54,361 nucleotides of DNA from Acidobacteriota bacterium (GTDB lineage Bacteria; Acidobacteriota; Vicinamibacteria; Vicinamibacterales; SCN-69-37), in contig SYFT01000025.1 of NCBI GenBank assembly GCA_005799825.1, forward strand, positions 1 to 54,361. Direction: 5' to 3'. A program made the translations under genes and the position numbers. Below, one piece after another: positions 1 through 54,361 of the stretch (positions are counted from its first letter, which is position 1; each line of letters begins with the position of its first letter). Under the pieces are notes generated by a model, which saw nothing but the letters and a program-made list of their open reading frames with translations, was not told the DNA's origin and did no database searches.

Positions 1-84
1 CCACCTACGCGCCGCACGCGCACGAATTCCCGCACACGGAAGGGGCCGCGCAAAGGCGCGGTTGCCCGTAAGAAGACAGAGTAG
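1..84 (+). CDS. rpsM: 30S ribosomal protein S13, C-terminal end (partial)
   Basis: The first 27 codons in frame 1 followed by TAG read as the basic C-terminal tail of S13 (PTRRTRTNSRTRKGPRKGAV then ARKKTE), the segment that binds 16S rRNA in the 30S head. The gene starts upstream of the window. It lies 12 bp before rpsK, as in the usual rpsM-rpsK-rpsD-rpoA-rplQ order, which supports the call although only the tail is visible. Confidence 0.9.
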   Translation, partial: PPTRRTRTNSRTRKGPRKGAVARKKTE

Positions 85-96
85 AGGACGTCACAC

Positions 97-552
97 ATGG
101 CCAAGACCCAAGCAGCAGACGCCGCCACGCCAGAGGGCGCCAAAGGCAAATCCGGCAAGGCAGGCAAGCCCAAGAAGGCGTTCAAGAAGCGCGGTGAAAA
201 GCGCGTGGTGCACCACGGCTTCGCCCACATCCAGTCGTCGTTCAACAATACGGTGATCACCATCACGGATACCGAGGGCAACGTTATTGCCTGGTCCAGT
301 TCCGGTGGTATCGGCTTCAAGGGGTCGCGCAAGGGCACGCCGTTTGCGGCCACCCAGGCGGCGATGTCGGCGGGCAACGTGGCGAAGACCTACGGCCTGC
401 GGTCGCTTGAAGTGCGCATCAAAGGACCTGGCGCAGGCCGTGAGTCGGCGATTCGCGCGCTGCAGACCGTGGGCATTGATGTGAAATCGATTCGCGACGT
501 GACGCCGATTCCGCATAACGGGTGCCGCCCGTCCAAGCGCCGGCGCGTCTGA
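97..552 (+). CDS. rpsK: 30S ribosomal protein S11
   Basis: S11 sits on the 30S platform near the mRNA exit. The core is clear ([39 protein letters not shown], then the C-terminal [12 protein letters not shown]). At 151 residues it is longer than the usual ~130 because of a Lys/Ala/Gly-rich N-terminal extension of roughly 25 residues before the conserved region. ATG at 97 follows an AGAGGA ribosome-binding site by 8 nt, so the extension appears genuine. Second visible gene of the alpha-type operon. Confidence 0.97.
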
Positions 553-577
553 GTTTCAGCAGAGGGATATAAAAGAC

Positions 578-1210
578 ATGGCGAGATATATCGGACCGGT
601 TTGCCGGTTGTGCCGGCGAGAGGGCATGAAGCTTTTCCTCAAGGGCGAGCGGTGCTACACGGAGAAGTGCGCGATCGAGAAGCGCAACGTACCTCCTGGC
701 CAGCATGGCCCCTCGCGGCGGCGGGCGAAGGTGGCCGGCTACGGCATCCAATTGCGCGAAAAGCAGAAGGTCAAGCGCACGTATGGCGTACTTGAGAATC
801 AATTCCGCCGCTACTTCGAAGCGGCCGACCGGCAGAAGGGCGTGACGGGCGAATTGCTGCTCCAGTCGCTCGAACGCCGGCTCGACAACGTCATCTACCG
901 GGTGGGGTTCTCGACCTCGCGCGCCCAGGCACGGCAGCTGGTGCGGCACGGGCACTTTCTAGTGAACGGCAAGAAGGTGGACATTCCATCGTATGCGGTG
1001 CGTCAGGGCGACACGATCGCCGTGCGTCAGGGCAGCGTCGAGAATGCGTCCATCAAACACGCGATGGAAGAGGTCAAGGGCCGCGGTGTGCCCGAGTGGC
1101 TGACCATTGACGCCTCTGGGGCTGCAGCGCGCATTTCGTCGCTGCCGACTCGCCAGCAGATCAACCTGCCCGTGCAGGAACAGTTGATTGTCGAGCTCTA
1201 TTCTAAGTAA
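578..1210 (+). CDS. rpsD: 30S ribosomal protein S4
   Basis: S4 is a primary 16S rRNA binder of the 30S body and, in several bacteria, an autoregulator of its own operon. The 210-residue product has the expected length, starts [16 protein letters not shown] and carries an S4 RNA-binding domain around residues 97-160 ([14 protein letters not shown]). Cysteines at about 9, 12, 26 and 31 form the zinc-binding C+ version of S4. It lies 25 bp after rpsK. The next gene, rpoA, is separated by an unusually structured 135-bp gap. Confidence 0.98.
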
Positions 1211-1242
1211 GGCCTTGTACTCGAAGTAGCGCACACGCGCCA

Positions 1243-1325
1243 GTTCCCGGCCCGCAGCTCTTCAGACCTGCAGCGGGAGGCCGGGAACATCATTGCAGGT
1301 CTGGACGAACCGGATTCCGGTTCGT
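1243..1325 (+). promoter_or_regulatory. Structured rpoA leader: interleaved stems (possible pseudoknot) plus a palindrome
   Basis: Three perfect inverted repeats fill the rpsD-rpoA gap. Arm GTTCCCGGCC (1243-1252) pairs with GGCCGGGAAC (1279-1288). Arm CAGACCTGCA (1263-1272), in the loop of the first hairpin, pairs with TGCAGGTCTG (1294-1303) outside it, giving an H-type pseudoknot or two mutually exclusive hairpins. A third repeat, ACGAACCGGA-T-TCCGGTTCGT (1305-1325), ends 20 nt before the rpoA ATG. In Escherichia coli S4 represses its operon through a pseudoknot, though in the rpsM leader. A similar role here is inference; transcription processing or attenuation is also possible. Confidence 0.6.
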
Positions 1326-1345
1326 GCGGCGAAAGGAAAAAGACG

Positions 1346-2323
1346 ATGTTGTGGAAAGGTTTTCAACGGCCCAAGCGGCTGGACTTTGAGCGCGAGACCC
1401 TGACGGACCGGTTTGGCCGATTCACGGCGCAGCCCTTCGAGCGTGGCTTCGGCACGACCGTGGGCAATGCGATGCGTCGTGTGCTGCTGTCCTCGATTGA
1501 AGGCGCAGCGGTGACGGCGGTTAAGATCGAGGGCGTGCAGCACGAGTTCTCGCCCATTCAGGGTGTGGTCGAGGACGCGACCGACCTGATTCTGAACCTC
1601 AAGCAGATCCCGCTCAAGGTGCACACCGACCAGGCCAAGACGCTCACGTTACGCGTCACCAAGGCCGGCGACGTGCGTGCGCGCGACATCCAGGTGGACA
1701 GCGACGTGGAAATCCTGGAACCGGATGCCCATATCGCCACTGTCAGCGAGGGTGGCAAGCTGGAGATGGAACTGCGGATCAAGCGCGGCCGCGGCTACGT
1801 GTCGGCCGACAAGAACTTCGACGAGGACCTGGGCATCGGATGGATTCCGATGGACTCGGTGCACTCGCCGATCAAGAAGGTCAACTACGTCGTGGAAGCC
1901 GCACGTGTTGGTCAGACCACCGACTACGACAAGCTCACGCTTGAAGTGTGGTCGAATGGCGCCGTGACGCCGCGTGACGCCGTGTCACTGGCGTCCAAGC
2001 TCATTCGCGACCACTTCACCATCTTCGTGAGTCTCGAGGACCTCGGTGAGTCGGCGCTCGACGCGGCCGGCGACCAGCCGCTGACCTCGGGCAACGAGTA
2101 CCTCGATAAGAGTGTCGAGGAGCTGGAGTTGTCGGTGCGTTCGTACAACTGCCTCAAGAACGCCAACATCCGCACGATTCGCGAACTGGTGCAGAAAGGC
2201 GAAGGCGAGATGCTCAAGACGAAAAACTTCGGGCGCAAGTCGCTTAACGAAATCAAGGAAATTCTCACCACCATGGGCCTGAGCCTGGGCATGCGCCTAG
2301 ATCAATCGGGTTCAGGCGAGTAG
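1346..2323 (+). CDS. rpoA: DNA-directed RNA polymerase subunit alpha
   Basis: The alpha dimer is the scaffold for RNA polymerase assembly, and its C-terminal domain contacts UP elements and activators. The 325-residue length is typical. The N-terminal dimerisation domain shows [20 protein letters not shown] near residues 30-50. A flexible linker follows, then the helix-hairpin-helix C-terminal domain ([33 protein letters not shown]). A purine-rich AAAGGA lies about 9 nt before the ATG. It is downstream of the structured leader and 22 bp before rplQ. Confidence 0.98.
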
Positions 2324-2345
2324 GCACCAGTCAGGAACGGATGTT

Positions 2346-2927
2346 ATGCGTCATCGGGTAGCACATCGAAAACTCGGCCGGGTTACTGAACACCGGATCG
2401 CCATGCTTCGCAATCAGGCTTCCGACCTGATCAAGTACGGCCACATCACCACAACCGTGGCGCGGGGCAAGGAACTGCGCCCGTTCGTCGAGCGGCTGAT
2501 CACGCTGGCCAAGCGCAGTCTCGGCGACGAGCCGAGCTCGCCCAAAGGCGTGACGGCGCGCCGGGTCGTGGCCATGGACATCGTGGACAAGGCGGTCGTC
2601 AAGACGCTGTTCACGACCATTGCGCCACGGTATGCGGATCGCAAGGGCGGCTACACGCGCCTGCGTCGCGCCGGGTATCGGCGCGGCGACAGTGCGGAGA
2701 TCGCGGAAATCGAACTGCTCGGCAGCGAGTTTGACCCTAACGCTGAGGTCGCGCAGACCAAGACGGCCGAAGCCGACAAGCCGAAGAAGACATCGGTCGG
2801 CGGCCGTATCCGTCAGGCGTTGACGGGTGGACGTTCCAAGGTCGATGGCGCCGGCGGCGCCAAGGCCGACAAGCAGGCCAAGGGCGGCAAGCGCGTCACC
2901 ACTCCGCGCAAGGCTGGCGGCGCGTAG
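2346..2927 (+). CDS. rplQ: 50S ribosomal protein L17 with long C-terminal tail
   Basis: L17 binds 23S rRNA near the exit tunnel. The first ~125 residues match the family (MRHRVAHRKLGRVTEHR, ASDLIKYGHITTTVARGKEL, RLRRAGYRRGD). The protein is 193 residues against a usual 115-140. The extra ~65 residues are Lys/Ala/Gly-rich and low complexity (TKTAEADKPKKTSVGGRIRQ and beyond). AGGAA precedes the ATG by 8 nt. It is the last gene of the operon and is followed by a clear intrinsic terminator. Confidence 0.97.
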   Translation: MRHRVAHRKLGRVTEHRIAMLRNQASDLIKYGHITTTVARGKELRPFVERLITLAKRSLGDEPSSPKGVTARRVVAMDIVDKAVVKTLFTTIAPRYADRKGGYTRLRRAGYRRGDSAEIAEIELLGSEFDPNAEVAQTKTAEADKPKKTSVGGRIRQALTGGRSKVDGAGGAKADKQAKGGKRVTTPRKAGGA

Positions 2928-2960
2928 CCAAATCCACAGTCTGCAATCTCGTTACGCGAA

Positions 2961-2998
2961 GGGCTCGGCAGCATCTGTTGCCGGGCCCGTTGTGTTTT
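2961..2998 (+). terminator. Intrinsic terminator of the rps/rpo/rplQ operon
   Basis: GGGCTCGGCA (2961-2970) pairs with TGCCGGGCCC (2979-2988), a 10-bp stem with one G-U pair and an 8-nt loop. The U-rich GTTGTGTTTT follows directly. It lies 33 bp after the rplQ stop. Confidence 0.8.
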
Positions 2999-3006
2999 CG
3001 CGTTCA

Positions 3007-3059
3007 CGACGGATTCACAGGAGGCGCAGAGACACAGAGGCTTTTCTGGACCCTGGACC
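3007..3059 (+). repeat. Intergenic repeat (copy A) plus CTGGACC heptamers
   Basis: Positions 3007-3040 (ACGACGGATTCACAGGAGGC and on to ACACAGAGG) closely match the reverse complement of 50668-50701. Two CTGGACC heptamers follow (3046-3059), and this exact 14-mer recurs at 5165-5178. Such short repeats look like dispersed, non-coding intergenic elements. No gene is seen in this stretch. Confidence 0.55.
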
Positions 3060-3060
3060 A

Positions 3061-3066
3061 TAATAT
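3061..3066 (+). promoter_or_regulatory. -10 box TAATAT just before the threonine ammonia-lyase gene
   Basis: TAATAT ends 6 bp before the ATG at 3073, and no ribosome-binding site lies between. This predicts transcription starting at or near the start codon. No good -35 is visible. Confidence 0.4.
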
Positions 3067-3072
3067 GTCTCG

Positions 3073-4035
3073 ATGCTGGCACCCACACTTGTCGATTTTG
3101 TTGCCGCGCGTGCGCGGATGGAACCGCACGTCAAACACACGCCGCTGCTGACGTCGCGGGTGTTGTCGGAACGCACCGGGTTCGACGTGCGACTCAAGGC
3201 CGAGTTATTCCAGCGCACTGGGTCGTACAAGATTCGTGGCCCGCTCAACAAGTTTCCATTCCTGACGGATGAGCAGAAGCGCCGCGGGGTGATCTGTTCG
3301 TCGGCCGGCAATCATGCGCAGGGCGTGGCGCTGGCAGCGAAGATTCACGGCAGCCGTGCTGTGGTGGCGATGGCCGAGAACGCGACGCCGTCGAAGATCG
3401 CGGCGACTAAGGGCTACGGCGCCGAAGTCGTACTGCACGGCCGCATCTGGGATGAGGCCAACGAAAAAGCGCTGGAACTGGTGGCGAGCGAGGGGCTCAC
3501 CTACATCCATCCGTTTGATGACGACCAGCTCATCATGGGGCAGGGCACCGTCGGGCTGGAGATTGTGCAGGACTGGGCGGATGTCGATGTGGTGGTTGTG
3601 CCGATTGGTGGCGGAGGGTTGATCTCGGGCGTCTCCATGGCGCTCAAGGCCCACAACCCGAAGGTCCGTGTCATCGGTGTGGAATCATCGGGGGCCCCAG
3701 GCATGCAGCGCAGCGTGGCCGAAGGTCGCCTTGTCACGCTGGACAACGTCGACTGCATCATCGACGGCCTGCGAGTGAAGCGCGTGGGCACGAGGAACTT
3801 TGAGATCGTACGTCAGTTCGTGGATGAGATTGTCTCGCTCCCCGATGAGCAGATCTTTGAAGCGGTGGTGTGGATGATGCACTACGCGAAGCTGGTGCCG
3901 GAAGGCGCGGCCGCTGCTCCTGTCGCGGCGCTGCTCCAGGGACTCATCACGGTGCCGGCCGGCTCACGCGTCGTCTGCATTCTCAGCGGAGGCAACATCA
4001 ACCTCGATCAGCTAAAGAGCAAAAGCTGGAACTGA
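3073..4035 (+). CDS. Threonine ammonia-lyase / threonine-serine dehydratase (PLP, short form)
   Basis: This PLP enzyme would deaminate threonine (or serine) to 2-oxobutyrate (or pyruvate) in the cytoplasm. The PLP lysine is in FQRTGSYKIRGP (K53), followed by the phosphate-side loop SSAGNHAQG near residue 77 and the glycine loop PIGGGGLISG. At 320 residues it lacks the C-terminal ACT-like regulatory domain of biosynthetic IlvA, so it resembles the catabolic (TdcB-like) form. A dehydratase of another hydroxy-amino acid cannot be excluded. No Shine-Dalgarno is visible; a -10-like box ends 6 bp before the ATG. It converges with the transglycosylase gene across 25 bp. Confidence 0.85.
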   Translation: MLAPTLVDFVAARARMEPHVKHTPLLTSRVLSERTGFDVRLKAELFQRTGSYKIRGPLNKFPFLTDEQKRRGVICSSAGNHAQGVALAAKIHGSRAVVAMAENATPSKIAATKGYGAEVVLHGRIWDEANEKALELVASEGLTYIHPFDDDQLIMGQGTVGLEIVQDWADVDVVVVPIGGGGLISGVSMALKAHNPKVRVIGVESSGAPGMQRSVAEGRLVTLDNVDCIIDGLRVKRVGTRNFEIVRQFVDEIVSLPDEQIFEAVVWMMHYAKLVPEGAAAAPVAALLQGLITVPAGSRVVCILSGGNINLDQLKSKSWN

Positions 4036-4060
4036 TCGCCATTTACAGGCGGGTCAGACG

Positions 4061-5086
4061 CTAATGGACCTTGTCGGACAGCACGCCCGCCGAAATGGCA
4101 TAGGCGTTCGAACAGTTGTAGTCAATGAGCGCGTGGTAATTGCCGTAGACGAGGAAGTGCTGGTTGACGCCGCGCACGAGCGACGCATCCATCGCGGCGG
4201 TGGGCAGAGGGCGTCCGTTGGCCTGCACTACACCGAGCTTCGCCCACTGACGGAGCGGCCTGGCCTGGGTCATCTCTCTGACCGCGCGGCATCCTGACGC
4301 GCGCATCGGCACTTGCCGTTCGATGCGATCGAGCACCGTCCGGCCGATCCGCACTGGCCGGCCCCAGCGTTCGCCGCTTGTCCAGCCCGCGTTTTTCAGA
4401 TAGTTGGCGATGGAGGCGAACACGTCCGGCTGCGTGTTCCAGATATCGGCGCGTCCGTCTTCGTCAAAGTCCACGGCGTGTGTGAGGTAACTCGACGGCA
4501 TGAACTGCGGCTGGCCCATGGCGCCCGCCCACGAGCCTTTGAGTTCCTCGATGGTGATGTGCCCCTGGTCGAGGATGGTGAGTGCATGGAAGAGCTCGGC
4601 ACGAAACAGCGTGGGGCGCCGCGTATCAAAGGCCAGGGTCGCCAGGGCTGTGATGATCGGGCGTGAGCCGGTGAACTGGCCGAAGTTGGATTCGATGCCC
4701 CAGATTGCGACGAGCGTCTCGGGCGGAACGCCGTAGCGTGCCTCAACCCGCGTGAGCACCGCCTGATACTTAGCATACATCGCGTTGGCCGACGCGAGCG
4801 TCCGTCGCGACAGGCGCTGCTTCAGGTACGCATCCAGGCTCTGCACCTGTTCCGGCTGCGCGCGGTCGCGAGCCACCACGACCGGGTCGATTTCGAGGCC
4901 GGTGAACGCCCGATCAATGGTGGCGGCGCTAATTCCCTTCTGGACGGCCTCAGCCCGCACGCCCTCAAGCCACGCACCAAAGTCGGGCTGCTGGGCCGGC
5001 TGCGGCTCCTGCGTCATGCCCACGGCAACCATAGCCAGTGCAAGCGCCATCGCCGCGATCCACCTGCGTCGCAGTCGAGACTGCAT
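4061..5086 (-). CDS. mltB: Lytic murein transglycosylase, MltB family
   Basis: This enzyme cleaves the MurNAc-GlcNAc bond of peptidoglycan with formation of a 1,6-anhydro ring, in the periplasm. The SLT_2 core is evident: WLEGVRAEAVQKGIS near the start, the catalytic glutamate in AIWGIESNFGQ, then GSWAGAMGQPQFMPSSY and DGRADIW. I place the start at the ATG at 5086, giving 341 residues beginning MQSRLRRRWIAAMALALAMV, a signal peptide with no lipobox cysteine. The open frame extends to 5161, but those extra residues are not signal-like. The assignment is firm at family level; the exact paralogue is less certain. Confidence 0.88.
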   Translation of the reverse strand: MQSRLRRRWIAAMALALAMVAVGMTQEPQPAQQPDFGAWLEGVRAEAVQKGISAATIDRAFTGLEIDPVVVARDRAQPEQVQSLDAYLKQRLSRRTLASANAMYAKYQAVLTRVEARYGVPPETLVAIWGIESNFGQFTGSRPIITALATLAFDTRRPTLFRAELFHALTILDQGHITIEELKGSWAGAMGQPQFMPSSYLTHAVDFDEDGRADIWNTQPDVFASIANYLKNAGWTSGERWGRPVRIGRTVLDRIERQVPMRASGCRAVREMTQARPLRQWAKLGVVQANGRPLPTAAMDASLVRGVNQHFLVYGNYHALIDYNCSNAYAISAGVLSDKVH

Positions 5087-5164
5087 CTTCTGCACTGTAA
5101 CAACTTTCGAGGCCCCCAGGACTCTAAACTTTCCGCCGTGCTTTCGCGCTAGGGCGGGCAAGCC

Positions 5165-5178
5165 CTGGACCCTGGACC
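5165..5178 (+). repeat. CTGGACC heptamer repeat (two units)
   Basis: CTGGACCCTGGACC is identical to 3046-3059 and is followed by a partial third unit running into the EF-G-like stop codon. Short tandem heptamers of this kind look like non-coding intergenic repeats. Confidence 0.5.
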
Positions 5179-7029
5179 CTAACCCTCGTCGTCCGACGCC
5201 ACGGCGGTCCGGTCGGCCTTGGATGCCGCAACGATTTTTGCGTGCAGGTGACCAGGGACTTCGGCGTAGTGGTGGAACTCCATATGGTATCCGCCGCGGC
5301 CGCCTGTGGACGCGGTCAACGTCTGCTCGTACGTGAGCATTTCGGACATCGGCACCTGCGCGCGGATGACCGTATTGGCACCGCGCGTATCCATGCCCGC
5401 AATGTGTCCACGCCGTCCGTTAAGGTCGCCCATCAGGTCGCCGGCAAAGTCGGACGGTGCGTAGATTTCGACGGCCATCACCGGCTCAAGCAGCGTGGGC
5501 TTGGCGCGTGTCATGGCATCACGCACGGCGAGTCGACCCGCCATCTTGAATGACATCTCGTTCGAATCCACGTCATGGTACGACCCGTCGTACACCGTGA
5601 TCTTGAGATCGACCATCGGGTATCCGGCCAGGAAGCCGCGTGCGCATGCCTCGCGCACGCCCTTTTCCACGGCCGGGACGAACTGCCGGGGAATGGACCC
5701 GCCAAAAATATCGTCCTCAAATTCCACGCCCGACCCCGGTAGCAGCGGCGCCACCCGGATCTTGCAGTCGCCGAACTGCCCGTGCCCGCCGGTCTGTTTC
5801 TTATGCCGGCCGTGGGCCTCAGTCGGCAGGGTAATGGTCTCGCGATACGGGATGTGCGGTGGCTTGAGTTCCACTTCGACGCCGAACCTCCGGCGCAACT
5901 TCGCCACCGTCACTTCGATGTGCATCTGCCCCTGGCCCGAGAGCAATAGATCATGCGTCTGTTCGTCGCGGGTGTATCCGATGGACGGGTCTTCGTCCTG
6001 CAGCCGATGCATGGACGTGCTGATCTTGTCTTCGTCGCCCCGCGTCTTCGGCACGATGGCATACGACAGCACCGCCTCCGGGAACGACAGGGGGTGGACT
6101 GTGAAGTCGGCCTTCGGGTCGCCCAGGATGTCGCCCGAATGTGTGTCTTTAAGCTTCGCGACGGCGCCCAGATCGCCGGCGTGGACCTCCGGCACCTGCG
6201 CCTGCGTCTTGCCCTCGAGGGCCACTAGGTGGCCGGCGCGTTCCGGCGACTGGCGCGTGACGTTCTGCACCGTACTATCGGACTTGAACGTGCCCGAGAC
6301 CACTCGGAACAGGGAAATGCGTCCGGCAAATTGATCCGCGATCGTCTTGAAGACCCACACCACCAGCGGGGCAGACGGGTCTGCCGCGCGGCTCGTGTCG
6401 GTGCCATCCGGGGCGACGCCGGGGAACGACCGGACCGCAGGTGACGGCACGAGCGCCGTGATCGCTTCGGCCAGCAACGGTCCACCGATGTTCCGAAGGC
6501 CAGACGTGCACAACACGGGGAAGACATGGCTCTCCCGTACGGCGGACGCAAGGCCGTTGGTGAGGTCGTCCTGCGACAGCGTACCGTTTTCGAAGAACCG
6601 CTCCATCAGCGCTTCGTCGGTTTCGGCGACCGCTTCCACCAGAGTGGCTCTGGCGGCATCCACGTCGGCCCGGACGGAGTCGGAAATGGAGATTTCGGTT
6701 GCCTTGCCGCTGCCGTCTTCGGCAAACGTCCACGCCTTCATCGTCACCAGATCCACGATGCTGGTGAAAGCATCCTCTTCACCGATGGGCCAATGCACGG
6801 CCACCGCAGATCGCGACAGCGTCTGGCGCAGTGAGTCGAGCGTGCGCGGCAGGCTGGCCCGTTCCCGATCCAGCCGGTTGACGACGATGAGTCTGGGAAG
6901 ATTCAGCGAGGCAGCGGTTTCCCAAATCTGTTCAGTGGAAACCTGCACACCTGACACGCCATCCACGACTACCACGGCAGCTTCCACCACGCGCAACGCC
7001 GCGCGGGCATCACTCAGGAAGTTGCCCAT
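5179..7029 (-). CDS. EF-G-like translational GTPase, main body (gene frameshifted near its 5' end)
   Basis: The reading frame carries most of an elongation factor G-like protein: the GTP-binding remainder (VNRLDRER in the place of NKxD), a domain II segment (GRISLFRVVSGTFKSDSTVQ), domains III-IV (QGQMHIEVTVAKLRRRFGVE, KKQTGGHGQFGDCKIRV) and domain V (YAPSDFAGDLMGDLNGRRG). The frame remains open back to about 7143 and encodes KVNLIDTPGMGNF just before the ATG at 7029. The P-loop lies in another frame at 7044-7277. With one base restored the protein would be ~699 residues, normal for EF-G. Its GHSGSGKT loop suggests the divergent EF-G2-like group rather than housekeeping fusA. It may be a pseudogene, or the shift may be a sequencing error. 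Confidence 0.8.
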   Translation of the reverse strand: MGNFLSDARAALRVVEAAVVVVDGVSGVQVSTEQIWETAASLNLPRLIVVNRLDRERASLPRTLDSLRQTLSRSAVAVHWPIGEEDAFTSIVDLVTMKAWTFAEDGSGKATEISISDSVRADVDAARATLVEAVAETDEALMERFFENGTLSQDDLTNGLASAVRESHVFPVLCTSGLRNIGGPLLAEAITALVPSPAVRSFPGVAPDGTDTSRAADPSAPLVVWVFKTIADQFAGRISLFRVVSGTFKSDSTVQNVTRQSPERAGHLVALEGKTQAQVPEVHAGDLGAVAKLKDTHSGDILGDPKADFTVHPLSFPEAVLSYAIVPKTRGDEDKISTSMHRLQDEDPSIGYTRDEQTHDLLLSGQGQMHIEVTVAKLRRRFGVEVELKPPHIPYRETITLPTEAHGRHKKQTGGHGQFGDCKIRVAPLLPGSGVEFEDDIFGGSIPRQFVPAVEKGVREACARGFLAGYPMVDLKITVYDGSYHDVDSNEMSFKMAGRLAVRDAMTRAKPTLLEPVMAVEIYAPSDFAGDLMGDLNGRRGHIAGMDTRGANTVIRAQVPMSEMLTYEQTLTASTGGRGGYHMEFHHYAEVPGHLHAKIVAASKADRTAVASDDEG

Positions 7030-7043
7030 GCCAGGCGTATCGA

Positions 7044-7277
7044 TCAGATTGACTTTGCGTTTGTTGAATTCGAACCAGGCGAGTGATGAGGAGAGCGTAT
7101 GTTTGCGCGCGATGGCTTCTTCATCGTAATCGGTGACGGTGGGCCTTCGTCTACCTTCCCCAGGCGGGGCGTTGCGCCGGTGTCGTAGAGCAACGCTGCG
7201 GCCAATTGCGTCTTGCCGGATCCACTGTGTCCGACCAGCGCGATATTCCGGATATCTGCGGCGTCAAAGACCTTCAC
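7044..7277 (-). pseudogene. N-terminal fragment of the EF-G-like gene, cut off by a frameshift
   Basis: It encodes MKVFDAADIRNIALVGHSGS followed by GKTQLAAALLYDTGATPRLG and KVDEG, the P-loop end of an EF-G-like GTPase. After KVDEG the frame turns to nonsense, while the expected TVTDYDEEAIARKHTLSSSL continues in the frame of the downstream body. A single missing base (or a -1 slip) near 7140-7145 explains this. Both parts should be read as one gene spanning 5179-7277. Confidence 0.75.
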
Positions 7278-7313
7278 AAGCGATCCCTCCCGACAATCGG
7301 GAAAAGCATATCG

Positions 7314-8594
7314 CTATTCGTGCCGCAATGCCTCGATAGGATCGAGGCGCGAGGCCCGGATCGCCGGGACCATGCCGAAGAACACGCCGATGCCGGCCGA
7401 GAACCCGATGCCAATCGCGAATGACCACCAGGGCAGCGAGACTGGGAACCCCGTGATCAGGTGGACGGCCAGTCCCAGGCTGCTTCCGCACACGATGCCC
7501 AGCAGCCCTCCGGTGGAAGTCAGGAATACGGCCTCAAGCAGGAACTGCCACAAGATCTCTACTCTCCGAGCGCCCAGGGCCTTACGGACGCCGATTTCAC
7601 GGGTGCGTTCCGTCACGGTAATGGTCATGATGCTCATCACGCCGATGCCGCCGACCATCAGGGCTATTGACGAGATCACGACCAACGCCAGGAGTGTCGC
7701 TTGGCTAATTTGATCCCACAACTCCAGGATCGCGTCCTGGGTGACGAGATCGAAGTCATTGGGCTGGTCTAGGCGCAGACCATGGCGAATGCGCATGACG
7801 TTCTCGACTTCCCTGAGCGCGGTTGCGCGGTCCACGCCTTCTCGCGGCACGGCCGAGATGGTGATGCTGCGCATTTCACCCCGGCCCGCGGTGAAGGCGC
7901 GAATGCCAAACTGTTTTTGATAGGCCGTCTGGGGAATGACCACGAAGTCGTCGATGCCCAGGTTGAAACCGCCGGGGCTAGGCCGCTTGTCGGCCACACC
8001 GATGACTTCATACGCCTGCAGGCCGATGCGCACAATCTTGCCCAGGGGATCTGTGGTCGCAAACAACGCCTGCGCCGGTGTCTGTCCCAGCACGACGACC
8101 TGCCGCCGGCGTTGGACTTCCCCCGACGTGAAGAAGCGTCCCGACTCGATTCGCACCCGCGACACGTCAGCAAAACGTTCAGTGGTGCCGAACACCTGAA
8201 TCCGCTTCGACCTGAGGTTCTTGTAGTAGACGCGCTCCTGGGTCGCCTGGCCGCCGGCTCCCAGCGTCACGTCGACTATGGCGATGGAGGGAGCCTCGCG
8301 CTCAATGGCGGTAGCATCGTCCGGCGTCATGTTCGGGCGCATCAGCAGCGCCTGAAAGTCTCCGCCGGCGGCAAAGCTGAGGCCCGAGAATTTCGACAAC
8401 GTGATGGTGTCCGGCCCCAGTGACTTGATCGAGTCGCGCAGCGATTGATCGAATCCCCGAATCAGGGCGGTCATGCCGACAATCGACGTGATGCCGATGA
8501 CGATGCCCAAGACGGTCAGGGACGAGCGCATCTTGTTCCCTCGAAGCGTGTCGAAGGACATCTGGATAATTTCGTCGAACAGGCTCCAGCGCAT
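7314..8594 (-). CDS. MacB/FtsX-type ABC transporter permease (second copy)
   Basis: A 426-residue inner-membrane permease. It has an N-terminal transmembrane helix (SSLTVLGIVIGITSIVGMTA), a large periplasmic MacB_PCD region, then three C-terminal helices of the FtsX domain (LLALVVISSIALMVGGIGVM, TERTREIGVRKALGARR, LDPIEALRHE). Such proteins are mechanotransmission permeases that work with a MacB/LolD-type ATPase and an HlyD-like adaptor. It is the last gene of a four-gene minus-strand operon, 2 nt after the first permease. No ATPase is encoded nearby. Substrate unknown. Confidence 0.88.
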   Translation of the reverse strand: MRWSLFDEIIQMSFDTLRGNKMRSSLTVLGIVIGITSIVGMTALIRGFDQSLRDSIKSLGPDTITLSKFSGLSFAAGGDFQALLMRPNMTPDDATAIEREAPSIAIVDVTLGAGGQATQERVYYKNLRSKRIQVFGTTERFADVSRVRIESGRFFTSGEVQRRRQVVVLGQTPAQALFATTDPLGKIVRIGLQAYEVIGVADKRPSPGGFNLGIDDFVVIPQTAYQKQFGIRAFTAGRGEMRSITISAVPREGVDRATALREVENVMRIRHGLRLDQPNDFDLVTQDAILELWDQISQATLLALVVISSIALMVGGIGVMSIMTITVTERTREIGVRKALGARRVEILWQFLLEAVFLTSTGGLLGIVCGSSLGLAVHLITGFPVSLPWWSFAIGIGFSAGIGVFFGMVPAIRASRLDPIEALRHE

Positions 8595-8596
8595 GG

Positions 8597-9820
8597 CTAT
8601 TCCTTCCTCAGCGCTTCGATCGGGTCCAGTGATGCCGCCCGCATCGCCGGATAGAGCCCGAAGAACAGGCCGACAATGGCCGTGACCGAGATACCAAGCA
8701 TCACTGACCAGGGCTCGACGGCTGCGGGCAGGGGCGTGAACTTGCTGATGGTGAACGCCACAAGAAACCCAAGCGTCGTGCCGACGATGCCACCGCAGGT
8801 CGATAACGTGATGGACTCAGTGAGGATCTGCCACAGCACATCCCGCCGCCGCGCACCCAGCGACTTCCGTAGACCAATTTCGCGCGTCCGCTCGCTTACC
8901 ACCATCAGCATGATGTTCATGATGACAATGCCGCCGACGACCAGTGAGAGGCTGACTACGCCGATGAGGATCGCGAAAATGCCGGAGGTCACCTGGTTGT
9001 AAAGATCCAGGAACGTATCGGAAGTGACGACTCCGAAATTGTCTGGCTCGGCCGGACGCAAGCGGCGGGTCACGCGCAAGGCGACCGTGGCATCGTCCAT
9101 GGCCACTCGAACGAGCGAGGGGTCGGTCGGGAGCACGGTGAGCTGGAGGGACTGGCGGTTGCCAAACAGGCGCTGGAACGCGCCCAGCGGGATCACCGCG
9201 AATTCATCCTGCGACAGTCCAAAGAGCGAGCCCTTCTTCTCGTGGATGCCGACCACACGGAACTGGATACCGCCGAGGGTCACGAATTTCTCGAGCGGGT
9301 CGACTACGCCGAAGAGGCGGTCGGCGGCGTCCCAGCCGAGCACCGCGACGTTGCGCCTGCTGTCGAACTCGGTCGGCGTGATGACACGTCCGGCCGTGAT
9401 GAGCGTGGTGGGTAACGAGGCGAACTCTTTGGTGACGCCTTGAATCGACAGACTGTCCAGCGTTTCCCGGCGAGTTTTTGCCTCGCCGTTGCTGCCCGCG
9501 GACGCCATGACGAGGCGAATCCGGTCGCTGGCCTTCCGGACGGCCTCGGCATCCTCGGTCGTGACTCGGGGATTGCCCTGCGCGCGTAGTTGCTCATCTT
9601 CCGATCGGGTCGGACCCGTGCGCTGCACCGAGAACGAATCCGCTCCGATGCGCGAGGTGATCGCTCCCGAGACCGAGGCATTCAGTCCCTGGATCAGGGA
9701 GACCACGGCGATGATCGAAGACACCGCTACGATGTTGCCCAACATGGTGAGGAACGAACGGAGTTTGTTCGACCAGATCGCCGCGAGGGCGATGCCGGTG
9801 GCCTCAAAGAACTGCTGCAT
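8597..9820 (-). CDS. MacB/FtsX-type ABC transporter permease (first copy)
   Basis: A 407-residue permease with the same design as its neighbour: an N-terminal helix (MLGNIVAVSSIIAVVSLIQG), a MacB-like periplasmic domain, and the FtsX C-terminal unit (SLVVGGIVIMNIMLMVVSER, TREIGLRKSLGARRRDVLWQ, SLDPIEALRKE). It follows the adaptor gene by 4 nt. Two diverged permeases could form a heterodimer; in MacB the permease is a homodimer fused to its own ATPase. The partner ATPase must be encoded elsewhere. Confidence 0.88.
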   Translation of the reverse strand: MQQFFEATGIALAAIWSNKLRSFLTMLGNIVAVSSIIAVVSLIQGLNASVSGAITSRIGADSFSVQRTGPTRSEDEQLRAQGNPRVTTEDAEAVRKASDRIRLVMASAGSNGEAKTRRETLDSLSIQGVTKEFASLPTTLITAGRVITPTEFDSRRNVAVLGWDAADRLFGVVDPLEKFVTLGGIQFRVVGIHEKKGSLFGLSQDEFAVIPLGAFQRLFGNRQSLQLTVLPTDPSLVRVAMDDATVALRVTRRLRPAEPDNFGVVTSDTFLDLYNQVTSGIFAILIGVVSLSLVVGGIVIMNIMLMVVSERTREIGLRKSLGARRRDVLWQILTESITLSTCGGIVGTTLGFLVAFTISKFTPLPAAVEPWSVMLGISVTAIVGLFFGLYPAMRAASLDPIEALRKE

Positions 9821-9824
9821 CGCG

Positions 9825-11162
9825 CTACTTGCCGGTCGAGTTGGTGAAGGCGGTCGTCATCTTGACCGCATCGCCGTCCTTGAGTGATCGCACCGACGTG
9901 AAGGGGCCCGTGATGACTTCGTCGCCTTCCTTCAGACCACTCAGGACCTCAAAAAATTTTTCACCCGTGATACCGGACTTGATCGGCGTGAAGACGGCCT
10001 TGCCGGCGGCGACGACAAATGCGCCTTCAATTTCCTTCCGGGTCTGCCCGGGCTGGAGCTCGGCTGTCACGGTGGCGCGCTTTGAAGGGGCCCGCCCCTG
10101 GGTCGGCGCTGCCCGAACAAGGCTGCCATCGGCGTTGACCACCATCTCGCGGACCGTGGTGGCCTGGATGGGAATCGACACGGCCTTCTGCCGCGTCGCC
10201 GTGGTGATGACCGCCGTGCACGTAAAACCAGGACGCACGTCAGGCACCGTGCCTTCAAGCGTCACGACGACCTTGAAGTTCGTGGCACGCGTGGCGCTCC
10301 CAGCGCCGGCGGCCTGGATGGCGCTGTTGCCTACTTCGGTGACCTTGCCCACGAACGTCGTGTCAGGGAAGGCATCGATCGTCACAGCGGCCGGCTGGCC
10401 AAGCTTGATAAACGGGATATCTGTTTCGTCCACTTCAACTTCCGTCTCGATCACGGACAGGTCAGCAATCGTCAGCAACACCGTGCCGGCATTGTTCATG
10501 GTGCCAACGACCACCGTTTCTCCTTCTTCAATATTGCGACGGGTCACGATGCCGGCGATGGGAGACACGAGGCGCACCTTGTTCAGATCGAACTGCGCGT
10601 TCTCCACGTTCGCCTCTTCCTGCCTGATACGCGTCTCCTGTGTCTTCACGGACTGCTCGCGCTGCGCGAGATCCGACAGCCGCAGCTTGACGTCGTTTTC
10701 CGCGCGGTCGACCGTTTCTCGCGGCGTGAGGCCGGCCTTGATCAGCTCCTTCTGGCGTTCCAGGTTGCCCTGTGCCTGTTTGAGATTGGTGCGTGCGTTG
10801 TCGACGCTGGCCCGCGTTTCGGCGAGTTGAGACTGCGCGGCGGCGAGGCTAGCGCCGGTCCGGTTTACCTGCGTCTGAAGGTTACGCGGGTCAATCTGCA
10901 GCAGGAACTGGCCCGCCTGGACCTGGTCGCCCTCATTGACGGCCAACCCGACGACCTTGCCCATCGTCTCGGCGCTCACGTTCACGGATCGCTGCGGGCG
11001 AATCTTTCCGCTCGCCGACACGATCGCCTCCAGATCGCGCAACGCGATCTTCTCGACGTTCACGTCCACGCCGGTCGTGCGCCTGAAATTCAGGTTGGCG
11101 TACACAACAGCGCCGATGACGACAATGAGGAGGACGCCGATGATCACTTTTTTTCGATACAT
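9825..11162 (-). CDS. HlyD/MacA-type periplasmic adaptor subunit
   Basis: The 445-residue adaptor starts with one membrane anchor (MYRKKVIIGVLLIVVIGAVV). It then has a split biotinyl-lipoyl domain (VVGLAVNEGDQVQAGQFLLQ and SPIAGIVTRRNIEEGETV), a coiled-coil hairpin between them, and beta-barrel and membrane-proximal domains. Such proteins bridge MacB-like permeases to an outer-membrane channel. The ATG at 11162 was chosen because the anchor begins there; the frame runs open to 11294 with non-protein-like sequence. It starts 2 nt after the Yip1-type gene, so translation is probably coupled. Confidence 0.9.
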   Translation of the reverse strand: MYRKKVIIGVLLIVVIGAVVYANLNFRRTTGVDVNVEKIALRDLEAIVSASGKIRPQRSVNVSAETMGKVVGLAVNEGDQVQAGQFLLQIDPRNLQTQVNRTGASLAAAQSQLAETRASVDNARTNLKQAQGNLERQKELIKAGLTPRETVDRAENDVKLRLSDLAQREQSVKTQETRIRQEEANVENAQFDLNKVRLVSPIAGIVTRRNIEEGETVVVGTMNNAGTVLLTIADLSVIETEVEVDETDIPFIKLGQPAAVTIDAFPDTTFVGKVTEVGNSAIQAAGAGSATRATNFKVVVTLEGTVPDVRPGFTCTAVITTATRQKAVSIPIQATTVREMVVNADGSLVRAAPTQGRAPSKRATVTAELQPGQTRKEIEGAFVVAAGKAVFTPIKSGITGEKFFEVLSGLKEGDEVITGPFTSVRSLKDGDAVKMTTAFTNSTGK

Positions 11163-11164
11163 TT

Positions 11165-11905
11165 TTACCCTGCGGTGTAGGACGCGATTACGAGGAGGAT
11201 CACGCCGTATACAATGAAGAGGCCCGTCGCGATACTGCTGGTTTTCTTCCGGTAGAGTGCGGCGAGGCCGATGGCCAGCACTACCACCCACCAAATCACA
11301 AAGAGGTCGATGCCCGCGAGGAACTTCGCGAGGAAGCTGGTGTCGTCCAGCATCGGCAGGAGCGCGCCCAGGGTCGCAATGCTGGTGCTCGTGATGCCCT
11401 GGGCGTACATGATCGGTGCCGAGACGATGGCGCCCAACGCCGAGACTGACTGCGAGTGCACGACCACCGCCATCACATGTTTGAACGACGCAGCGCCGCC
11501 CATGATCGTGTTAAAGGCCACCCACAGCAGCACAGTCGTGATCACAGCCCCGAACGGGATGGCGACGAACATGAGGACGATCGACGAGTAGGCTCCCAGG
11601 TTGGACTGCGAGCGCTGCTCCATCTGCTGGTACATTTCGTCGTTCACCACCATACCAAAGCGCTCCATCTGCTGTACCTGCAGGTCGAGCGCCGCCGCAC
11701 GGCCGCGTTCAGTCAACTGCGGCAGTCCCTGAGCCAGACCCAGTAGCAGCGACACAAGGAAGAGCATGCCGGCGACTTTCGGCACCCGTGCCACGTGCTC
11801 AAACGTCACATCCGGCGATGTGATGACACCGACCGCCCTCGACAGCAGGTTTGGAATGGGACCGGGATTCGAGGTAGCAGCAGCGGCGGTGGTCGCGTCG
11901 GACAT
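11165..11905 (-). CDS. Yip1-domain integral membrane protein
   Basis: Starting at the ATG at 11905, the product is 246 residues with a short Ala/Thr-rich N-terminus and about five hydrophobic helices (VAGMLFLVSLLLGLAQGL, VLMFVAIPFGAVITTVLLWV, FVIWWVVVLAIGLAALY, GLFIVYGVILLVIAS). The central NTIMGGAASFKHVMAVVVHS pattern is typical of bacterial Yip1-domain proteins, whose function is poorly known. It leads the operon with the adaptor and two permeases, so it may assist that transporter; this is inference. The longer open frame to 12217 is Arg/Pro-rich and unlikely to be translated. Confidence 0.75.
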   Translation of the reverse strand: MSDATTAAAATSNPGPIPNLLSRAVGVITSPDVTFEHVARVPKVAGMLFLVSLLLGLAQGLPQLTERGRAAALDLQVQQMERFGMVVNDEMYQQMEQRSQSNLGAYSSIVLMFVAIPFGAVITTVLLWVAFNTIMGGAASFKHVMAVVVHSQSVSALGAIVSAPIMYAQGITSTSIATLGALLPMLDDTSFLAKFLAGIDLFVIWWVVVLAIGLAALYRKKTSSIATGLFIVYGVILLVIASYTAG

Positions 11906-12000
11906 GGTTGCGGTCTCTTCGGCGTGATCCCGCCGCGTGGAGTAGCCACGTAGTGTATCTCGTGCACGGTATACGGCGCGGCCCGCGCGTGGGTTCCTGA

Positions 12001-12006
12001 TAGGCT
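12001..12006 (+). promoter_or_regulatory. -10 box TAGGCT before the outer-membrane protein gene
   Basis: TAGGCT ends 6 bp before the ATG at 12013, with no ribosome-binding site in between, which fits a leaderless transcript. The -35 is not obvious. Confidence 0.35.
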
Positions 12007-12012
12007 CGACCC

Positions 12013-13002
12013 ATGCGTCAAATCCTGGTTTCACTCTTCGGGTGTCTCGTCCTGGTCGCGGCGATCCCGATGGCCTCGACCGCCCAACAGACGTTTGAGG
12101 TGGTGGGGAGCCGCGCCCTCGGCATGGGCGGAGCTTTCGTTGCCGTGGCCGACGACCCGACCGCGGTCTTCTGGAACCCGGCTGGCCTCGCCAGCGGCCA
12201 GCCGGCCGGAGCGACAATAGAGTGGGTCCGCTTTCGAAATGGTGATCGAAAAGGGGCTGCGGCGGCCGGCCCGTGGCAGCGTTCGGCCAAGTTTGTCAGT
12301 TTGGGCACTTGGCCAATCGGATTGAGTTACGCCGATTTTGACGAGACCGTTTTGGTAGCCGACACGGCCGCAGGCGGCCTGCTTGCCCGCCGGTTCTCGA
12401 CCCGTCATTACGGTGCCACGCTGCTCCAGACGCTGACTGAGGGGCTGGTGGTGGGCACGACCCTGAAGTACATCCGGGGAACCCTGGCCTCTGGTCCGGC
12501 CACTGGGGCGAACGCCGGCGAGGCTCTGGGCGCGGCCCCGACCCCGGCCCAGACCGGCGACTCCAAAGGGGTCTTTGACGTGGACACCTCCGTGATGTTT
12601 GATGCCCGGGTATTCCGGGTGGGCTGGACGATGAGGAATCTGCGATCTCCCAGATTTGAAGAACCCTCAGGAAGTGCGATCGAGCTTAAAAGGCGGTCCA
12701 GAATCGGCCTTGCAGTGCTGCCCGCTGATGGCCTGATTTTTGCTGTGGACCTTGATCTGAATACGGCCGATCTCCCGGGTGGACCGAGTCGGATGGTGGC
12801 AGTGGGGGCCGAGCACATGCTCGGGTCGCGTCTGGCCGTCCGGGGCGGGGCACGCTGGAATCTTGAGGGTGCCCGCGCGGCGGTGGGTTCGCTTGGGGCG
12901 AGTTTCGCGTTACGGCCGGGGGCGTGGCTGGATGGCCACGTGACGCACGGGCGGGCGCAGGGAGAGCGAGGGTTCGGTCTGGCACTGCGGGCCGGATGGT
13001 AA
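12013..13002 (+). CDS. Outer-membrane beta-barrel protein, PorV/TraF-like
   Basis: The 329-residue protein has a signal peptide (MRQILVSLFGCLVLVAAIPM, likely cut after ASTA). It then has the family hallmark near the mature N-terminus: SRALGMGGAFVAVADDPTAV followed by FWNPAGLA. The rest is rich in alternating beta-strand patterns and ends in a C-terminal aromatic residue (ALRAGW), typical of FadL/PorV-like barrels. It lies 64 bp before pilB on the same strand. A role as lipid or surface-protein carrier, or as a pilus accessory, is possible but not shown. Confidence 0.72.
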   Translation: MRQILVSLFGCLVLVAAIPMASTAQQTFEVVGSRALGMGGAFVAVADDPTAVFWNPAGLASGQPAGATIEWVRFRNGDRKGAAAAGPWQRSAKFVSLGTWPIGLSYADFDETVLVADTAAGGLLARRFSTRHYGATLLQTLTEGLVVGTTLKYIRGTLASGPATGANAGEALGAAPTPAQTGDSKGVFDVDTSVMFDARVFRVGWTMRNLRSPRFEEPSGSAIELKRRSRIGLAVLPADGLIFAVDLDLNTADLPGGPSRMVAVGAEHMLGSRLAVRGGARWNLEGARAAVGSLGASFALRPGAWLDGHVTHGRAQGERGFGLALRAGW

Positions 13003-13066
13003 GACCCGGACAACGGCCGTGTGACGGGCGCGCGACGCGCCCATTGGGATTGGGAATCAGGGGGGC

Positions 13067-14809
13067 ATGGCCGTACGTCTGGGTGAACTGCTGCTGCGCG
13101 AAAAGCGCATCACGCCCGTCCAACTGCAGGAGGCGCTGGCGCGTCAGCGCTCCAACGGTGGACGGCTGGGCCTGAGCCTCGTCAAGCTGGGCCTTGTCAA
13201 AGACGATGAGATTACGCAGGTTCTAAGCCGTCAGTACGGCGTGCCGGCGATCGCGCTCGGCAGTTTCGAGCTGGATCAGGCGGTCGTGCGGCTCGTGCCG
13301 GTTGAAACCGCCATCAAGTACTTGGTCATTCCGGTCGCCCGCTCCGGCACCGCGCTGACGCTGGCGATGGCGGACCCCACCAACGTCTTCGCCATGGACG
13401 ACATCAAGTTCATGACCGGGCTCCAGATCGAGCCGGTGGTGGCGTCGGAAATGGCCCTGCGCGAATCCATTGCGCGTTATTACGGCCGCGGCACGTCAAC
13501 CGAAGGTGCGACCGCCTCCAGCGAGGCCGTGACACGTGCGCTCGAAGCCCTCAACGGCGAAGATGGCCTGGAGGTTGTGGGGCACGCCGATTCCAGCGAC
13601 GCCAGCACCCTCGAAGGGCATGAAGCGCCCGTCATCCGGCTGGTCAATGCGTTGATGCTGTCGGCGATCCACCGCGGCGCGAGCGATATTCACCTCGAGC
13701 CGTACGAACGCGAAATGCGGATCCGGTTCCGCATCGACGGCGTCTTGCAGCCCGTGCTGGCGCCGGCGTTGAAATATCGCGACGCCATCACGTCGCGCCT
13801 GAAAATCATGGCGCAACTCGACATCGCCGAAAAGCGCCTGCCACAGGACGGGCGCATCAAGGCGAGATTCAACGATCAGGGCGTGCCCGGGGAACAACTG
13901 GTCCGCGAGATCGATTTTCGCGTGTCGTGCCTGCCCACCTTGTTCGGCGAAAAGATCGTGCTGCGCCTGCTCGACCGCCAGCAACTGCGCCTGGAAATGA
14001 CGCAATTGGGCTTCGAGGCCAGCGCGCTCGCACGATTTTCCGCCGCGATACGCCGGCCATGGGGGCTCGTCCTGGTGACCGGCCCGACGGGCAGCGGCAA
14101 AACCAACACGCTGTACTCGGCGATCTCGCAGCTCAATCAACCCGGCGTCAACATCATGACCGCCGAGGACCCGGTGGAGTTCAACCTGGCCGGCATCAAC
14201 CAGGTGCAGGTGCGCGACGGGATCGGCCTCACATTCGCGACGGCCCTCCGCTCGTTTCTGCGGCAGGATCCCAACGTCCTGCTCATCGGCGAAATCCGCG
14301 ACGCGGAGACGGCGGCGATCGCCGTCAAGGCCGCGCTCACCGGCCACATGGTTTTGTCCACCCTGCACACCAACGACGCGCCCAGCACCGTCGGGCGTCT
14401 GATCAACATGGGCGTAGACCCGTTCCTTGTGGCCAGTTCACTGCAGCTCATCGTGGCCCAGCGGCTGGTGCGGCGCATCTGCGAACACTGCCGGGAGGCG
14501 GACACCCTGCAACCTGGGTTCCTGATTGAAGCAGGGTTTGCACCAGAGGAGGTGTCCACCCTGGTGGTCCAACACGGCCGGGGCTGCTCACGATGCGGCG
14601 GCACGGGCTACAAGGGACGCGTGGGCCTGTTCGAAGTCATGTCGTCTTCGGAAGTCATACGGCGACTGATTTTTGAGGCTGCTCCGGTCTCGGAGCTTCG
14701 GCGGCAGGCGATGGACGAAGGCATGGTGACGCTGCGGCAGTGCGGGTTGCAGATGGTGCGCCAGGGCTTGACGACCTTGGATGACGTAATCCGGGAGACG
14801 GTCGTGTGA
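13067..14809 (+). CDS. pilB: Type IV pilus assembly ATPase PilB
   Basis: PilB is the hexameric cytoplasmic motor that drives pilus extension. The 580-residue protein has an N-terminal MshEN domain (RLGELLLREKRITPVQLQEA, then GRLGLSLVKLGLV), a motif known in MshE to bind cyclic di-GMP. The GspE/PilB core follows: GASDIHLEPYE, Walker A GPTGSGKTN near residue 340, RQDPNVLLIGEIRDAETA, and HMVLSTLHTNDA. A four-cysteine zinc site is present (CEHC...CSRC). It overlaps pilT at TGATG. Confidence 0.96.
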   Translation: MAVRLGELLLREKRITPVQLQEALARQRSNGGRLGLSLVKLGLVKDDEITQVLSRQYGVPAIALGSFELDQAVVRLVPVETAIKYLVIPVARSGTALTLAMADPTNVFAMDDIKFMTGLQIEPVVASEMALRESIARYYGRGTSTEGATASSEAVTRALEALNGEDGLEVVGHADSSDASTLEGHEAPVIRLVNALMLSAIHRGASDIHLEPYEREMRIRFRIDGVLQPVLAPALKYRDAITSRLKIMAQLDIAEKRLPQDGRIKARFNDQGVPGEQLVREIDFRVSCLPTLFGEKIVLRLLDRQQLRLEMTQLGFEASALARFSAAIRRPWGLVLVTGPTGSGKTNTLYSAISQLNQPGVNIMTAEDPVEFNLAGINQVQVRDGIGLTFATALRSFLRQDPNVLLIGEIRDAETAAIAVKAALTGHMVLSTLHTNDAPSTVGRLINMGVDPFLVASSLQLIVAQRLVRRICEHCREADTLQPGFLIEAGFAPEEVSTLVVQHGRGCSRCGGTGYKGRVGLFEVMSSSEVIRRLIFEAAPVSELRRQAMDEGMVTLRQCGLQMVRQGLTTLDDVIRETVV

Positions 14810-15882
14810 TGACCTTGCCTGATTTGTTGACGACCACGCTGTCACTTGGGGGGTCGGACCTCCACTTGTCAGTGGACAGCCCGCCGCAGGTGCGCGTGAA
14901 TAGCTTGCTCCAACGGCTCCCGGAACCGGTGTTGACGCCAGAAGTGACGCAGTCGCTGGTGTACTCGGTGCTGACCGATGCGCAAAAAAAAATTTTTGAG
15001 GAAAACTGGGAACAGGATCTCGCATTCGGCCTAAAAGGCGTCGGTCGGTTTCGATGCAACGTGTTCCGTCAGAAGGGCGCCGTGGGCGCAGTATTCCGGT
15101 TGATACCCGAGCGCGTTCCGACGCTTGAGGACCTCGGCCTGCCAGCGGTGCTGGCGCAGCTGGCCGACCGGCCCCGCGGACTTGTGCTTGTGACCGGACC
15201 GACCGGGTGCGGCAAGTCCACCACACTCGCGGCCATGGTCGATCGCATCAATGCCTCGCGTGCGGCTCACATCATCACGGTCGAAGACCCGATCGAGTAC
15301 TTGCACGAGCACAAGATGGCGCTGGTGAATCAGCGTGAGTTGCACGCCGATACGAAGTCGTTTGCCAACGCCCTGCGCGGCGCGCTGCGAGAAGACCCCG
15401 ACGTGGTCCTGGTCGGCGAAATGCGAGACCTGGAAACCATGACGTCGGCGCTGCGACTGGCCGAAACGGGGCATCTCACGCTCGCGACGCTCCACACCAA
15501 CTCGGCCGCCCAGACCATGACCAGAATCATCGACGCCTTTCCGGCAGAGCAACAGGGGCAAATTCGTGCGCAGCTTTCGCTGGTCCTCGAAGGCATCGTG
15601 TGCCAGGCGCTGCTCCCCAAGGCGAATGGCACGGGCCGGGCAGCGGCGCTCGAAATTCTGGTGGCGACACCGGCCATCCGAAACCTGATCCGCGAGGACA
15701 AGGTCCACCAAATCTACTCGACCATGCAGTCGGGACAGGACAAGTTCAATATGCAGACCATGAACCAGGCGTTGGCGAAACTGATGATGAGCCGGGTGGT
15801 CTCACGTGAGACCGGCCTGGCCGCGTCATCGAATCGGCAAGAACTGCTGCAGATCCTCGAACGCGGACGGGAGAAGGTATGA
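14809..15882 (+). CDS. pilT: Type IV pilus retraction ATPase PilT
   Basis: PilT powers pilus retraction and twitching. The 357-residue product has the PAS-like N-domain, Walker A GPTGCGKST at residues ~130-138, the Walker B region REDPDVVLVGEMRDLET, the His box TGHLTLATLHTNSA, and the diagnostic AIRNLIRE motif near the C-terminus, which separates PilT from PilB. I choose the ATG at 14809 (TGATG overlap with pilB); a GTG one codon earlier is possible. It overlaps pilC by 4 nt (ATGA). Confidence 0.96.
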   Translation: MTLPDLLTTTLSLGGSDLHLSVDSPPQVRVNSLLQRLPEPVLTPEVTQSLVYSVLTDAQKKIFEENWEQDLAFGLKGVGRFRCNVFRQKGAVGAVFRLIPERVPTLEDLGLPAVLAQLADRPRGLVLVTGPTGCGKSTTLAAMVDRINASRAAHIITVEDPIEYLHEHKMALVNQRELHADTKSFANALRGALREDPDVVLVGEMRDLETMTSALRLAETGHLTLATLHTNSAAQTMTRIIDAFPAEQQGQIRAQLSLVLEGIVCQALLPKANGTGRAAALEILVATPAIRNLIREDKVHQIYSTMQSGQDKFNMQTMNQALAKLMMSRVVSRETGLAASSNRQELLQILERGREKV

Positions 15883-17000
15883 GCGGCGCAGGGGCAGCGC
15901 AGCGCACGGTGTCCGTGGCCACGCCACGGCGTGGGACGGCCGTGGTGGCGAGCAAGCGCGCGCGCAGGGTCCCGGCCAGGAGCCTAGCCGTGTTCACGCG
16001 GCAGCTGTCGGTCATGATCGACGCAGGCCTGCCGCTGGTGCAGTGTCTCGAATTGCTGGCCAAGGAAGAGCCGGACAAGCGCCTGGCGGCGGCGGTTCGT
16101 GCCGTACGCTCCGACGTGGAGGCCGGTGCATCGCTGGCCGAGGCCATGGCTCGGCAGCCGCATGCCTTCAACCCATTATTTTCCCATATGGTGGCGGCGG
16201 GTGAATCGGCAGGTATTCTCGACATTATTTTCAAGCGCCTCTCGACCTACATCGAGAAGCAGGTGAAGTTACAGTCGCAGGTGCGCGCGGCGATGATCTA
16301 TCCCGCCGCCGTCGTCACCATCGCGGGGATCGTGGTCGCGGTCCTCCTGTGGAAGGTCATTCCGACCTTTGCCTCGCTCTTTGCAGGCCTGGGGGCCAAA
16401 CTGCCGCTGGCCACCAGGGTCGTGATCCGGGCCAGCGAGTTATTCATCTTCGCGCTGCCGGCGCTGGTTGCGGGCGGTTTTGCCCTTGCGTTTGTCATTC
16501 GCCGATACTACGCCACAGAAGCGGGCCGGCCCAAGATTGACGGGGCGTTGCTGCGCGTGCCGCTGCTCGGGCCCATCCTCCGAAAAGTGGCAGTCGCGAG
16601 GTTCTGCCGCACGTTGGGCACCCTGATCAGTGCCGGCGTGCCCATTCTGACCGCCCTCGACATCACGGGCCGCACCTCCGGCAACGCCGTCGTGGAGGCC
16701 GCAGTCAGACAGGCCCGCATGGGCATTGAGCGCGGTGAAACGATTGCGGCGCCCCTGAGGGCAACCAAGGTGTTCCCGCCGATGGTGGGGCAGATGATCG
16801 GCGCAGGTGAAAATACGGGCGCCCTCGATGTCATGCTCGGCAAGATCGCCGAATTTTACGAAGAGGAAGTGGATGCCGCCGTCGCCGGTCTGCTGACCGT
16901 GCTGGAGCCTGTGATGATTGCGGTTCTGGGTGTCATCGTGGGCGGCATCATCATTTCGATGTACCTGCCGCTGTTTGAGCTGATCAACCAGATGATGTGA
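15879..17000 (+). CDS. pilC: Type IV pilus inner-membrane platform protein PilC
   Basis: PilC is the GspF-family platform in the inner membrane that couples the motors to pilin assembly. The 373-residue protein carries two GspF repeats, the first starting FTRQLSVMIDAGLPLVQCLE and the second FCRTLGTLISAGVPILTALD. Hydrophobic segments flank them (TIAGIVVAVLLWKVIPTFAS; VMIAVLGVIVGGIIISMYLP). An N-terminal basic stretch precedes. It is the last gene of the pilB-pilT-pilC unit and is separated from pilA by a 190+ bp regulatory gap. Confidence 0.96.
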   Translation: MSGAGAAQRTVSVATPRRGTAVVASKRARRVPARSLAVFTRQLSVMIDAGLPLVQCLELLAKEEPDKRLAAAVRAVRSDVEAGASLAEAMARQPHAFNPLFSHMVAAGESAGILDIIFKRLSTYIEKQVKLQSQVRAAMIYPAAVVTIAGIVVAVLLWKVIPTFASLFAGLGAKLPLATRVVIRASELFIFALPALVAGGFALAFVIRRYYATEAGRPKIDGALLRVPLLGPILRKVAVARFCRTLGTLISAGVPILTALDITGRTSGNAVVEAAVRQARMGIERGETIAAPLRATKVFPPMVGQMIGAGENTGALDVMLGKIAEFYEEEVDAAVAGLLTVLEPVMIAVLGVIVGGIIISMYLPLFELINQMM

Positions 17001-17023
17001 CGTGGCGCATGCCGCCGAGGTCC

Positions 17024-17052
17024 TGACAAATAACAAACCGGGGATGACAAAT
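17024..17052 (+). promoter_or_regulatory. Paired TGACAAAT sites upstream of the pilA promoter (candidate enhancer sites)
   Basis: TGACAAAT occurs at 17024-17031 and again at 17045-17052. The copies are 21 bp apart, two helical turns, so they face the same side of the DNA. They lie about 130-150 bp before the sigma-54-type promoter. A related TGTCA occurs at 17098-17102. Spacing and position suit an enhancer-binding activator such as PilR, but the protein is not encoded in this window. Confidence 0.45.
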
Positions 17053-17166
17053 CTGACGTCGTAACCGGGAGGCTAAGGGCCAAGCCGGAATAAACGGTGT
17101 CAGATGTTTACTTTAAGCCTTTAGAATACAGTAGGTTGCAGGGAATCTGGCGCGAGTATTTGGAAC

Positions 17167-17182
17167 TGGCGCCGAAGTTGCT
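17167..17182 (+). promoter_or_regulatory. Sigma-54 type -24/-12 promoter of pilA
   Basis: TGGCGCCGAAGTTGCT matches the TGGCACG-N4-TTGCW consensus, with GG (-24) and GC (-12) separated by exactly 10 bp. Transcription would start near 17193, about 75 bp before the chosen pilA start and after the TTG at 17191, ruling that start out. pilA is sigma-54 dependent in several bacteria with PilS/PilR. Confidence 0.75.
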
Positions 17183-17268
17183 AAAGAGAGTTGACGGATG
17201 GTGCCACGGTGAGACTGCTTCATGACGAGGCGGACATGGGGGCTGGTATGGACAAGGGATACAAAATC

Positions 17269-17781
17269 ATGACGGGCAAACGAGACCAGGGTTTTACGCT
17301 TATCGAACTGTTGATCGTCGTCGCAATCATCAGCATCATTGCGGCGATCGCGGTGCCAGGCCTGCTGCGCGCACGTATGAGTGGCAACGAGACGTCGGCG
17401 CTCGCGTCGCTGAAGGTCGTCAACTCCTCAGAGGTTGCGTATTCGGCCTCCTGCGGCAACAACGGCTACGCGGTCCTCTTCACGACGCTCGCGACGCCTT
17501 CGCCGACGATGGGCTTCATCTCGGCAGACCTCGGCGTGCTGGCGCCGGTCAAGAGCGGCTTCAACTTTAGCCTCGCGCCGGGTGCTGGTGCGGTGCCTGG
17601 TCCGGCCGATTGCAACACCGTCGCGACCTCGACGGGCTACTACGCAGCGGCCGTTCCGACCGGGTATGGTACGACGGGCAGCAAGTCCTACGCGACCAAC
17701 GCCGGCAACACGGTGTATCAGGTGTGGGCGGCCGGTGCGCCGACCGAGCCGTTTGGCGCCCCTGCGATTCCGATCGGTTGA
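17269..17781 (+). CDS. pilA: Type IV pilin PilA
   Basis: This is the major pilin precursor. It has a short leader MTGKRDQG, then FTLIELLIVVAIISIIAAIA with glycine at -1, phenylalanine at +1 and glutamate at +5, the PilD substrate pattern. The mature protein is about 162 residues. Two cysteines (in YSASCGNNG and GPADCNTV) may form a disulfide. The ATG at 17269 is preferred because AAGGGA lies 9 nt upstream; an ATG at 17248 would add seven leader residues. It has its own sigma-54-type promoter and strong terminator, fitting high monocistronic expression. Confidence 0.93.
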   Translation: MTGKRDQGFTLIELLIVVAIISIIAAIAVPGLLRARMSGNETSALASLKVVNSSEVAYSASCGNNGYAVLFTTLATPSPTMGFISADLGVLAPVKSGFNFSLAPGAGAVPGPADCNTVATSTGYYAAAVPTGYGTTGSKSYATNAGNTVYQVWAAGAPTEPFGAPAIPIG

Positions 17782-17797
17782 TCGCTTGAGTTAATGC

Positions 17798-17848
17798 CGC
17801 GGCTCTGGACCTGGGCTTGGCCCCGGCCCAGAGCCGCGAGTTCTTTTT
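17798..17848 (+). terminator. Intrinsic terminator after pilA
   Basis: CGCGGCTCTGG (17798-17808) pairs perfectly with CCAGAGCCGCG (17828-17838), an 11-bp stem. It is followed by AGTTCTTTTT. This separates pilA from the downstream VKOR gene. Confidence 0.85.
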
Positions 17849-17878
17849 GCAGTCTCTCCTGTGGTACAACACCCGCGT

Positions 17879-19111
17879 ATGACTCCTCGCATCCGGTCTC
17901 TGGTGTTGTTGTTTGGTCTCGTAGGGCTGGGGTTCGCCGGCGCATCCGCCTGGGTGCACTACCAGTTGCTGACCGACCCGAGTTACACAAGTTTTTGTGA
18001 CGTCAACGCCGCGTTCAATTGCTCGCAGGTATACATGAGCCAGTACGGCTCATTCCAGGGCGTATCCACCGCAGTCGGTGGGCTCATCTGGTTTGGCCTG
18101 ACCGTGGTGCTGGCAGCGTTCGGCGGTGCCCCGGCTCCAGTGGACGCCAAGAGCACCGCGCCCACCAGCCCGGTCGGCGCCTACCTTTTTGCGTGGTCCA
18201 CTCTTGGCCTCGCGGCGATTCTGTATCTGGCATACGCGTCGTTTTTTATCCTGGGCACTGCGTGCCTGCTCTGCATCGGCACCTACGTCTGTGTCATTGC
18301 CATTTTTGTACTTTCCGGCGTGTCGTCGTCGGTCCCTGTGGCGAACCTGCCGGCTCGGCTGGTTGATGATCTCAGGGGCGTCATGAAGAATCCGGCCATG
18401 CTGACCGTCGCCGTAGTGTTTCTGGCCGGTGTCGCCAGCACGCTGGCATTTTTCCCGCACGACACCCAGCCTGCCACAGCAGAAGAAGCGGCAGCCCAGG
18501 TCAATCAGGCCGCACCGCCTCCGGCTGATCAGGTGCAGGCGTGGCTGCTGGAGTGGGAGAAGGCGCCGCGCGAAGAGACGGGTGTGTCCACCGAAGGGGC
18601 CAAAGTGGTGGTCATCAAATTTAATGACTTCCAGTGCCCGTCGTGCCGCGAGGGCTGGGCGTCGCTCAAGCCGGTCATCGATGAGTTCGCCAAGACACAC
18701 CCGGGACGGGTGAGATACGTGGTCAAGGATTTTCCCCTTGAAGGCGAGTGCAATTTTTCGACGCCCAGCATGAACCACTATGCGTCATGTGAAGCGTCTG
18801 CTGCGTTGCGGATGGCGCGCGCCGTCGGCAAGGCCGACGAAATGGAAGCCTGGCTGTTCGCGAATCAGACCCGTCTGGTTGGAGGTGTGGACGTCGTAAC
18901 CGAAGGACTCAAGGCCGTGACCGGCCTGACCAACTTCGCGGAGCAGTTTCCGCAGATGCTCGTGGCCATCCGTCAGGACGTGTCCGATGGAGTGGCCCTG
19001 CGCATTGGTGGAACCCCGACCTACTTCGTCAATGGTGTGAGGCTGACACGCAACCTGCCACCTGCCTACTTCAGGGCCGCCATCGAACATGAGTTGAAGA
19101 AGCCCAATTGA
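17879..19111 (+). CDS. VKOR-DsbA-like fusion: vitamin K epoxide reductase domain plus thioredoxin-fold domain
   Basis: This membrane enzyme would make disulfides in exported proteins: the VKOR part reoxidises its partner using quinone, and the thioredoxin part oxidises substrates. The VKOR half (residues ~8-185) has the loop cysteines C40 and C48 and the CLLC pair C129/C132 in a helix, with about five helices. The thioredoxin half has CPSC (C253/C256) in KFNDFQCPSCREGW and ends with a cis-proline loop, GGTPTYFVNG. The ATG at 17879 was chosen; a GTG at 17861 is possible. It sits directly after pilA, whose product has two cysteines. Confidence 0.9.
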   Translation: MTPRIRSLVLLFGLVGLGFAGASAWVHYQLLTDPSYTSFCDVNAAFNCSQVYMSQYGSFQGVSTAVGGLIWFGLTVVLAAFGGAPAPVDAKSTAPTSPVGAYLFAWSTLGLAAILYLAYASFFILGTACLLCIGTYVCVIAIFVLSGVSSSVPVANLPARLVDDLRGVMKNPAMLTVAVVFLAGVASTLAFFPHDTQPATAEEAAAQVNQAAPPPADQVQAWLLEWEKAPREETGVSTEGAKVVVIKFNDFQCPSCREGWASLKPVIDEFAKTHPGRVRYVVKDFPLEGECNFSTPSMNHYASCEASAALRMARAVGKADEMEAWLFANQTRLVGGVDVVTEGLKAVTGLTNFAEQFPQMLVAIRQDVSDGVALRIGGTPTYFVNGVRLTRNLPPAYFRAAIEHELKKPN

Positions 19112-19115
19112 CGTT

Positions 19116-20042
19116 GTGTCTGTCGTCCTTCGACTTGACCGTCTGACAAAAGACTTCCCGGTCGGCCTGTTCGGCTGGAACACACAGCGTGCGCTCGACG
19201 AAGTCTCGTTCGAGTTGTCGCGTGGCGAAGTGTTCGGCTTGCTGGGACCGAATGGTGCCGGCAAGACCACCACGCTCAAATTGATTATCGGCCTGCTTCG
19301 CCCGACCTCGGGGCACGTCACGGTGTTTGGTGGCCTTCCCGGTGATCGCGCGGCGCGCGCGGCTCTGGGGTTTTTGCCCGAGCACCCCGTGTTTTACGAC
19401 CATCTCACCGCCGAGGAGCTGCTCGCGTATTTTGCCGGCTTGTGTGGAATCTCTGGCGCCGATCGCACCCGGCGCGTGGCCCAGGTGCTTGACGACGTGG
19501 GGCTGGGCGACGTACGCCGGCGGCCCATGCGCCAATACTCCAAGGGCATGCTGCAACGGGTCGGCCTGGCGCAGGCCCTGATCAACGAACCGGCGCTTGT
19601 GATTCTCGATGAGCCGATGTCGGGGCTTGACCCGATTGGGCGGCGCGAAGTGCGGGAGCTGATCCTAAAACTTCGCGATGCTAGTCGCACCGTGCTCTTC
19701 AGTTCACACATTCTGTCGGACGCCGAAACGCTCTGTTCCCGCGTCGCGATCCTGGCCCGCGGCCGTCTCATGGCTAGCGGAGCAGTGGGCGATCTGACCG
19801 CCGGCAAGGTGGGTGGGTGGGAAGTGATTGGCGCCAACCTGTCGCCCGCGGCAGTGGCCGCGCTGCAGGCACGTACGACGCGCGCGACCCGTATCGCGCA
19901 CGGACGCTATACCTTCGAGTTGCGTGAGGGCGAACGCCCCGAGCCGTTCATTGCGGCGATGACCGGGCTGGGCGGCGCGTTGGTCTCGGCGTCACCCACG
20001 CGGGCCACGCTGGAAGATGTGTTTGTGGAGCAGGTGTCATGA
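19116..20042 (+). CDS. ABC transporter ATP-binding protein (PilH-like by position)
   Basis: The 308-residue ATPase has Walker A GPNGAGKTT, a Q-loop region LPEHPVFYDHLTAEELL, signature YSKGMLQRVGLAQAL, Walker B LVILDEPMSGLDP and an H-loop in FSSHILSDAE. The C-terminal ~80 residues form the extension usual for ABC-2-type drug/lipid exporters. Start is GTG 19116, 4 nt after the VKOR stop. It overlaps the permease gene by 4 nt. Its place between pilA and pilD matches PilH of the Myxococcus pilGHI transporter needed for pilus assembly, but sequence alone only proves an ABC-2-type ATPase. Confidence 0.9.
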   Translation: MSVVLRLDRLTKDFPVGLFGWNTQRALDEVSFELSRGEVFGLLGPNGAGKTTTLKLIIGLLRPTSGHVTVFGGLPGDRAARAALGFLPEHPVFYDHLTAEELLAYFAGLCGISGADRTRRVAQVLDDVGLGDVRRRPMRQYSKGMLQRVGLAQALINEPALVILDEPMSGLDPIGRREVRELILKLRDASRTVLFSSHILSDAETLCSRVAILARGRLMASGAVGDLTAGKVGGWEVIGANLSPAAVAALQARTTRATRIAHGRYTFELREGERPEPFIAAMTGLGGALVSASPTRATLEDVFVEQVS

Positions 20043-20815
20043 CCCGCGTGCGGCTCGTGGCTTGGCACGTATTCAAGGAAAGTGTGCGTGATCGTGTGCT
20101 GTTTGCGATTGCCGGCTTCGCGCTGATCCTGGTCGCAGCGTCGGTACTCATCGGGCAGATTACCGCCGGTCAGGACGTGAGGATCATTAAGGACATCGGG
20201 CTGGCCACGCTTGAACTGGCCGGTGTCCTGATGGCGGTGTTTATCGGTGTGGGACTCGTGGCCAGGGAAATCGAACGCCGCAGCGTTTACGCCCTGCTCG
20301 CCAAGCCGGTGCACCGGTGGGAGTTTGTGGTGGGCAAGTTCGTCGGGCTGGTGGGCACCATCACCGTCAACCTGCTGTTAATGACTTTCGCGCTATTTCT
20401 GCTGCTCGCGTGGATCGCGTGGAAGATGCCCGACCTGGCGCTATTCAAGGCGGTGATCCTGATCCTCGCTGAACTGGCGCTGCTGACGGCCGTGGCGCTG
20501 TTCTTTTCCACCTTTTCCTCGAGCGGTATCCTCTCGGCGGGACTGACGTTGGGCGTGTTTGTGGTGGGCCTCTTCAGCGAAGACCTGCGCGGATTCAGCG
20601 GCATCGTCAGTTCAGAGACGCTGGCGTCGGTGGTGCGCGCGATCGGCCTGATCGTGCCGGCGTTTTCGGCCTTCGACATCAAGGCGGACGTCGTCAACGG
20701 CCGGCCGCCGGTGCCCTGGGCGTATGTGGCGATGACGGTGGCGTATGCCGCGTGTTACGCGGGCGCCCTGGTGGGTGGGGCCGTGGCCATCTTCTCGCGT
20801 CGGGAGTTCAGGTGA
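20039..20815 (+). CDS. ABC-2 type transporter permease (PilI-like by position)
   Basis: The 258-residue integral membrane protein has about six helices (VLFAIAGFALILVAASVLIG, TLELAGVLMAVFIGVGLVAR, GTITVNLLLMTFALFLLLAW, AELALLTAVALFFSTFSSSG, GLTLGVFVVGLFSED and a C-terminal one). The segment AREIERRSVYALLAKPVHRW is typical of ABC-2 permeases. It is translationally coupled to the ATPase (ATGA) and to the next gene (GTGA). Together they form a complete half-transporter; the substrate is unknown. Confidence 0.88.
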   Translation: MTRVRLVAWHVFKESVRDRVLFAIAGFALILVAASVLIGQITAGQDVRIIKDIGLATLELAGVLMAVFIGVGLVAREIERRSVYALLAKPVHRWEFVVGKFVGLVGTITVNLLLMTFALFLLLAWIAWKMPDLALFKAVILILAELALLTAVALFFSTFSSSGILSAGLTLGVFVVGLFSEDLRGFSGIVSSETLASVVRAIGLIVPAFSAFDIKADVVNGRPPVPWAYVAMTVAYAACYAGALVGGAVAIFSRREFR

Positions 20816-21498
20816 CTCTGTCCGGGAAGGCCATCGGCATGTATCTGGGCGTGGCGGCGGGCATCGGACTCGCGGCCGTCACCCTCGATGCCCGCGACCG
20901 GATGTATCCGCGCGAGACGTCGGAGGAGCGGTTGCTGTACTTGACGAACGGTCGGGTCGCGGATCGCCTGGCGCTCTCATTTGATGCCGTGATGGCGGAC
21001 GTGTACTGGATTCGTACGGTGCAGTACTACGCGGGCCAGCGGAAGTCGCGCAGCTTCAGTGGTGGCTACGAGTTGCTCGACCCGCTGCTAAATTTGACCA
21101 CGTCGCTGGACCCGTACTTTTCCGTGGCATACCAGTTCGGCGCCATCTTCCTGTCTGAACCGTCGCCTGACGGCGCCGGCCGCACCGACCTGGCGGTCGC
21201 ATTGCTTGAGAAAGGGCTGCGCGCGGAACCGCGATGGCAGTACGCTCAGGCGCTCGGCTTTGTGCACTATTGGCATCGGCATGACCTGGTGGCCGCGGCG
21301 AACGAGTTCAAACGCGCGAGCCTGATGCCGGGCGCACCGCCGTGGCTTGGGCCGCTCGCCGCGAACACGCTGGCGAAGGGCGGCGGCCGCGAAGGCGCGC
21401 TCGTGATGTTTACGGAGCTTGCAAAGTCCGAAGAGAAGTGGGTCCGTGAGCTGGCCGAGCGACGTCTTCGTGAACTCCGCCAGGAACTGGGTCGATGA
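20812..21498 (+). CDS. Membrane-anchored TPR-like protein in the pilus locus (possible PilG counterpart)
   Basis: Starting at GTG 20812, which overlaps the permease stop, the product is 228 residues. It has an N-terminal anchor (IGMYLGVAAGIGLAAVTLDA) and a helical repeat region: VMADVYWIRTVQYYAG, LLDPLLNLTTSLDPYFSVAY, LLEKGLRAEPRWQYAQALGF and AANEFKRASLMPGAPPW, which looks like irregular TPR units. It is coupled to pilD by a 4-nt overlap. Position between the ABC permease and pilD suggests a periplasmic partner of that transporter, as PilG is for PilHI; that is inference. Confidence 0.6.
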   Translation: MTLSGKAIGMYLGVAAGIGLAAVTLDARDRMYPRETSEERLLYLTNGRVADRLALSFDAVMADVYWIRTVQYYAGQRKSRSFSGGYELLDPLLNLTTSLDPYFSVAYQFGAIFLSEPSPDGAGRTDLAVALLEKGLRAEPRWQYAQALGFVHYWHRHDLVAAANEFKRASLMPGAPPWLGPLAANTLAKGGGREGALVMFTELAKSEEKWVRELAERRLRELRQELGR

Positions 21499-22289
21499 CG
21501 CCATTCGAACTCGGCGTGCTCTTTGTCGTTGGCTTGATGGTCGGCAGCTTCCTCAATGTTTGCATCGTCAGGCTGCCTGCGGGGATCTCGATTGTCACGC
21601 CGCCGTCGCGTTGCCCGAAATGCGCCACACGGCTGGCGTGGCGCGACAACATTCCGGTGCTCAGCTGGCTCTGGCTCAAAGGCAAGTGCCGCGCGTGCCG
21701 TGCGCCGATCAGTGGCCGCTATCCGATCATCGAACTTGCCACCGGTGCCGTGTTCCTGCTTCACGGTGTCACGCTGCCGGGGGCGCCGATCGCAGACCCG
21801 GCAGTGGCCGTGCAGCTCGCTTCGAGGCTCGTGTTTTCGTCGCTTCTGGTGGCGCTCCTCGTTACCGACCTTGAGACATTCCGGTTGCCAAACCCTTTGA
21901 CGTATTTCGGCATCGGCGCCGGGATCGCGTTCAGCCTGATCGGTTCTCCAGGGCTGGCGCAGAGCCTGATCGGTGCGGCGGTTGGGGCCAGTGTGCTGCT
22001 GCTGATCCGCGCTGCCTGGAAGCTCGCCAGAGGCGTGGATGCGATGGGACTGGGTGACGTAAAGATGCTTGCGATGATTGGCGCCTTCCTGGGCTGGCCA
22101 CACGTCTGGGCGGTCCTGTTGTGCTCAAGTCTGGTCGGCGCTCTTGTGGGCATCGGCCTCGCCATCGCCGGGCGGGGGACCATGCAGAGCAAGTTGCCGT
22201 TCGGGGTGTTTCTGTCGGTGGCGGCGCTGGTGTCGTCGGTCTGGGGCCAGCGCCTGATCGACTGGTACATGGGCACGTTGTCGATCTAG
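21495..22289 (+). CDS. pilD: Prepilin peptidase / N-methyltransferase PilD
   Basis: PilD cuts the prepilin leader and methylates the new N-terminal phenylalanine at the inner membrane. The 264-residue protein has the GSFLNVCIVRLP start and the two-CxxC cytoplasmic loop (CPKCATRLAWRDNIPVLSW, CRACRAPISGRYPIIEL). The two catalytic aspartates are in VTDLETFRLPN and MGLGDVKMLAMIG. About seven helices are present. It would process PilA and the minor pilins encoded just downstream. Confidence 0.95.
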   Translation: MTPFELGVLFVVGLMVGSFLNVCIVRLPAGISIVTPPSRCPKCATRLAWRDNIPVLSWLWLKGKCRACRAPISGRYPIIELATGAVFLLHGVTLPGAPIADPAVAVQLASRLVFSSLLVALLVTDLETFRLPNPLTYFGIGAGIAFSLIGSPGLAQSLIGAAVGASVLLLIRAAWKLARGVDAMGLGDVKMLAMIGAFLGWPHVWAVLLCSSLVGALVGIGLAIAGRGTMQSKLPFGVFLSVAALVSSVWGQRLIDWYMGTLSI

Positions 22290-22416
22290 CCATTGCAGTT
22301 TTCGCTACGCGGCGGCTGAAGGCCGTTGGCCGTTTTTGCAATATCGCCTGGTCTGTCCCTTCGTTCTTGGCGGCATTTGGTGGTTTCGGGCCGTTGGGCC
22401 GGCTGGACCGGGAGTT

Positions 22417-22431
22417 GCACAGGTCCTGTGC
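22417..22431. promoter_or_regulatory. Perfect palindrome at the minor pilin start
   Basis: GCACAGG-T-CCTGTGC (7-bp arms) ends directly before the GTG at 22432. It could be a protein-binding site or, as RNA, a small hairpin masking the weak AGG ribosome-binding site. Confidence 0.35.
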
Positions 22432-22821
22432 GTGTCCCCACCCTTTTCAAGTCGCGGTTTCACACTCGTTGAAGTTCTGGTCGCCCTGGTGCTGGTCTCG
22501 ATGCTCGTGGCCGGGGCCATGGGGCTGTTGGCCAAAGCGGCGACTGTGATTCGGCTGGCGCGCGTCAGTACGACGGCGGCACTGCTGGCGATGCAGAAGG
22601 TGGAGCAACTTCGCGCCGCGCCTGCCGCGCTCGTGGGGGGCACGCAGCAGGACTACTTCGCGGCCGACAGCAGCGCCTCCATAGCGGCGTCTGCGTTTTT
22701 TGTCCGTCGATGGACCGTGACGCCAGGATGGGCAGCGACGGGCGCGTCTTCGGTGGTCGTGGAAGTTCTAGCCGTTGGGCCTGGCCGCCTCGCAGAAGTA
22801 CAGGCCGTGGTGGGAGGATGA
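22432..22821 (+). CDS. Minor pilin, PilV-like
   Basis: The leader MSPPFSSRG is followed by FTLVEVLVALVLVSMLVAGA, with Gly -1, Phe +1 and Glu +5, so this is a PilD substrate. The product is ~129 residues. The V-E-V-L-V-A-L-V pattern and small size resemble PilV/GspI minor pilins, which prime pilus assembly. Start GTG 22432 was chosen because a typical short leader begins there; the open frame to 22336 would add an implausible 32 residues. It overlaps the next gene by 4 nt. Confidence 0.78.
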   Translation: MSPPFSSRGFTLVEVLVALVLVSMLVAGAMGLLAKAATVIRLARVSTTAALLAMQKVEQLRAAPAALVGGTQQDYFAADSSASIAASAFFVRRWTVTPGWAATGASSVVVEVLAVGPGRLAEVQAVVGG

Positions 22822-23867
22822 CCTCAAAAACGATGACGCGCAACTCGTCCGGATTTACACTTGCCGAACTCATGGTCGCACTGGCCTTGAGTGCGATCGT
22901 GGTGTTGGCCGTGGCGGCGCTGGCAGTCACCACGGACCGGTTTGCGCGGTCGCAGTCGCGCCTCATGGACGCGCAACAACGAGCGCGCGTGATCGCCGAG
23001 ATGCTCGGACGCGATCTGCGCCTGGCGGGCGCAGGACTCGATCGAGGGCCGATGTCGGGTGCCCTTAACCAGGTGTTTACGCCGATGTGGCCACGGCGCG
23101 TGGGGCGCGTGCGTCCCGAGGCGGCATCGGTCGTGAGGCCGGATGCGCTCACGCTGGTCTGGGTGCCCGACACCATTGTTCAAACCACGCTCGCTGTTGG
23201 CGATGTGCCGTCGCTCGGTCGCATCGTGCTGGCCCCGTGTGTTGGCGGGGCGCTGCCGTGCCAGGTCACACGAGGCGCGACGCTGGCGATCTTCGACGCG
23301 CCCGGCCGCGCCGAACTTTTGGGCGTGCTCGACAACGATGTCGGCGGGACGACCGTGCGGCCCCTCGGTGTGCCGGCAGGTGCGTTTGCCGCCGGCTCAA
23401 CCGTTTCCGAGGTCGTGATTCGGGGGTATTACTTTGACGCAGCGCAGTCGCAACTCCGGTTCTACGACGCCGATAGTACCGATCAGCCCGTGGTGGACGA
23501 CGTGACGGGCCTGACGTTTGAGTATTTCGGCGACCCGGCACCTCCGCAGCTACCGCGCCCCGACCCGGGTGTCGAAAATTGTCTCTTCGACATGGCCGGA
23601 ACCTGGCGCGGCGGCGTCACACTCACAGCCAACAGCGATGGGCTGGCCGCGCTACCGCTGGCGATGTTTCAGGACGGACCGTGGTGCAGCGCAGGGGGCA
23701 CTAGTTTTGACGCCGACCTCCTGCGGGTACGGCGCATCCGTGTGCTGGTGCGCCTGCGGGCCTCGGGCCCACGTGACCCGCGTCCCGACTACCGGGCGGT
23801 GTTTGATGTCTCGCCGCCAAACCTGTCGCGGACCGGCCCGGGCGGAGGGCCGGGTGGGGCATGGTGA
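22818..23867 (+). CDS. Minor pilin, PilW-like
   Basis: The leader MTSKTMTRNSSG is followed by FTLAELMVALALSAIVVLAV, a class III prepilin signal with Glu +5. The 349-residue length and the large beta-rich C-terminal region, with a short cysteine spacing (APCVGGALPCQV), fit PilW/GspJ-type minor pilins. The ATG at 22818 overlaps the previous stop; an ATG at 22833 would shorten the leader to seven residues. It overlaps the next gene by 7 nt. Confidence 0.78.
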   Translation: MTSKTMTRNSSGFTLAELMVALALSAIVVLAVAALAVTTDRFARSQSRLMDAQQRARVIAEMLGRDLRLAGAGLDRGPMSGALNQVFTPMWPRRVGRVRPEAASVVRPDALTLVWVPDTIVQTTLAVGDVPSLGRIVLAPCVGGALPCQVTRGATLAIFDAPGRAELLGVLDNDVGGTTVRPLGVPAGAFAAGSTVSEVVIRGYYFDAAQSQLRFYDADSTDQPVVDDVTGLTFEYFGDPAPPQLPRPDPGVENCLFDMAGTWRGGVTLTANSDGLAALPLAMFQDGPWCSAGGTSFDADLLRVRRIRVLVRLRASGPRDPRPDYRAVFDVSPPNLSRTGPGGGPGGAW

Positions 23868-24430
23868 TGATGGTGCTGTTGCTCACCGTGTGCGTGGCCT
23901 CGCTCAGCGGCGGCCTGGCCCTGCTGGGTTACACCGAGGGCCGGATCGCGGGCGCGCATCTCAAGGCGGTGAAAACGTCCTATGCGGCGAACGCCGCCGT
24001 GCACCTGGGCATTGATGCGGTGGCGCGGTTACCGCAATCCGCACTGTGGCCCTCAACGGGCACCGCCGCGGCGCTGGGGGCTACAGCGCCGGTCATGGCC
24101 ATCGCGCCTGGAGAAATTGTGGACCTCGACGCCCGCACCGCTGAGCTCGACCGGGACGCAGTCCGTCGGTGGCCACTGGGGCCCGACACGCCCCGATGGC
24201 GGCTGGTCGCCTGGGGCCGGGTTCCGCAGGCGCCGGCCTCGTCGATGCGCATCGCCATCTGGATCGCAGACGATGTGATGGACGGGGATGGAACACCAGG
24301 CACGGACTTCAACGGAATGCTGATGATCCGGGGCGAGGCGTTTGCACAAGGGGGAGCGGCTCGCGCCGTCGTGGCGCACATTCGGCGAGAAGCTGGGCTG
24401 GTCAGGATCGTGTCATGGAGGGAGGAGTAA
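23861..24430 (+). CDS. PilX-like minor pilus component
   Basis: The 189-residue protein starts MVMMVLLLTVCVASLSGGLA, then GYTEGRIAGAHLKAVKTSYA and ANAAVHLGIDAVARL, the helix-plus-AxNAA arrangement of PilX/GspK-like proteins. Upstream in frame there is RRAGWG but no start codon before a stop at 23804, so the usual prepilin leader seems lost or truncated. It lies directly after the PilW-like gene and before an exported unknown, completing a minor pilin set without PilY1. Confidence 0.6.
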   Translation: MVMMVLLLTVCVASLSGGLALLGYTEGRIAGAHLKAVKTSYAANAAVHLGIDAVARLPQSALWPSTGTAAALGATAPVMAIAPGEIVDLDARTAELDRDAVRRWPLGPDTPRWRLVAWGRVPQAPASSMRIAIWIADDVMDGDGTPGTDFNGMLMIRGEAFAQGGAARAVVAHIRREAGLVRIVSWREE

Positions 24431-24432
24431 AC

Positions 24433-25005
24433 GTGTCGATACTCGTCATTGTTGCGCTCATGCAGGCCTTTCTGGCCGCCTGGAATGCTCCACCTGCCAG
24501 CCTGGGTGAGCTGGCGCTGCGTGAAGCCGTGCGACGCGCTGCGACACCGGCCTCGACGCGGGTCCTGACCGCGGAAGATCTGAGTCCCGTGCCTGAGCGC
24601 CCACTGCCTCCCGTGCTGCCGCCGGTCGTGATGCCCGTGGGCAGGAGTGACCAGACGATCAACCCGGTAGCGCCTGCCGAGAAAGTGGAAACGGTCGAAA
24701 AGAATGAAACGTGGTGGCGCGCCCGCATGGTCAAGGCACGCGCCGACCTGGAGCGCGACCGTGTGATCATGGCGGCCCTTGAAACTCGTGTGAATGGCCT
24801 GACCCGTGATGTGGCCAGTCGCGACGCGCCCGGACAGCGCGCTGCGCTCGTGGCCGAACGTGAGCGCACGCTTGCCGACCTTAAGCGCATGCGCAAGCAG
24901 GTGACAGAGGGCGTCACCGCCATCAGCGACATTGAGGACGAGGCGCGCCGTGAGGGTGTGCCGCCCGGGTGGCTTCGCGGCGGCGGGTCACAGGCGGGAC
25001 TCTAG
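24433..25005 (+). CDS. Exported coiled-coil protein of unknown function, end of the minor pilin operon
   Basis: Start GTG 24433 has GGAGG 7 nt upstream. The 190-residue product has a short signal-like N-terminus (MSILVIVALMQAFLAAWNAP), a proline-rich linker (PERPLPPVLPPVVMPVGRSD) and a charged helical region (residues ~95-175: ARMVKARADLERDRVIMAAL, AERERTLADLKRMRKQV) likely to form a coiled coil. I do not recognise the family. Its place in the operon suggests a periplasmic role linked to pili. Its end overlaps the end of aroB by 4 nt on the opposite strand. Confidence 0.6.
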   Translation: MSILVIVALMQAFLAAWNAPPASLGELALREAVRRAATPASTRVLTAEDLSPVPERPLPPVLPPVVMPVGRSDQTINPVAPAEKVETVEKNETWWRARMVKARADLERDRVIMAALETRVNGLTRDVASRDAPGQRAALVAERERTLADLKRMRKQVTEGVTAISDIEDEARREGVPPGWLRGGGSQAGL

Positions 25006-26084
25006 CGAATCCCGATGATCCGGAGCGCGGCCCGCAGCTCTTTCGGTGTCACGTCCGAGACGACTGAAGTGACCCCAAGTCGGATCGGCAGCACGAAGTG
25101 CAGGGTGCCCTTCGACACTTTTTTGTCGCTCTGCATGGCGTCCAGTGCATCGGAGGCCTTGAGTCCGGCGGTTGACGGCAATGGGCCCATGCGGCCCATG
25201 ATGGTCGTGAGCGCGTCCATGTCTTCGGCCGGAAAAATCCCGCGCCTGGCCGAGAGCGCCGCCGCGGCGAGCATGCCGTAGCCCACGGCTTCGCCATGCA
25301 GGAATCGGCGATACCGGCTGATAGCTTCCAGCGCATGCCCGACGGTGTGCCCGAAGTTCAGCGTGCGGCGCAGTCCCTGCTCGCGCTCATCGGCCATCAC
25401 CACCACGGCTTTCATGCGGCAGCAGTCCGCGATGAGCGGCGTCAGCACCTCCGGGTCTTTGTTGAAGATGGCGGACAGGTGCGCTGAGATGTAATCGAAG
25501 AGCGGTCGCGAACTGATGACGCCGTATTTGACGGCCTCGTACAGCCCGGCACGAAACTCGCGGCGCGGCAAGGTCGCCAGCAGTTCCGGATCACAGAGCA
25601 CCAGTGACGGCGCGTGGAAGGCGCCCACCATGTTCTTGCCGGCCGGCAGGTTGACCCCGACTTTTCCACCGATCGCACTATCCACCTGCGAGAGGAGCGT
25701 GGTCGGAATCTGCACAAGACGGAGGCCGCGCAGATACGTGGCCGCGGCGAAGCCGGCCGCATCACCGACGACACCACCACCGAATCCGATGACAATCGCG
25801 GACCTGTCGATCCGGCGCTCAAAAAGGCCATCGTACAGGCGCGCGACGGTCGTCAGTTGTTTGGCTTTTTCACCGTCGGGGATCAGCAACGGCGGGTGTC
25901 CGCCGAGCACGTCCTGCATGCGGGCACTGTGCTGCCGCCACACTGGCGGACAACTCACAACTGTGGTGGTGCCGACGAGGCGGTGCTCGGCTAGCATCGG
26001 ACCGACCTGGCGTGTCAGCGCGGCCCCGATGAGTACGGGATACGAACCCCCCGCATGTGTGACGTCCAGCCGAATGACAGCCAT
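25002..26084 (-). CDS. aroB: 3-dehydroquinate synthase
   Basis: AroB converts DAHP to 3-dehydroquinate, the second step of the shikimate pathway, using NAD and a divalent metal. The 360-residue protein has the usual length. The NAD-binding segment is GFGGGVVGDAAGFAAATYLR; IPTTLLSQVDSAIGGKVGVN, GKNMVGAFHAPSLVLCDP and the metal histidines in LNFGHTVGHALEAI are all present. The start at 26084 lies 32 bp from the divergent proS start, and both genes share a promoter core. Confidence 0.96.
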   Translation of the reverse strand: MAVIRLDVTHAGGSYPVLIGAALTRQVGPMLAEHRLVGTTTVVSCPPVWRQHSARMQDVLGGHPPLLIPDGEKAKQLTTVARLYDGLFERRIDRSAIVIGFGGGVVGDAAGFAAATYLRGLRLVQIPTTLLSQVDSAIGGKVGVNLPAGKNMVGAFHAPSLVLCDPELLATLPRREFRAGLYEAVKYGVISSRPLFDYISAHLSAIFNKDPEVLTPLIADCCRMKAVVVMADEREQGLRRTLNFGHTVGHALEAISRYRRFLHGEAVGYGMLAAAALSARRGIFPAEDMDALTTIMGRMGPLPSTAGLKASDALDAMQSDKKVSKGTLHFVLPIRLGVTSVVSDVTPKELRAALRIIGIR

Positions 26085-26095
26085 CGCTCGTCGTG

Positions 26096-26102
26096 TAGGA
26101 TA
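26096..26102. promoter_or_regulatory. Overlapping divergent -10 boxes between aroB and proS
   Basis: TAGGATA reads TAGGAT on the plus strand (26096-26101, towards proS) and TATCCT on the minus strand (26102-26097, towards aroB). Both are acceptable -10 boxes. The whole divergent gap is only 32 bp, so a single RNA polymerase site firing in both directions is plausible. Confidence 0.45.
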
Positions 26103-26116
26103 GCAGGAGCCAAGAG

Positions 26117-27577
26117 GTGCACTTGTCAGAGCAGAAAAAAGATGCGTTTGTCACCGAAATTACTCCGCAATCCGAGGATTTCTCGCGGTGGTACCTCGAT
26201 GTAGTGCGCCGCGCCGAACTGGCCGACTACTCGCCCGTGAAGGGGTGCATGGTCATTCGTCCGTACGGATATGCCATCTGGGAGAACATCCAGCGGCTGC
26301 TCGATGGCCGGTTCAAGGCGACCGGGCATGTGAACGCCTACTTCCCGCTGTTTATTCCAGAGAGCCTCCTGATGAAGGAGAAGGAACACGTGGAAGGGTT
26401 CGCTCCGCAGGTGGCATGGGTGACGCGCGGCGGCGATGAAGAACTCGAAGAGCGCCTGATCGTGCGCCCGACATCAGAAGTTATCGTCGGGACCATGTAC
26501 GCCAAGTGGGTGAAGTCATGGCGCGATCTGCCGGTGCTGATCAACCAGTGGGCCAATGTGGTGCGCTGGGAAAAAGTGACGCGCCCGTTTCTGCGCACGA
26601 CCGAGTTCCTGTGGCAGGAGGGGCATACGGCCCACGAAACCGCCGACGAGGCGGAAGAGGAGACGTTAAAGATCCTCGCGCTGTACAAAGAGTTCGCCGA
26701 GCGCGAGTTGGCGATGCCGGTGGTGGACGGCATGAAGAGCGATAGTGAGAAGTTTGCTGGCGCCTCCCATACGTTTTCGATTGAGGCGCTGATGGGCGAC
26801 GGCCGCGCGTTGCAGGCCGGCACCTCGCACAACCTTGGGCAGAACTTCGCGAAGGCGTTCGAGATCCAGTTTCAGGGGCGCGACAAGACCATCCAGCACG
26901 CCTGGACGACCTCGTGGGGTGTCTCAACACGCCTCATCGGGGCGCTCATCATGACCCATGGCGACGACAGCGGGTTGGTGCTGCCGCCGGCAGTGGCACC
27001 GCATCAGGTGGTGATCGTGCCGATCCCCCGGGGCAATTGGAAAGAGACCGTGCTGCCGACGTGTGAGGCCATTCGGGATCAACTGACGGCCATCGGCGTG
27101 CGGGTGAAGCTGGACGCGACCGAGGAGAACTCGCCCGGCTGGAAATACGCCGAGTGGGAACTGCGCGGTGTTCCGCTGCGTCTGGAGGTGGGGCCCAAAG
27201 ATATCGAGAAGGGGGCCGTCTTCTCGGCGCGGCGTGATACGCGCGAGAAGGCATCGATCCCGATGGCGGCACTGACGCAGCGCGTGCCTGCGCTGCTGCA
27301 AGCCATCCAGGACAACCTCTTCGCGCGGGCGCTGGAGTTCCGTCAGACGCACACGTCGGAAGCGGCCACGTGGGCCGAATTTGCTGCGGCGATGGAAGGG
27401 CGGCCCGGGTTTGTCATGGCGAACTGGTGCGGCAGCGCGGCGTGTGAAGCAACCATCAAGGCGGAAACACAGGCCACGTTGCGCAACATTCCCATGGGGT
27501 CTCCACGAGTGGAGGGCCGCTGCGTCAAGTGTGATGGCCCATCCACCGTGAAGGCATGGTTCGCAAAGGCGTACTGA
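26117..27577 (+). CDS. proS: Prolyl-tRNA synthetase (short archaeal/eukaryote-like form)
   Basis: ProS charges tRNA-Pro. The 486-residue protein lacks the ~180-residue editing insertion of the common bacterial form. It has the C-terminal zinc-binding-like extension of the archaeal/eukaryote type, with cysteines in [10 protein letters not shown] and [10 protein letters not shown] and a terminal tyrosine. Class II motifs are seen at [35 protein letters not shown] and [15 protein letters not shown]. Start GTG 26117 has AGGAG 7 nt upstream; a TTG at 26123 is an alternative. Bacteria using this form often edit in trans, which cannot be checked here. Confidence 0.95.
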
Positions 27578-27578
27578 C

Positions 27579-28094
27579 GTGCGCCATGTCGCACTGCTGC
27601 GCGGCATCAATGTGGGTGGCAAGCGGCTGGCGATGGCGGACCTGCGTCGGATTGCCGAGTCGCTCGGCTGGCGCGATGTCGCCACGGTGCTTGCCACCGG
27701 CAAGCTGATCTTCACGCCCGCGCGCCGGACGGCAAATACGGCGCTGCCGCGGCCTGCCTCGAGCGGGCGTTGCTCGACGAGCTGAGCCTGCTGGTGCGCG
27801 TGGTGGTGTTGGAGGCCGCCCACGTGGAGACCGTGACCCGCCGACCGCCGTTTGGGTCGAAAGCCAATAACCGCTCTAGGCTGCTGGTGTCAGCGTCGCT
27901 GGATGGCAAGGCTCGCCTCGCCCTGGCGCCGCTGAGGAAAGTTGACTGGTCGCCCGGAGGCCCTCGCCCTCGGGACGCATGCCGCCTCTCTGTGGTGTTC
28001 CGACGGCATCCTGGCCCCCCCCTATCTCTTCGCCCTTGCGACCAGGACGCCGGCCGACGGCCAGCGCTCGAGGATCTGTTTCAGCACGGCGTGA
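27579..28094 (+). pseudogene. DUF1697 family protein, broken by two compensating indels
   Basis: The start ([20 protein letters not shown], then [10 protein letters not shown]) is a clear DUF1697 N-terminus. One base is missing near 27722, so the sequence continues in another frame ([28 protein letters not shown]). One extra base near 27955 returns it to the first frame (GTHAASLWCSDGILAPPYLF), ending at 28094. With both corrected it would be about 171 residues, the normal family length. Either recent decay or sequence error; an eight-C run lies at 28015-28022. The end overlaps the antisense HEAT-like gene. Confidence 0.7.
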
Positions 28095-29038
28095 CGCCTC
28101 GTGAGCTGTTCGCGCGCGACGATCGCACCGAAGGCCTCGGCCAGATGGTCGCGCCACCATCGGTCAGGCGCGGCTGAATCCACCCACGCTCGCGCAAGCG
28201 GCATCAGGCACGACGTATCGCCGACCACGGCCGCCGCTGAAAGAAAGCCTACAGGCAGCAGGGTGGTGGCGCCCTCCAGGGCTTCGCGCAGGTCGTACAG
28301 CGCCAGCCGGCTTCCGCGGGCCGCCAGATGTTGGTGCAGCACGCCCCGGACGACCGCCCATTGTCCTCGCGCCTCCGCGTCCGGTGCCTGCTCCTGACGG
28401 CTCCGAACTATTTCCACCGCGCGTTTCAAGGTGGCCAGCGGCGCCCGTTCGCCGTCTTCGCGAGCCACGGCCGCCACCACGGCCGGGTCGACTGGCAAGT
28501 CGCGCGCCACGAGGGTCTCGAGTGGCTCCACAGCGCCCGCCTGGCGCCGCGTTACTCGAGCAACCACTTTGGAGGCCGGGTCCTTCGCCAACGCCTCGTA
28601 GATGGGCTTCAGGAGCTTTTCAGGCTGGCCGTCGAGCGCGGCCAGCGCGGCCAGCCGAACGGCGGTGGACGACCCACCCGAAAGTGCGGTGGCGGCCAGG
28701 TGGTCAAACGCCCGGGTGCCTCTGGCGTCCTTTTCGCGCGCGACCTGTCCCACCACGCCAATCGCGGCGACGGCCACCGCTTCCACAGGTCCCCCCACCG
28801 CCGAGAGCGCCGCTGACAGCGCGCGGCCATCGCCGATGGCTTCGAGCGCCTCGAATGCCGCCACACGTGCCCCGATGGGCTGCTCGATGTTGTTTGCCAC
28901 CACCAAGAGGGGCGTGGTGGCTCGCTGGCCGATCACCGCGAGGCGCGCCAATGCCATCTCCCGGCGTTGGCTGTCACTTCCGGCCAACTCCGCGATCAGG
29001 CGTAAGACGTCGGCGGCCGATGACTGGCGAATGGACAA
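28022..29038 (-). CDS. HEAT-repeat-like protein of unknown function
   Basis: The product is an alpha-helical, Ala/Leu-rich protein with repeated helix pairs (ADVLRLIAELAGSDSQRREM, ALARLAVIGQRATTPLLVVA, GARVAAFEALEAIGDGRALS, STAVRLAALAALDGQ), typical of HEAT/Armadillo solenoids that bind partner proteins. No signal peptide is seen. I place the start at TTG 29038, 13 nt after the OmpA-family stop, giving 338 residues. The open frame runs to 29173 inside that gene with non-native sequence, so the start is uncertain. Likely cotranscribed with the OmpA-family gene. Confidence 0.65.
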   Translation of the reverse strand: MSIRQSSAADVLRLIAELAGSDSQRREMALARLAVIGQRATTPLLVVANNIEQPIGARVAAFEALEAIGDGRALSAALSAVGGPVEAVAVAAIGVVGQVAREKDARGTRAFDHLAATALSGGSSTAVRLAALAALDGQPEKLLKPIYEALAKDPASKVVARVTRRQAGAVEPLETLVARDLPVDPAVVAAVAREDGERAPLATLKRAVEIVRSRQEQAPDAEARGQWAVVRGVLHQHLAARGSRLALYDLREALEGATTLLPVGFLSAAAVVGDTSCLMPLARAWVDSAAPDRWWRDHLAEAFGAIVAREQLTRRHAVLKQILERWPSAGVLVARAKR

Positions 29039-29051
29039 ACGAGGGGCGTGG

Positions 29052-30836
29052 CTACTGGAGCCGCACCACGAGCGCCGCACGGCGATTGAGCCGGCGGGTT
29101 TCCTCCCGGGCGTTGTCGTACTTCGGCCGTTCTTCACCGAAGCTGACAATCCGCAGGCGATCCGGGCTGACACCGCGTGAGTTCAGGTAGCTGCGGACAG
29201 CCGTGGCACGACGTTCGCCGAGGGCGAGGTTGTATTCGGACGTGCCGACGTTGCAGGTGTGGCCTTCGATTTCCAGGCGTAGGTTCGGATTCGCCTGCAT
29301 GGCGGTGATCGCCTCATCGAGGATTGTGAGGGCGTCGGCCCGCAGCGAGAACTGGTCGAACTCGAAGTGGACGTCCTCAAACACGAAGTCCTTGGCCGCC
29401 GGCTGCACCACCTGGATGGTGACCGAGGCCGAGGCTGTGGTACCGCGGCTGTCGGTCACGGTGATGGTCACCGAGACCGGGCCGACCACCATGGGGGCGG
29501 TCCAGGGTGACCGGCGATTCGCGGGCGTCGAAAACGTACCGGCGTTAGTCGTCCAGCGATAGGTCAGGGCATCGCCGTCGGGGTCCTGCGCGTCGGCCGA
29601 CACAGTCGAGACCGTGCCCACTTCCACCGTGCAGGGGTCGCAGGCCGCGGTCACAGTCGGGGGACGGTTGGCCGGCTGCACTTTCGCAGCGGCTGCCGCG
29701 GCCGCGGCGGCGCGTTCGTCGGCGGCACGACGGGCGGCGTCCTCCGCGGCCCGCGCTGCAGCAGCTGCGGCCACTTCATCACGGGCCCCCGGGTGGTAGC
29801 CGATACGAATCTGAATGCCAACCGCATCGCCGCCGTTGTCCCCAAAGCTTGAGCAGGTCACTGATGCGATGGGGCAGCGCGCATTGCTGCGCGCGTCGGT
29901 CGTCCCCGACCAATTCAGGCCGCCACCGATGAAGAAGCCCGAAGACGCCTGCCACGTGACCCCCACCGCCGCGAACACCGGGGTCGCCAGGCTGGTGGAC
30001 GTGGGCGCAACTGAACCGTCAACGCCGGTGAAGTTGGCCGGCGCAAGAACGACGTTGTCCAGATACTTTTCGCCGGTGAGTTCCGCGGTGAAACGCAGGT
30101 GTGAGTTGGCCGGGAAGCCGATGCCCAGGCCCCAGCGGATGCCATTGGTCAGGTCGAAGCCGGCCGGGTCGCCGCGGAAGATGGCGCCACCAAAAGCCGA
30201 CAGTTCGATCACACGAAACTGCTTGCTGAGGATGCCGTCAACCGTGAAGTCGGATTCGCCGGTCGACGCGCCCAATTCGTCATCGCCCGTGGGCAGCTTC
30301 GCCGTGCCACGCACCGCGAACCCCAGGGCCGCGCTGTCGCTCTGCGAGATAATCGCGATCTTGGCGCCCACGCGCAGGTCGCCGCGGCCGTTCCCAATCC
30401 ACCCCTGTCGCACCAGTGGAAACTCATTCACGACGCCGCCGCCAGCGCCCGAGGGCGCCCCGGTCGGGCTGACGAAGAACAGGGGCCGGGTGTCGCGGTC
30501 GATTCTGGTGACCGTGGTGTAACTGCCGAACACTTCGGTGCGGTTGCCCAGGCCCACAGCAAAAGACGCTGGGAACTTGGAGGCGTCGGTGAACCCCTGT
30601 CCGTAGTCGGCGTTTTCGCGGTAGAAGCTGACCGACCATTTCTTGTGCGGCAGCACCTGAGCGGTTGGCACAAACCAGAGTCCGGTGTCGCCGCTCACGC
30701 TGACCGTGGCCATCCGCGTGTCCGTCTGGGCGGCCGGCTGTGACTGGGGCGGCGTAGTCTGTCCTGAGGCCGGGATGACCGTCGCCAGTATTGCCCCCGT
30801 CACCCACACTCCCACCAGTCGCTTCATCGTAGTCAT
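29052..30836 (-). CDS. OmpA-family outer-membrane protein with beta-barrel, PKD-like and OmpA domains
   Basis: The 594-residue protein begins MTTMKRLVGVWVTGAILATV, a signal peptide. Residues ~40-350 look like an outer-membrane barrel. An Ala/Arg/Glu-rich helical spacer follows. Residues ~390-481 form a PKD/Ig-like domain (ADAQDPDGDALTYRWTTNAG). Residues ~482-594 form an OmpA domain that would bind peptidoglycan (FEFDQFSLRADALTILDEAI, GHTCNVGTSEYNLALGERRA). The usual GHTD aspartate is cysteine here. AGGGA precedes the ATG at 30836 by about 8 nt. It likely anchors the outer membrane to the wall. Confidence 0.85.
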   Translation of the reverse strand: MTTMKRLVGVWVTGAILATVIPASGQTTPPQSQPAAQTDTRMATVSVSGDTGLWFVPTAQVLPHKKWSVSFYRENADYGQGFTDASKFPASFAVGLGNRTEVFGSYTTVTRIDRDTRPLFFVSPTGAPSGAGGGVVNEFPLVRQGWIGNGRGDLRVGAKIAIISQSDSAALGFAVRGTAKLPTGDDELGASTGESDFTVDGILSKQFRVIELSAFGGAIFRGDPAGFDLTNGIRWGLGIGFPANSHLRFTAELTGEKYLDNVVLAPANFTGVDGSVAPTSTSLATPVFAAVGVTWQASSGFFIGGGLNWSGTTDARSNARCPIASVTCSSFGDNGGDAVGIQIRIGYHPGARDEVAAAAAARAAEDAARRAADERAAAAAAAAAKVQPANRPPTVTAACDPCTVEVGTVSTVSADAQDPDGDALTYRWTTNAGTFSTPANRRSPWTAPMVVGPVSVTITVTDSRGTTASASVTIQVVQPAAKDFVFEDVHFEFDQFSLRADALTILDEAITAMQANPNLRLEIEGHTCNVGTSEYNLALGERRATAVRSYLNSRGVSPDRLRIVSFGEERPKYDNAREETRRLNRRAALVVRLQ

Positions 30837-30956
30837 TTTGTTGTCCCTGAGTCGAGAAAGATAGTCCCTGCCGGGAACCGTACCCGTCACACCTCGGCAA
30901 TGGTACACCCGAACACGGCCAAGTCAATGAATTGAGTCCGGTTCCGGGTCGCTGCG

Positions 30957-30962
30957 GTATAC
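30957..30962 (+). promoter_or_regulatory. -10 box TATACT upstream of tatA
   Basis: TATACT lies 34 bp before the tatA ATG; a TTGAGT about 20 bp further upstream is a loose -35. The leader that follows carries a good GGGAGG ribosome-binding site, unlike the leaderless-looking genes elsewhere in the window. Confidence 0.4.
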
Positions 30963-30996
30963 TGAGGCTTCATCGGTTTCTAGGGAGGTAACGCTC

Positions 30997-31299
30997 ATGT
31001 TTGGGTCGATCGGTATGCCCGAACTCATCATCATTTTCACCGTGGCACTGATCGTGTTCGGCCCCCGCAAGTTGCCTGAGCTTGGCCGGTCGCTCGGCAA
31101 GAGCCTGCAGGAGTTCAAGCGGGCGTCGAACGAGCTCAAGCACACGCTGGACGAGGAGATTTCGCTCGAAGACCGGCAGCGCTCCGCACAGAAGCCGGCC
31201 ACGGTGGCGGTGCTTGAGGCCCCGTCGGCGACCGGTCCCGCCACGATCGATGTGCCGACCGAACCCGAGACAATCGCTCGCGGCGAGCAGCACAACTAA
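30997..31299 (+). CDS. tatA: Sec-independent translocase subunit TatA/TatB family
   Basis: TatA/B proteins form the protein-conducting or receptor part of the Tat pathway, which exports folded proteins. The 100-residue product has one N-terminal helix (MPELIIIFTVALIVF), the hinge FGPRKLPELGRSLGKSLQEF and an amphipathic helix, then an acidic tail. GGGAGG lies about 9 nt before the ATG. It is followed at once by tatC. No second TatA/B gene is present here, so it may serve both roles. Confidence 0.9.
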   Translation: MFGSIGMPELIIIFTVALIVFGPRKLPELGRSLGKSLQEFKRASNELKHTLDEEISLEDRQRSAQKPATVAVLEAPSATGPATIDVPTEPETIARGEQHN

Positions 31300-32064
31300 G
31301 TGGAGGAAGACGACCTCACGCCGGACGCGCCCGGCCGCATGAGCTTCCTCGATCACCTCGACGAGCTGCGCCGCCGGATTCTCTACACTGTCTACTCCGT
31401 CCTCGCTGCCGGGATCGTCGCATTCGCGTTCATCAATCGCATTCTGGAAGAGGTGACCCGGCCGATGCTTGCCGTGTTGCCCAGCGGCACGCTGCTGGGC
31501 ACCGAAGCGCTTGACCCGATCATGATTTACTTCAAGGCAGGGCTTCTGGTGGCGGTCATCATCGCGTCGCCGTTGATCCTCCTTCAGGTCTGGTACTTCA
31601 TCGCGCCGGGTTTGTATTCCAAGGAAAAGCGGATGGCGGTGCCATTCGTATTGACGTCCACGGCCCTGTTCCTGACAGGCGCTTACTTCGGACACGCCAT
31701 CGCGTTTCGGGTGACCTGGGAGTTTCTCGCCAAGTTCAACCCGCCGTACATGAACTGGACGCCCACCTGGACGTCTGCATTTTCGCTGTATCTGCGGATG
31801 GTCCTCGGGCTCGGGTTGATTTTCCAGATGCCGGTCGTGATTTTCGTGCTCACGCGATTCGGGATTGTCTCGGCGAAGTTCCTGATCAAGAACTTCAAGT
31901 ACGCCGTCCTGATCATCCTCATCGTGGCGGCCGTGGCCAGCCCCGGACAGGACCCCGCCAGCCAGATGCTGTTTGCGGCGCCAATGCTGGTCCTGTACGT
32001 CATCAGCATCGGGGTGGCATGGCTCTTTGGGAAGAAAAAACCCGTCGAAACGGCCGAGCTATAA
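31300..32064 (+). CDS. tatC: Sec-independent protein translocase TatC
   Basis: TatC is the six-helix membrane receptor for twin-arginine signals. The 254-residue protein has the diagnostic MSFLDHLDELRRRILYTVYS near the N-terminus and SPGQDPASQMLFAAPMLVLY near the last helices. GTG 31300 directly follows the tatA stop with no spacer, which implies coupled translation. It leads into the protease and smc genes. Confidence 0.95.
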   Translation: MEEDDLTPDAPGRMSFLDHLDELRRRILYTVYSVLAAGIVAFAFINRILEEVTRPMLAVLPSGTLLGTEALDPIMIYFKAGLLVAVIIASPLILLQVWYFIAPGLYSKEKRMAVPFVLTSTALFLTGAYFGHAIAFRVTWEFLAKFNPPYMNWTPTWTSAFSLYLRMVLGLGLIFQMPVVIFVLTRFGIVSAKFLIKNFKYAVLIILIVAAVASPGQDPASQMLFAAPMLVLYVISIGVAWLFGKKKPVETAEL

Positions 32065-32096
32065 CGTCCGTCCCTCTGCTACCATTGCCATTATTT

Positions 32097-33725
32097 ATGC
32101 GAAATTCAGGCGTGCCTGCGGCAGCAGTGGTGGTGGTGATCGCGGCATTGGCTGGTGGCCTGCTCGGCCGTAGTGTCGGCGCGCGTGGCGCCGGCGCCAC
32201 CGCCGACCGCGTGACCGAACGGTATCGTATGTTCTCGGCCGCGCTCGCGGCGGTGGAACGCGACTTCGTCGTCGAGACGGCATCCGACGACCTCGTCTAC
32301 GGCGCCATCGACGGGATGCTGCGGACGCTGGATCCGCATTCCAGTTTTCTTGAGCCCCAGGCGTATGCGCGGATGCGCGAGCGTCAGGAGGGCGTGTACT
32401 ACGGCCTCGGCCTGAGCATCGTCGTCGTGAACGACGACATCACCGTGACCAACCTGTTTGAGGACACGCCGGCGTACCGCGCGGGCATCCGGCGCGGCGA
32501 CGTCATTGCGATCATCAAGGGCAAAAGCGCCAAGGGATGGACCAGCGAGCAGGCGGTGAAGGAACTGCGTGGGGCAAGGGGAACATCGGTGGAGATTTCC
32601 ATTCGCCGGCTCGATCAGTTGATTCCGCTGACTGTTGGACGCGACGAAATCAACATCACGACCGTGCGCACGGCGTTCATGATTGCGCCGGGTACGGGCT
32701 ACATCCGCCTTCAGGATTTCTCGGAGACGACCGATCGCGAACTCGGCGCTGCGCTCACCAAGCTGCGCGGTGAAGGCCTGCAGCGGCTGGTGCTCGACCT
32801 GCGCGACAATCCCGGCGGGCCGCTCGAACAGGCGATCGCCGTGTCCAACCGGTTCCTGAAGCGCGGGCAGATGATCGTGTATACCCGCGGCCGCGTGCAG
32901 AATTCGGACGAGGACTACTTGGCACTGGAGCAGGGCGACACCACAACGCCACTGGTGGTGCTGGTGAATCGCAGCAGCGCCAGCGCCTCTGAGATTGTGG
33001 CGGGCGCGATGCAGGATCACGATCGCGCGATCGTGGCCGGCGAGGCGACATTTGGCAAGGCGCTCGTGCAGTCGGTGTTCCGGATCAGTAACGGTGCCGG
33101 ACTCGCGCTCACCACCGGCCGCTATTACACTCCAAGCGGCCGCATGATTCAGCGTCCCTGGGACGGCACGTTCGACGAATACCTCAATTACTCACAGCGC
33201 GATCAGGTAGAGACGCGCGAACACGCCGCAGGCGAGCTGAAGTACACCGACGCCGGTCGTAAGGTGTACGGCGGCGGCGGCATTGAGCCGGATCACTTCA
33301 AACTTGGACCAGTCGAGGGCTTCAATCCCACCCGGTTTTCACGGATGTTGCTGGCGCGCGGGTTTTTCGTCGGGTTCGCCGAGTCGTTCACCGGCGAAGG
33401 CGATACACGCCCTGCGGCGGCGCCCGCGGCCAAACACAAGGTGGCGCGCGGCTTCGAAGTCACACCGGTCATTTTGGCGGAATTCGCCGACTACATTGCC
33501 GCCCAGCGCGTGAAGGTGGATACCGCCGCGCTTGAGGCCGATGCCGCGTTCATCAGCGCGATGATTCACTACGACGTGGATCTCGACCTTTTCGGCGTCG
33601 AGGAAGCGCGCCGCAATCTGTCCAAAGTCGATCCCCAGGCGCAGTTCGCGTTGACGTTCTTCGACGAAGCACACCGCCTGATCGCCTCGGGCGCCAGAAC
33701 CGCAAAGGCCGGGAAGACCCCCTAA
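32097..33725 (+). CDS. Carboxy-terminal processing protease, S41 family (CtpA-like)
   Basis: This periplasmic serine protease trims C-termini of envelope proteins. From the ATG at 32097 it is 542 residues with an N-terminal hydrophobic anchor (VPAAAVVVVIAALAGGLLG). A PDZ domain covers residues ~95-185 (VYYGLGLSIVVVNDDITVTN, AGIRRGDVIAIIKGK). The S41 core has LRDNPGGPLEQAI, the catalytic serine in NRSSASASEIVAGAMQD and the lysine in ATFGKALVQSVF. The extra C-terminal ~150 residues are unusual in length. It lies 32 bp after tatC and 3 nt before smc. Confidence 0.9.
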   Translation: MRNSGVPAAAVVVVIAALAGGLLGRSVGARGAGATADRVTERYRMFSAALAAVERDFVVETASDDLVYGAIDGMLRTLDPHSSFLEPQAYARMRERQEGVYYGLGLSIVVVNDDITVTNLFEDTPAYRAGIRRGDVIAIIKGKSAKGWTSEQAVKELRGARGTSVEISIRRLDQLIPLTVGRDEINITTVRTAFMIAPGTGYIRLQDFSETTDRELGAALTKLRGEGLQRLVLDLRDNPGGPLEQAIAVSNRFLKRGQMIVYTRGRVQNSDEDYLALEQGDTTTPLVVLVNRSSASASEIVAGAMQDHDRAIVAGEATFGKALVQSVFRISNGAGLALTTGRYYTPSGRMIQRPWDGTFDEYLNYSQRDQVETREHAAGELKYTDAGRKVYGGGGIEPDHFKLGPVEGFNPTRFSRMLLARGFFVGFAESFTGEGDTRPAAAPAAKHKVARGFEVTPVILAEFADYIAAQRVKVDTAALEADAAFISAMIHYDVDLDLFGVEEARRNLSKVDPQAQFALTFFDEAHRLIASGARTAKAGKTP

Positions 33726-33728
33726 CAC

Positions 33729-36700
33729 ATGCGTTTGTCGCGACTGCACATTCACGGATTCAAGAGCTTTGCCGACCGCGCCGAGTTGTCATTTGACGAT
33801 GGCGTCACTGCCATCGTCGGCCCGAACGGCTGTGGGAAGAGCAATGTCGTAGACGCCATCACGTGGGTCCTCGGCGAACAAAGCGCCAAGAGCCTGCGCG
33901 GTGAACGTATGGAGGACATCATGTTCAGCGGCAGCGATGGGCGAAAGCCAACCGCGTCCGCCGAAGTACGCCTGCGCCTGGCCAACGTCGCGCAGGCGGC
34001 GATGATCGCGTCCACAGAAATCGGCGGCGACGGCGTGATTGATCCGGCGCTCGGGCAGAATGGCCAACTGCCGTTCGTGACACGCGACGTCGAAATCGGT
34101 CGTCGGTTATACCGCTCGGGCGAAAGCGAATACCTCATTGATGGGGAGGTGTGCCGTCTGCGCGACGTGCACGACCTGCTCATGGACTCAGGCCTGGGCA
34201 TCAAGGCGTATGCCGTGATCGAGCAGGGCAAGATTGGTCAGATTCTGTCGGCGCGTCCAGCCGAACGCCGGGCACTGATCGAAGAGGCGGCGGGTGTCAC
34301 CAAGTACAAGTCGCGGCGGCATTCTGCCGAACTCAAACTCGACGCTGCCCGCCACAACCTGATGCGGGTAGACGACATCATTTTTGAAGTCGAGAAACAG
34401 CGCGGTGCCTTGAAGCGCCAGGCCGCCCGCGCCCGCCGGTACAAGCGCCTGCGGGAAGAATTGCGGCGCTGGGAGCAGGTGCAGTTCGCGCATCGCCAGG
34501 CCACGCTGGCACGCGAAATCGACGTGGCCGAAACGCGCCTGTCGGACGCGCGGACCCGGGAGACGTCGGCGGCCGCCCGTGTGGTGGAATTCGAATCCGG
34601 GCTTGAAGCCCTGAGACTCGAATTGACAAATGCCGAGCAACGCGCCACCGAAACGCGCGAGCAGGCGCATCAGCGCGAACTCGAGATCGGCCGTCGCCAG
34701 CAACAGGTCACGTTTGAAAAGCAACAGGTGGAAGACCTCGGGCTTCGCCTGACGCAGTTCGATGCGGAAGTGTGCGACCTCGGCGCACGCCGTGGTCCAG
34801 CGCACGTTGCGTTTGAGGCGCAGAAGACCGTCATCGACCGCGCGCGTCTGTCGTTGCAGGAGGCTCAGGGCACCGTGTTCGCCTGCGAGCAGGAGTACCA
34901 GCGAGCGCTCGCCACCGTGCAGGGCGTGGAATACGATGCGGACCAGACGCGGGCGGCCGTTATGGCCGCCGCGACTACGCTCACCGCGTTGCGCCAGGCG
35001 CGTGATAACGCCACGGCCGCCCGCGACCGTATTGCGCAGGATCGCAGCCGTTTTGAAGTGGAACTGCGCGACCTGCAGCAGGAACTCGATCGCGCCACTC
35101 GTGATCGATCCGACGGTGAAGCCGCGCTCGCGGATGCGCGCACCGCGTCCGAGCGTGCCCTTCAGGCTCGCACCGCCGCCGAGGCCGCTCTGGCAGACGC
35201 CCGCGGTAAGCGCGACCGCCTCTCACAGGTCTTGAGCTCCGCCCATCGCGAACTGGCGGGACTCGAAGCCCGCCTGCACTCGATCAGCGAGGTCGATCGC
35301 CAGCGCACGACGTTTGGTGACGCGGCTCGCTTCCTCCTCGCCGAAGCGCCCGAGAGCGTGGGACAACACGGCGCGTTTGCCGATCACCTTCGCGTCGAAC
35401 CATCGTTTGAGCGCGCCGTGGGCGCGCTCCTCGGCGATTTGCTTCAGCACGTCGTGGTGGATCGAGCTGATCAGGTGAACCAGGCGCTGGCGCACCTGGA
35501 AGAACGGCGGGCCGGCCGTTGTGGCTTCCTCGTGCTTGACGATGCCAGGGCCGCCGCACCAAGGGTGTCTCCGGTCCTCCCGCCGGGCGCCCGCGCGTTG
35601 CGCGACGTGGTGCAGGCCACGGGACCGTACGCCAACCTCATCGCGCGTGCCATTCCGGATGCGTTCGTCGTTGAGACATTTGCCCAGGCACAGGCGCTCG
35701 CGCTCGCGACGGATCTCCCCGTTGCCACTGTTGGTGGAGATGTCTTTCGCGGGTCAGGCCTCGTCGAAGGCGGCGCCACGGGCGGCGCGCTGGGTATCCT
35801 CGAAATTCGCGCAGAGGCCCAGGCGCTGCGTACGCAGGTATCGGCCGTCGAAGCGATCGCGCACCGGGGCGCCAACGACGTCACGGGGTCTGAACTCGAC
35901 ATCTACAACGGTGAGGCCGAGGTCGCGTCCACGCAGGTGGCGCTGCACGATCTTGAAAAAGCCATCGTGTCGCACGAGGGGCGGTTGGCGCGCGCCGTTG
36001 ACGAAGTCACGCGCGGGTCGCGACGCATTGAGTTGGTGACCACCGAGCGACGCCGCAGCGAAGAGGACGAGCAGGCGGCCGAAGGACGTCGCGAGGCCTC
36101 AGCGCTCGCGATTGTGGCGTATGAGTCAGGCCAGTTGCAGGCCGAGCAGTCCATCGGCTCGGTCATGGCGCGTCTGGAAGCCGCCCGAACGGACGCCGAA
36201 GTGCACGTCCGGCGCGTGAGCCAGGCCCGGGCGGAGCAGTCCACCATCACGGAGCGCGTGCAGTCGCTCGAAGCGGAAGGCCGCCGCCTGGAAGAGGCCG
36301 CCGCCGAACTCGAAACGCGCCTCACTGCGCGGCGCGATGAACTCGAGCGTACGACAGCGCACCGCGAACAACTCCGTGCGTCCATCGTCGAAATCGAGCG
36401 GTCCCTTGACGAGAACGTACATGCGCTTGAGGCGCTGCGTACCGACATGCGACGTCTTGATGAGGAGGTCACGGGCTTCCGCGGCCGGTTCGGTGACAAA
36501 GAGCACGACATTCGCTCAGGGCGGCACGCCCTGGAAGCCGTGCGCACGGAGGTCATGCAGTCGGAGGTGGCCCGTGCCACCGTGCACGCCGACCTCACGC
36601 ACCTGGCGGCGGCCTGCCTCGAAGCCGTCAACCTGCCCTTGGGGGACGTGGTGGTCGAGGTCGCGCGTATGGAGCGCGATGGAGAGCTCGCGGCGCCCGC

Positions 36701-37481
36701 CAAACGGCTGGCCGCAGCATTCGCGCTTGATGCCGATGAAGAGACGCCTGAAGGCGCAGAGACGCTCGAAGGCGCAGTGGTCCCCGATGACGTAGTGGCC
36801 CTAGGGCCCGCCGGGAGCTCGGACACTCCGGTCGCCGCACTGCTGCCCGATGACGTCATCGCCGACCTGCATCAAAAGCTTGACAAGCTCGGGCCTGTCA
36901 ACATGATGGCTATCGAGCAGTTCGATGAACTTGAAACCCGTCACGTCTTCCTGACCACCCAACGCAAGGACCTGCTCGATTCCATCGCGCAGACCAGCGA
37001 GGCGATTAAGAAAATCGATGTGACCACGAGGGAACGCTTCCAGGAAGCCTTCACCACGATCAACACCTACTTTGAAGGCACCTTCACCACGCTGTTTGGC
37101 GGAGGGCGCGCCGGCCTGGTGTTGATCGATCTCGACAACCAGGTGGAGAGCGGAATCGACATCATCGCGCAACCGCCGGGCAAACGGCTACAGAACGTGC
37201 AGCTTCTGTCGGGCGGCGAAAAAGCGATGACGGCAATGGCGCTCATGTTCGCGGTCTTCAAGTACCGGCCCAGCCCTTTCTGTCTGCTCGACGAAATCGA
37301 CGCGCCGCTTGACGACGCGAACATCGGCAGGTTCGTCGAGATGCTGCAGGGCATGCAGGCGCACACGCAGTTCATCCTCATCACCCATAACCGGAAAACG
37401 ATGGAGATCGCTGACCGCCTCTACGGCGTGACGATGGAAGAGCCGGGCGTGTCGAAGCTGATCTCCGTCCAGTTGAATTGA
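33729..37481 (+). CDS. smc: Chromosome segregation protein SMC
   Basis: SMC dimers with ScpAB organise and separate chromosomes. The 1250-residue length is typical. Walker A GPNGCGKSN is at residues 31-39; the hinge is around residues 520-680 between two long coiled coils; the signature LLSGGEKAMTAMALMF and Walker B FCLLDEIDAPLDDAN are at the C-terminal head. Near residue ~1000 there is an acidic, low-complexity insertion with a duplicated 18-bp unit (ETPEGAETLEGA) before the head segment. It starts 3 nt after the protease gene and overlaps the next gene at TTGA. Confidence 0.96.
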   Translation: MRLSRLHIHGFKSFADRAELSFDDGVTAIVGPNGCGKSNVVDAITWVLGEQSAKSLRGERMEDIMFSGSDGRKPTASAEVRLRLANVAQAAMIASTEIGGDGVIDPALGQNGQLPFVTRDVEIGRRLYRSGESEYLIDGEVCRLRDVHDLLMDSGLGIKAYAVIEQGKIGQILSARPAERRALIEEAAGVTKYKSRRHSAELKLDAARHNLMRVDDIIFEVEKQRGALKRQAARARRYKRLREELRRWEQVQFAHRQATLAREIDVAETRLSDARTRETSAAARVVEFESGLEALRLELTNAEQRATETREQAHQRELEIGRRQQQVTFEKQQVEDLGLRLTQFDAEVCDLGARRGPAHVAFEAQKTVIDRARLSLQEAQGTVFACEQEYQRALATVQGVEYDADQTRAAVMAAATTLTALRQARDNATAARDRIAQDRSRFEVELRDLQQELDRATRDRSDGEAALADARTASERALQARTAAEAALADARGKRDRLSQVLSSAHRELAGLEARLHSISEVDRQRTTFGDAARFLLAEAPESVGQHGAFADHLRVEPSFERAVGALLGDLLQHVVVDRADQVNQALAHLEERRAGRCGFLVLDDARAAAPRVSPVLPPGARALRDVVQATGPYANLIARAIPDAFVVETFAQAQALALATDLPVATVGGDVFRGSGLVEGGATGGALGILEIRAEAQALRTQVSAVEAIAHRGANDVTGSELDIYNGEAEVASTQVALHDLEKAIVSHEGRLARAVDEVTRGSRRIELVTTERRRSEEDEQAAEGRREASALAIVAYESGQLQAEQSIGSVMARLEAARTDAEVHVRRVSQARAEQSTITERVQSLEAEGRRLEEAAAELETRLTARRDELERTTAHREQLRASIVEIERSLDENVHALEALRTDMRRLDEEVTGFRGRFGDKEHDIRSGRHALEAVRTEVMQSEVARATVHADLTHLAAACLEAVNLPLGDVVVEVARMERDGELAAPAKRLAAAFALDADEETPEGAETLEGAVVPDDVVALGPAGSSDTPVAALLPDDVIADLHQKLDKLGPVNMMAIEQFDELETRHVFLTTQRKDLLDSIAQTSEAIKKIDVTTRERFQEAFTTINTYFEGTFTTLFGGGRAGLVLIDLDNQVESGIDIIAQPPGKRLQNVQLLSGGEKAMTAMALMFAVFKYRPSPFCLLDEIDAPLDDANIGRFVEMLQGMQAHTQFILITHNRKTMEIADRLYGVTMEEPGVSKLISVQLN

Positions 37482-38599
37482 ACGAGTCCAAGGCCACCCG
37501 ATACCAGCGCTTGCGCCGCCGCGCGCAACTGATCAGCGCGGCCACAGGCGCGGCGCTACTGCTGCTGGTTGCCCTGACCCCTGGCGCCCAGTGGCTGGCT
37601 CGCGTCGCCGCCAACCAGGCGCTGGCCTGGCCGGCCAGCCTGCAGCCCGCCATCGCCCTGAGCCTGTTTGTGGGCGCCCTCGTGCTCGCTGCCGAAGCGG
37701 TGGCATTCCCCGTCTCTCTCTACGCGGCCACTCGCGGACGGCGGCGTTCCTCACAGACGAGGGTGGACGTCCGGAGCGTGATGGCCTCGCAAGCGCGTGA
37801 CGCCGTGGTGGGTGCGGTAGTCGTTATTGGTGTGGTCGCAGTACTCCGCGTCGCGATGGGGGCAGCCGGTGGATGGTGGTGGGCTGTCGCCAGCGCCCTG
37901 CTGGCCGGCGCCAGTCTGGTGGCGATGCGCCTGATTGGCCGGGGGCTCACCGCGACGGGGCAGACGCTGGCCCTCGCGCGTCCCGCGCTGTCGGAAGCGC
38001 TGACGGCCCTAGTCGCCCGGATCGGCGGCGGGTTGGTGGACGTACGTGAGTGGACCTCCCCCGACGCCGGCGGCGCGCGCGCGGTGGTCACTGGAGTGGG
38101 TGGCGCCGGACACGTGCTGCTCGGCCGCGATATGGTCCGTGACTGGGCCGATGACGAAGTTGTCGTGGTTGTGGCTCACGAGCTTTCGCACCATGTGCAC
38201 CACGATCTCGCTCGCACGGTAGCGCTGGATGCGTCGCTGTGGTGTGCGGCGCTCTGGTGTGCCGACCGCGTGGTCGTCCTGTGGGGCGGCAGGGTCGGGC
38301 TGCAGGGCGTAATGGATCTTGCGGCGTTGCCGATGCTGGCACTGGCGGCAGGCGCGGTGTGGGGGCTGGTGCGGCCCCTGCGACTCGCGCAATCGCGCGC
38401 ACACGAGCGGAGGGCCGATCGGTTTGCTTTGGAACAAACAGGAAACGCGGAAGCGTTTGGCCGCGCGCTCAGGCGCCTCGGTGAGCAGCATCTGGCCGAA
38501 GAGCGTCCCTCACGCTGGACGCGCTGGCTCTTTCATCGGCATCCGCCGTTGGATGAGCGGTTGGCGCTGGGCCGGGATTTCAGCGCGCGACGACAATGA
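37478..38599 (+). CDS. Membrane-bound M48-family metalloprotease (HtpX/Ste24-like)
   Basis: The 373-residue integral membrane protein has about four helices (LISAATGAALLLLVALTPGA, LQPAIALSLFVGALVLAAEA, AVVGAVVVIGVVAVLRVAMG, LAALPMLALAAGAVWGLV). The zinc motif is AHELSHHVHHD, with a downstream glutamate in SRAHERRADRFALEQTGNAE as third ligand. M48 proteases degrade misfolded membrane proteins. Start TTG 37478 overlaps the smc stop (TTGA), so translation is probably coupled. It ends by overlapping the 3' end of the opposing cupredoxin gene by 20 bp. Confidence 0.85.
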   Translation: MNESKATRYQRLRRRAQLISAATGAALLLLVALTPGAQWLARVAANQALAWPASLQPAIALSLFVGALVLAAEAVAFPVSLYAATRGRRRSSQTRVDVRSVMASQARDAVVGAVVVIGVVAVLRVAMGAAGGWWWAVASALLAGASLVAMRLIGRGLTATGQTLALARPALSEALTALVARIGGGLVDVREWTSPDAGGARAVVTGVGGAGHVLLGRDMVRDWADDEVVVVVAHELSHHVHHDLARTVALDASLWCAALWCADRVVVLWGGRVGLQGVMDLAALPMLALAAGAVWGLVRPLRLAQSRAHERRADRFALEQTGNAEAFGRALRRLGEQHLAEERPSRWTRWLFHRHPPLDERLALGRDFSARRQ

Positions 38600-38987
38600 G
38601 CGCGCCGACCATGCCGCGCTCCCGGCAACTGTCATTGGTCATCGAACAGTAGAACTCGAAGCGGCCCGCCCTCTCGGCGCGGAACTCGAATACCACGTCA
38701 CGCCCGGGTTCCACCCGTTTCTGGATGCGGTAGTCGGGCAAGGTGAAGCTGTGGGGAATATCCTCGGACGACAGCGTGATACGCACGAGATCGTCCTGAC
38801 TGATCCTGATCTCCTGCACGTCGGTCCCTGACACGGTGAACCGGAACTGTTTTGCCGAGACGTTGAAATCGCGCTTGGTCTGGGCGACCATGCCCACGCC
38901 GACCGAGACGCACAACAGCAGGACAACCCCGAGCACTGCCTGCACACGACACAGCCCGCAGGCCGTGTAAGGACGATTGTTCACCAT
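38580..38987 (-). CDS. Exported cupredoxin-domain protein (COX2-like fold)
   Basis: Starting at ATG 38987 with GGAGGG just upstream, the 135-residue product has a signal/anchor helix (VQAVLGVVLLLCVSVGVGMV) and a cupredoxin fold. EDIPHSFTLPDY supplies a likely histidine ligand and FEFYCSMTNDSC plus RERGM supply cysteine and methionine ligands. The usual second histidine between Cys and Met is missing, so copper binding is uncertain. A frame extension to 39002 would add five residues. A palindrome lies 56 bp upstream of the start. Confidence 0.75.
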   Translation of the reverse strand: MVNNRPYTACGLCRVQAVLGVVLLLCVSVGVGMVAQTKRDFNVSAKQFRFTVSGTDVQEIRISQDDLVRITLSSEDIPHSFTLPDYRIQKRVEPGRDVVFEFRAERAGRFEFYCSMTNDSCRERGMVGALIVVAR

Positions 38988-39042
38988 GGCACCCTCCATC
39001 ACACCGGGCTAGGCGGTGCTCCCCGACTATCGGCCGGACTGT

Positions 39043-39058
39043 TTGCTCGTCCGAGCAA
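39043..39058. promoter_or_regulatory. Palindrome upstream of the cupredoxin gene
   Basis: TTGCTCG-TC-CGAGCAA (7-bp perfect arms) lies 56-71 bp upstream of the cupredoxin ATG. It fits an operator for a dimeric repressor; no binding protein is identified. Confidence 0.35.
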
Positions 39059-39071
39059 GTATCGCACAACG

Positions 39072-39719
39072 GTGCAGTGCGATGTGATTGCGCGGTCGAT
39101 AGCGTGCCACGAGGGTGTCTCTGGGATCCGGTGGCCAGCGCATCGCGCTGGCGCGGACGGCACTGGCGTGTTGCCGGTGTATTTCACTGTGCGCACCGTT
39201 GAGGCAGACGGCGAGCGACGCGAACTGTTCGCTGAAGAGCCGGACGCCGTCGCGAGGGACGTGAAGGAGGGGGCGTCACCGCCAACCAGAGCGTGTGCCG
39301 CCGGCCATCACTGTGACGCGGTTCTCCAGGTCGTAGCGGCCGTCGATCGTGCCGATCATGGCTATAACCAGCCGTACCTCCAGCAGGGCGCGGGTCAGTT
39401 GCGCAAACTGGCCCGCGCCTGGTCGTGGGTCATCTCTGACGGATTCGGGCAGTATTCCTAGGAACGGCTCTTCAACGACGTGGTGTCTCGCGACTCGGAT
39501 GGCCCCGGCATCATCGAGCGCCTGCCTCGTTTCGAATGGATGTTGCTGCATCCGTCAATGGCGCTTGCGATATCCGACCTAAAGGAACTGCGCACGAGCT
39601 GCGGGCAGACCGCGTTTGTGATCGAGCCAGTCGAGTTTATTCGTCATCGATTCAAGCGCGACGAAGAGAAGGACTCGTGTTGGGGCACCTCGGCGGTTCT
39701 GGTCGCGACCGAAAACTAG
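39072..39719 (+). pseudogene. Possible decayed gene of unknown family with an in-frame TAG
   Basis: Two open stretches in the same frame, 39072-39461 and 39480-39719, are separated by one TAG at 39459-39461. Read through, the protein would continue from SWVISDGFGQYS to ERLFNDVVSRDSDGPG and end near SCWGTSAVLVATEN. The second part has protein-like composition (FEWMLLHPSMALAISDLKEL). I do not recognise a family and no ribosome-binding site is visible. It may be a stop-broken gene or chance open frames in GC-rich DNA. The rest of 39003-39880 shows no convincing gene. Confidence 0.35.
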
Positions 39720-39880
39720 CTGCCAGCCGTCGGCGGTCTCCTGCGTTTCAACAGATATTCATTCGGTGCGGCTCGCCACCGCAGCGCCAGCAGCGGCCCC
39801 AAGGGCCGATGGACAATCACTGCCACCATCGCACTGCTCGAACGGCTCCAGCCCGCACGCAAGGAAGTGCGAGCGGCCGG

Positions 39881-42745
39881 TCAAAAAGCTGGCGCTCGTT
39901 CACGCGTGGCCCGAATCTCCACCACCGCCGGCTTCGTCGTGAGCGGCACCACGGCCGCGCCGCGCTCTGAGGCGAACGTACCGGTCACACGGAATGTGCC
40001 GACGCCGGTGGGCGTGGATGGTTGCTCCACGCGCACGCGCGCGCGGGGGCTGTCTGGCGTGGCGGGGGCCAGAGTGACTCGCACCATCTGCGTGCGTAAA
40101 TCCACTTCAACGCGCTCGAACTGGCCTGCGTCGAGTGTGAGGTAGAGCCCGAGCGGCGCGATGTAGACGCGCTTGCGGAGCGAGTCCACCACGTCCACCG
40201 TGATGCGTGCGCCTGATACCGACACGTTGCCCCCAAACGCCTGCCACCCGAACTCCGGATGGTTGATGACGTAGGTGGCTGAATTGAGCGCGTGCCCAAG
40301 GAAGTTCGGACCGTAATCGCCCGAATACGCATCCCACTTTAACGACTCGGGGAACGCGTGGAATGCGACCGACGCAAAGCCTTCCTGATCGATGTTGGTC
40401 AGCGCGCCCATAGTGCCGGCGTAGCCAATGCGCAACAGGTGCAGGTCATCGGGCTGTTCCCGATAGCGGGCCAGCACGGGAATGGCGTTGAGTCCGGATC
40501 CGTAGTGATGCAACTGCCGCTCATAGCGCGCACCCGGTGCGCCGGCATAGATGAAGTCCCAGTAGCGGCGAGCCGCCCCGTTGTAGCCCCAGTGCGGTAC
40601 GAGCGGCATGTACCCGATGATGGAATTGACCGCCGTCAGCGACTGCGGATTGTGGCCGAAATACCGCGTCCAGGCGTAGACCTCTTCCTGGCCCGTCGAA
40701 TCCCACGCCATCTCGCTCCCGAACGGATACGCCTGCGCGGCCCAGCGATCGGCACGCATCTTCATGCGCGTTTCGAGGGCGGCCACTTTTTCCGTCCACC
40801 CCTCGCGCTTCATATCGGCCAGCGTCTCAGTGAACACACTGGCGCCCATGAGTCCCACGTTCGTGTAGCCCACCTTGTTGGCCGGATCGGTCAGGAACAT
40901 CATTGTCTGATAAGCCTGATCGAGATACCAATTCCACGGGTGTCTCGTGGCCAGGCCCTCGTGGTGACGCGCCACCCGATACATCGACCAGTACGCGCCC
41001 ACCACATGTACGTAGTTGTAGGCGCGGCCAGTGGATTCAGACGCCTCCTTGTTCCAACTCGTCCACGTCGTCCAGTTCAGCTTCGAGTCGTAGGAGAAGT
41101 CGGGTTTGTCTTTTGGATCGTAGTACAGCAGGCTCTTTCGGACGCCGTACTTCCGCTGGCCGGCGCCGTACTGGATGCCGCCCCACAACACGCCGTCGAT
41201 GAAGCGCTCGTACTTATCGACCTCGTCCTTCGTCGGTTGACCGAACAGTTTCATTCCAGCCGCCAGCCACGAGCCAGATCCACCCTCGTCACCAAGGCCG
41301 GCAATCCACACACGCGCGTCCTGTTCCACGATGGCGTCTTTGGCGCGGTCGTAGCTCATGACTGAGGGACTGCGGCCGAATGGGTCGCCGGGTTTGTCGA
41401 ACCACTGTTTGGTGAACAGGAAGGTGCCGAGGTCGCTCACGACTTGGGCAGCCGGCTTCGTGACGTAGTACGAAAGCGCCTGATTTGTGCCGTCGGCGTA
41501 TTTCACCGTCACGCGAGCGCGGCCCCAGGTCCGGCCTCTCAGCGTGTACTGCTTCCACCCATTCGGCGTGTTGCTGCCGGCGGCCACCGTCAGGGCGCCT
41601 GTTGGCGCCACGTCAACCGACGTCACGCGACCCGGGTAACGCAGAAACAGTTTCATGTCTTCGTCCATCGGGGCCACGTAGCCTGGGATGCCGACGGCCA
41701 CCGGACGCCCAGCCTTGGCGAGCGTGTCTTCCACCGCGCGGATGGACGGCGACAGCAGGAACTCCAGACCGTAGGTCCGCGACTGTCCTGGTGCGAGTGT
41801 GGCTAGCGTCGGGGTATTCCACGGAGTGGCACTGCGCCATTCGTTCTCAACAAACGCCTGCGTGTGCGCCATCCACTCGAAGACGCCTTCAGACGTTTGT
41901 GTACGCGGCGTGCGGTCGTCCACCGTGCGCCATCCTTCGAGCGGTGTCTTGCCGTGAGGCACGACGACGAGCGCCGGTCCATTACCCGAGAGCCGTGTGA
42001 CCTGCACGAAGCCCGCGTCGGCCGCGATCGCCGGGTCGAAGAACGAACACACTTCGTGGGCCTGTTCCAGATTGCGACCCGTGATGAGGTTGTTGAAAAC
42101 CACCGGCAGGCCGAGTGCGCCAATCTGCACCGGCGCTGTTCCAGGATTCGACAGGGTGAAGGACAGCACCAGCCGTCCATTGATGAGCTGCCAGCTACGC
42201 GTGACCTTCACCGGGACGTCGTCAGGGAGCGTTGCCGACAGATCCGCGGCCGCCAATGTGGTGCCGGACGCGGGGAGCGCCGTCACCGGCTTTCGCGCCG
42301 TGGCGCTCGCGTAGCTTGCCCAGGCCCCCGACGATCCGGTGCGCAACCGCATGGTGATGTCGCCGAGGTGGCTGTAGCCGTCAGCGGCTCGTGCGGCCAG
42401 CCGATCGCCTGGCGTAAAGTCGAACGTCAGCGGGCCGGTGGGTTCGGGCGGTACGGCCGGCGTTTGTCCTGCTTGTCCGGCGCGTCCGCCACGCACCGGG
42501 CGCGTTGTTGGCGTGTAGGTAGGCACACCCTTGGGTTCCAGGGTCGCGATTGTTTGCGAGGCCGTCACCAGTTTTAGGGTGAAATCAGGCGTATCGAATG
42601 TCAGCACACCGGCCTCAAGCCCCAGCGTTGGCGGCGGCGGGGGAGGCTGATCGCCGCGCCCCGTGCCCTGTTGCGCCACGACGCCGGCAATGAGGCCGAG
42701 GCCAAGGCCGATCACGACAAGACCGCGCGCTGACAGGTGATTCAT
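39881..42745 (-). CDS. Large exported protein, DUF5695-like, probable carbohydrate-active
   Basis: From the ATG at 42745 the product is 954 residues. It has a signal peptide (LSARGLVVIGLGLGLIAGVV), a short proline run, N-terminal beta-sandwich-like domains (residues ~40-450) and a central helical region rich in Trp/Tyr (FERFIDGVLWGGIQYGAGQR, GRAYNYVHVVGAYWSMYRVA, WNWYLDQAYQTMMFLTDPAN) resembling an alpha/alpha toroid as in glycan-processing enzymes. A C-terminal beta domain follows. I recall this arrangement as DUF5695; no enzyme activity is established. The start codon lies 9 nt from a minus-strand TATAAT shared with the divergent agmatinase-like gene. Confidence 0.7.
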   Translation of the reverse strand: MNHLSARGLVVIGLGLGLIAGVVAQQGTGRGDQPPPPPPTLGLEAGVLTFDTPDFTLKLVTASQTIATLEPKGVPTYTPTTRPVRGGRAGQAGQTPAVPPEPTGPLTFDFTPGDRLAARAADGYSHLGDITMRLRTGSSGAWASYASATARKPVTALPASGTTLAAADLSATLPDDVPVKVTRSWQLINGRLVLSFTLSNPGTAPVQIGALGLPVVFNNLITGRNLEQAHEVCSFFDPAIAADAGFVQVTRLSGNGPALVVVPHGKTPLEGWRTVDDRTPRTQTSEGVFEWMAHTQAFVENEWRSATPWNTPTLATLAPGQSRTYGLEFLLSPSIRAVEDTLAKAGRPVAVGIPGYVAPMDEDMKLFLRYPGRVTSVDVAPTGALTVAAGSNTPNGWKQYTLRGRTWGRARVTVKYADGTNQALSYYVTKPAAQVVSDLGTFLFTKQWFDKPGDPFGRSPSVMSYDRAKDAIVEQDARVWIAGLGDEGGSGSWLAAGMKLFGQPTKDEVDKYERFIDGVLWGGIQYGAGQRKYGVRKSLLYYDPKDKPDFSYDSKLNWTTWTSWNKEASESTGRAYNYVHVVGAYWSMYRVARHHEGLATRHPWNWYLDQAYQTMMFLTDPANKVGYTNVGLMGASVFTETLADMKREGWTEKVAALETRMKMRADRWAAQAYPFGSEMAWDSTGQEEVYAWTRYFGHNPQSLTAVNSIIGYMPLVPHWGYNGAARRYWDFIYAGAPGARYERQLHHYGSGLNAIPVLARYREQPDDLHLLRIGYAGTMGALTNIDQEGFASVAFHAFPESLKWDAYSGDYGPNFLGHALNSATYVINHPEFGWQAFGGNVSVSGARITVDVVDSLRKRVYIAPLGLYLTLDAGQFERVEVDLRTQMVRVTLAPATPDSPRARVRVEQPSTPTGVGTFRVTGTFASERGAAVVPLTTKPAVVEIRATRERAPAF

Positions 42746-42754
42746 AGTGGGCAG

Positions 42755-42762
42755 ATTATAAT
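42755..42762. promoter_or_regulatory. Palindromic bidirectional -10 element ATTATAAT
   Basis: ATTATAAT is its own reverse complement and gives a perfect TATAAT on both strands: 42757-42762 rightwards and 42760-42755 leftwards. Leftward transcription would start ~3 nt before the ATG at 42745. Rightward transcription would start near 42769, after the ATG at 42761 but just before a GTG at 42773. No proper -35 is visible on either side. Confidence 0.6.
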
Positions 42763-43597
42763 GTGCCCGCCTGTGGCCCTCCCTGTCCTTGTCGGCCTGC
42801 CGTACGATGCAAGTTCTTCGTTCCTGCGTGGTGCGGCGGGCGCGCCCGCGGCTATTCGCGCAGCGCTCAACTCTCCGGCCGGGAATGCGTGGTCGGAGCG
42901 ACATGGACCCTCAATTGGCGCGGACCTGCTCGACGATGCCGGCGATCTGGCGTTGGACGGCCCCGCGCAGTCGCGCGACACGATCGAACGCGAGGTGCGC
43001 CTGCTGGCCGCCTCACGCTGGTCCCCGATTCTGCTTGGCGGTGACCACTCGGTGACGTATCCCGTCCTTCGGGCGATTGGGCCGTTGCACAAGGGACTGA
43101 CCGTGCTGCACTTTGATGCGCACTCGGACCTGTACGACGAGTTCGAGGGCGACCGCTACTCGCACGCGTGTCCCTTCGCGCGTGTGATGGAAGAACAACT
43201 GGTGTCGCATCTGGTGCAGGTCGGTATCAGGACACTGACCGGCCCTCAGCAGGAACAGGCGAAGCGTTTTGGCGTCGAGATGATCGACATGCGGGCCTGG
43301 GCCGATGGCGCCCGGCCGTCGGTGGGCGGCCCCGTCTATGTGTCGCTGGACCTCGATGTGCTCGATCCCGCCTTCGCGCCTGGCGTGTCACATCGCGAAC
43401 CTGGCGGGCTCTCGGTGCGGGATGTGCTCAGCGTGTTGTTTGCGCTCAACGGCCCCATCGTCGGCGCCGACATCGTCGAGTACAACCCCGCCAAAGATTG
43501 GGACGGCATCACCGCGCAGGTGGCCGCAAAGTTCGTCAAGGAACTTGCGGGCCTGATGCGCCGGGGGCCGCTGGCCCGACTCACAGGGCTTCCGTAG
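42761..43597 (+). CDS. Agmatinase/arginase-family ureohydrolase
   Basis: The enzyme hydrolyses a guanidino group to urea using two manganese ions. Metal-ligand motifs are LGGDHSVTYPV, LHFDAHSDLYD and VSLDLDVLDPAFAPGVSHRE. The segment YSHACPFARVMEE is typical of agmatinase-like members (putrescine synthesis), though formimidoyl- or other guanidino-substrate enzymes are possible. Length is 278 residues from the ATG at 42761. The promoter geometry would favour the GTG at 42773, removing only four residues. Confidence 0.82.
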   Translation: MCPPVALPVLVGLPYDASSSFLRGAAGAPAAIRAALNSPAGNAWSERHGPSIGADLLDDAGDLALDGPAQSRDTIEREVRLLAASRWSPILLGGDHSVTYPVLRAIGPLHKGLTVLHFDAHSDLYDEFEGDRYSHACPFARVMEEQLVSHLVQVGIRTLTGPQQEQAKRFGVEMIDMRAWADGARPSVGGPVYVSLDLDVLDPAFAPGVSHREPGGLSVRDVLSVLFALNGPIVGADIVEYNPAKDWDGITAQVAAKFVKELAGLMRRGPLARLTGLP

Positions 43598-43607
43598 CGC
43601 GGCTGCC

Positions 43608-43814
43608 ATGGCCGTGGCGGCATTTTTCATGCAGCGCAACCTGCACGGCCGGTATCTGTTGCCGCTTGCCATCCCCATGGTGGCTATCGTCGTCTCCGCG
43701 CTGGGTGCCGCGCTGGGGCGCGCACACTCACGCGGCTGGCGATGGGTGGTGGTGCTTGTCATCGTAGCCATTCACGGCGCCAGCGTTGTATCGGTCGCCA
43801 GCCGGTATTTCTAG
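43608..43814 (+). pseudogene. C-terminal remnant of a membrane glycosyltransferase-like protein
   Basis: The short frame encodes MQRNLHGRYLLPLAIPMVAI, a hydrophobic region and VVVLVIVAIHGASVVSVASR, then stop. The HGRYLLPLAIP motif followed by terminal helices resembles the end of large GT39-like or DUF2142-like membrane proteins. No upstream part exists; it begins only 10 bp after the agmatinase-like stop. It is best read as a truncated leftover. Confidence 0.45.
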
Positions 43815-43826
43815 AGCTATTTTCGT

Positions 43827-44281
43827 TTGCCCGTAGGCCTCGGCCTTGAAGATCAGGTCGAGCGATACCCTTCGGAAATGTTGCCGAACTCGAGCGTGTC
43901 TGACTTGCGGCTCGCGAACCTTCGGAAGGCCGACCCGCACCTGGCCACCGGCAAACACAACTTCGTCCTCGCGGTGATGGGCGAAGCGATTGCGCGCAAT
44001 TGGGCAACGCGTTGGTGGCGCCCGGCAGTGTGTTCCTGTCGCAGGAAACCTTTCGTGCCATGCGCACCGACATGGCCACCAGCCTCAAGGGGATGGAGTT
44101 CACCACCGTCATCCTGCTGGGCGACAGCGGCGTCAGCCTGTTGCCGCTCGAGAAGACGCTGGAGATGGCGAAGAAGATCGTGGAATTACCGACCGGGCTG
44201 ACGGTGGACGCGATCGCCAAGGGGCTGGGCGGGCCAGGTAAGCACGGCCTGCCGTTCCCTCCGGGTATCATCAAGGTGTGA
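43827..44281 (+). pseudogene. Creatininase-family remnant with frameshift and internal deletion
   Basis: From about 43935 the frame reads PHLATGKHNFVLAVMGEAIA, like the active-site HxxxGKHN region of creatininase-family amidohydrolases. Near 43999 it must change frame to continue LGNALVAPGSVFLSQETFRA and LKGMEFTTVILLGDSG. The sequence then jumps directly to VSLLPLEKTLEMAKKIVELP, the family C-terminus, so a central segment of roughly 80-90 residues, estimated from the family layout, is missing. The residues encoded at 43827-43934 (EDQVERYPSEMLPNSSVSDL) are not recognised. Confidence 0.55.
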
Positions 44282-44297
44282 CTGCAAACAGGCCGAT

Positions 44298-44954
44298 GTG
44301 ACCGCGAACAGGATGCCTCTTTTCATCGAAGCCGCCGTTGAGTCCATCGGCGGTGTCCTGGCGGCCGACGCCGAGGGTGTGGACCGCATCGAGCTCTGCG
44401 GGTTGCTCCACGATGGCGCCGTGACGCCATCGATCGGCCTTATCACCGAGGCCCTGGCCGCGGTGAAGACGCCGATCCATGTGTTCGTTCGCCCCCGCAC
44501 TGGCGATTTTGTGTACGACCGCCACGACGTGGCGGTGATGATGGCCGACATCGCCTCCGCCAGGGCTGCCGGTGCGCCTGGTGTCGTATTTGGTGCGTTG
44601 ACGAGTGGGGGTACGATCGACCGCGTCCTGATGGCGGATCTCATCGCGGCCGCCCGACCCCTGGTGATCGGGTTTCACCGCGCGTTCGATCAACTGGTTG
44701 ATCAGGCCAGCGGTCTTGAGATCCTGATTGAACTGGGCGTGGCTGTCGTGCTGACGAGTGGCGGCGCCGACCGCGCGCTGGACGGAGCAGATCAACTCGG
44801 CCGGCTCGTGGGCCAATCGGCCGGCCGTATCGACATCCTCGCCGGCGGCGGCGTCACGCCCGGCAATATCAAGGCGCTGCTGGATCGCAGTGGCGTGCAC
44901 CAGGTGCACGGCAAGGCCTTTGCCGGCCTTCGATCGCTGGTAGCATCCCTCTGA
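44298..44954 (+). CDS. cutC: CutC family protein
   Basis: The 218-residue TIM-barrel protein has family segments: FIEAAVESIGGVLAADAEGV, DRIELCGLLHDGAVTPSIGL, PIHVFVRPRTGDFVYDRHD, VIGFHRAFDQ, VVLTSGGADRALDG and DILAGGGVTPGNI. CutC was first linked to copper tolerance in Escherichia coli, but its role in copper is disputed. Start GTG 44298 is used; an ATG at 44313 (MPLFIEAAVES) fits the family start equally well. It lies 16 bp after the creatininase remnant and 1 bp before the leuC stump. Confidence 0.88.
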   Translation: MTANRMPLFIEAAVESIGGVLAADAEGVDRIELCGLLHDGAVTPSIGLITEALAAVKTPIHVFVRPRTGDFVYDRHDVAVMMADIASARAAGAPGVVFGALTSGGTIDRVLMADLIAAARPLVIGFHRAFDQLVDQASGLEILIELGVAVVLTSGGADRALDGADQLGRLVGQSAGRIDILAGGGVTPGNIKALLDRSGVHQVHGKAFAGLRSLVASL

Positions 44955-44955
44955 G

Positions 44956-45228
44956 ATGGCCGAGACGCTAATCGAGAAAGTGTGGAACCAGCATGCTGCG
45001 CGGCAGCTGCCGAATGGCCTGACGCAGCTCTACGTGGGCTTGCACCTGGTGCATGAAGTGACCGGTCCGCGGGCATTCGACATGCTCACCGCGCGCGGCT
45101 GGCCCGTGGGCGCGCCGCACCGTGCGTTCGCCACGATGGATCACATCGTGCCCACCAACAGGCAGGCGGCGATCGGCGCCTGCCGGTCCTCAGTCGTGGC
45201 ACAATGGCGCCTTGGAGGATTGCGATGA
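44956..45228 (+). pseudogene. leuC: Truncated leuC (3-isopropylmalate dehydratase large subunit), N-terminal stump
   Basis: The first ~70 residues match LeuC (MAETLIEKVWNQHAARQLPN, LYVGLHLVHEVTGPRAFDML, PHRAFATMDHIVPTNRQ). The match then stops near 45165 and the frame runs out at 45228 in unrelated sequence overlapping the next gene's start. Normal LeuC is about 470 residues with a 4Fe-4S cluster, so this stump cannot be active. A deletion joining leuC to the M24 peptidase promoter region is the simplest explanation. Confidence 0.8.
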
Positions 45229-46610
45229 GACGACACATGTTGGCGGTGGCCTTCGCGTGTGCAGTGGTGACGCTGATCACAGCGGCCCCCACGGCACGTG
45301 CGCTTGATACGGCGGAGTACGCCACGCGGCGCAGCCGCCTGATGGACGACATCGGCACCGGGGTCGCGATTTTTTTGGGAGCGACCACGCCGGCCAGCGA
45401 TGTCGCGTTCCGGCAGGGGCACGACTTCTTCTACATGACCGGCGTGGAGATTCCAGACGCCATCCTGGTCGTGGACGGCATGCGGAAGGAAAGCGTGTTG
45501 TTCTTCACGATGGATGAGAAGGCCGCCGATGGTCTGGGCATTCCGGTTGACCTTGTCCGAACCCCGTCCAAGGTCACCGGCATCGAGCGTGTCATGCCGG
45601 CCGATGGCTTTAATGGGTATCTCGCCGGTCTGGTCCGTCGCAACACACCGGTCTATACCCTGTTCAGGCCCGAGGAAATCGGCCCCGAGAACAGCAACGA
45701 GAAGTTCAACGCGCTGCAGCGATCGATGACGATGGACATGTGGGACGGTCGGCTGACGCGTGAATTGCAGTTCGTCAAGCTGTTGCGCGAGCGATTCCCT
45801 CAGGCCGATGTTCGCGACAGTTCGTCTGCCGTCTGGAACCTGCGCAAGTACAAGTCGGCGGCTGAACTGGCCACCATGCGCGAGGCGGCGCAGCTCGGCG
45901 TCGAGGGGCACAAGGCCTTCATCCGGTCGACCCAGCCAGGAGTTGCTGAGCGCTCGCTGGCGGCCCTGTTCGAATTCGTCACCGGGCTCGGCGGCGGCCG
46001 TGGGCTGGCGTATTACACCATCATCATGTCCGGGAAGAACCATGCCTACGGCCACTACCACGCCTATGACCGCGTACTGGCCGATGGCGACTTCGTGATC
46101 CTCGACGCCGGGCCCAACCTGGCCAACTACCACGTCGACATTTCGACCACCTTCCCGGCGTCGGGTCGATTCTCGCCGAGGCAGCGCGAGTTGTACGAGG
46201 CCGCGCTGGTCATTCGCAACGCCGCGATTGCCGCGTATCGCCCCGGCATCACCCTGCGCGCGGTCGGGCAGAAGATGCAGGAGGCGCTCGTCGCCAATAA
46301 GCTTGAGCGTTTTGCGAGCGACTTCGCGAGCATCATTCGCTACGGCGGGTACAACCACTCCGTCGGCATGGCGACGCACGACGCGATGGGCACGTTTGCC
46401 GGACCCGACGAGGTACTCCGCCCCGGCTTTGTCTTTGCGTGCGACATCCAGATCTACCGCGTGGATGAACACATCGGGGTGCGTATCGAGGACACCGTGG
46501 CGATCACGGACATGGGCAGCGAGGTGCTATCGTTGGGCGCGCCGCGCACGGTGGTCGAGATCGAAGCGCTGATGCGGGAGCCCGGCATTCTGCAGAGCCT
46601 CCGTCGCTAG
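45225..46610 (+). CDS. Exported M24 family metallopeptidase (Xaa-Pro aminopeptidase-like)
   Basis: The ATG at 45225 has GGAGG upstream and begins a signal peptide (MRRHMLAVAFACAVVTLITA, cleavage near ARA). The 461-residue protein has the aminopeptidase P N-domain (GHDFFYMTGVEIPDAILVVD) and the pita-bread catalytic domain: DAGPNLANYHVDISTTFP (two Asp ligands), YNHSVGMATHDAMG (His) and GVRIEDTVAIT (last Glu). The fourth ligand, usually Glu in an EPG motif, is replaced by Asp-like FACDIQIY. It would release N-terminal residues before proline in the periplasm. Confidence 0.85.
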   Translation: MRRHMLAVAFACAVVTLITAAPTARALDTAEYATRRSRLMDDIGTGVAIFLGATTPASDVAFRQGHDFFYMTGVEIPDAILVVDGMRKESVLFFTMDEKAADGLGIPVDLVRTPSKVTGIERVMPADGFNGYLAGLVRRNTPVYTLFRPEEIGPENSNEKFNALQRSMTMDMWDGRLTRELQFVKLLRERFPQADVRDSSSAVWNLRKYKSAAELATMREAAQLGVEGHKAFIRSTQPGVAERSLAALFEFVTGLGGGRGLAYYTIIMSGKNHAYGHYHAYDRVLADGDFVILDAGPNLANYHVDISTTFPASGRFSPRQRELYEAALVIRNAAIAAYRPGITLRAVGQKMQEALVANKLERFASDFASIIRYGGYNHSVGMATHDAMGTFAGPDEVLRPGFVFACDIQIYRVDEHIGVRIEDTVAITDMGSEVLSLGAPRTVVEIEALMREPGILQSLRR

Positions 46611-46632
46611 CCGCTGAGTCAGGCCGTCGGCC

Positions 46633-47700
46633 CTACCGCCCTGCGACGGCGCGTCCCTTGGCGACCGCGCGGAATGCCGCGTCGTTGAACGCCTGCAGGA
46701 TGCCGACTGTGAACCCCTGCCGGTACCGCGTCTCGATGTCGTTTTCGTTGACCGGATACGCGCAGCCCTTCTGGAACTCCTTGCAGGTCGCCAGGATTTT
46801 CTGAATCGCCGCTTCCCACGCGATATCGTCACGCACGCGACGCCCTTCGGCGTTGGTGGTGGAGAAGACGCCGCCCAATGTGCCCGCGCCGGCAGCGATG
46901 ACGCTGAGGCCGGGCACCTGGGCGATCTCGCGAATGTTGGCGAGTCCCTCGTGGGATTCGATGATGGCCCACACCACGAGTTCGCCCTCGGGGTTGAGCG
47001 GCCAGACGTCGGCCTTGCGGCGATACTCCGACTCGCTCAGGCCCCAGTACTTCGGCGCGTTGCCGACCGCATCGGGGCGTGTGCCGCCCTTTGAGGCGAA
47101 GCGCAGCGCGTTGATGCCCAGGCGCAGTTCCTCGGCGGTGTCGACTTCGACAAACGAGATGCTCGAGATGCCGACGTTGAGCTGACGGCTGAGGATGGTG
47201 ATGTAGTCGGACGGATTGGGCTCACCCGGACGTGTGATGTTCGGTGCCTTCGAATTGATCGGCGCGAGCAGGCGGCGCGGCGATCCGCCGACCGGACCGG
47301 CGGCGGCCATGGCGTCCTGGAACGCCGCGATCATCGGCTCACCGGCGTCGGGGGTACGTTCCATGGCGGCCGTGAAAAACCAGTCACCGTCCTGGTGGGC
47401 CATCGCGTCCTGCGCAAGGTCGGCTGGGGTGCGGACCGGCACCGGGGCGGGCGGCGGCGTCGGTGTTGCGGGCGGCGTGGTCACCGCGGCGCCGGTTCCC
47501 GCAGCGCCACCCGCGCGACCACCGCGATTGCCGCCGGGGCCGCCGCCGCGTGGCGGCGTTGGCAGGCCGAGGCCAAACATCCCCCGCTTGGCACCGAGCA
47601 ATTCAATCATCGGATTCAGATGCGTCGGTTGCTGACCGGTCACCGACACACCACACACCAACGCTCCCACGAGGCCAACGGCCACCACCCGTACGCGCAT
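46633..47700 (-). CDS. Exported HpcH/HpaI aldolase/citrate lyase-family protein
   Basis: ATG 47700 has GGAGG 4-5 nt upstream and opens a signal peptide (MRVRVVAVGLVGALVCGVSV). Residues ~45-95 are a Gly/Pro/Ala-rich linker. The rest is a TIM-barrel HpcH/HpaI-like domain (VGISSISFVEVDTAEELRLG, VVWAIIESHEGLANIREIAQ, LSVIAAGAGTLGGVFS). Family members normally bind metal through Glu and an Asp in GPxDLS; here the Asp position reads Thr (GAGTLGG). Export and this change suggest a non-aldolase role. Converges with the M24 gene across 22 bp. Confidence 0.72.
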   Translation of the reverse strand: MRVRVVAVGLVGALVCGVSVTGQQPTHLNPMIELLGAKRGMFGLGLPTPPRGGGPGGNRGGRAGGAAGTGAAVTTPPATPTPPPAPVPVRTPADLAQDAMAHQDGDWFFTAAMERTPDAGEPMIAAFQDAMAAAGPVGGSPRRLLAPINSKAPNITRPGEPNPSDYITILSRQLNVGISSISFVEVDTAEELRLGINALRFASKGGTRPDAVGNAPKYWGLSESEYRRKADVWPLNPEGELVVWAIIESHEGLANIREIAQVPGLSVIAAGAGTLGGVFSTTNAEGRRVRDDIAWEAAIQKILATCKEFQKGCAYPVNENDIETRYRQGFTVGILQAFNDAAFRAVAKGRAVAGR

Positions 47701-47882
47701 ACAGCCTCCGGTGGGGGAATCATACTGCGGGCGCGGGGGGGGTGTCGGCGAAATCGTGTTCGCGGCGTTTAATCTGGCCTGGATGAACCGGGGAACGTCG
47801 GCCCCCGGCCTGGTGTGTGCCTCGTCGTAAGTCGAAGCCAACGACCTACGAAGGCGGCCTGGATGAAGGTCGTCAATGGCGG

Positions 47883-47888
47883 TATTCT
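47883..47888 (+). promoter_or_regulatory. -10 box TATTCT before the BNR-repeat protein gene
   Basis: TATTCT ends 7 bp before the ATG at 47896 with no ribosome-binding site between, fitting a leaderless mRNA. Confidence 0.35.
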
Positions 47889-47895
47889 CTGTCGC

Positions 47896-50322
47896 ATGCG
47901 GACGAGACAGATGTGCGGACGTGTGGTGGGTGGTACGTTCGGAACGGCCGTTGTCGTCGCCGCAGGCTTGGTGGTGCAGGCCTTGGACGTGGGGCAGACG
48001 CCCGGCACCGGGCCCCGCGCGAGTTTCTCAGTACCGGCGACGAGCGCGGAGAGCCGACGCGCGGCCTGGGCTCGTCATCAGGAGATGGCACGCGAGTCTC
48101 CCGTTGCGGACCTCGCGTGGCGCTCGGTGGGGCCACGGCTGCAGGGCGGGCGCATCGAAACTGTGGCCGTGGCACCGGATCGGCCGTCCACCATCTATGC
48201 CGGCGCCGGCATCGGCGGTGTGTGGAAGTCGATCAACAACGGGACGACGTGGACGCCCGTCTTCGACAAGGAAGCCACTACCTCGATCGGTTCCATCGCC
48301 GTCGCCCCTTCCGATCCCAACGTGGTGTGGGTCGGCACCGGGGAAGTGCTGATGGCCCGCAGTTCATACGCGGGCTTTGGCGTCTACAAATCCACTGACG
48401 CCGGCGCAACCTGGACAAACATGGGATTGACCGACTCCCATCACATCTCACAGGTGCTGATTCACCCGAAGGATCCCAAACGGGTCTGGGTGGCCGCGAT
48501 CGGGCGCCTCTACTCCGAGAACGAGGAGCGCGGAGTGTTTCGCACACAGGATGGCGGCCGGACGTGGCAGCGTACTCTGTACGTCAACCCGCGCACAGGG
48601 GCGATCGACCTTGCGCTCGACCCATCGAATCCTGACGTGTTGTACGCGTCGATGTGGGATCGGTCGCGCAAGGCGTGGGGCCACACACCGAATGGACCGG
48701 GCAGCGGGGCCTACAAGAGCACCGACGGTGGCGCCACCTGGACACTGCTGGGCAACGGGCTTCCGTCCGGCGCAGACGTGGGTCGCATCGGATTCGCCAT
48801 TGCGCGTTCCAATCCCAGGGTCGTGTACGCACTCGTCGACAACTACGCGTCGCCGTCCGGTCCTGAGGCCGGAGGGCGTGGCCGCGGCGGCGCCCAGGCG
48901 GCCGATCGGATCGGTGGGGAAGTGTATCGGTCTGACGATGCCGGGAGCAGCTGGCGGAAGGTGAATGCTGAACCGGTGTCGACCGGCTGGGACTTCTGCC
49001 TGATTCAGGTCGCCCCCGACAACGAAGACGTCGTATACCTGCCCAACAACCGTTTCATGGTGTCTGAAAACGGTGGCCGCACATATCGTCAGATTCAGGG
49101 CACGCTCGTACATCTGCTGCCGCACGGATCAACGGTGCTGCATCTTGACCACCACGATCTCTGGATCAATCCGGCCAACAGCGACCACATGCTGCTGGGC
49201 AACGACGGCGGTCTGCACCTTAGTTACGATCGTGGCGCCTCGTGGCTGCATCTCAACAACATCCCGGTTGGCGAGTTCTACGCCGTGACGGTGGACATGG
49301 ACACGCCGTACAACATCTACGGCGGGACGCAGGATAACGCCGCCCTGTTGGGAGTCTCCACGCAGACGATGGCTGCTGACCGTGGTGATCAATGGACCCA
49401 CGTCTACCTCGATCAGTGGGGCGGCGGCGACTCGTACTTCACCTACCGCGACCCGTCCGACAAGGACGTCTACTACTACGAGCACCAGTTCGGTGACCTG
49501 AGGCGCAAGCGCATGTCCACGGGACGGAGTGAGGCCATTGCGCCCAGAGCTCCGCGCGGCCAGCCGGCGTATCGCACCAACTGGATGACGCCGTTTTTCT
49601 TCTCCGCACACGCCCCGCGCACGATGTACTACGCGACCGAGCGCCTCTTCAAGTCGCCCGATCGTGGGGATTCGTGGACAGCCATCAGTCCTGACCTCAC
49701 CAGTGTCCCAGCGGTGCAGGGCAATGTGCCCTGGGGCACCTTGACCAGCGTGTCCGAGTCGCCGCTGCGCGCCGATCTCATTTACACCGGCGCCGACGAC
49801 GGGCGGTTGCAGGTGACGCGCGACGGCGGGATCACGTGGACCCGTATCGGCGAGCAGTTGCCAGAGCGTTGGATCACGCGCGTGGTGGCGTCGCGCCACA
49901 ACGAAGCCACGGTCTATGTCTCCTTGACTGGATATCGCTACAACGAGTTCACGGCGTACCTCTACGTCTCTCGCGACCAGGGGCAGACATGGGCGTCACT
50001 CGCAGGCAATCTTCCGGCCGAACCCATCAATGTTGTCGGCGAGGATCCAAAAGATGCCCGCAGCCTGTACGTGGGTACCGATTCCGGGGTGTACGCGTCA
50101 GTGGACCAGGGCCGGACGTGGGTGTCGCTGCGCGCGAACCTGCCGACGATTCCGGTGCACGACCTGGTGGTGCACCCTCGCGAGCCCGAGCTAGTGATCG
50201 CCACACATGGGCGCAGTATCTACGTGACGGATATCAGCTCGATTCGGGCCCTGGCGTCTACCGGAGTGGCACGTCAAGTCGGTGCGCGCGAAGGTTGGTT
50301 GCGCCAACCCGTGCGGCGCTAG
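47896..50322 (+). CDS. Exported BNR/VPS10-like beta-propeller protein
   Basis: The 808-residue protein has an N-terminal hydrophobic signal (VVGGTFGTAVVVAAGLVVQA) and at least seven Asp-box repeats of the form S-x-D-x-G-x-T-W (KSINNGTTWTPV, KSTDAGATWTNM, RTQDGGRTWQRT, KSTDGGATWTLL, RSDDAGSSWRKV, VTRDGGITWTRI, VSRDQGQTWASL). Such propellers resemble sialidase/sortilin folds; many in Acidobacteriota have no known substrate. No catalytic sialidase residues are obvious. The C-terminus ends abruptly (REGWLRQPVRR) after the last blade, shorter than relatives I recall, so 3' truncation is possible. Confidence 0.82.
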   Translation: MRTRQMCGRVVGGTFGTAVVVAAGLVVQALDVGQTPGTGPRASFSVPATSAESRRAAWARHQEMARESPVADLAWRSVGPRLQGGRIETVAVAPDRPSTIYAGAGIGGVWKSINNGTTWTPVFDKEATTSIGSIAVAPSDPNVVWVGTGEVLMARSSYAGFGVYKSTDAGATWTNMGLTDSHHISQVLIHPKDPKRVWVAAIGRLYSENEERGVFRTQDGGRTWQRTLYVNPRTGAIDLALDPSNPDVLYASMWDRSRKAWGHTPNGPGSGAYKSTDGGATWTLLGNGLPSGADVGRIGFAIARSNPRVVYALVDNYASPSGPEAGGRGRGGAQAADRIGGEVYRSDDAGSSWRKVNAEPVSTGWDFCLIQVAPDNEDVVYLPNNRFMVSENGGRTYRQIQGTLVHLLPHGSTVLHLDHHDLWINPANSDHMLLGNDGGLHLSYDRGASWLHLNNIPVGEFYAVTVDMDTPYNIYGGTQDNAALLGVSTQTMAADRGDQWTHVYLDQWGGGDSYFTYRDPSDKDVYYYEHQFGDLRRKRMSTGRSEAIAPRAPRGQPAYRTNWMTPFFFSAHAPRTMYYATERLFKSPDRGDSWTAISPDLTSVPAVQGNVPWGTLTSVSESPLRADLIYTGADDGRLQVTRDGGITWTRIGEQLPERWITRVVASRHNEATVYVSLTGYRYNEFTAYLYVSRDQGQTWASLAGNLPAEPINVVGEDPKDARSLYVGTDSGVYASVDQGRTWVSLRANLPTIPVHDLVVHPREPELVIATHGRSIYVTDISSIRALASTGVARQVGAREGWLRQPVRR

Positions 50323-50668
50323 GCGAGCCGGACCGTAGCTCGAGGATCGTAGATCGGACTGTTCCTCAAGCCCGAGTGACCGCTCTCGGCGGCGGGCCAT
50401 CCTTCGAAGTTGATGGTGTGATGAAAATCTTCGTGGACGCCGATCAGAATCCGATCGGCTACACCGCCTCGGGCCCCAGCTTCACCTGCCGGTAACGAAC
50501 CGACCCCGCAGACGCCGGGTGTCCACTTCACGGAGATGGACACCCAGCGGCTCGCGGCGCCAGGAACCAGCGTCTACCATCGGCCCGACTACCGCGGAGT
50601 AGGGGCGTTGCCTTCTGTGCCTGCGGGTCTCTAGATTTTCCGTGTGATCCGCCGTAGCCCAGAAAACC
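50323..50668. other. Intergenic stretch without a convincing gene
   Basis: Contains GGATCGTAGATCGGA near 50344-50358, resembling short intergenic repeats. It also holds a perfect 9-bp hairpin, GGGTGTCCA (50517-50525) with TGGACACCC (50537-50545), lacking a U-run. A short readable segment (EVDGVMKIFVDADQNPIGYT, ending at 50495) may be the tail of a lost gene. No start, ribosome-binding site or known family is seen. Confidence 0.4.
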
Positions 50669-50701
50669 TCAGCGCCTCCGCGCCTCGGTGTGATCCGTCG
50701 T
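50668..50701 (-). repeat. Intergenic repeat (copy B) that forms the 3' end of the M28 gene
   Basis: Read on the minus strand, ACGACGGATCACACCGAGGC and the following CGCGGAGGCGCTGAGG match copy A at 3007-3040. It encodes the last residues TDHTEARRR and the stop codon of the M28 peptidase, so the repeat has probably replaced or extended that gene's natural end. Confidence 0.5.
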
Positions 50702-52183
50702 GGGCGTCCTCGCAGCGCGGGGGATACGCTTATCCAGCATCGCCGCCTGCCACGCGAAGGTCGCCATCACCACCGCTTGCTGCTTGAGTTCGTTTTCACT
50801 CATCCGTTCCGGAAAATCCGCGTTGGTATGACGCGTCCGTACGTCGTACCCCTCGAAGTCCTTGATCGCGTTGAACGCCGGCATCCCGGCCTCCACGAAG
50901 GGCACGTGGTCGGTCGAGCCGATGCCTTCGACCACGTTGATCGTGGCGCCCAGGTCGCGAAGTGGTGCAAGCCAGCCGTCGAAGAACTGCTTGGCCGCCT
51001 CGTTCTTTTCCATATAGAAGCCCAACGTACGCCCGCTGCCTGGATCGTCGTTCAGATACACCTGGAGTTTTGCCTGGGCTTCGGGCGTCGCAAGGTGCTG
51101 CTCGATATAGGCGCGGGCGCCAAGAAGCCCCTGTTCCTCGCCGCTCCAGAGCGCCACCTTGATTGTCCGGCGCGGCGCGGCGCCAATCGCCCGGAGTATC
51201 CGCATGGCCTCCATGACGGCCACCACGCCGTCAGCGTTGTCGGTGGCGCCGTTGGCCGCGTGCCAGGAGTCCAGGTGCGCGCCGATGAGCACGTATTCGT
51301 CGCGAACGGCCGGGTCGGTCCCCGCGATCTCCGCGATCACGTTGTAGCTGTTGCGGTCGGTCTCGTGATGGCGCGTGCGCGACTCGACCGTCATCACGAC
51401 CGGCTGGCCCGACACCGCGAGCCGGGCCATCATGTTGTATTGCTCGGTGGCGACGACGATCGCGGGCACGGCGTCACGAGGTGTGGTCCGGCTGCCGAGC
51501 ACGCCGACGGTGCCATCGGTGTAGGTGCTTGGCCGAATCGTGACGCCGGCGCCGACCTGCTGCAGGAGCGTCGCGAGTGCCCGCGCCGGGATCGGAGCGC
51601 GAGCCTGGGGCAGGGGAGGGTTCCCGGTCGCTACCGGCGCGTCGGCCAGCCCTGGCTGTGGCCGGTCGCGTTCGACAAAAGCGGTGACAGGCGGGTGTGT
51701 GAGGATGATCCTGCCCTTGAGCTGCTGGCCCATCGCCGTGACCTGTTCCAGTGTCTTGTCGCCGATGTAGACGGCATGGCCACTCAGCATCCCGGCCGTT
51801 GACGAGGACCAGGCGTCGGGATAGGCGATGAGCGGGAAGTATCGCGGTTGGGTCATCGCCGCGGACACGTGCAAGAGCTCCCATCCTGCACCGAATTCGA
51901 AGGGTTCAAGCTGCGCGTTTGTGAGACCCCACTGCGCGAAGCGGTCACGGGCCCAGTTCGCGGAGCGGACGTGGGCCGGCGAACCTGTGAGCCTGGCGCC
52001 GATCTCGTCGGTCAGAGTCAGAAACAGTGACAGGGCCGCCGATCGCTCCAGACCTTCGGCGCGGATTCGCGCGAGCGTGGCGTCGGCGTCACCGCGCTGG
52101 GCCAGCGCCGCCAAGGGCGCCAGGGCCAGGAATACGACGACGACCAGCCATGTTCGGGAGCGAAGCGCAGATCGTGTAGGCAT
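50669..52183 (-). CDS. Exported M28 family metallopeptidase
   Basis: From ATG 52183 the 504-residue protein begins with a signal peptide (RTWLVVVVFLALAPLAALAQ). A PA-like insert lies in the middle (TAGMLSGHAVYIGDKTLEQV). The M28 zinc centre is complete: GAHLDSWHAANGATDNADG (His, Asp), LWSGEEQGLLGARAY (Glu-Glu), LNDDPGSG and GSTDHVPFVEAGMP (His). It would cleave N-terminal residues or dipeptides in the periplasm. The last nine residues are encoded by a dispersed repeat. The frame also holds an ATG at 52195, but this sits inside the presumed -10 box, so I use 52183. Confidence 0.88.
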   Translation of the reverse strand: MPTRSALRSRTWLVVVVFLALAPLAALAQRGDADATLARIRAEGLERSAALSLFLTLTDEIGARLTGSPAHVRSANWARDRFAQWGLTNAQLEPFEFGAGWELLHVSAAMTQPRYFPLIAYPDAWSSSTAGMLSGHAVYIGDKTLEQVTAMGQQLKGRIILTHPPVTAFVERDRPQPGLADAPVATGNPPLPQARAPIPARALATLLQQVGAGVTIRPSTYTDGTVGVLGSRTTPRDAVPAIVVATEQYNMMARLAVSGQPVVMTVESRTRHHETDRNSYNVIAEIAGTDPAVRDEYVLIGAHLDSWHAANGATDNADGVVAVMEAMRILRAIGAAPRRTIKVALWSGEEQGLLGARAYIEQHLATPEAQAKLQVYLNDDPGSGRTLGFYMEKNEAAKQFFDGWLAPLRDLGATINVVEGIGSTDHVPFVEAGMPAFNAIKDFEGYDVRTRHTNADFPERMSENELKQQAVVMATFAWQAAMLDKRIPRAARTPTTDHTEARRR

Positions 52184-52190
52184 GGGGGAG

Positions 52191-52196
52191 ATCATA
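52191..52196 (-). promoter_or_regulatory. -10 box TATGAT before the M28 gene
   Basis: On the minus strand TATGAT is followed by seven bases (CTCCCCC) and then the ATG at 52183, so transcription should start at or next to the start codon. Confidence 0.45.
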
Positions 52197-52203
52197 AGCG
52201 CAT

Positions 52204-52623
52204 CGAGCCTTCGCGTCTCCGAGTGCTGCTGCGGGCGCGCAGCCGGCGCATTGCCACGCGGCGCCTCGAGAAACTACGATGCACCGTGCTATCTCGCGTG
52301 TCATTGATCCAGTGGTGTTCGCCCGTGTTCGCGCTCGCGCTGATGTTTCAAGATCTGACAATCAGGCGTTATGTCTTGGGGACAGCCCCTTTATACGACC
52401 TATCGATGATATTCCGGGTGAATATGTGATGATTGGTGAGGTTGATTACGTGTTGGAGAATTTTCTCGTGACCTGTGTTACCGAAGTGACCATGACACCA
52501 TAAGAGTGTCCCAATGACATTAACTTGTCGCCAGTGGTTCCGCACCGTCCTCGTCGCGCCCGTCATTGCTGCGATAGCACCATACATTCCGGCTCCCGTC
52601 AAAAAGATACTCCCGTTTGATTT
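52204..52623. other. Lower-GC stretch without a recognisable gene
   Basis: Base composition drops compared with the flanks. Short frames exist, such as one ending TCVTEVTMTP at 52503 and a 50-codon frame from 52514, but none has a ribosome-binding site or known family. GGGGACAGCCCC near 52378-52389 resembles REP-type palindromes. The stretch may be a decayed or horizontally acquired junction before the polysaccharide-type gene. Confidence 0.35.
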
Positions 52624-52989
52624 CGATCCGAGGCTCATTGCGATTATGCTGCGTTCGTGTTTGTGATCGAGGAAACCGAGACGCTGAAGCAGCCGGTGGG
52701 GTAAGTTGCGCTGTACAATACTGATTGGGCGGGCGGCACCGCCAAATGTGGACGGTTGATGGTTGGAGCGCCGGAAGCGCGCGGGCTCGGACTTGCGCAA
52801 CCTGCGACGGCCCGCCTTGTGGACGAGGCGCTCGGGCCATGGCAGATGAGGGACGTTCAACTCGAAGTGGCGCCCGCGAATGACGCGGCCTTGGCGGTTT
52901 ATTGGGCATGCGATTTCAAAGTGGTCAGCGCGGGTCCAGGTGCCCTGCGAATGCGGATGTTGAACAATACTGGTGGAGCCAATGACTAA
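52624..52989 (+). pseudogene. GNAT acetyltransferase pseudogene with an in-frame TAA
   Basis: One frame reads DYAAFVFVIEETETLKQPVG, then TAA at 52702-52704, then VALYNTDWAGGTAKCGRLMV and EARGLGLAQPATARLVDEAL, ending in QLEVAPANDAALAVYWACDF. This is the order of a GNAT fold: strand pair, acetyl-CoA loop and C-terminal strands. The N-terminus is missing as well. It overlaps the start of the next gene by 8 bp. Confidence 0.65.
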
Positions 52990-54361
52990 TCCTGAAAACC
53001 AAGACAAGAATGACGAGATACTGCTCGGCGACCTCTTCCGGCCGCTGATCCAATACCGGCGGCTGATCGGGCAGGGCACCGTCGTGGCAGGCGTGGTTGC
53101 GGTGCTGCTCGGAGCGCTGGTTTTCGTCACTCAACCGAGCGTATGGAACGCTAGTATCGGCTTTCATCCTACTTTTTTAGGGTCGGACACGGGCAAGTAC
53201 CCCAACGGCCTGGCGTTTGCGGTCTCGGATATCAACGACGCTTCAGTGGTTGACCAAGTATTTGCCAAGAATAGCCTCGAGTCATTCTGCACGCTTGATT
53301 CCTTTCGCGCTGGTTTTTCGGTGCAGGAGTCGTCTACACGCCTTCAGTTCTTGAGTGCAGAGTTTCTGACGCGGTTGAGCGATAGCCGCCTGACGTCCGT
53401 CGATCGTCAGCGCCTGCAGGACGAGTTTGACGCGCGCAAAATTGGGCTGCCGCATGAGTTCCGATTAATGTTCAGCAGGTCCTCCGAGTGTGCCAACCTG
53501 TCCCAGGCAGTTGTGTTGAAGGCCCTGGCAGAGGTGTTGCAAACGTGGGCGACCGATTCGCAGACACGACGGGGCGTGCTGAAGATGAGGGCAGCCGTCC
53601 TGTCTCCTGAAGTCTTCGCCCAGCCAGACTCATCCACGGACCCCTTCCTCGTTCGAGCGGATCTGGTGCGACAGAACGTCGAACGGGTAATCCAGAACAT
53701 CATTGACATCGAGATGCTGCCAGGCGCTGAATTGGTGCGCGCCGGAAAGGTCCAGAGCTCGTTTGCTGAGGTCCGGGGTCGCTTGGAGGACTTGCTGTCT
53801 GCGCGCCTCGAGCCGCTGATCGCTACGGCCGGGCGCTACTTAGGCGTGGATGCACTACGTTGGATCAATGATCAGCTCAAGACCTCGACGCTGCACTTGC
53901 AAGTGGCTGAGTCCCGGGCTGCGGCATATCGCCAGGCCTTCCGGGAGTACTCGGGAACTTTGTCGACGCCAACCGCCATCAGCGGGGCGGCGGACAGACA
54001 GCCGCAAAGATCGAGTGATGTCCAGGCGTTGACACCCCAGATCGATCGGACCTTCGTCGAGGGTATCGTCGAGCTCTCTGCCACGAATATCGAGTTTCGC
54101 CAGGCGCTCACCCAGGACGTGATTAAGGCTTCCCTCGAAGTGGCCCAAAGGCAATCCGTCGTGGATTATTACCGCGGCCTCCAGACCGAGGTGAAGGCCC
54201 CCCGCGGCGAATCGGCAACGACCAGCAGCGACATCGAGAAAATGCTCGCGGTCTTTATCGCCCAAGCAAAGGACGCCACGCAACAGCTCCAGGAAGTCTA
54301 CAACGAGTTCTCGCAGGTGGCGTTTCGACCCAGCTCGGCGATGTATCGGGTTGAAGAGCCA
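52982..54361 (+). CDS. Wzz-like (polysaccharide co-polymerase) membrane protein, N-terminal part (runs off the window)
   Basis: An open frame of 460 codons runs from ATG 52982 to the window end without a stop. A cytoplasmic N-terminus (DEILLGDLFRPLIQYRRLIG) leads into one helix (GTVVAGVVAVLLGALVFV) and a long extracytoplasmic, mostly helical region with coiled-coil potential (residues ~230-460). This matches the Wzz/Etk N-terminal layout of chain-length regulators for O-antigen, capsule or exopolysaccharide; the expected second helix would lie beyond the window. GGTGGA lies a few bases before the ATG. Similarity is by architecture only. Confidence 0.55.
   Translation, partial: MTNPENQDKNDEILLGDLFRPLIQYRRLIGQGTVVAGVVAVLLGALVFVTQPSVWNASIGFHPTFLGSDTGKYPNGLAFAVSDINDASVVDQVFAKNSLESFCTLDSFRAGFSVQESSTRLQFLSAEFLTRLSDSRLTSVDRQRLQDEFDARKIGLPHEFRLMFSRSSECANLSQAVVLKALAEVLQTWATDSQTRRGVLKMRAAVLSPEVFAQPDSSTDPFLVRADLVRQNVERVIQNIIDIEMLPGAELVRAGKVQSSFAEVRGRLEDLLSARLEPLIATAGRYLGVDALRWINDQLKTSTLHLQVAESRAAAYRQAFREYSGTLSTPTAISGAADRQPQRSSDVQALTPQIDRTFVEGIVELSATNIEFRQALTQDVIKASLEVAQRQSVVDYYRGLQTEVKAPRGESATTSSDIEKMLAVFIAQAKDATQQLQEVYNEFSQVAFRPSSAMYRVEEP

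Follow-up and report, generated by a model that had tools for sequence, protein, structure and literature searches.

In Escherichia coli, the target of ribosomal protein S4 is a pseudoknot in the rpsM leader. S4 represses rpsM, rpsK, rpsD, and rplQ, whereas rpoA escapes this repression and is under independent regulation (PMC10931766). How the synthesis of RNA polymerase alpha is set apart from its ribosomal protein operon is poorly known. Published tables of r-protein leaders place S4 leaders at the starts of operons and the L17 leader before rplQ, and contain none in Acidobacteria (PMC7247131). A survey of 104 motifs described L17DE and classed Acido-1 and Acido-Lenti-1 as non-cis-regulatory (PMC2864571). 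The literature searched yielded no account of an element preceding rpoA in Acidobacteria, and the cis RNA of the alpha operon reported here is apparently undescribed.

This study analyzed a window of 54,361 nt, which corresponds to positions 1-54,361 (forward strand) of contig SYFT01000025.1 of assembly GCA_005799825.1 and originates from the order Vicinamibacterales (Acidobacteriota). The window begins within the alpha operon, in which rpsK (97-552) is followed by rpsD, rpoA, and rplQ, and an intergenic gap of 135 bp separates the end of rpsD from the start of rpoA. The first-pass annotation had described in this gap two perfect 10-bp inverted repeats with alternating arms and a palindrome at 1305-1325. 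An inverted-repeat search recovered all three: the arms 1263-1272/1294-1303 pair perfectly over 10 bp, the arms 1243-1252/1279-1288 are likewise perfect and sit within a 17-nt, 82% repeat (1243-1259/1272-1288), and the palindrome comprises two perfect 10-bp arms (1305-1314/1316-1325) around a 1-nt center. An additional pairing that had been suggested between CCCGC (1251-1255) and GCGGG (1273-1277) held in part; its CCGC/GCGG portion is the P2 helix, but the pairing as originally written overlaps P1. According to the alignment of relatives, the conserved pairing consists of a 9-bp P1 and then P2, with a 3-nt GAG bulge (Table 1), and A1272-T1294 lengthens the pseudoknot helix in the source sequence. 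When the 135-bp gap was dinucleotide-shuffled 20,000 times, the chance of any single 10-bp inverted repeat was 0.8% and that of interleaved arms of even 8 bp was 0.19%; the folding z-score of the gap was -3.2. P3 ends 6 nt before the Shine-Dalgarno sequence in the source sequence. Both the Shine-Dalgarno sequence and the rpoA start codon lie outside every helix, and thus no direct sequestration of the Shine-Dalgarno sequence is visible.

Table 1. Features of the rpsD-rpoA gap and the adjoining genes, in positions of the window
Feature	Position	Strand	Evidence or remark
rpsD, S4 (four-cysteine type), upstream neighbor, rival ligand candidate	578-1210	+	
Core pseudoknot RNA element	1241-1305	+	Covariance model R1, 81.5 bits, E 3e-17, sole match in the genome
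P1 5' arm GTTCCCGGC	1243-1251	+	Partner 1280-1288; all 9 of 9 pairs with changes on both sides
P2 5' arm CCGC	1252-1255	+	Partner GCGG 1273-1276; 93.9% paired, nearly invariant
Loop L1 AGCTCTT	1256-1262	+	AGC nearly invariant; L1 length 5-9 nt among relatives
Pseudoknot helix 5' arm CAGACCTGC	1263-1271	+	Partner 1295-1303; 99.2% paired, 6/9 pairs changed on both sides
P2 3' arm GCGG	1273-1276	+	Pair counts
GAG bulge, conserved 3 nt, between P2 and P1	1277-1279	+	Alignment of relatives
P1 3' arm GCCGGGAAC	1280-1288	+	Inverted repeat and pair counts
Loop L3 ATCATT	1289-1294	+	L3 length 5-10 nt among relatives
Pseudoknot helix 3' arm GCAGGTCTG	1295-1303	+	Inverted repeat and pair counts
P3 hairpin, 10 bp here, directly 3' of the pseudoknot	1305-1325	+	Stem recurs in relatives
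rpoA Shine-Dalgarno sequence AAAGGA	1332-1337	+	8 nt before the ATG; conserved as GCGAAAGGA among relatives
rpoA, RNA polymerase alpha subunit, likely regulated gene	1346-2323	+	Spacing to the pseudoknot
rplQ, L17 with a basic C-terminal tail ending TTPRKAGGA; proposed ligand and proposed second regulated gene	2346-2927	+	

We compared the rpsD-rpoA gap across Vicinamibacterales relatives, with the titles of the closest records providing the order assignment. When 36 distinct cores were aligned, a single anatomy emerged, comprising a 9-bp P1, P2 (CCGC/GCGG), the GAG bulge, the AGC loop, a 9-bp helix between the loop and downstream sequence, P3, and GGCGAAAGGA. Genomes were searched with R1, a covariance model built from just the nested stem, without the pseudoknot helix. 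Matches to R1 occurred in 90 of the 162 Vicinamibacterales genomes, approximately 87 of them strong and mostly single per genome; the strong copy was single in most carrier genomes and, wherever rpoA was located, always preceded it. A wider sample of 396 genomes from across the phylum yielded strong R1 matches only within Vicinamibacterales. Twelve weak matches in the phylum (E 1e-4 to 1e-2) were taken as chance, those checked beyond the order having no alpha-operon genes nearby; the two with open reading frames listed (L275 and L280) fall in open frames.

All carriers are apparently uncultured MAGs. Complete single-contig genomes (G016 and G028) exist in one family that lacks the element, whereas no carrier seen was a single contig, and this lack of single-contig carriers may explain why the element escaped earlier description. 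A possible second copy in one genome (G002, L150) was rejected as a fragment next to a stray rpsD 3' end; this locus (G002:C11) lies outside the alpha operon and carries, at positions 2329-2478, the last 29 rpsD codons and then the initial portion of the element. Another locus (L331, G048:C129) exhibits an apparent deletion, either real or an assembly error, from the last 19 rpsD codons through the 5' half of the element, and keeps the 3' pseudoknot arm and P3.

Compensatory changes, which the first-pass annotation had proposed seeking in related genomes, were found in both interleaved stems. In a set of 86 distinct sequences, with shuffles (500) and slid pairings as controls, 96.2% of cells paired compared with 86.8% after shuffling, and double-sided changes were observed in 167 cells compared with 32 in the shuffles (0/500); the slid controls were only 27-48% paired. 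G-U exceeded A-C by 52:6 in P1 (outermost pair excluded) and by 12:0 in the pseudoknot helix, which demonstrates selection on the sense RNA and not on DNA palindromes. A perfect 6-bp P3 stem occurred at the same position in 70 of the 86 genomes. Because RNAalifold returned no structure on the tail alignment, P3 was examined by a fixed layout, which, among 51 tails selected solely for their loop motif, was 98.7% paired compared with 87.6% after shuffling. P3 was absent in a close relative (L002/L156). P2 and the bulge were recoded from CCGC/GCGG with GAG to CAGC/GCGAGC, mostly in genus g19 of family f2 (L030, L145, L250, L259, L261, L262, and L264-L266), and L153 (CAGC/GCGGGC) is an intermediate of this recoding. 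Insertions, several of them hairpin-forming, were observed between P1 and the 3' pseudoknot arm or within P3 in L147, L251, L235, L145, and L265, and the helices flanking them were retained.

Two interleaved helices that are both under selection, the mark of an H-type pseudoknot, were thus present, and these comparisons make it nearly certain that the knotted RNA structure is real. The initial suggestion of a pseudoknot-type candidate regulatory RNA is strongly supported by the double-sided covariation, the sense-strand selection, and the single-copy conservation. In 28 of 87 sequences, L3, with just 5 nt, would need to bridge a 13-bp stem; the two helices might therefore alternate rather than coexist. 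The P1/P2 hairpin was more stable than the pseudoknot helix alone in 75 of the 87 sequences. Given this hairpin stability and the short L3, a switch between two states is possible.

Between the pseudoknot and the rpoA ATG, the median distance was 40.5 nt (IQR 39-43), whereas the rpsD stop codon was 66 nt from the element (IQR 36-85, minimum 8), with the spacer ranging from 8 to 177 nt. This spacing, tight to rpoA and loose to rpsD, indicates that the element is fixed to rpoA. A dedicated rpoA promoter downstream of the stems had been named as contrary evidence to look for; the approximately 40 nt available there are occupied by P3 and the Shine-Dalgarno sequence, leaving no room for one. On the upstream side, spacers down to 8 nt leave no room for a promoter ahead of the element in several genomes, and a simple scan revealed no sigma-70-like promoter. 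The spacer between rpsD and the element (L008, L030, L054, and others) is often full of short direct and inverted repeats, the sequence of which is lineage-specific.

Two genomes, G010 and G012, carry an operon in the order rpsM-rpsK-element-rpoA-rplQ, from which rpsD is gone (L141, L142, L143, and L144). The sole S4 found in these genomes is a cysteine-free S4 encoded elsewhere (41-43% identity) with no element beside it. The retention of the element without an operon rpsD demonstrates that adjacency to the S4 gene is not required.

Two further arrangements were observed at this position of the operon. In G159 of family f4, a family without the pseudoknot element, no rpsD was found between rpsK and rpoA (L219 and L286). 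In families f12 and f13, the last 40 nt before rpoA contain a small interleaved arrangement, GGCCT-GA-CGCCG-AGGCC-TGAGAG-CGGCG, which adjoins the rpoA Shine-Dalgarno sequence (L014, L016, and L019); in these three sequences only, it possibly forms a minimal pseudoknot in place of the large one.

A search of the source stretch with the 4227 models of Rfam 15 yielded no match at the gathering score. Six weak matches (up to E 10, at 1200-1360) were regarded as chance, and RF00140 was not among them. The covariance model, run unfiltered against the E. coli rrnH operon, returned E values of at least 1.1 and thus no rRNA likeness, and no recognizable rRNA was found in the source MAG.

Throughout the order, L17 carries a long, variable, and basic C-terminal extension (2727-2924 in the window; L155-L184 and L288-L327 in relatives), the last residues of which, TTPRKAGG[SA], were conserved only in RNA-bearing genomes. 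The C-terminal peptide [T/A]PRK[A/V]GG was present in 35 of the 44 genomes with the RNA and in 0 of the 19 without it; the tips thus comprised 35 with RNA and peptide, 9 with RNA only, 19 with neither, and 0 with the peptide but not the RNA. These counts derive from L17 sequences that were read directly, a DNA pattern scan having given some chance matches away from rplQ (checked in G009 and G075). The nine carriers that lack the peptide belong to f3 and part of f6, indicating that the peptide is not strictly required. No individual residue column of RpoA, S4, or the L17 core (0.69 at best) reached the association seen between the RNA and the L17 peptide (phi 0.73-0.76), and the L17 tail was the sole protein feature for which co-variation with the RNA was detected. 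A dependent-evolution model was favored (LR 20.0, p 5e-4; LR 24.4 on the S4+RpoA tree and 22-32 in 15 bootstrap trees); because Pagel-type tests can be inflated by few deep or ancestral changes and the peptide feature was found by inspecting the data first, the link to L17 is a lead and not proof.

A conserved, covarying structure in the untranslated mRNA of an r-protein operon, such as characterizes cis-regulatory RNAs of these operons, was found at this locus, and we consider it likely that the element is a cis-acting RNA controlling rpoA-rplQ; from its position, we infer that it acts on the translation of these genes. The main alternative to translation control is transcript processing or stability, in which the element would have no protein ligand and would insulate rpoA-rplQ from the upstream cistrons, for example if cleavage in the spacer generated a new 5' end with this structure, or would serve as a translation enhancer. 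The independent regulation of alpha from the rest of the operon in E. coli (PMC10931766), the very stable GC-rich structure, the hypervariable upstream spacer, and the extra hairpins inserted in some relatives are all compatible with this alternative, but the near-invariant AGC of L1 and the bulge, the coordinated recoding of P2 and the bulge in one genus, and the co-variation with the L17 peptide suggest specific recognition rather than mere stability, and we regard it as unlikely. A feature of the DNA itself, such as protein-binding palindromes, a promoter region, or a mobile repeat, could account for inverted repeats in an intergenic gap with a repeat-rich upstream spacer in some relatives; nevertheless, the excess of G-U over A-C in the helices is explained only by pairing at the RNA level, the element is usually present in a single copy per genome, and the promoter scan and the shortest spacers argue against a promoter, so that this explanation is extremely improbable.

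Autogenous control of rpoA by RNA polymerase alpha would fit the adjacency of the gene and its role as the spacing anchor; however, the L17 tail was more strongly associated with the RNA than any alpha residue was, we are aware of no case in which alpha represses by binding mRNA, and this possibility appears very unlikely. The first-pass annotation had envisaged a pseudoknot that balances S4 and alpha, and S4 might bind the element to balance alpha and L17 or to retro-regulate rpsD. E. coli S4 controls translation of the alpha operon through the rpsM-leader pseudoknot (PMC10931766), S4 leaders exist in several phyla (PMC7247131), rpsD is the upstream neighbor in most genomes, and S8 offers a known case of retro-regulation through an internal site (cited in PMC2864571). 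The pseudoknot of that proposal stood, but the role assigned to S4 was not supported in the form proposed: the spacing is fixed to rpoA and not to rpsD, no Rfam S4 leader matched, the sole covarying protein feature belongs to L17, and the alpha cistron escapes S4 control in E. coli (PMC10931766); the retention of the element in G010 and G012, where the cysteine-free S4 gene has no adjoining element, also counts weakly against S4. An S4 ligand is thus quite unlikely. We prefer L17 as the ligand, on circumstantial evidence, as a plausible candidate that nevertheless falls short of being probable.

In the explanation that we favor, the alpha-operon mRNA at 1241-1325 folds as an H-type pseudoknot, comprising a 13-bp P1/P2 stem with the GAG bulge and a 9-bp pseudoknot helix, and the P3 hairpin follows just upstream of the rpoA ribosome-binding site. 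The element probably works in cis on rpoA and on the rplQ cistron behind it. Under the L17 reading, free L17, when exceeding its rRNA site, would bind the pseudoknot, partly via the conserved C-terminal peptide, and the bound protein would hinder 30S initiation at rpoA by exclusion or entrapment; the levels of RNA polymerase alpha and L17 would thereby track the ribosome supply. More tentatively still, the element may represent a new RNA class, in which L17 would read an alpha-operon pseudoknot through a C-terminal peptide kept for this purpose and would tie the alpha supply to free r-protein, the RNA and the peptide being kept or lost together across the order. The carriers are many uncultured soil and groundwater Acidobacteria, in which the RNA probably lets an r-protein, by our best guess L17, tune the amount of the alpha subunit. 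This large uncultured order, with its dedicated RNA under strong selection at the rpoA ribosome-binding site, offers a concrete, testable device, and the natural variants, in which rpsD is lost from the operon, P3 is missing, P2 and the bulge are recoded, or the L17 peptide is lost, are ready-made controls.

Similar to the S8 site in the spc operon, the element is an intra-operonic mRNA site proposed to serve an r-protein repressor. The S8 site resembles rRNA, whereas no rRNA likeness was found for the Acidobacteria element, and the gene adjoining it encodes RNA polymerase alpha. The L17 r-leader (Actinobacteria and Proteobacteria) and L17DE (Firmicutes) are likewise structured RNAs thought to serve L17 feedback; the former lies directly before rplQ alone and the latter after rplQ, whereas the Acidobacteria element precedes rpoA-rplQ, with rplQ one gene further, and no Rfam similarity was detected. 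The E. coli S4 leader of the alpha operon (Alpha_RBS, RF00140) is also a pseudoknot in alpha-operon mRNA, and the two share the proposed translational action with an r-protein repressor. However, Alpha_RBS occupies the rpsM leader, and the rpsM ribosome-binding site forms part of its pseudoknot, whereas the Acidobacteria element is situated in the rpsD-rpoA gap, stops 40 nt short of the start codon, has no Rfam match, follows a different helix plan, and survives the loss of rpsD from the operon. The S4 r-leaders of Bacteroidia, Flavobacteria, Clostridia, and Fusobacteriales, reported in a study whose main text mentions no Acidobacteria motif (Eckert and Weinberg 2020), are similarly covarying cis RNAs of alpha-operon genes that are limited to one lineage; these leaders are located at the operon start, before rpsD or rpsM, whereas the Acidobacteria element is internal and precedes rpoA.
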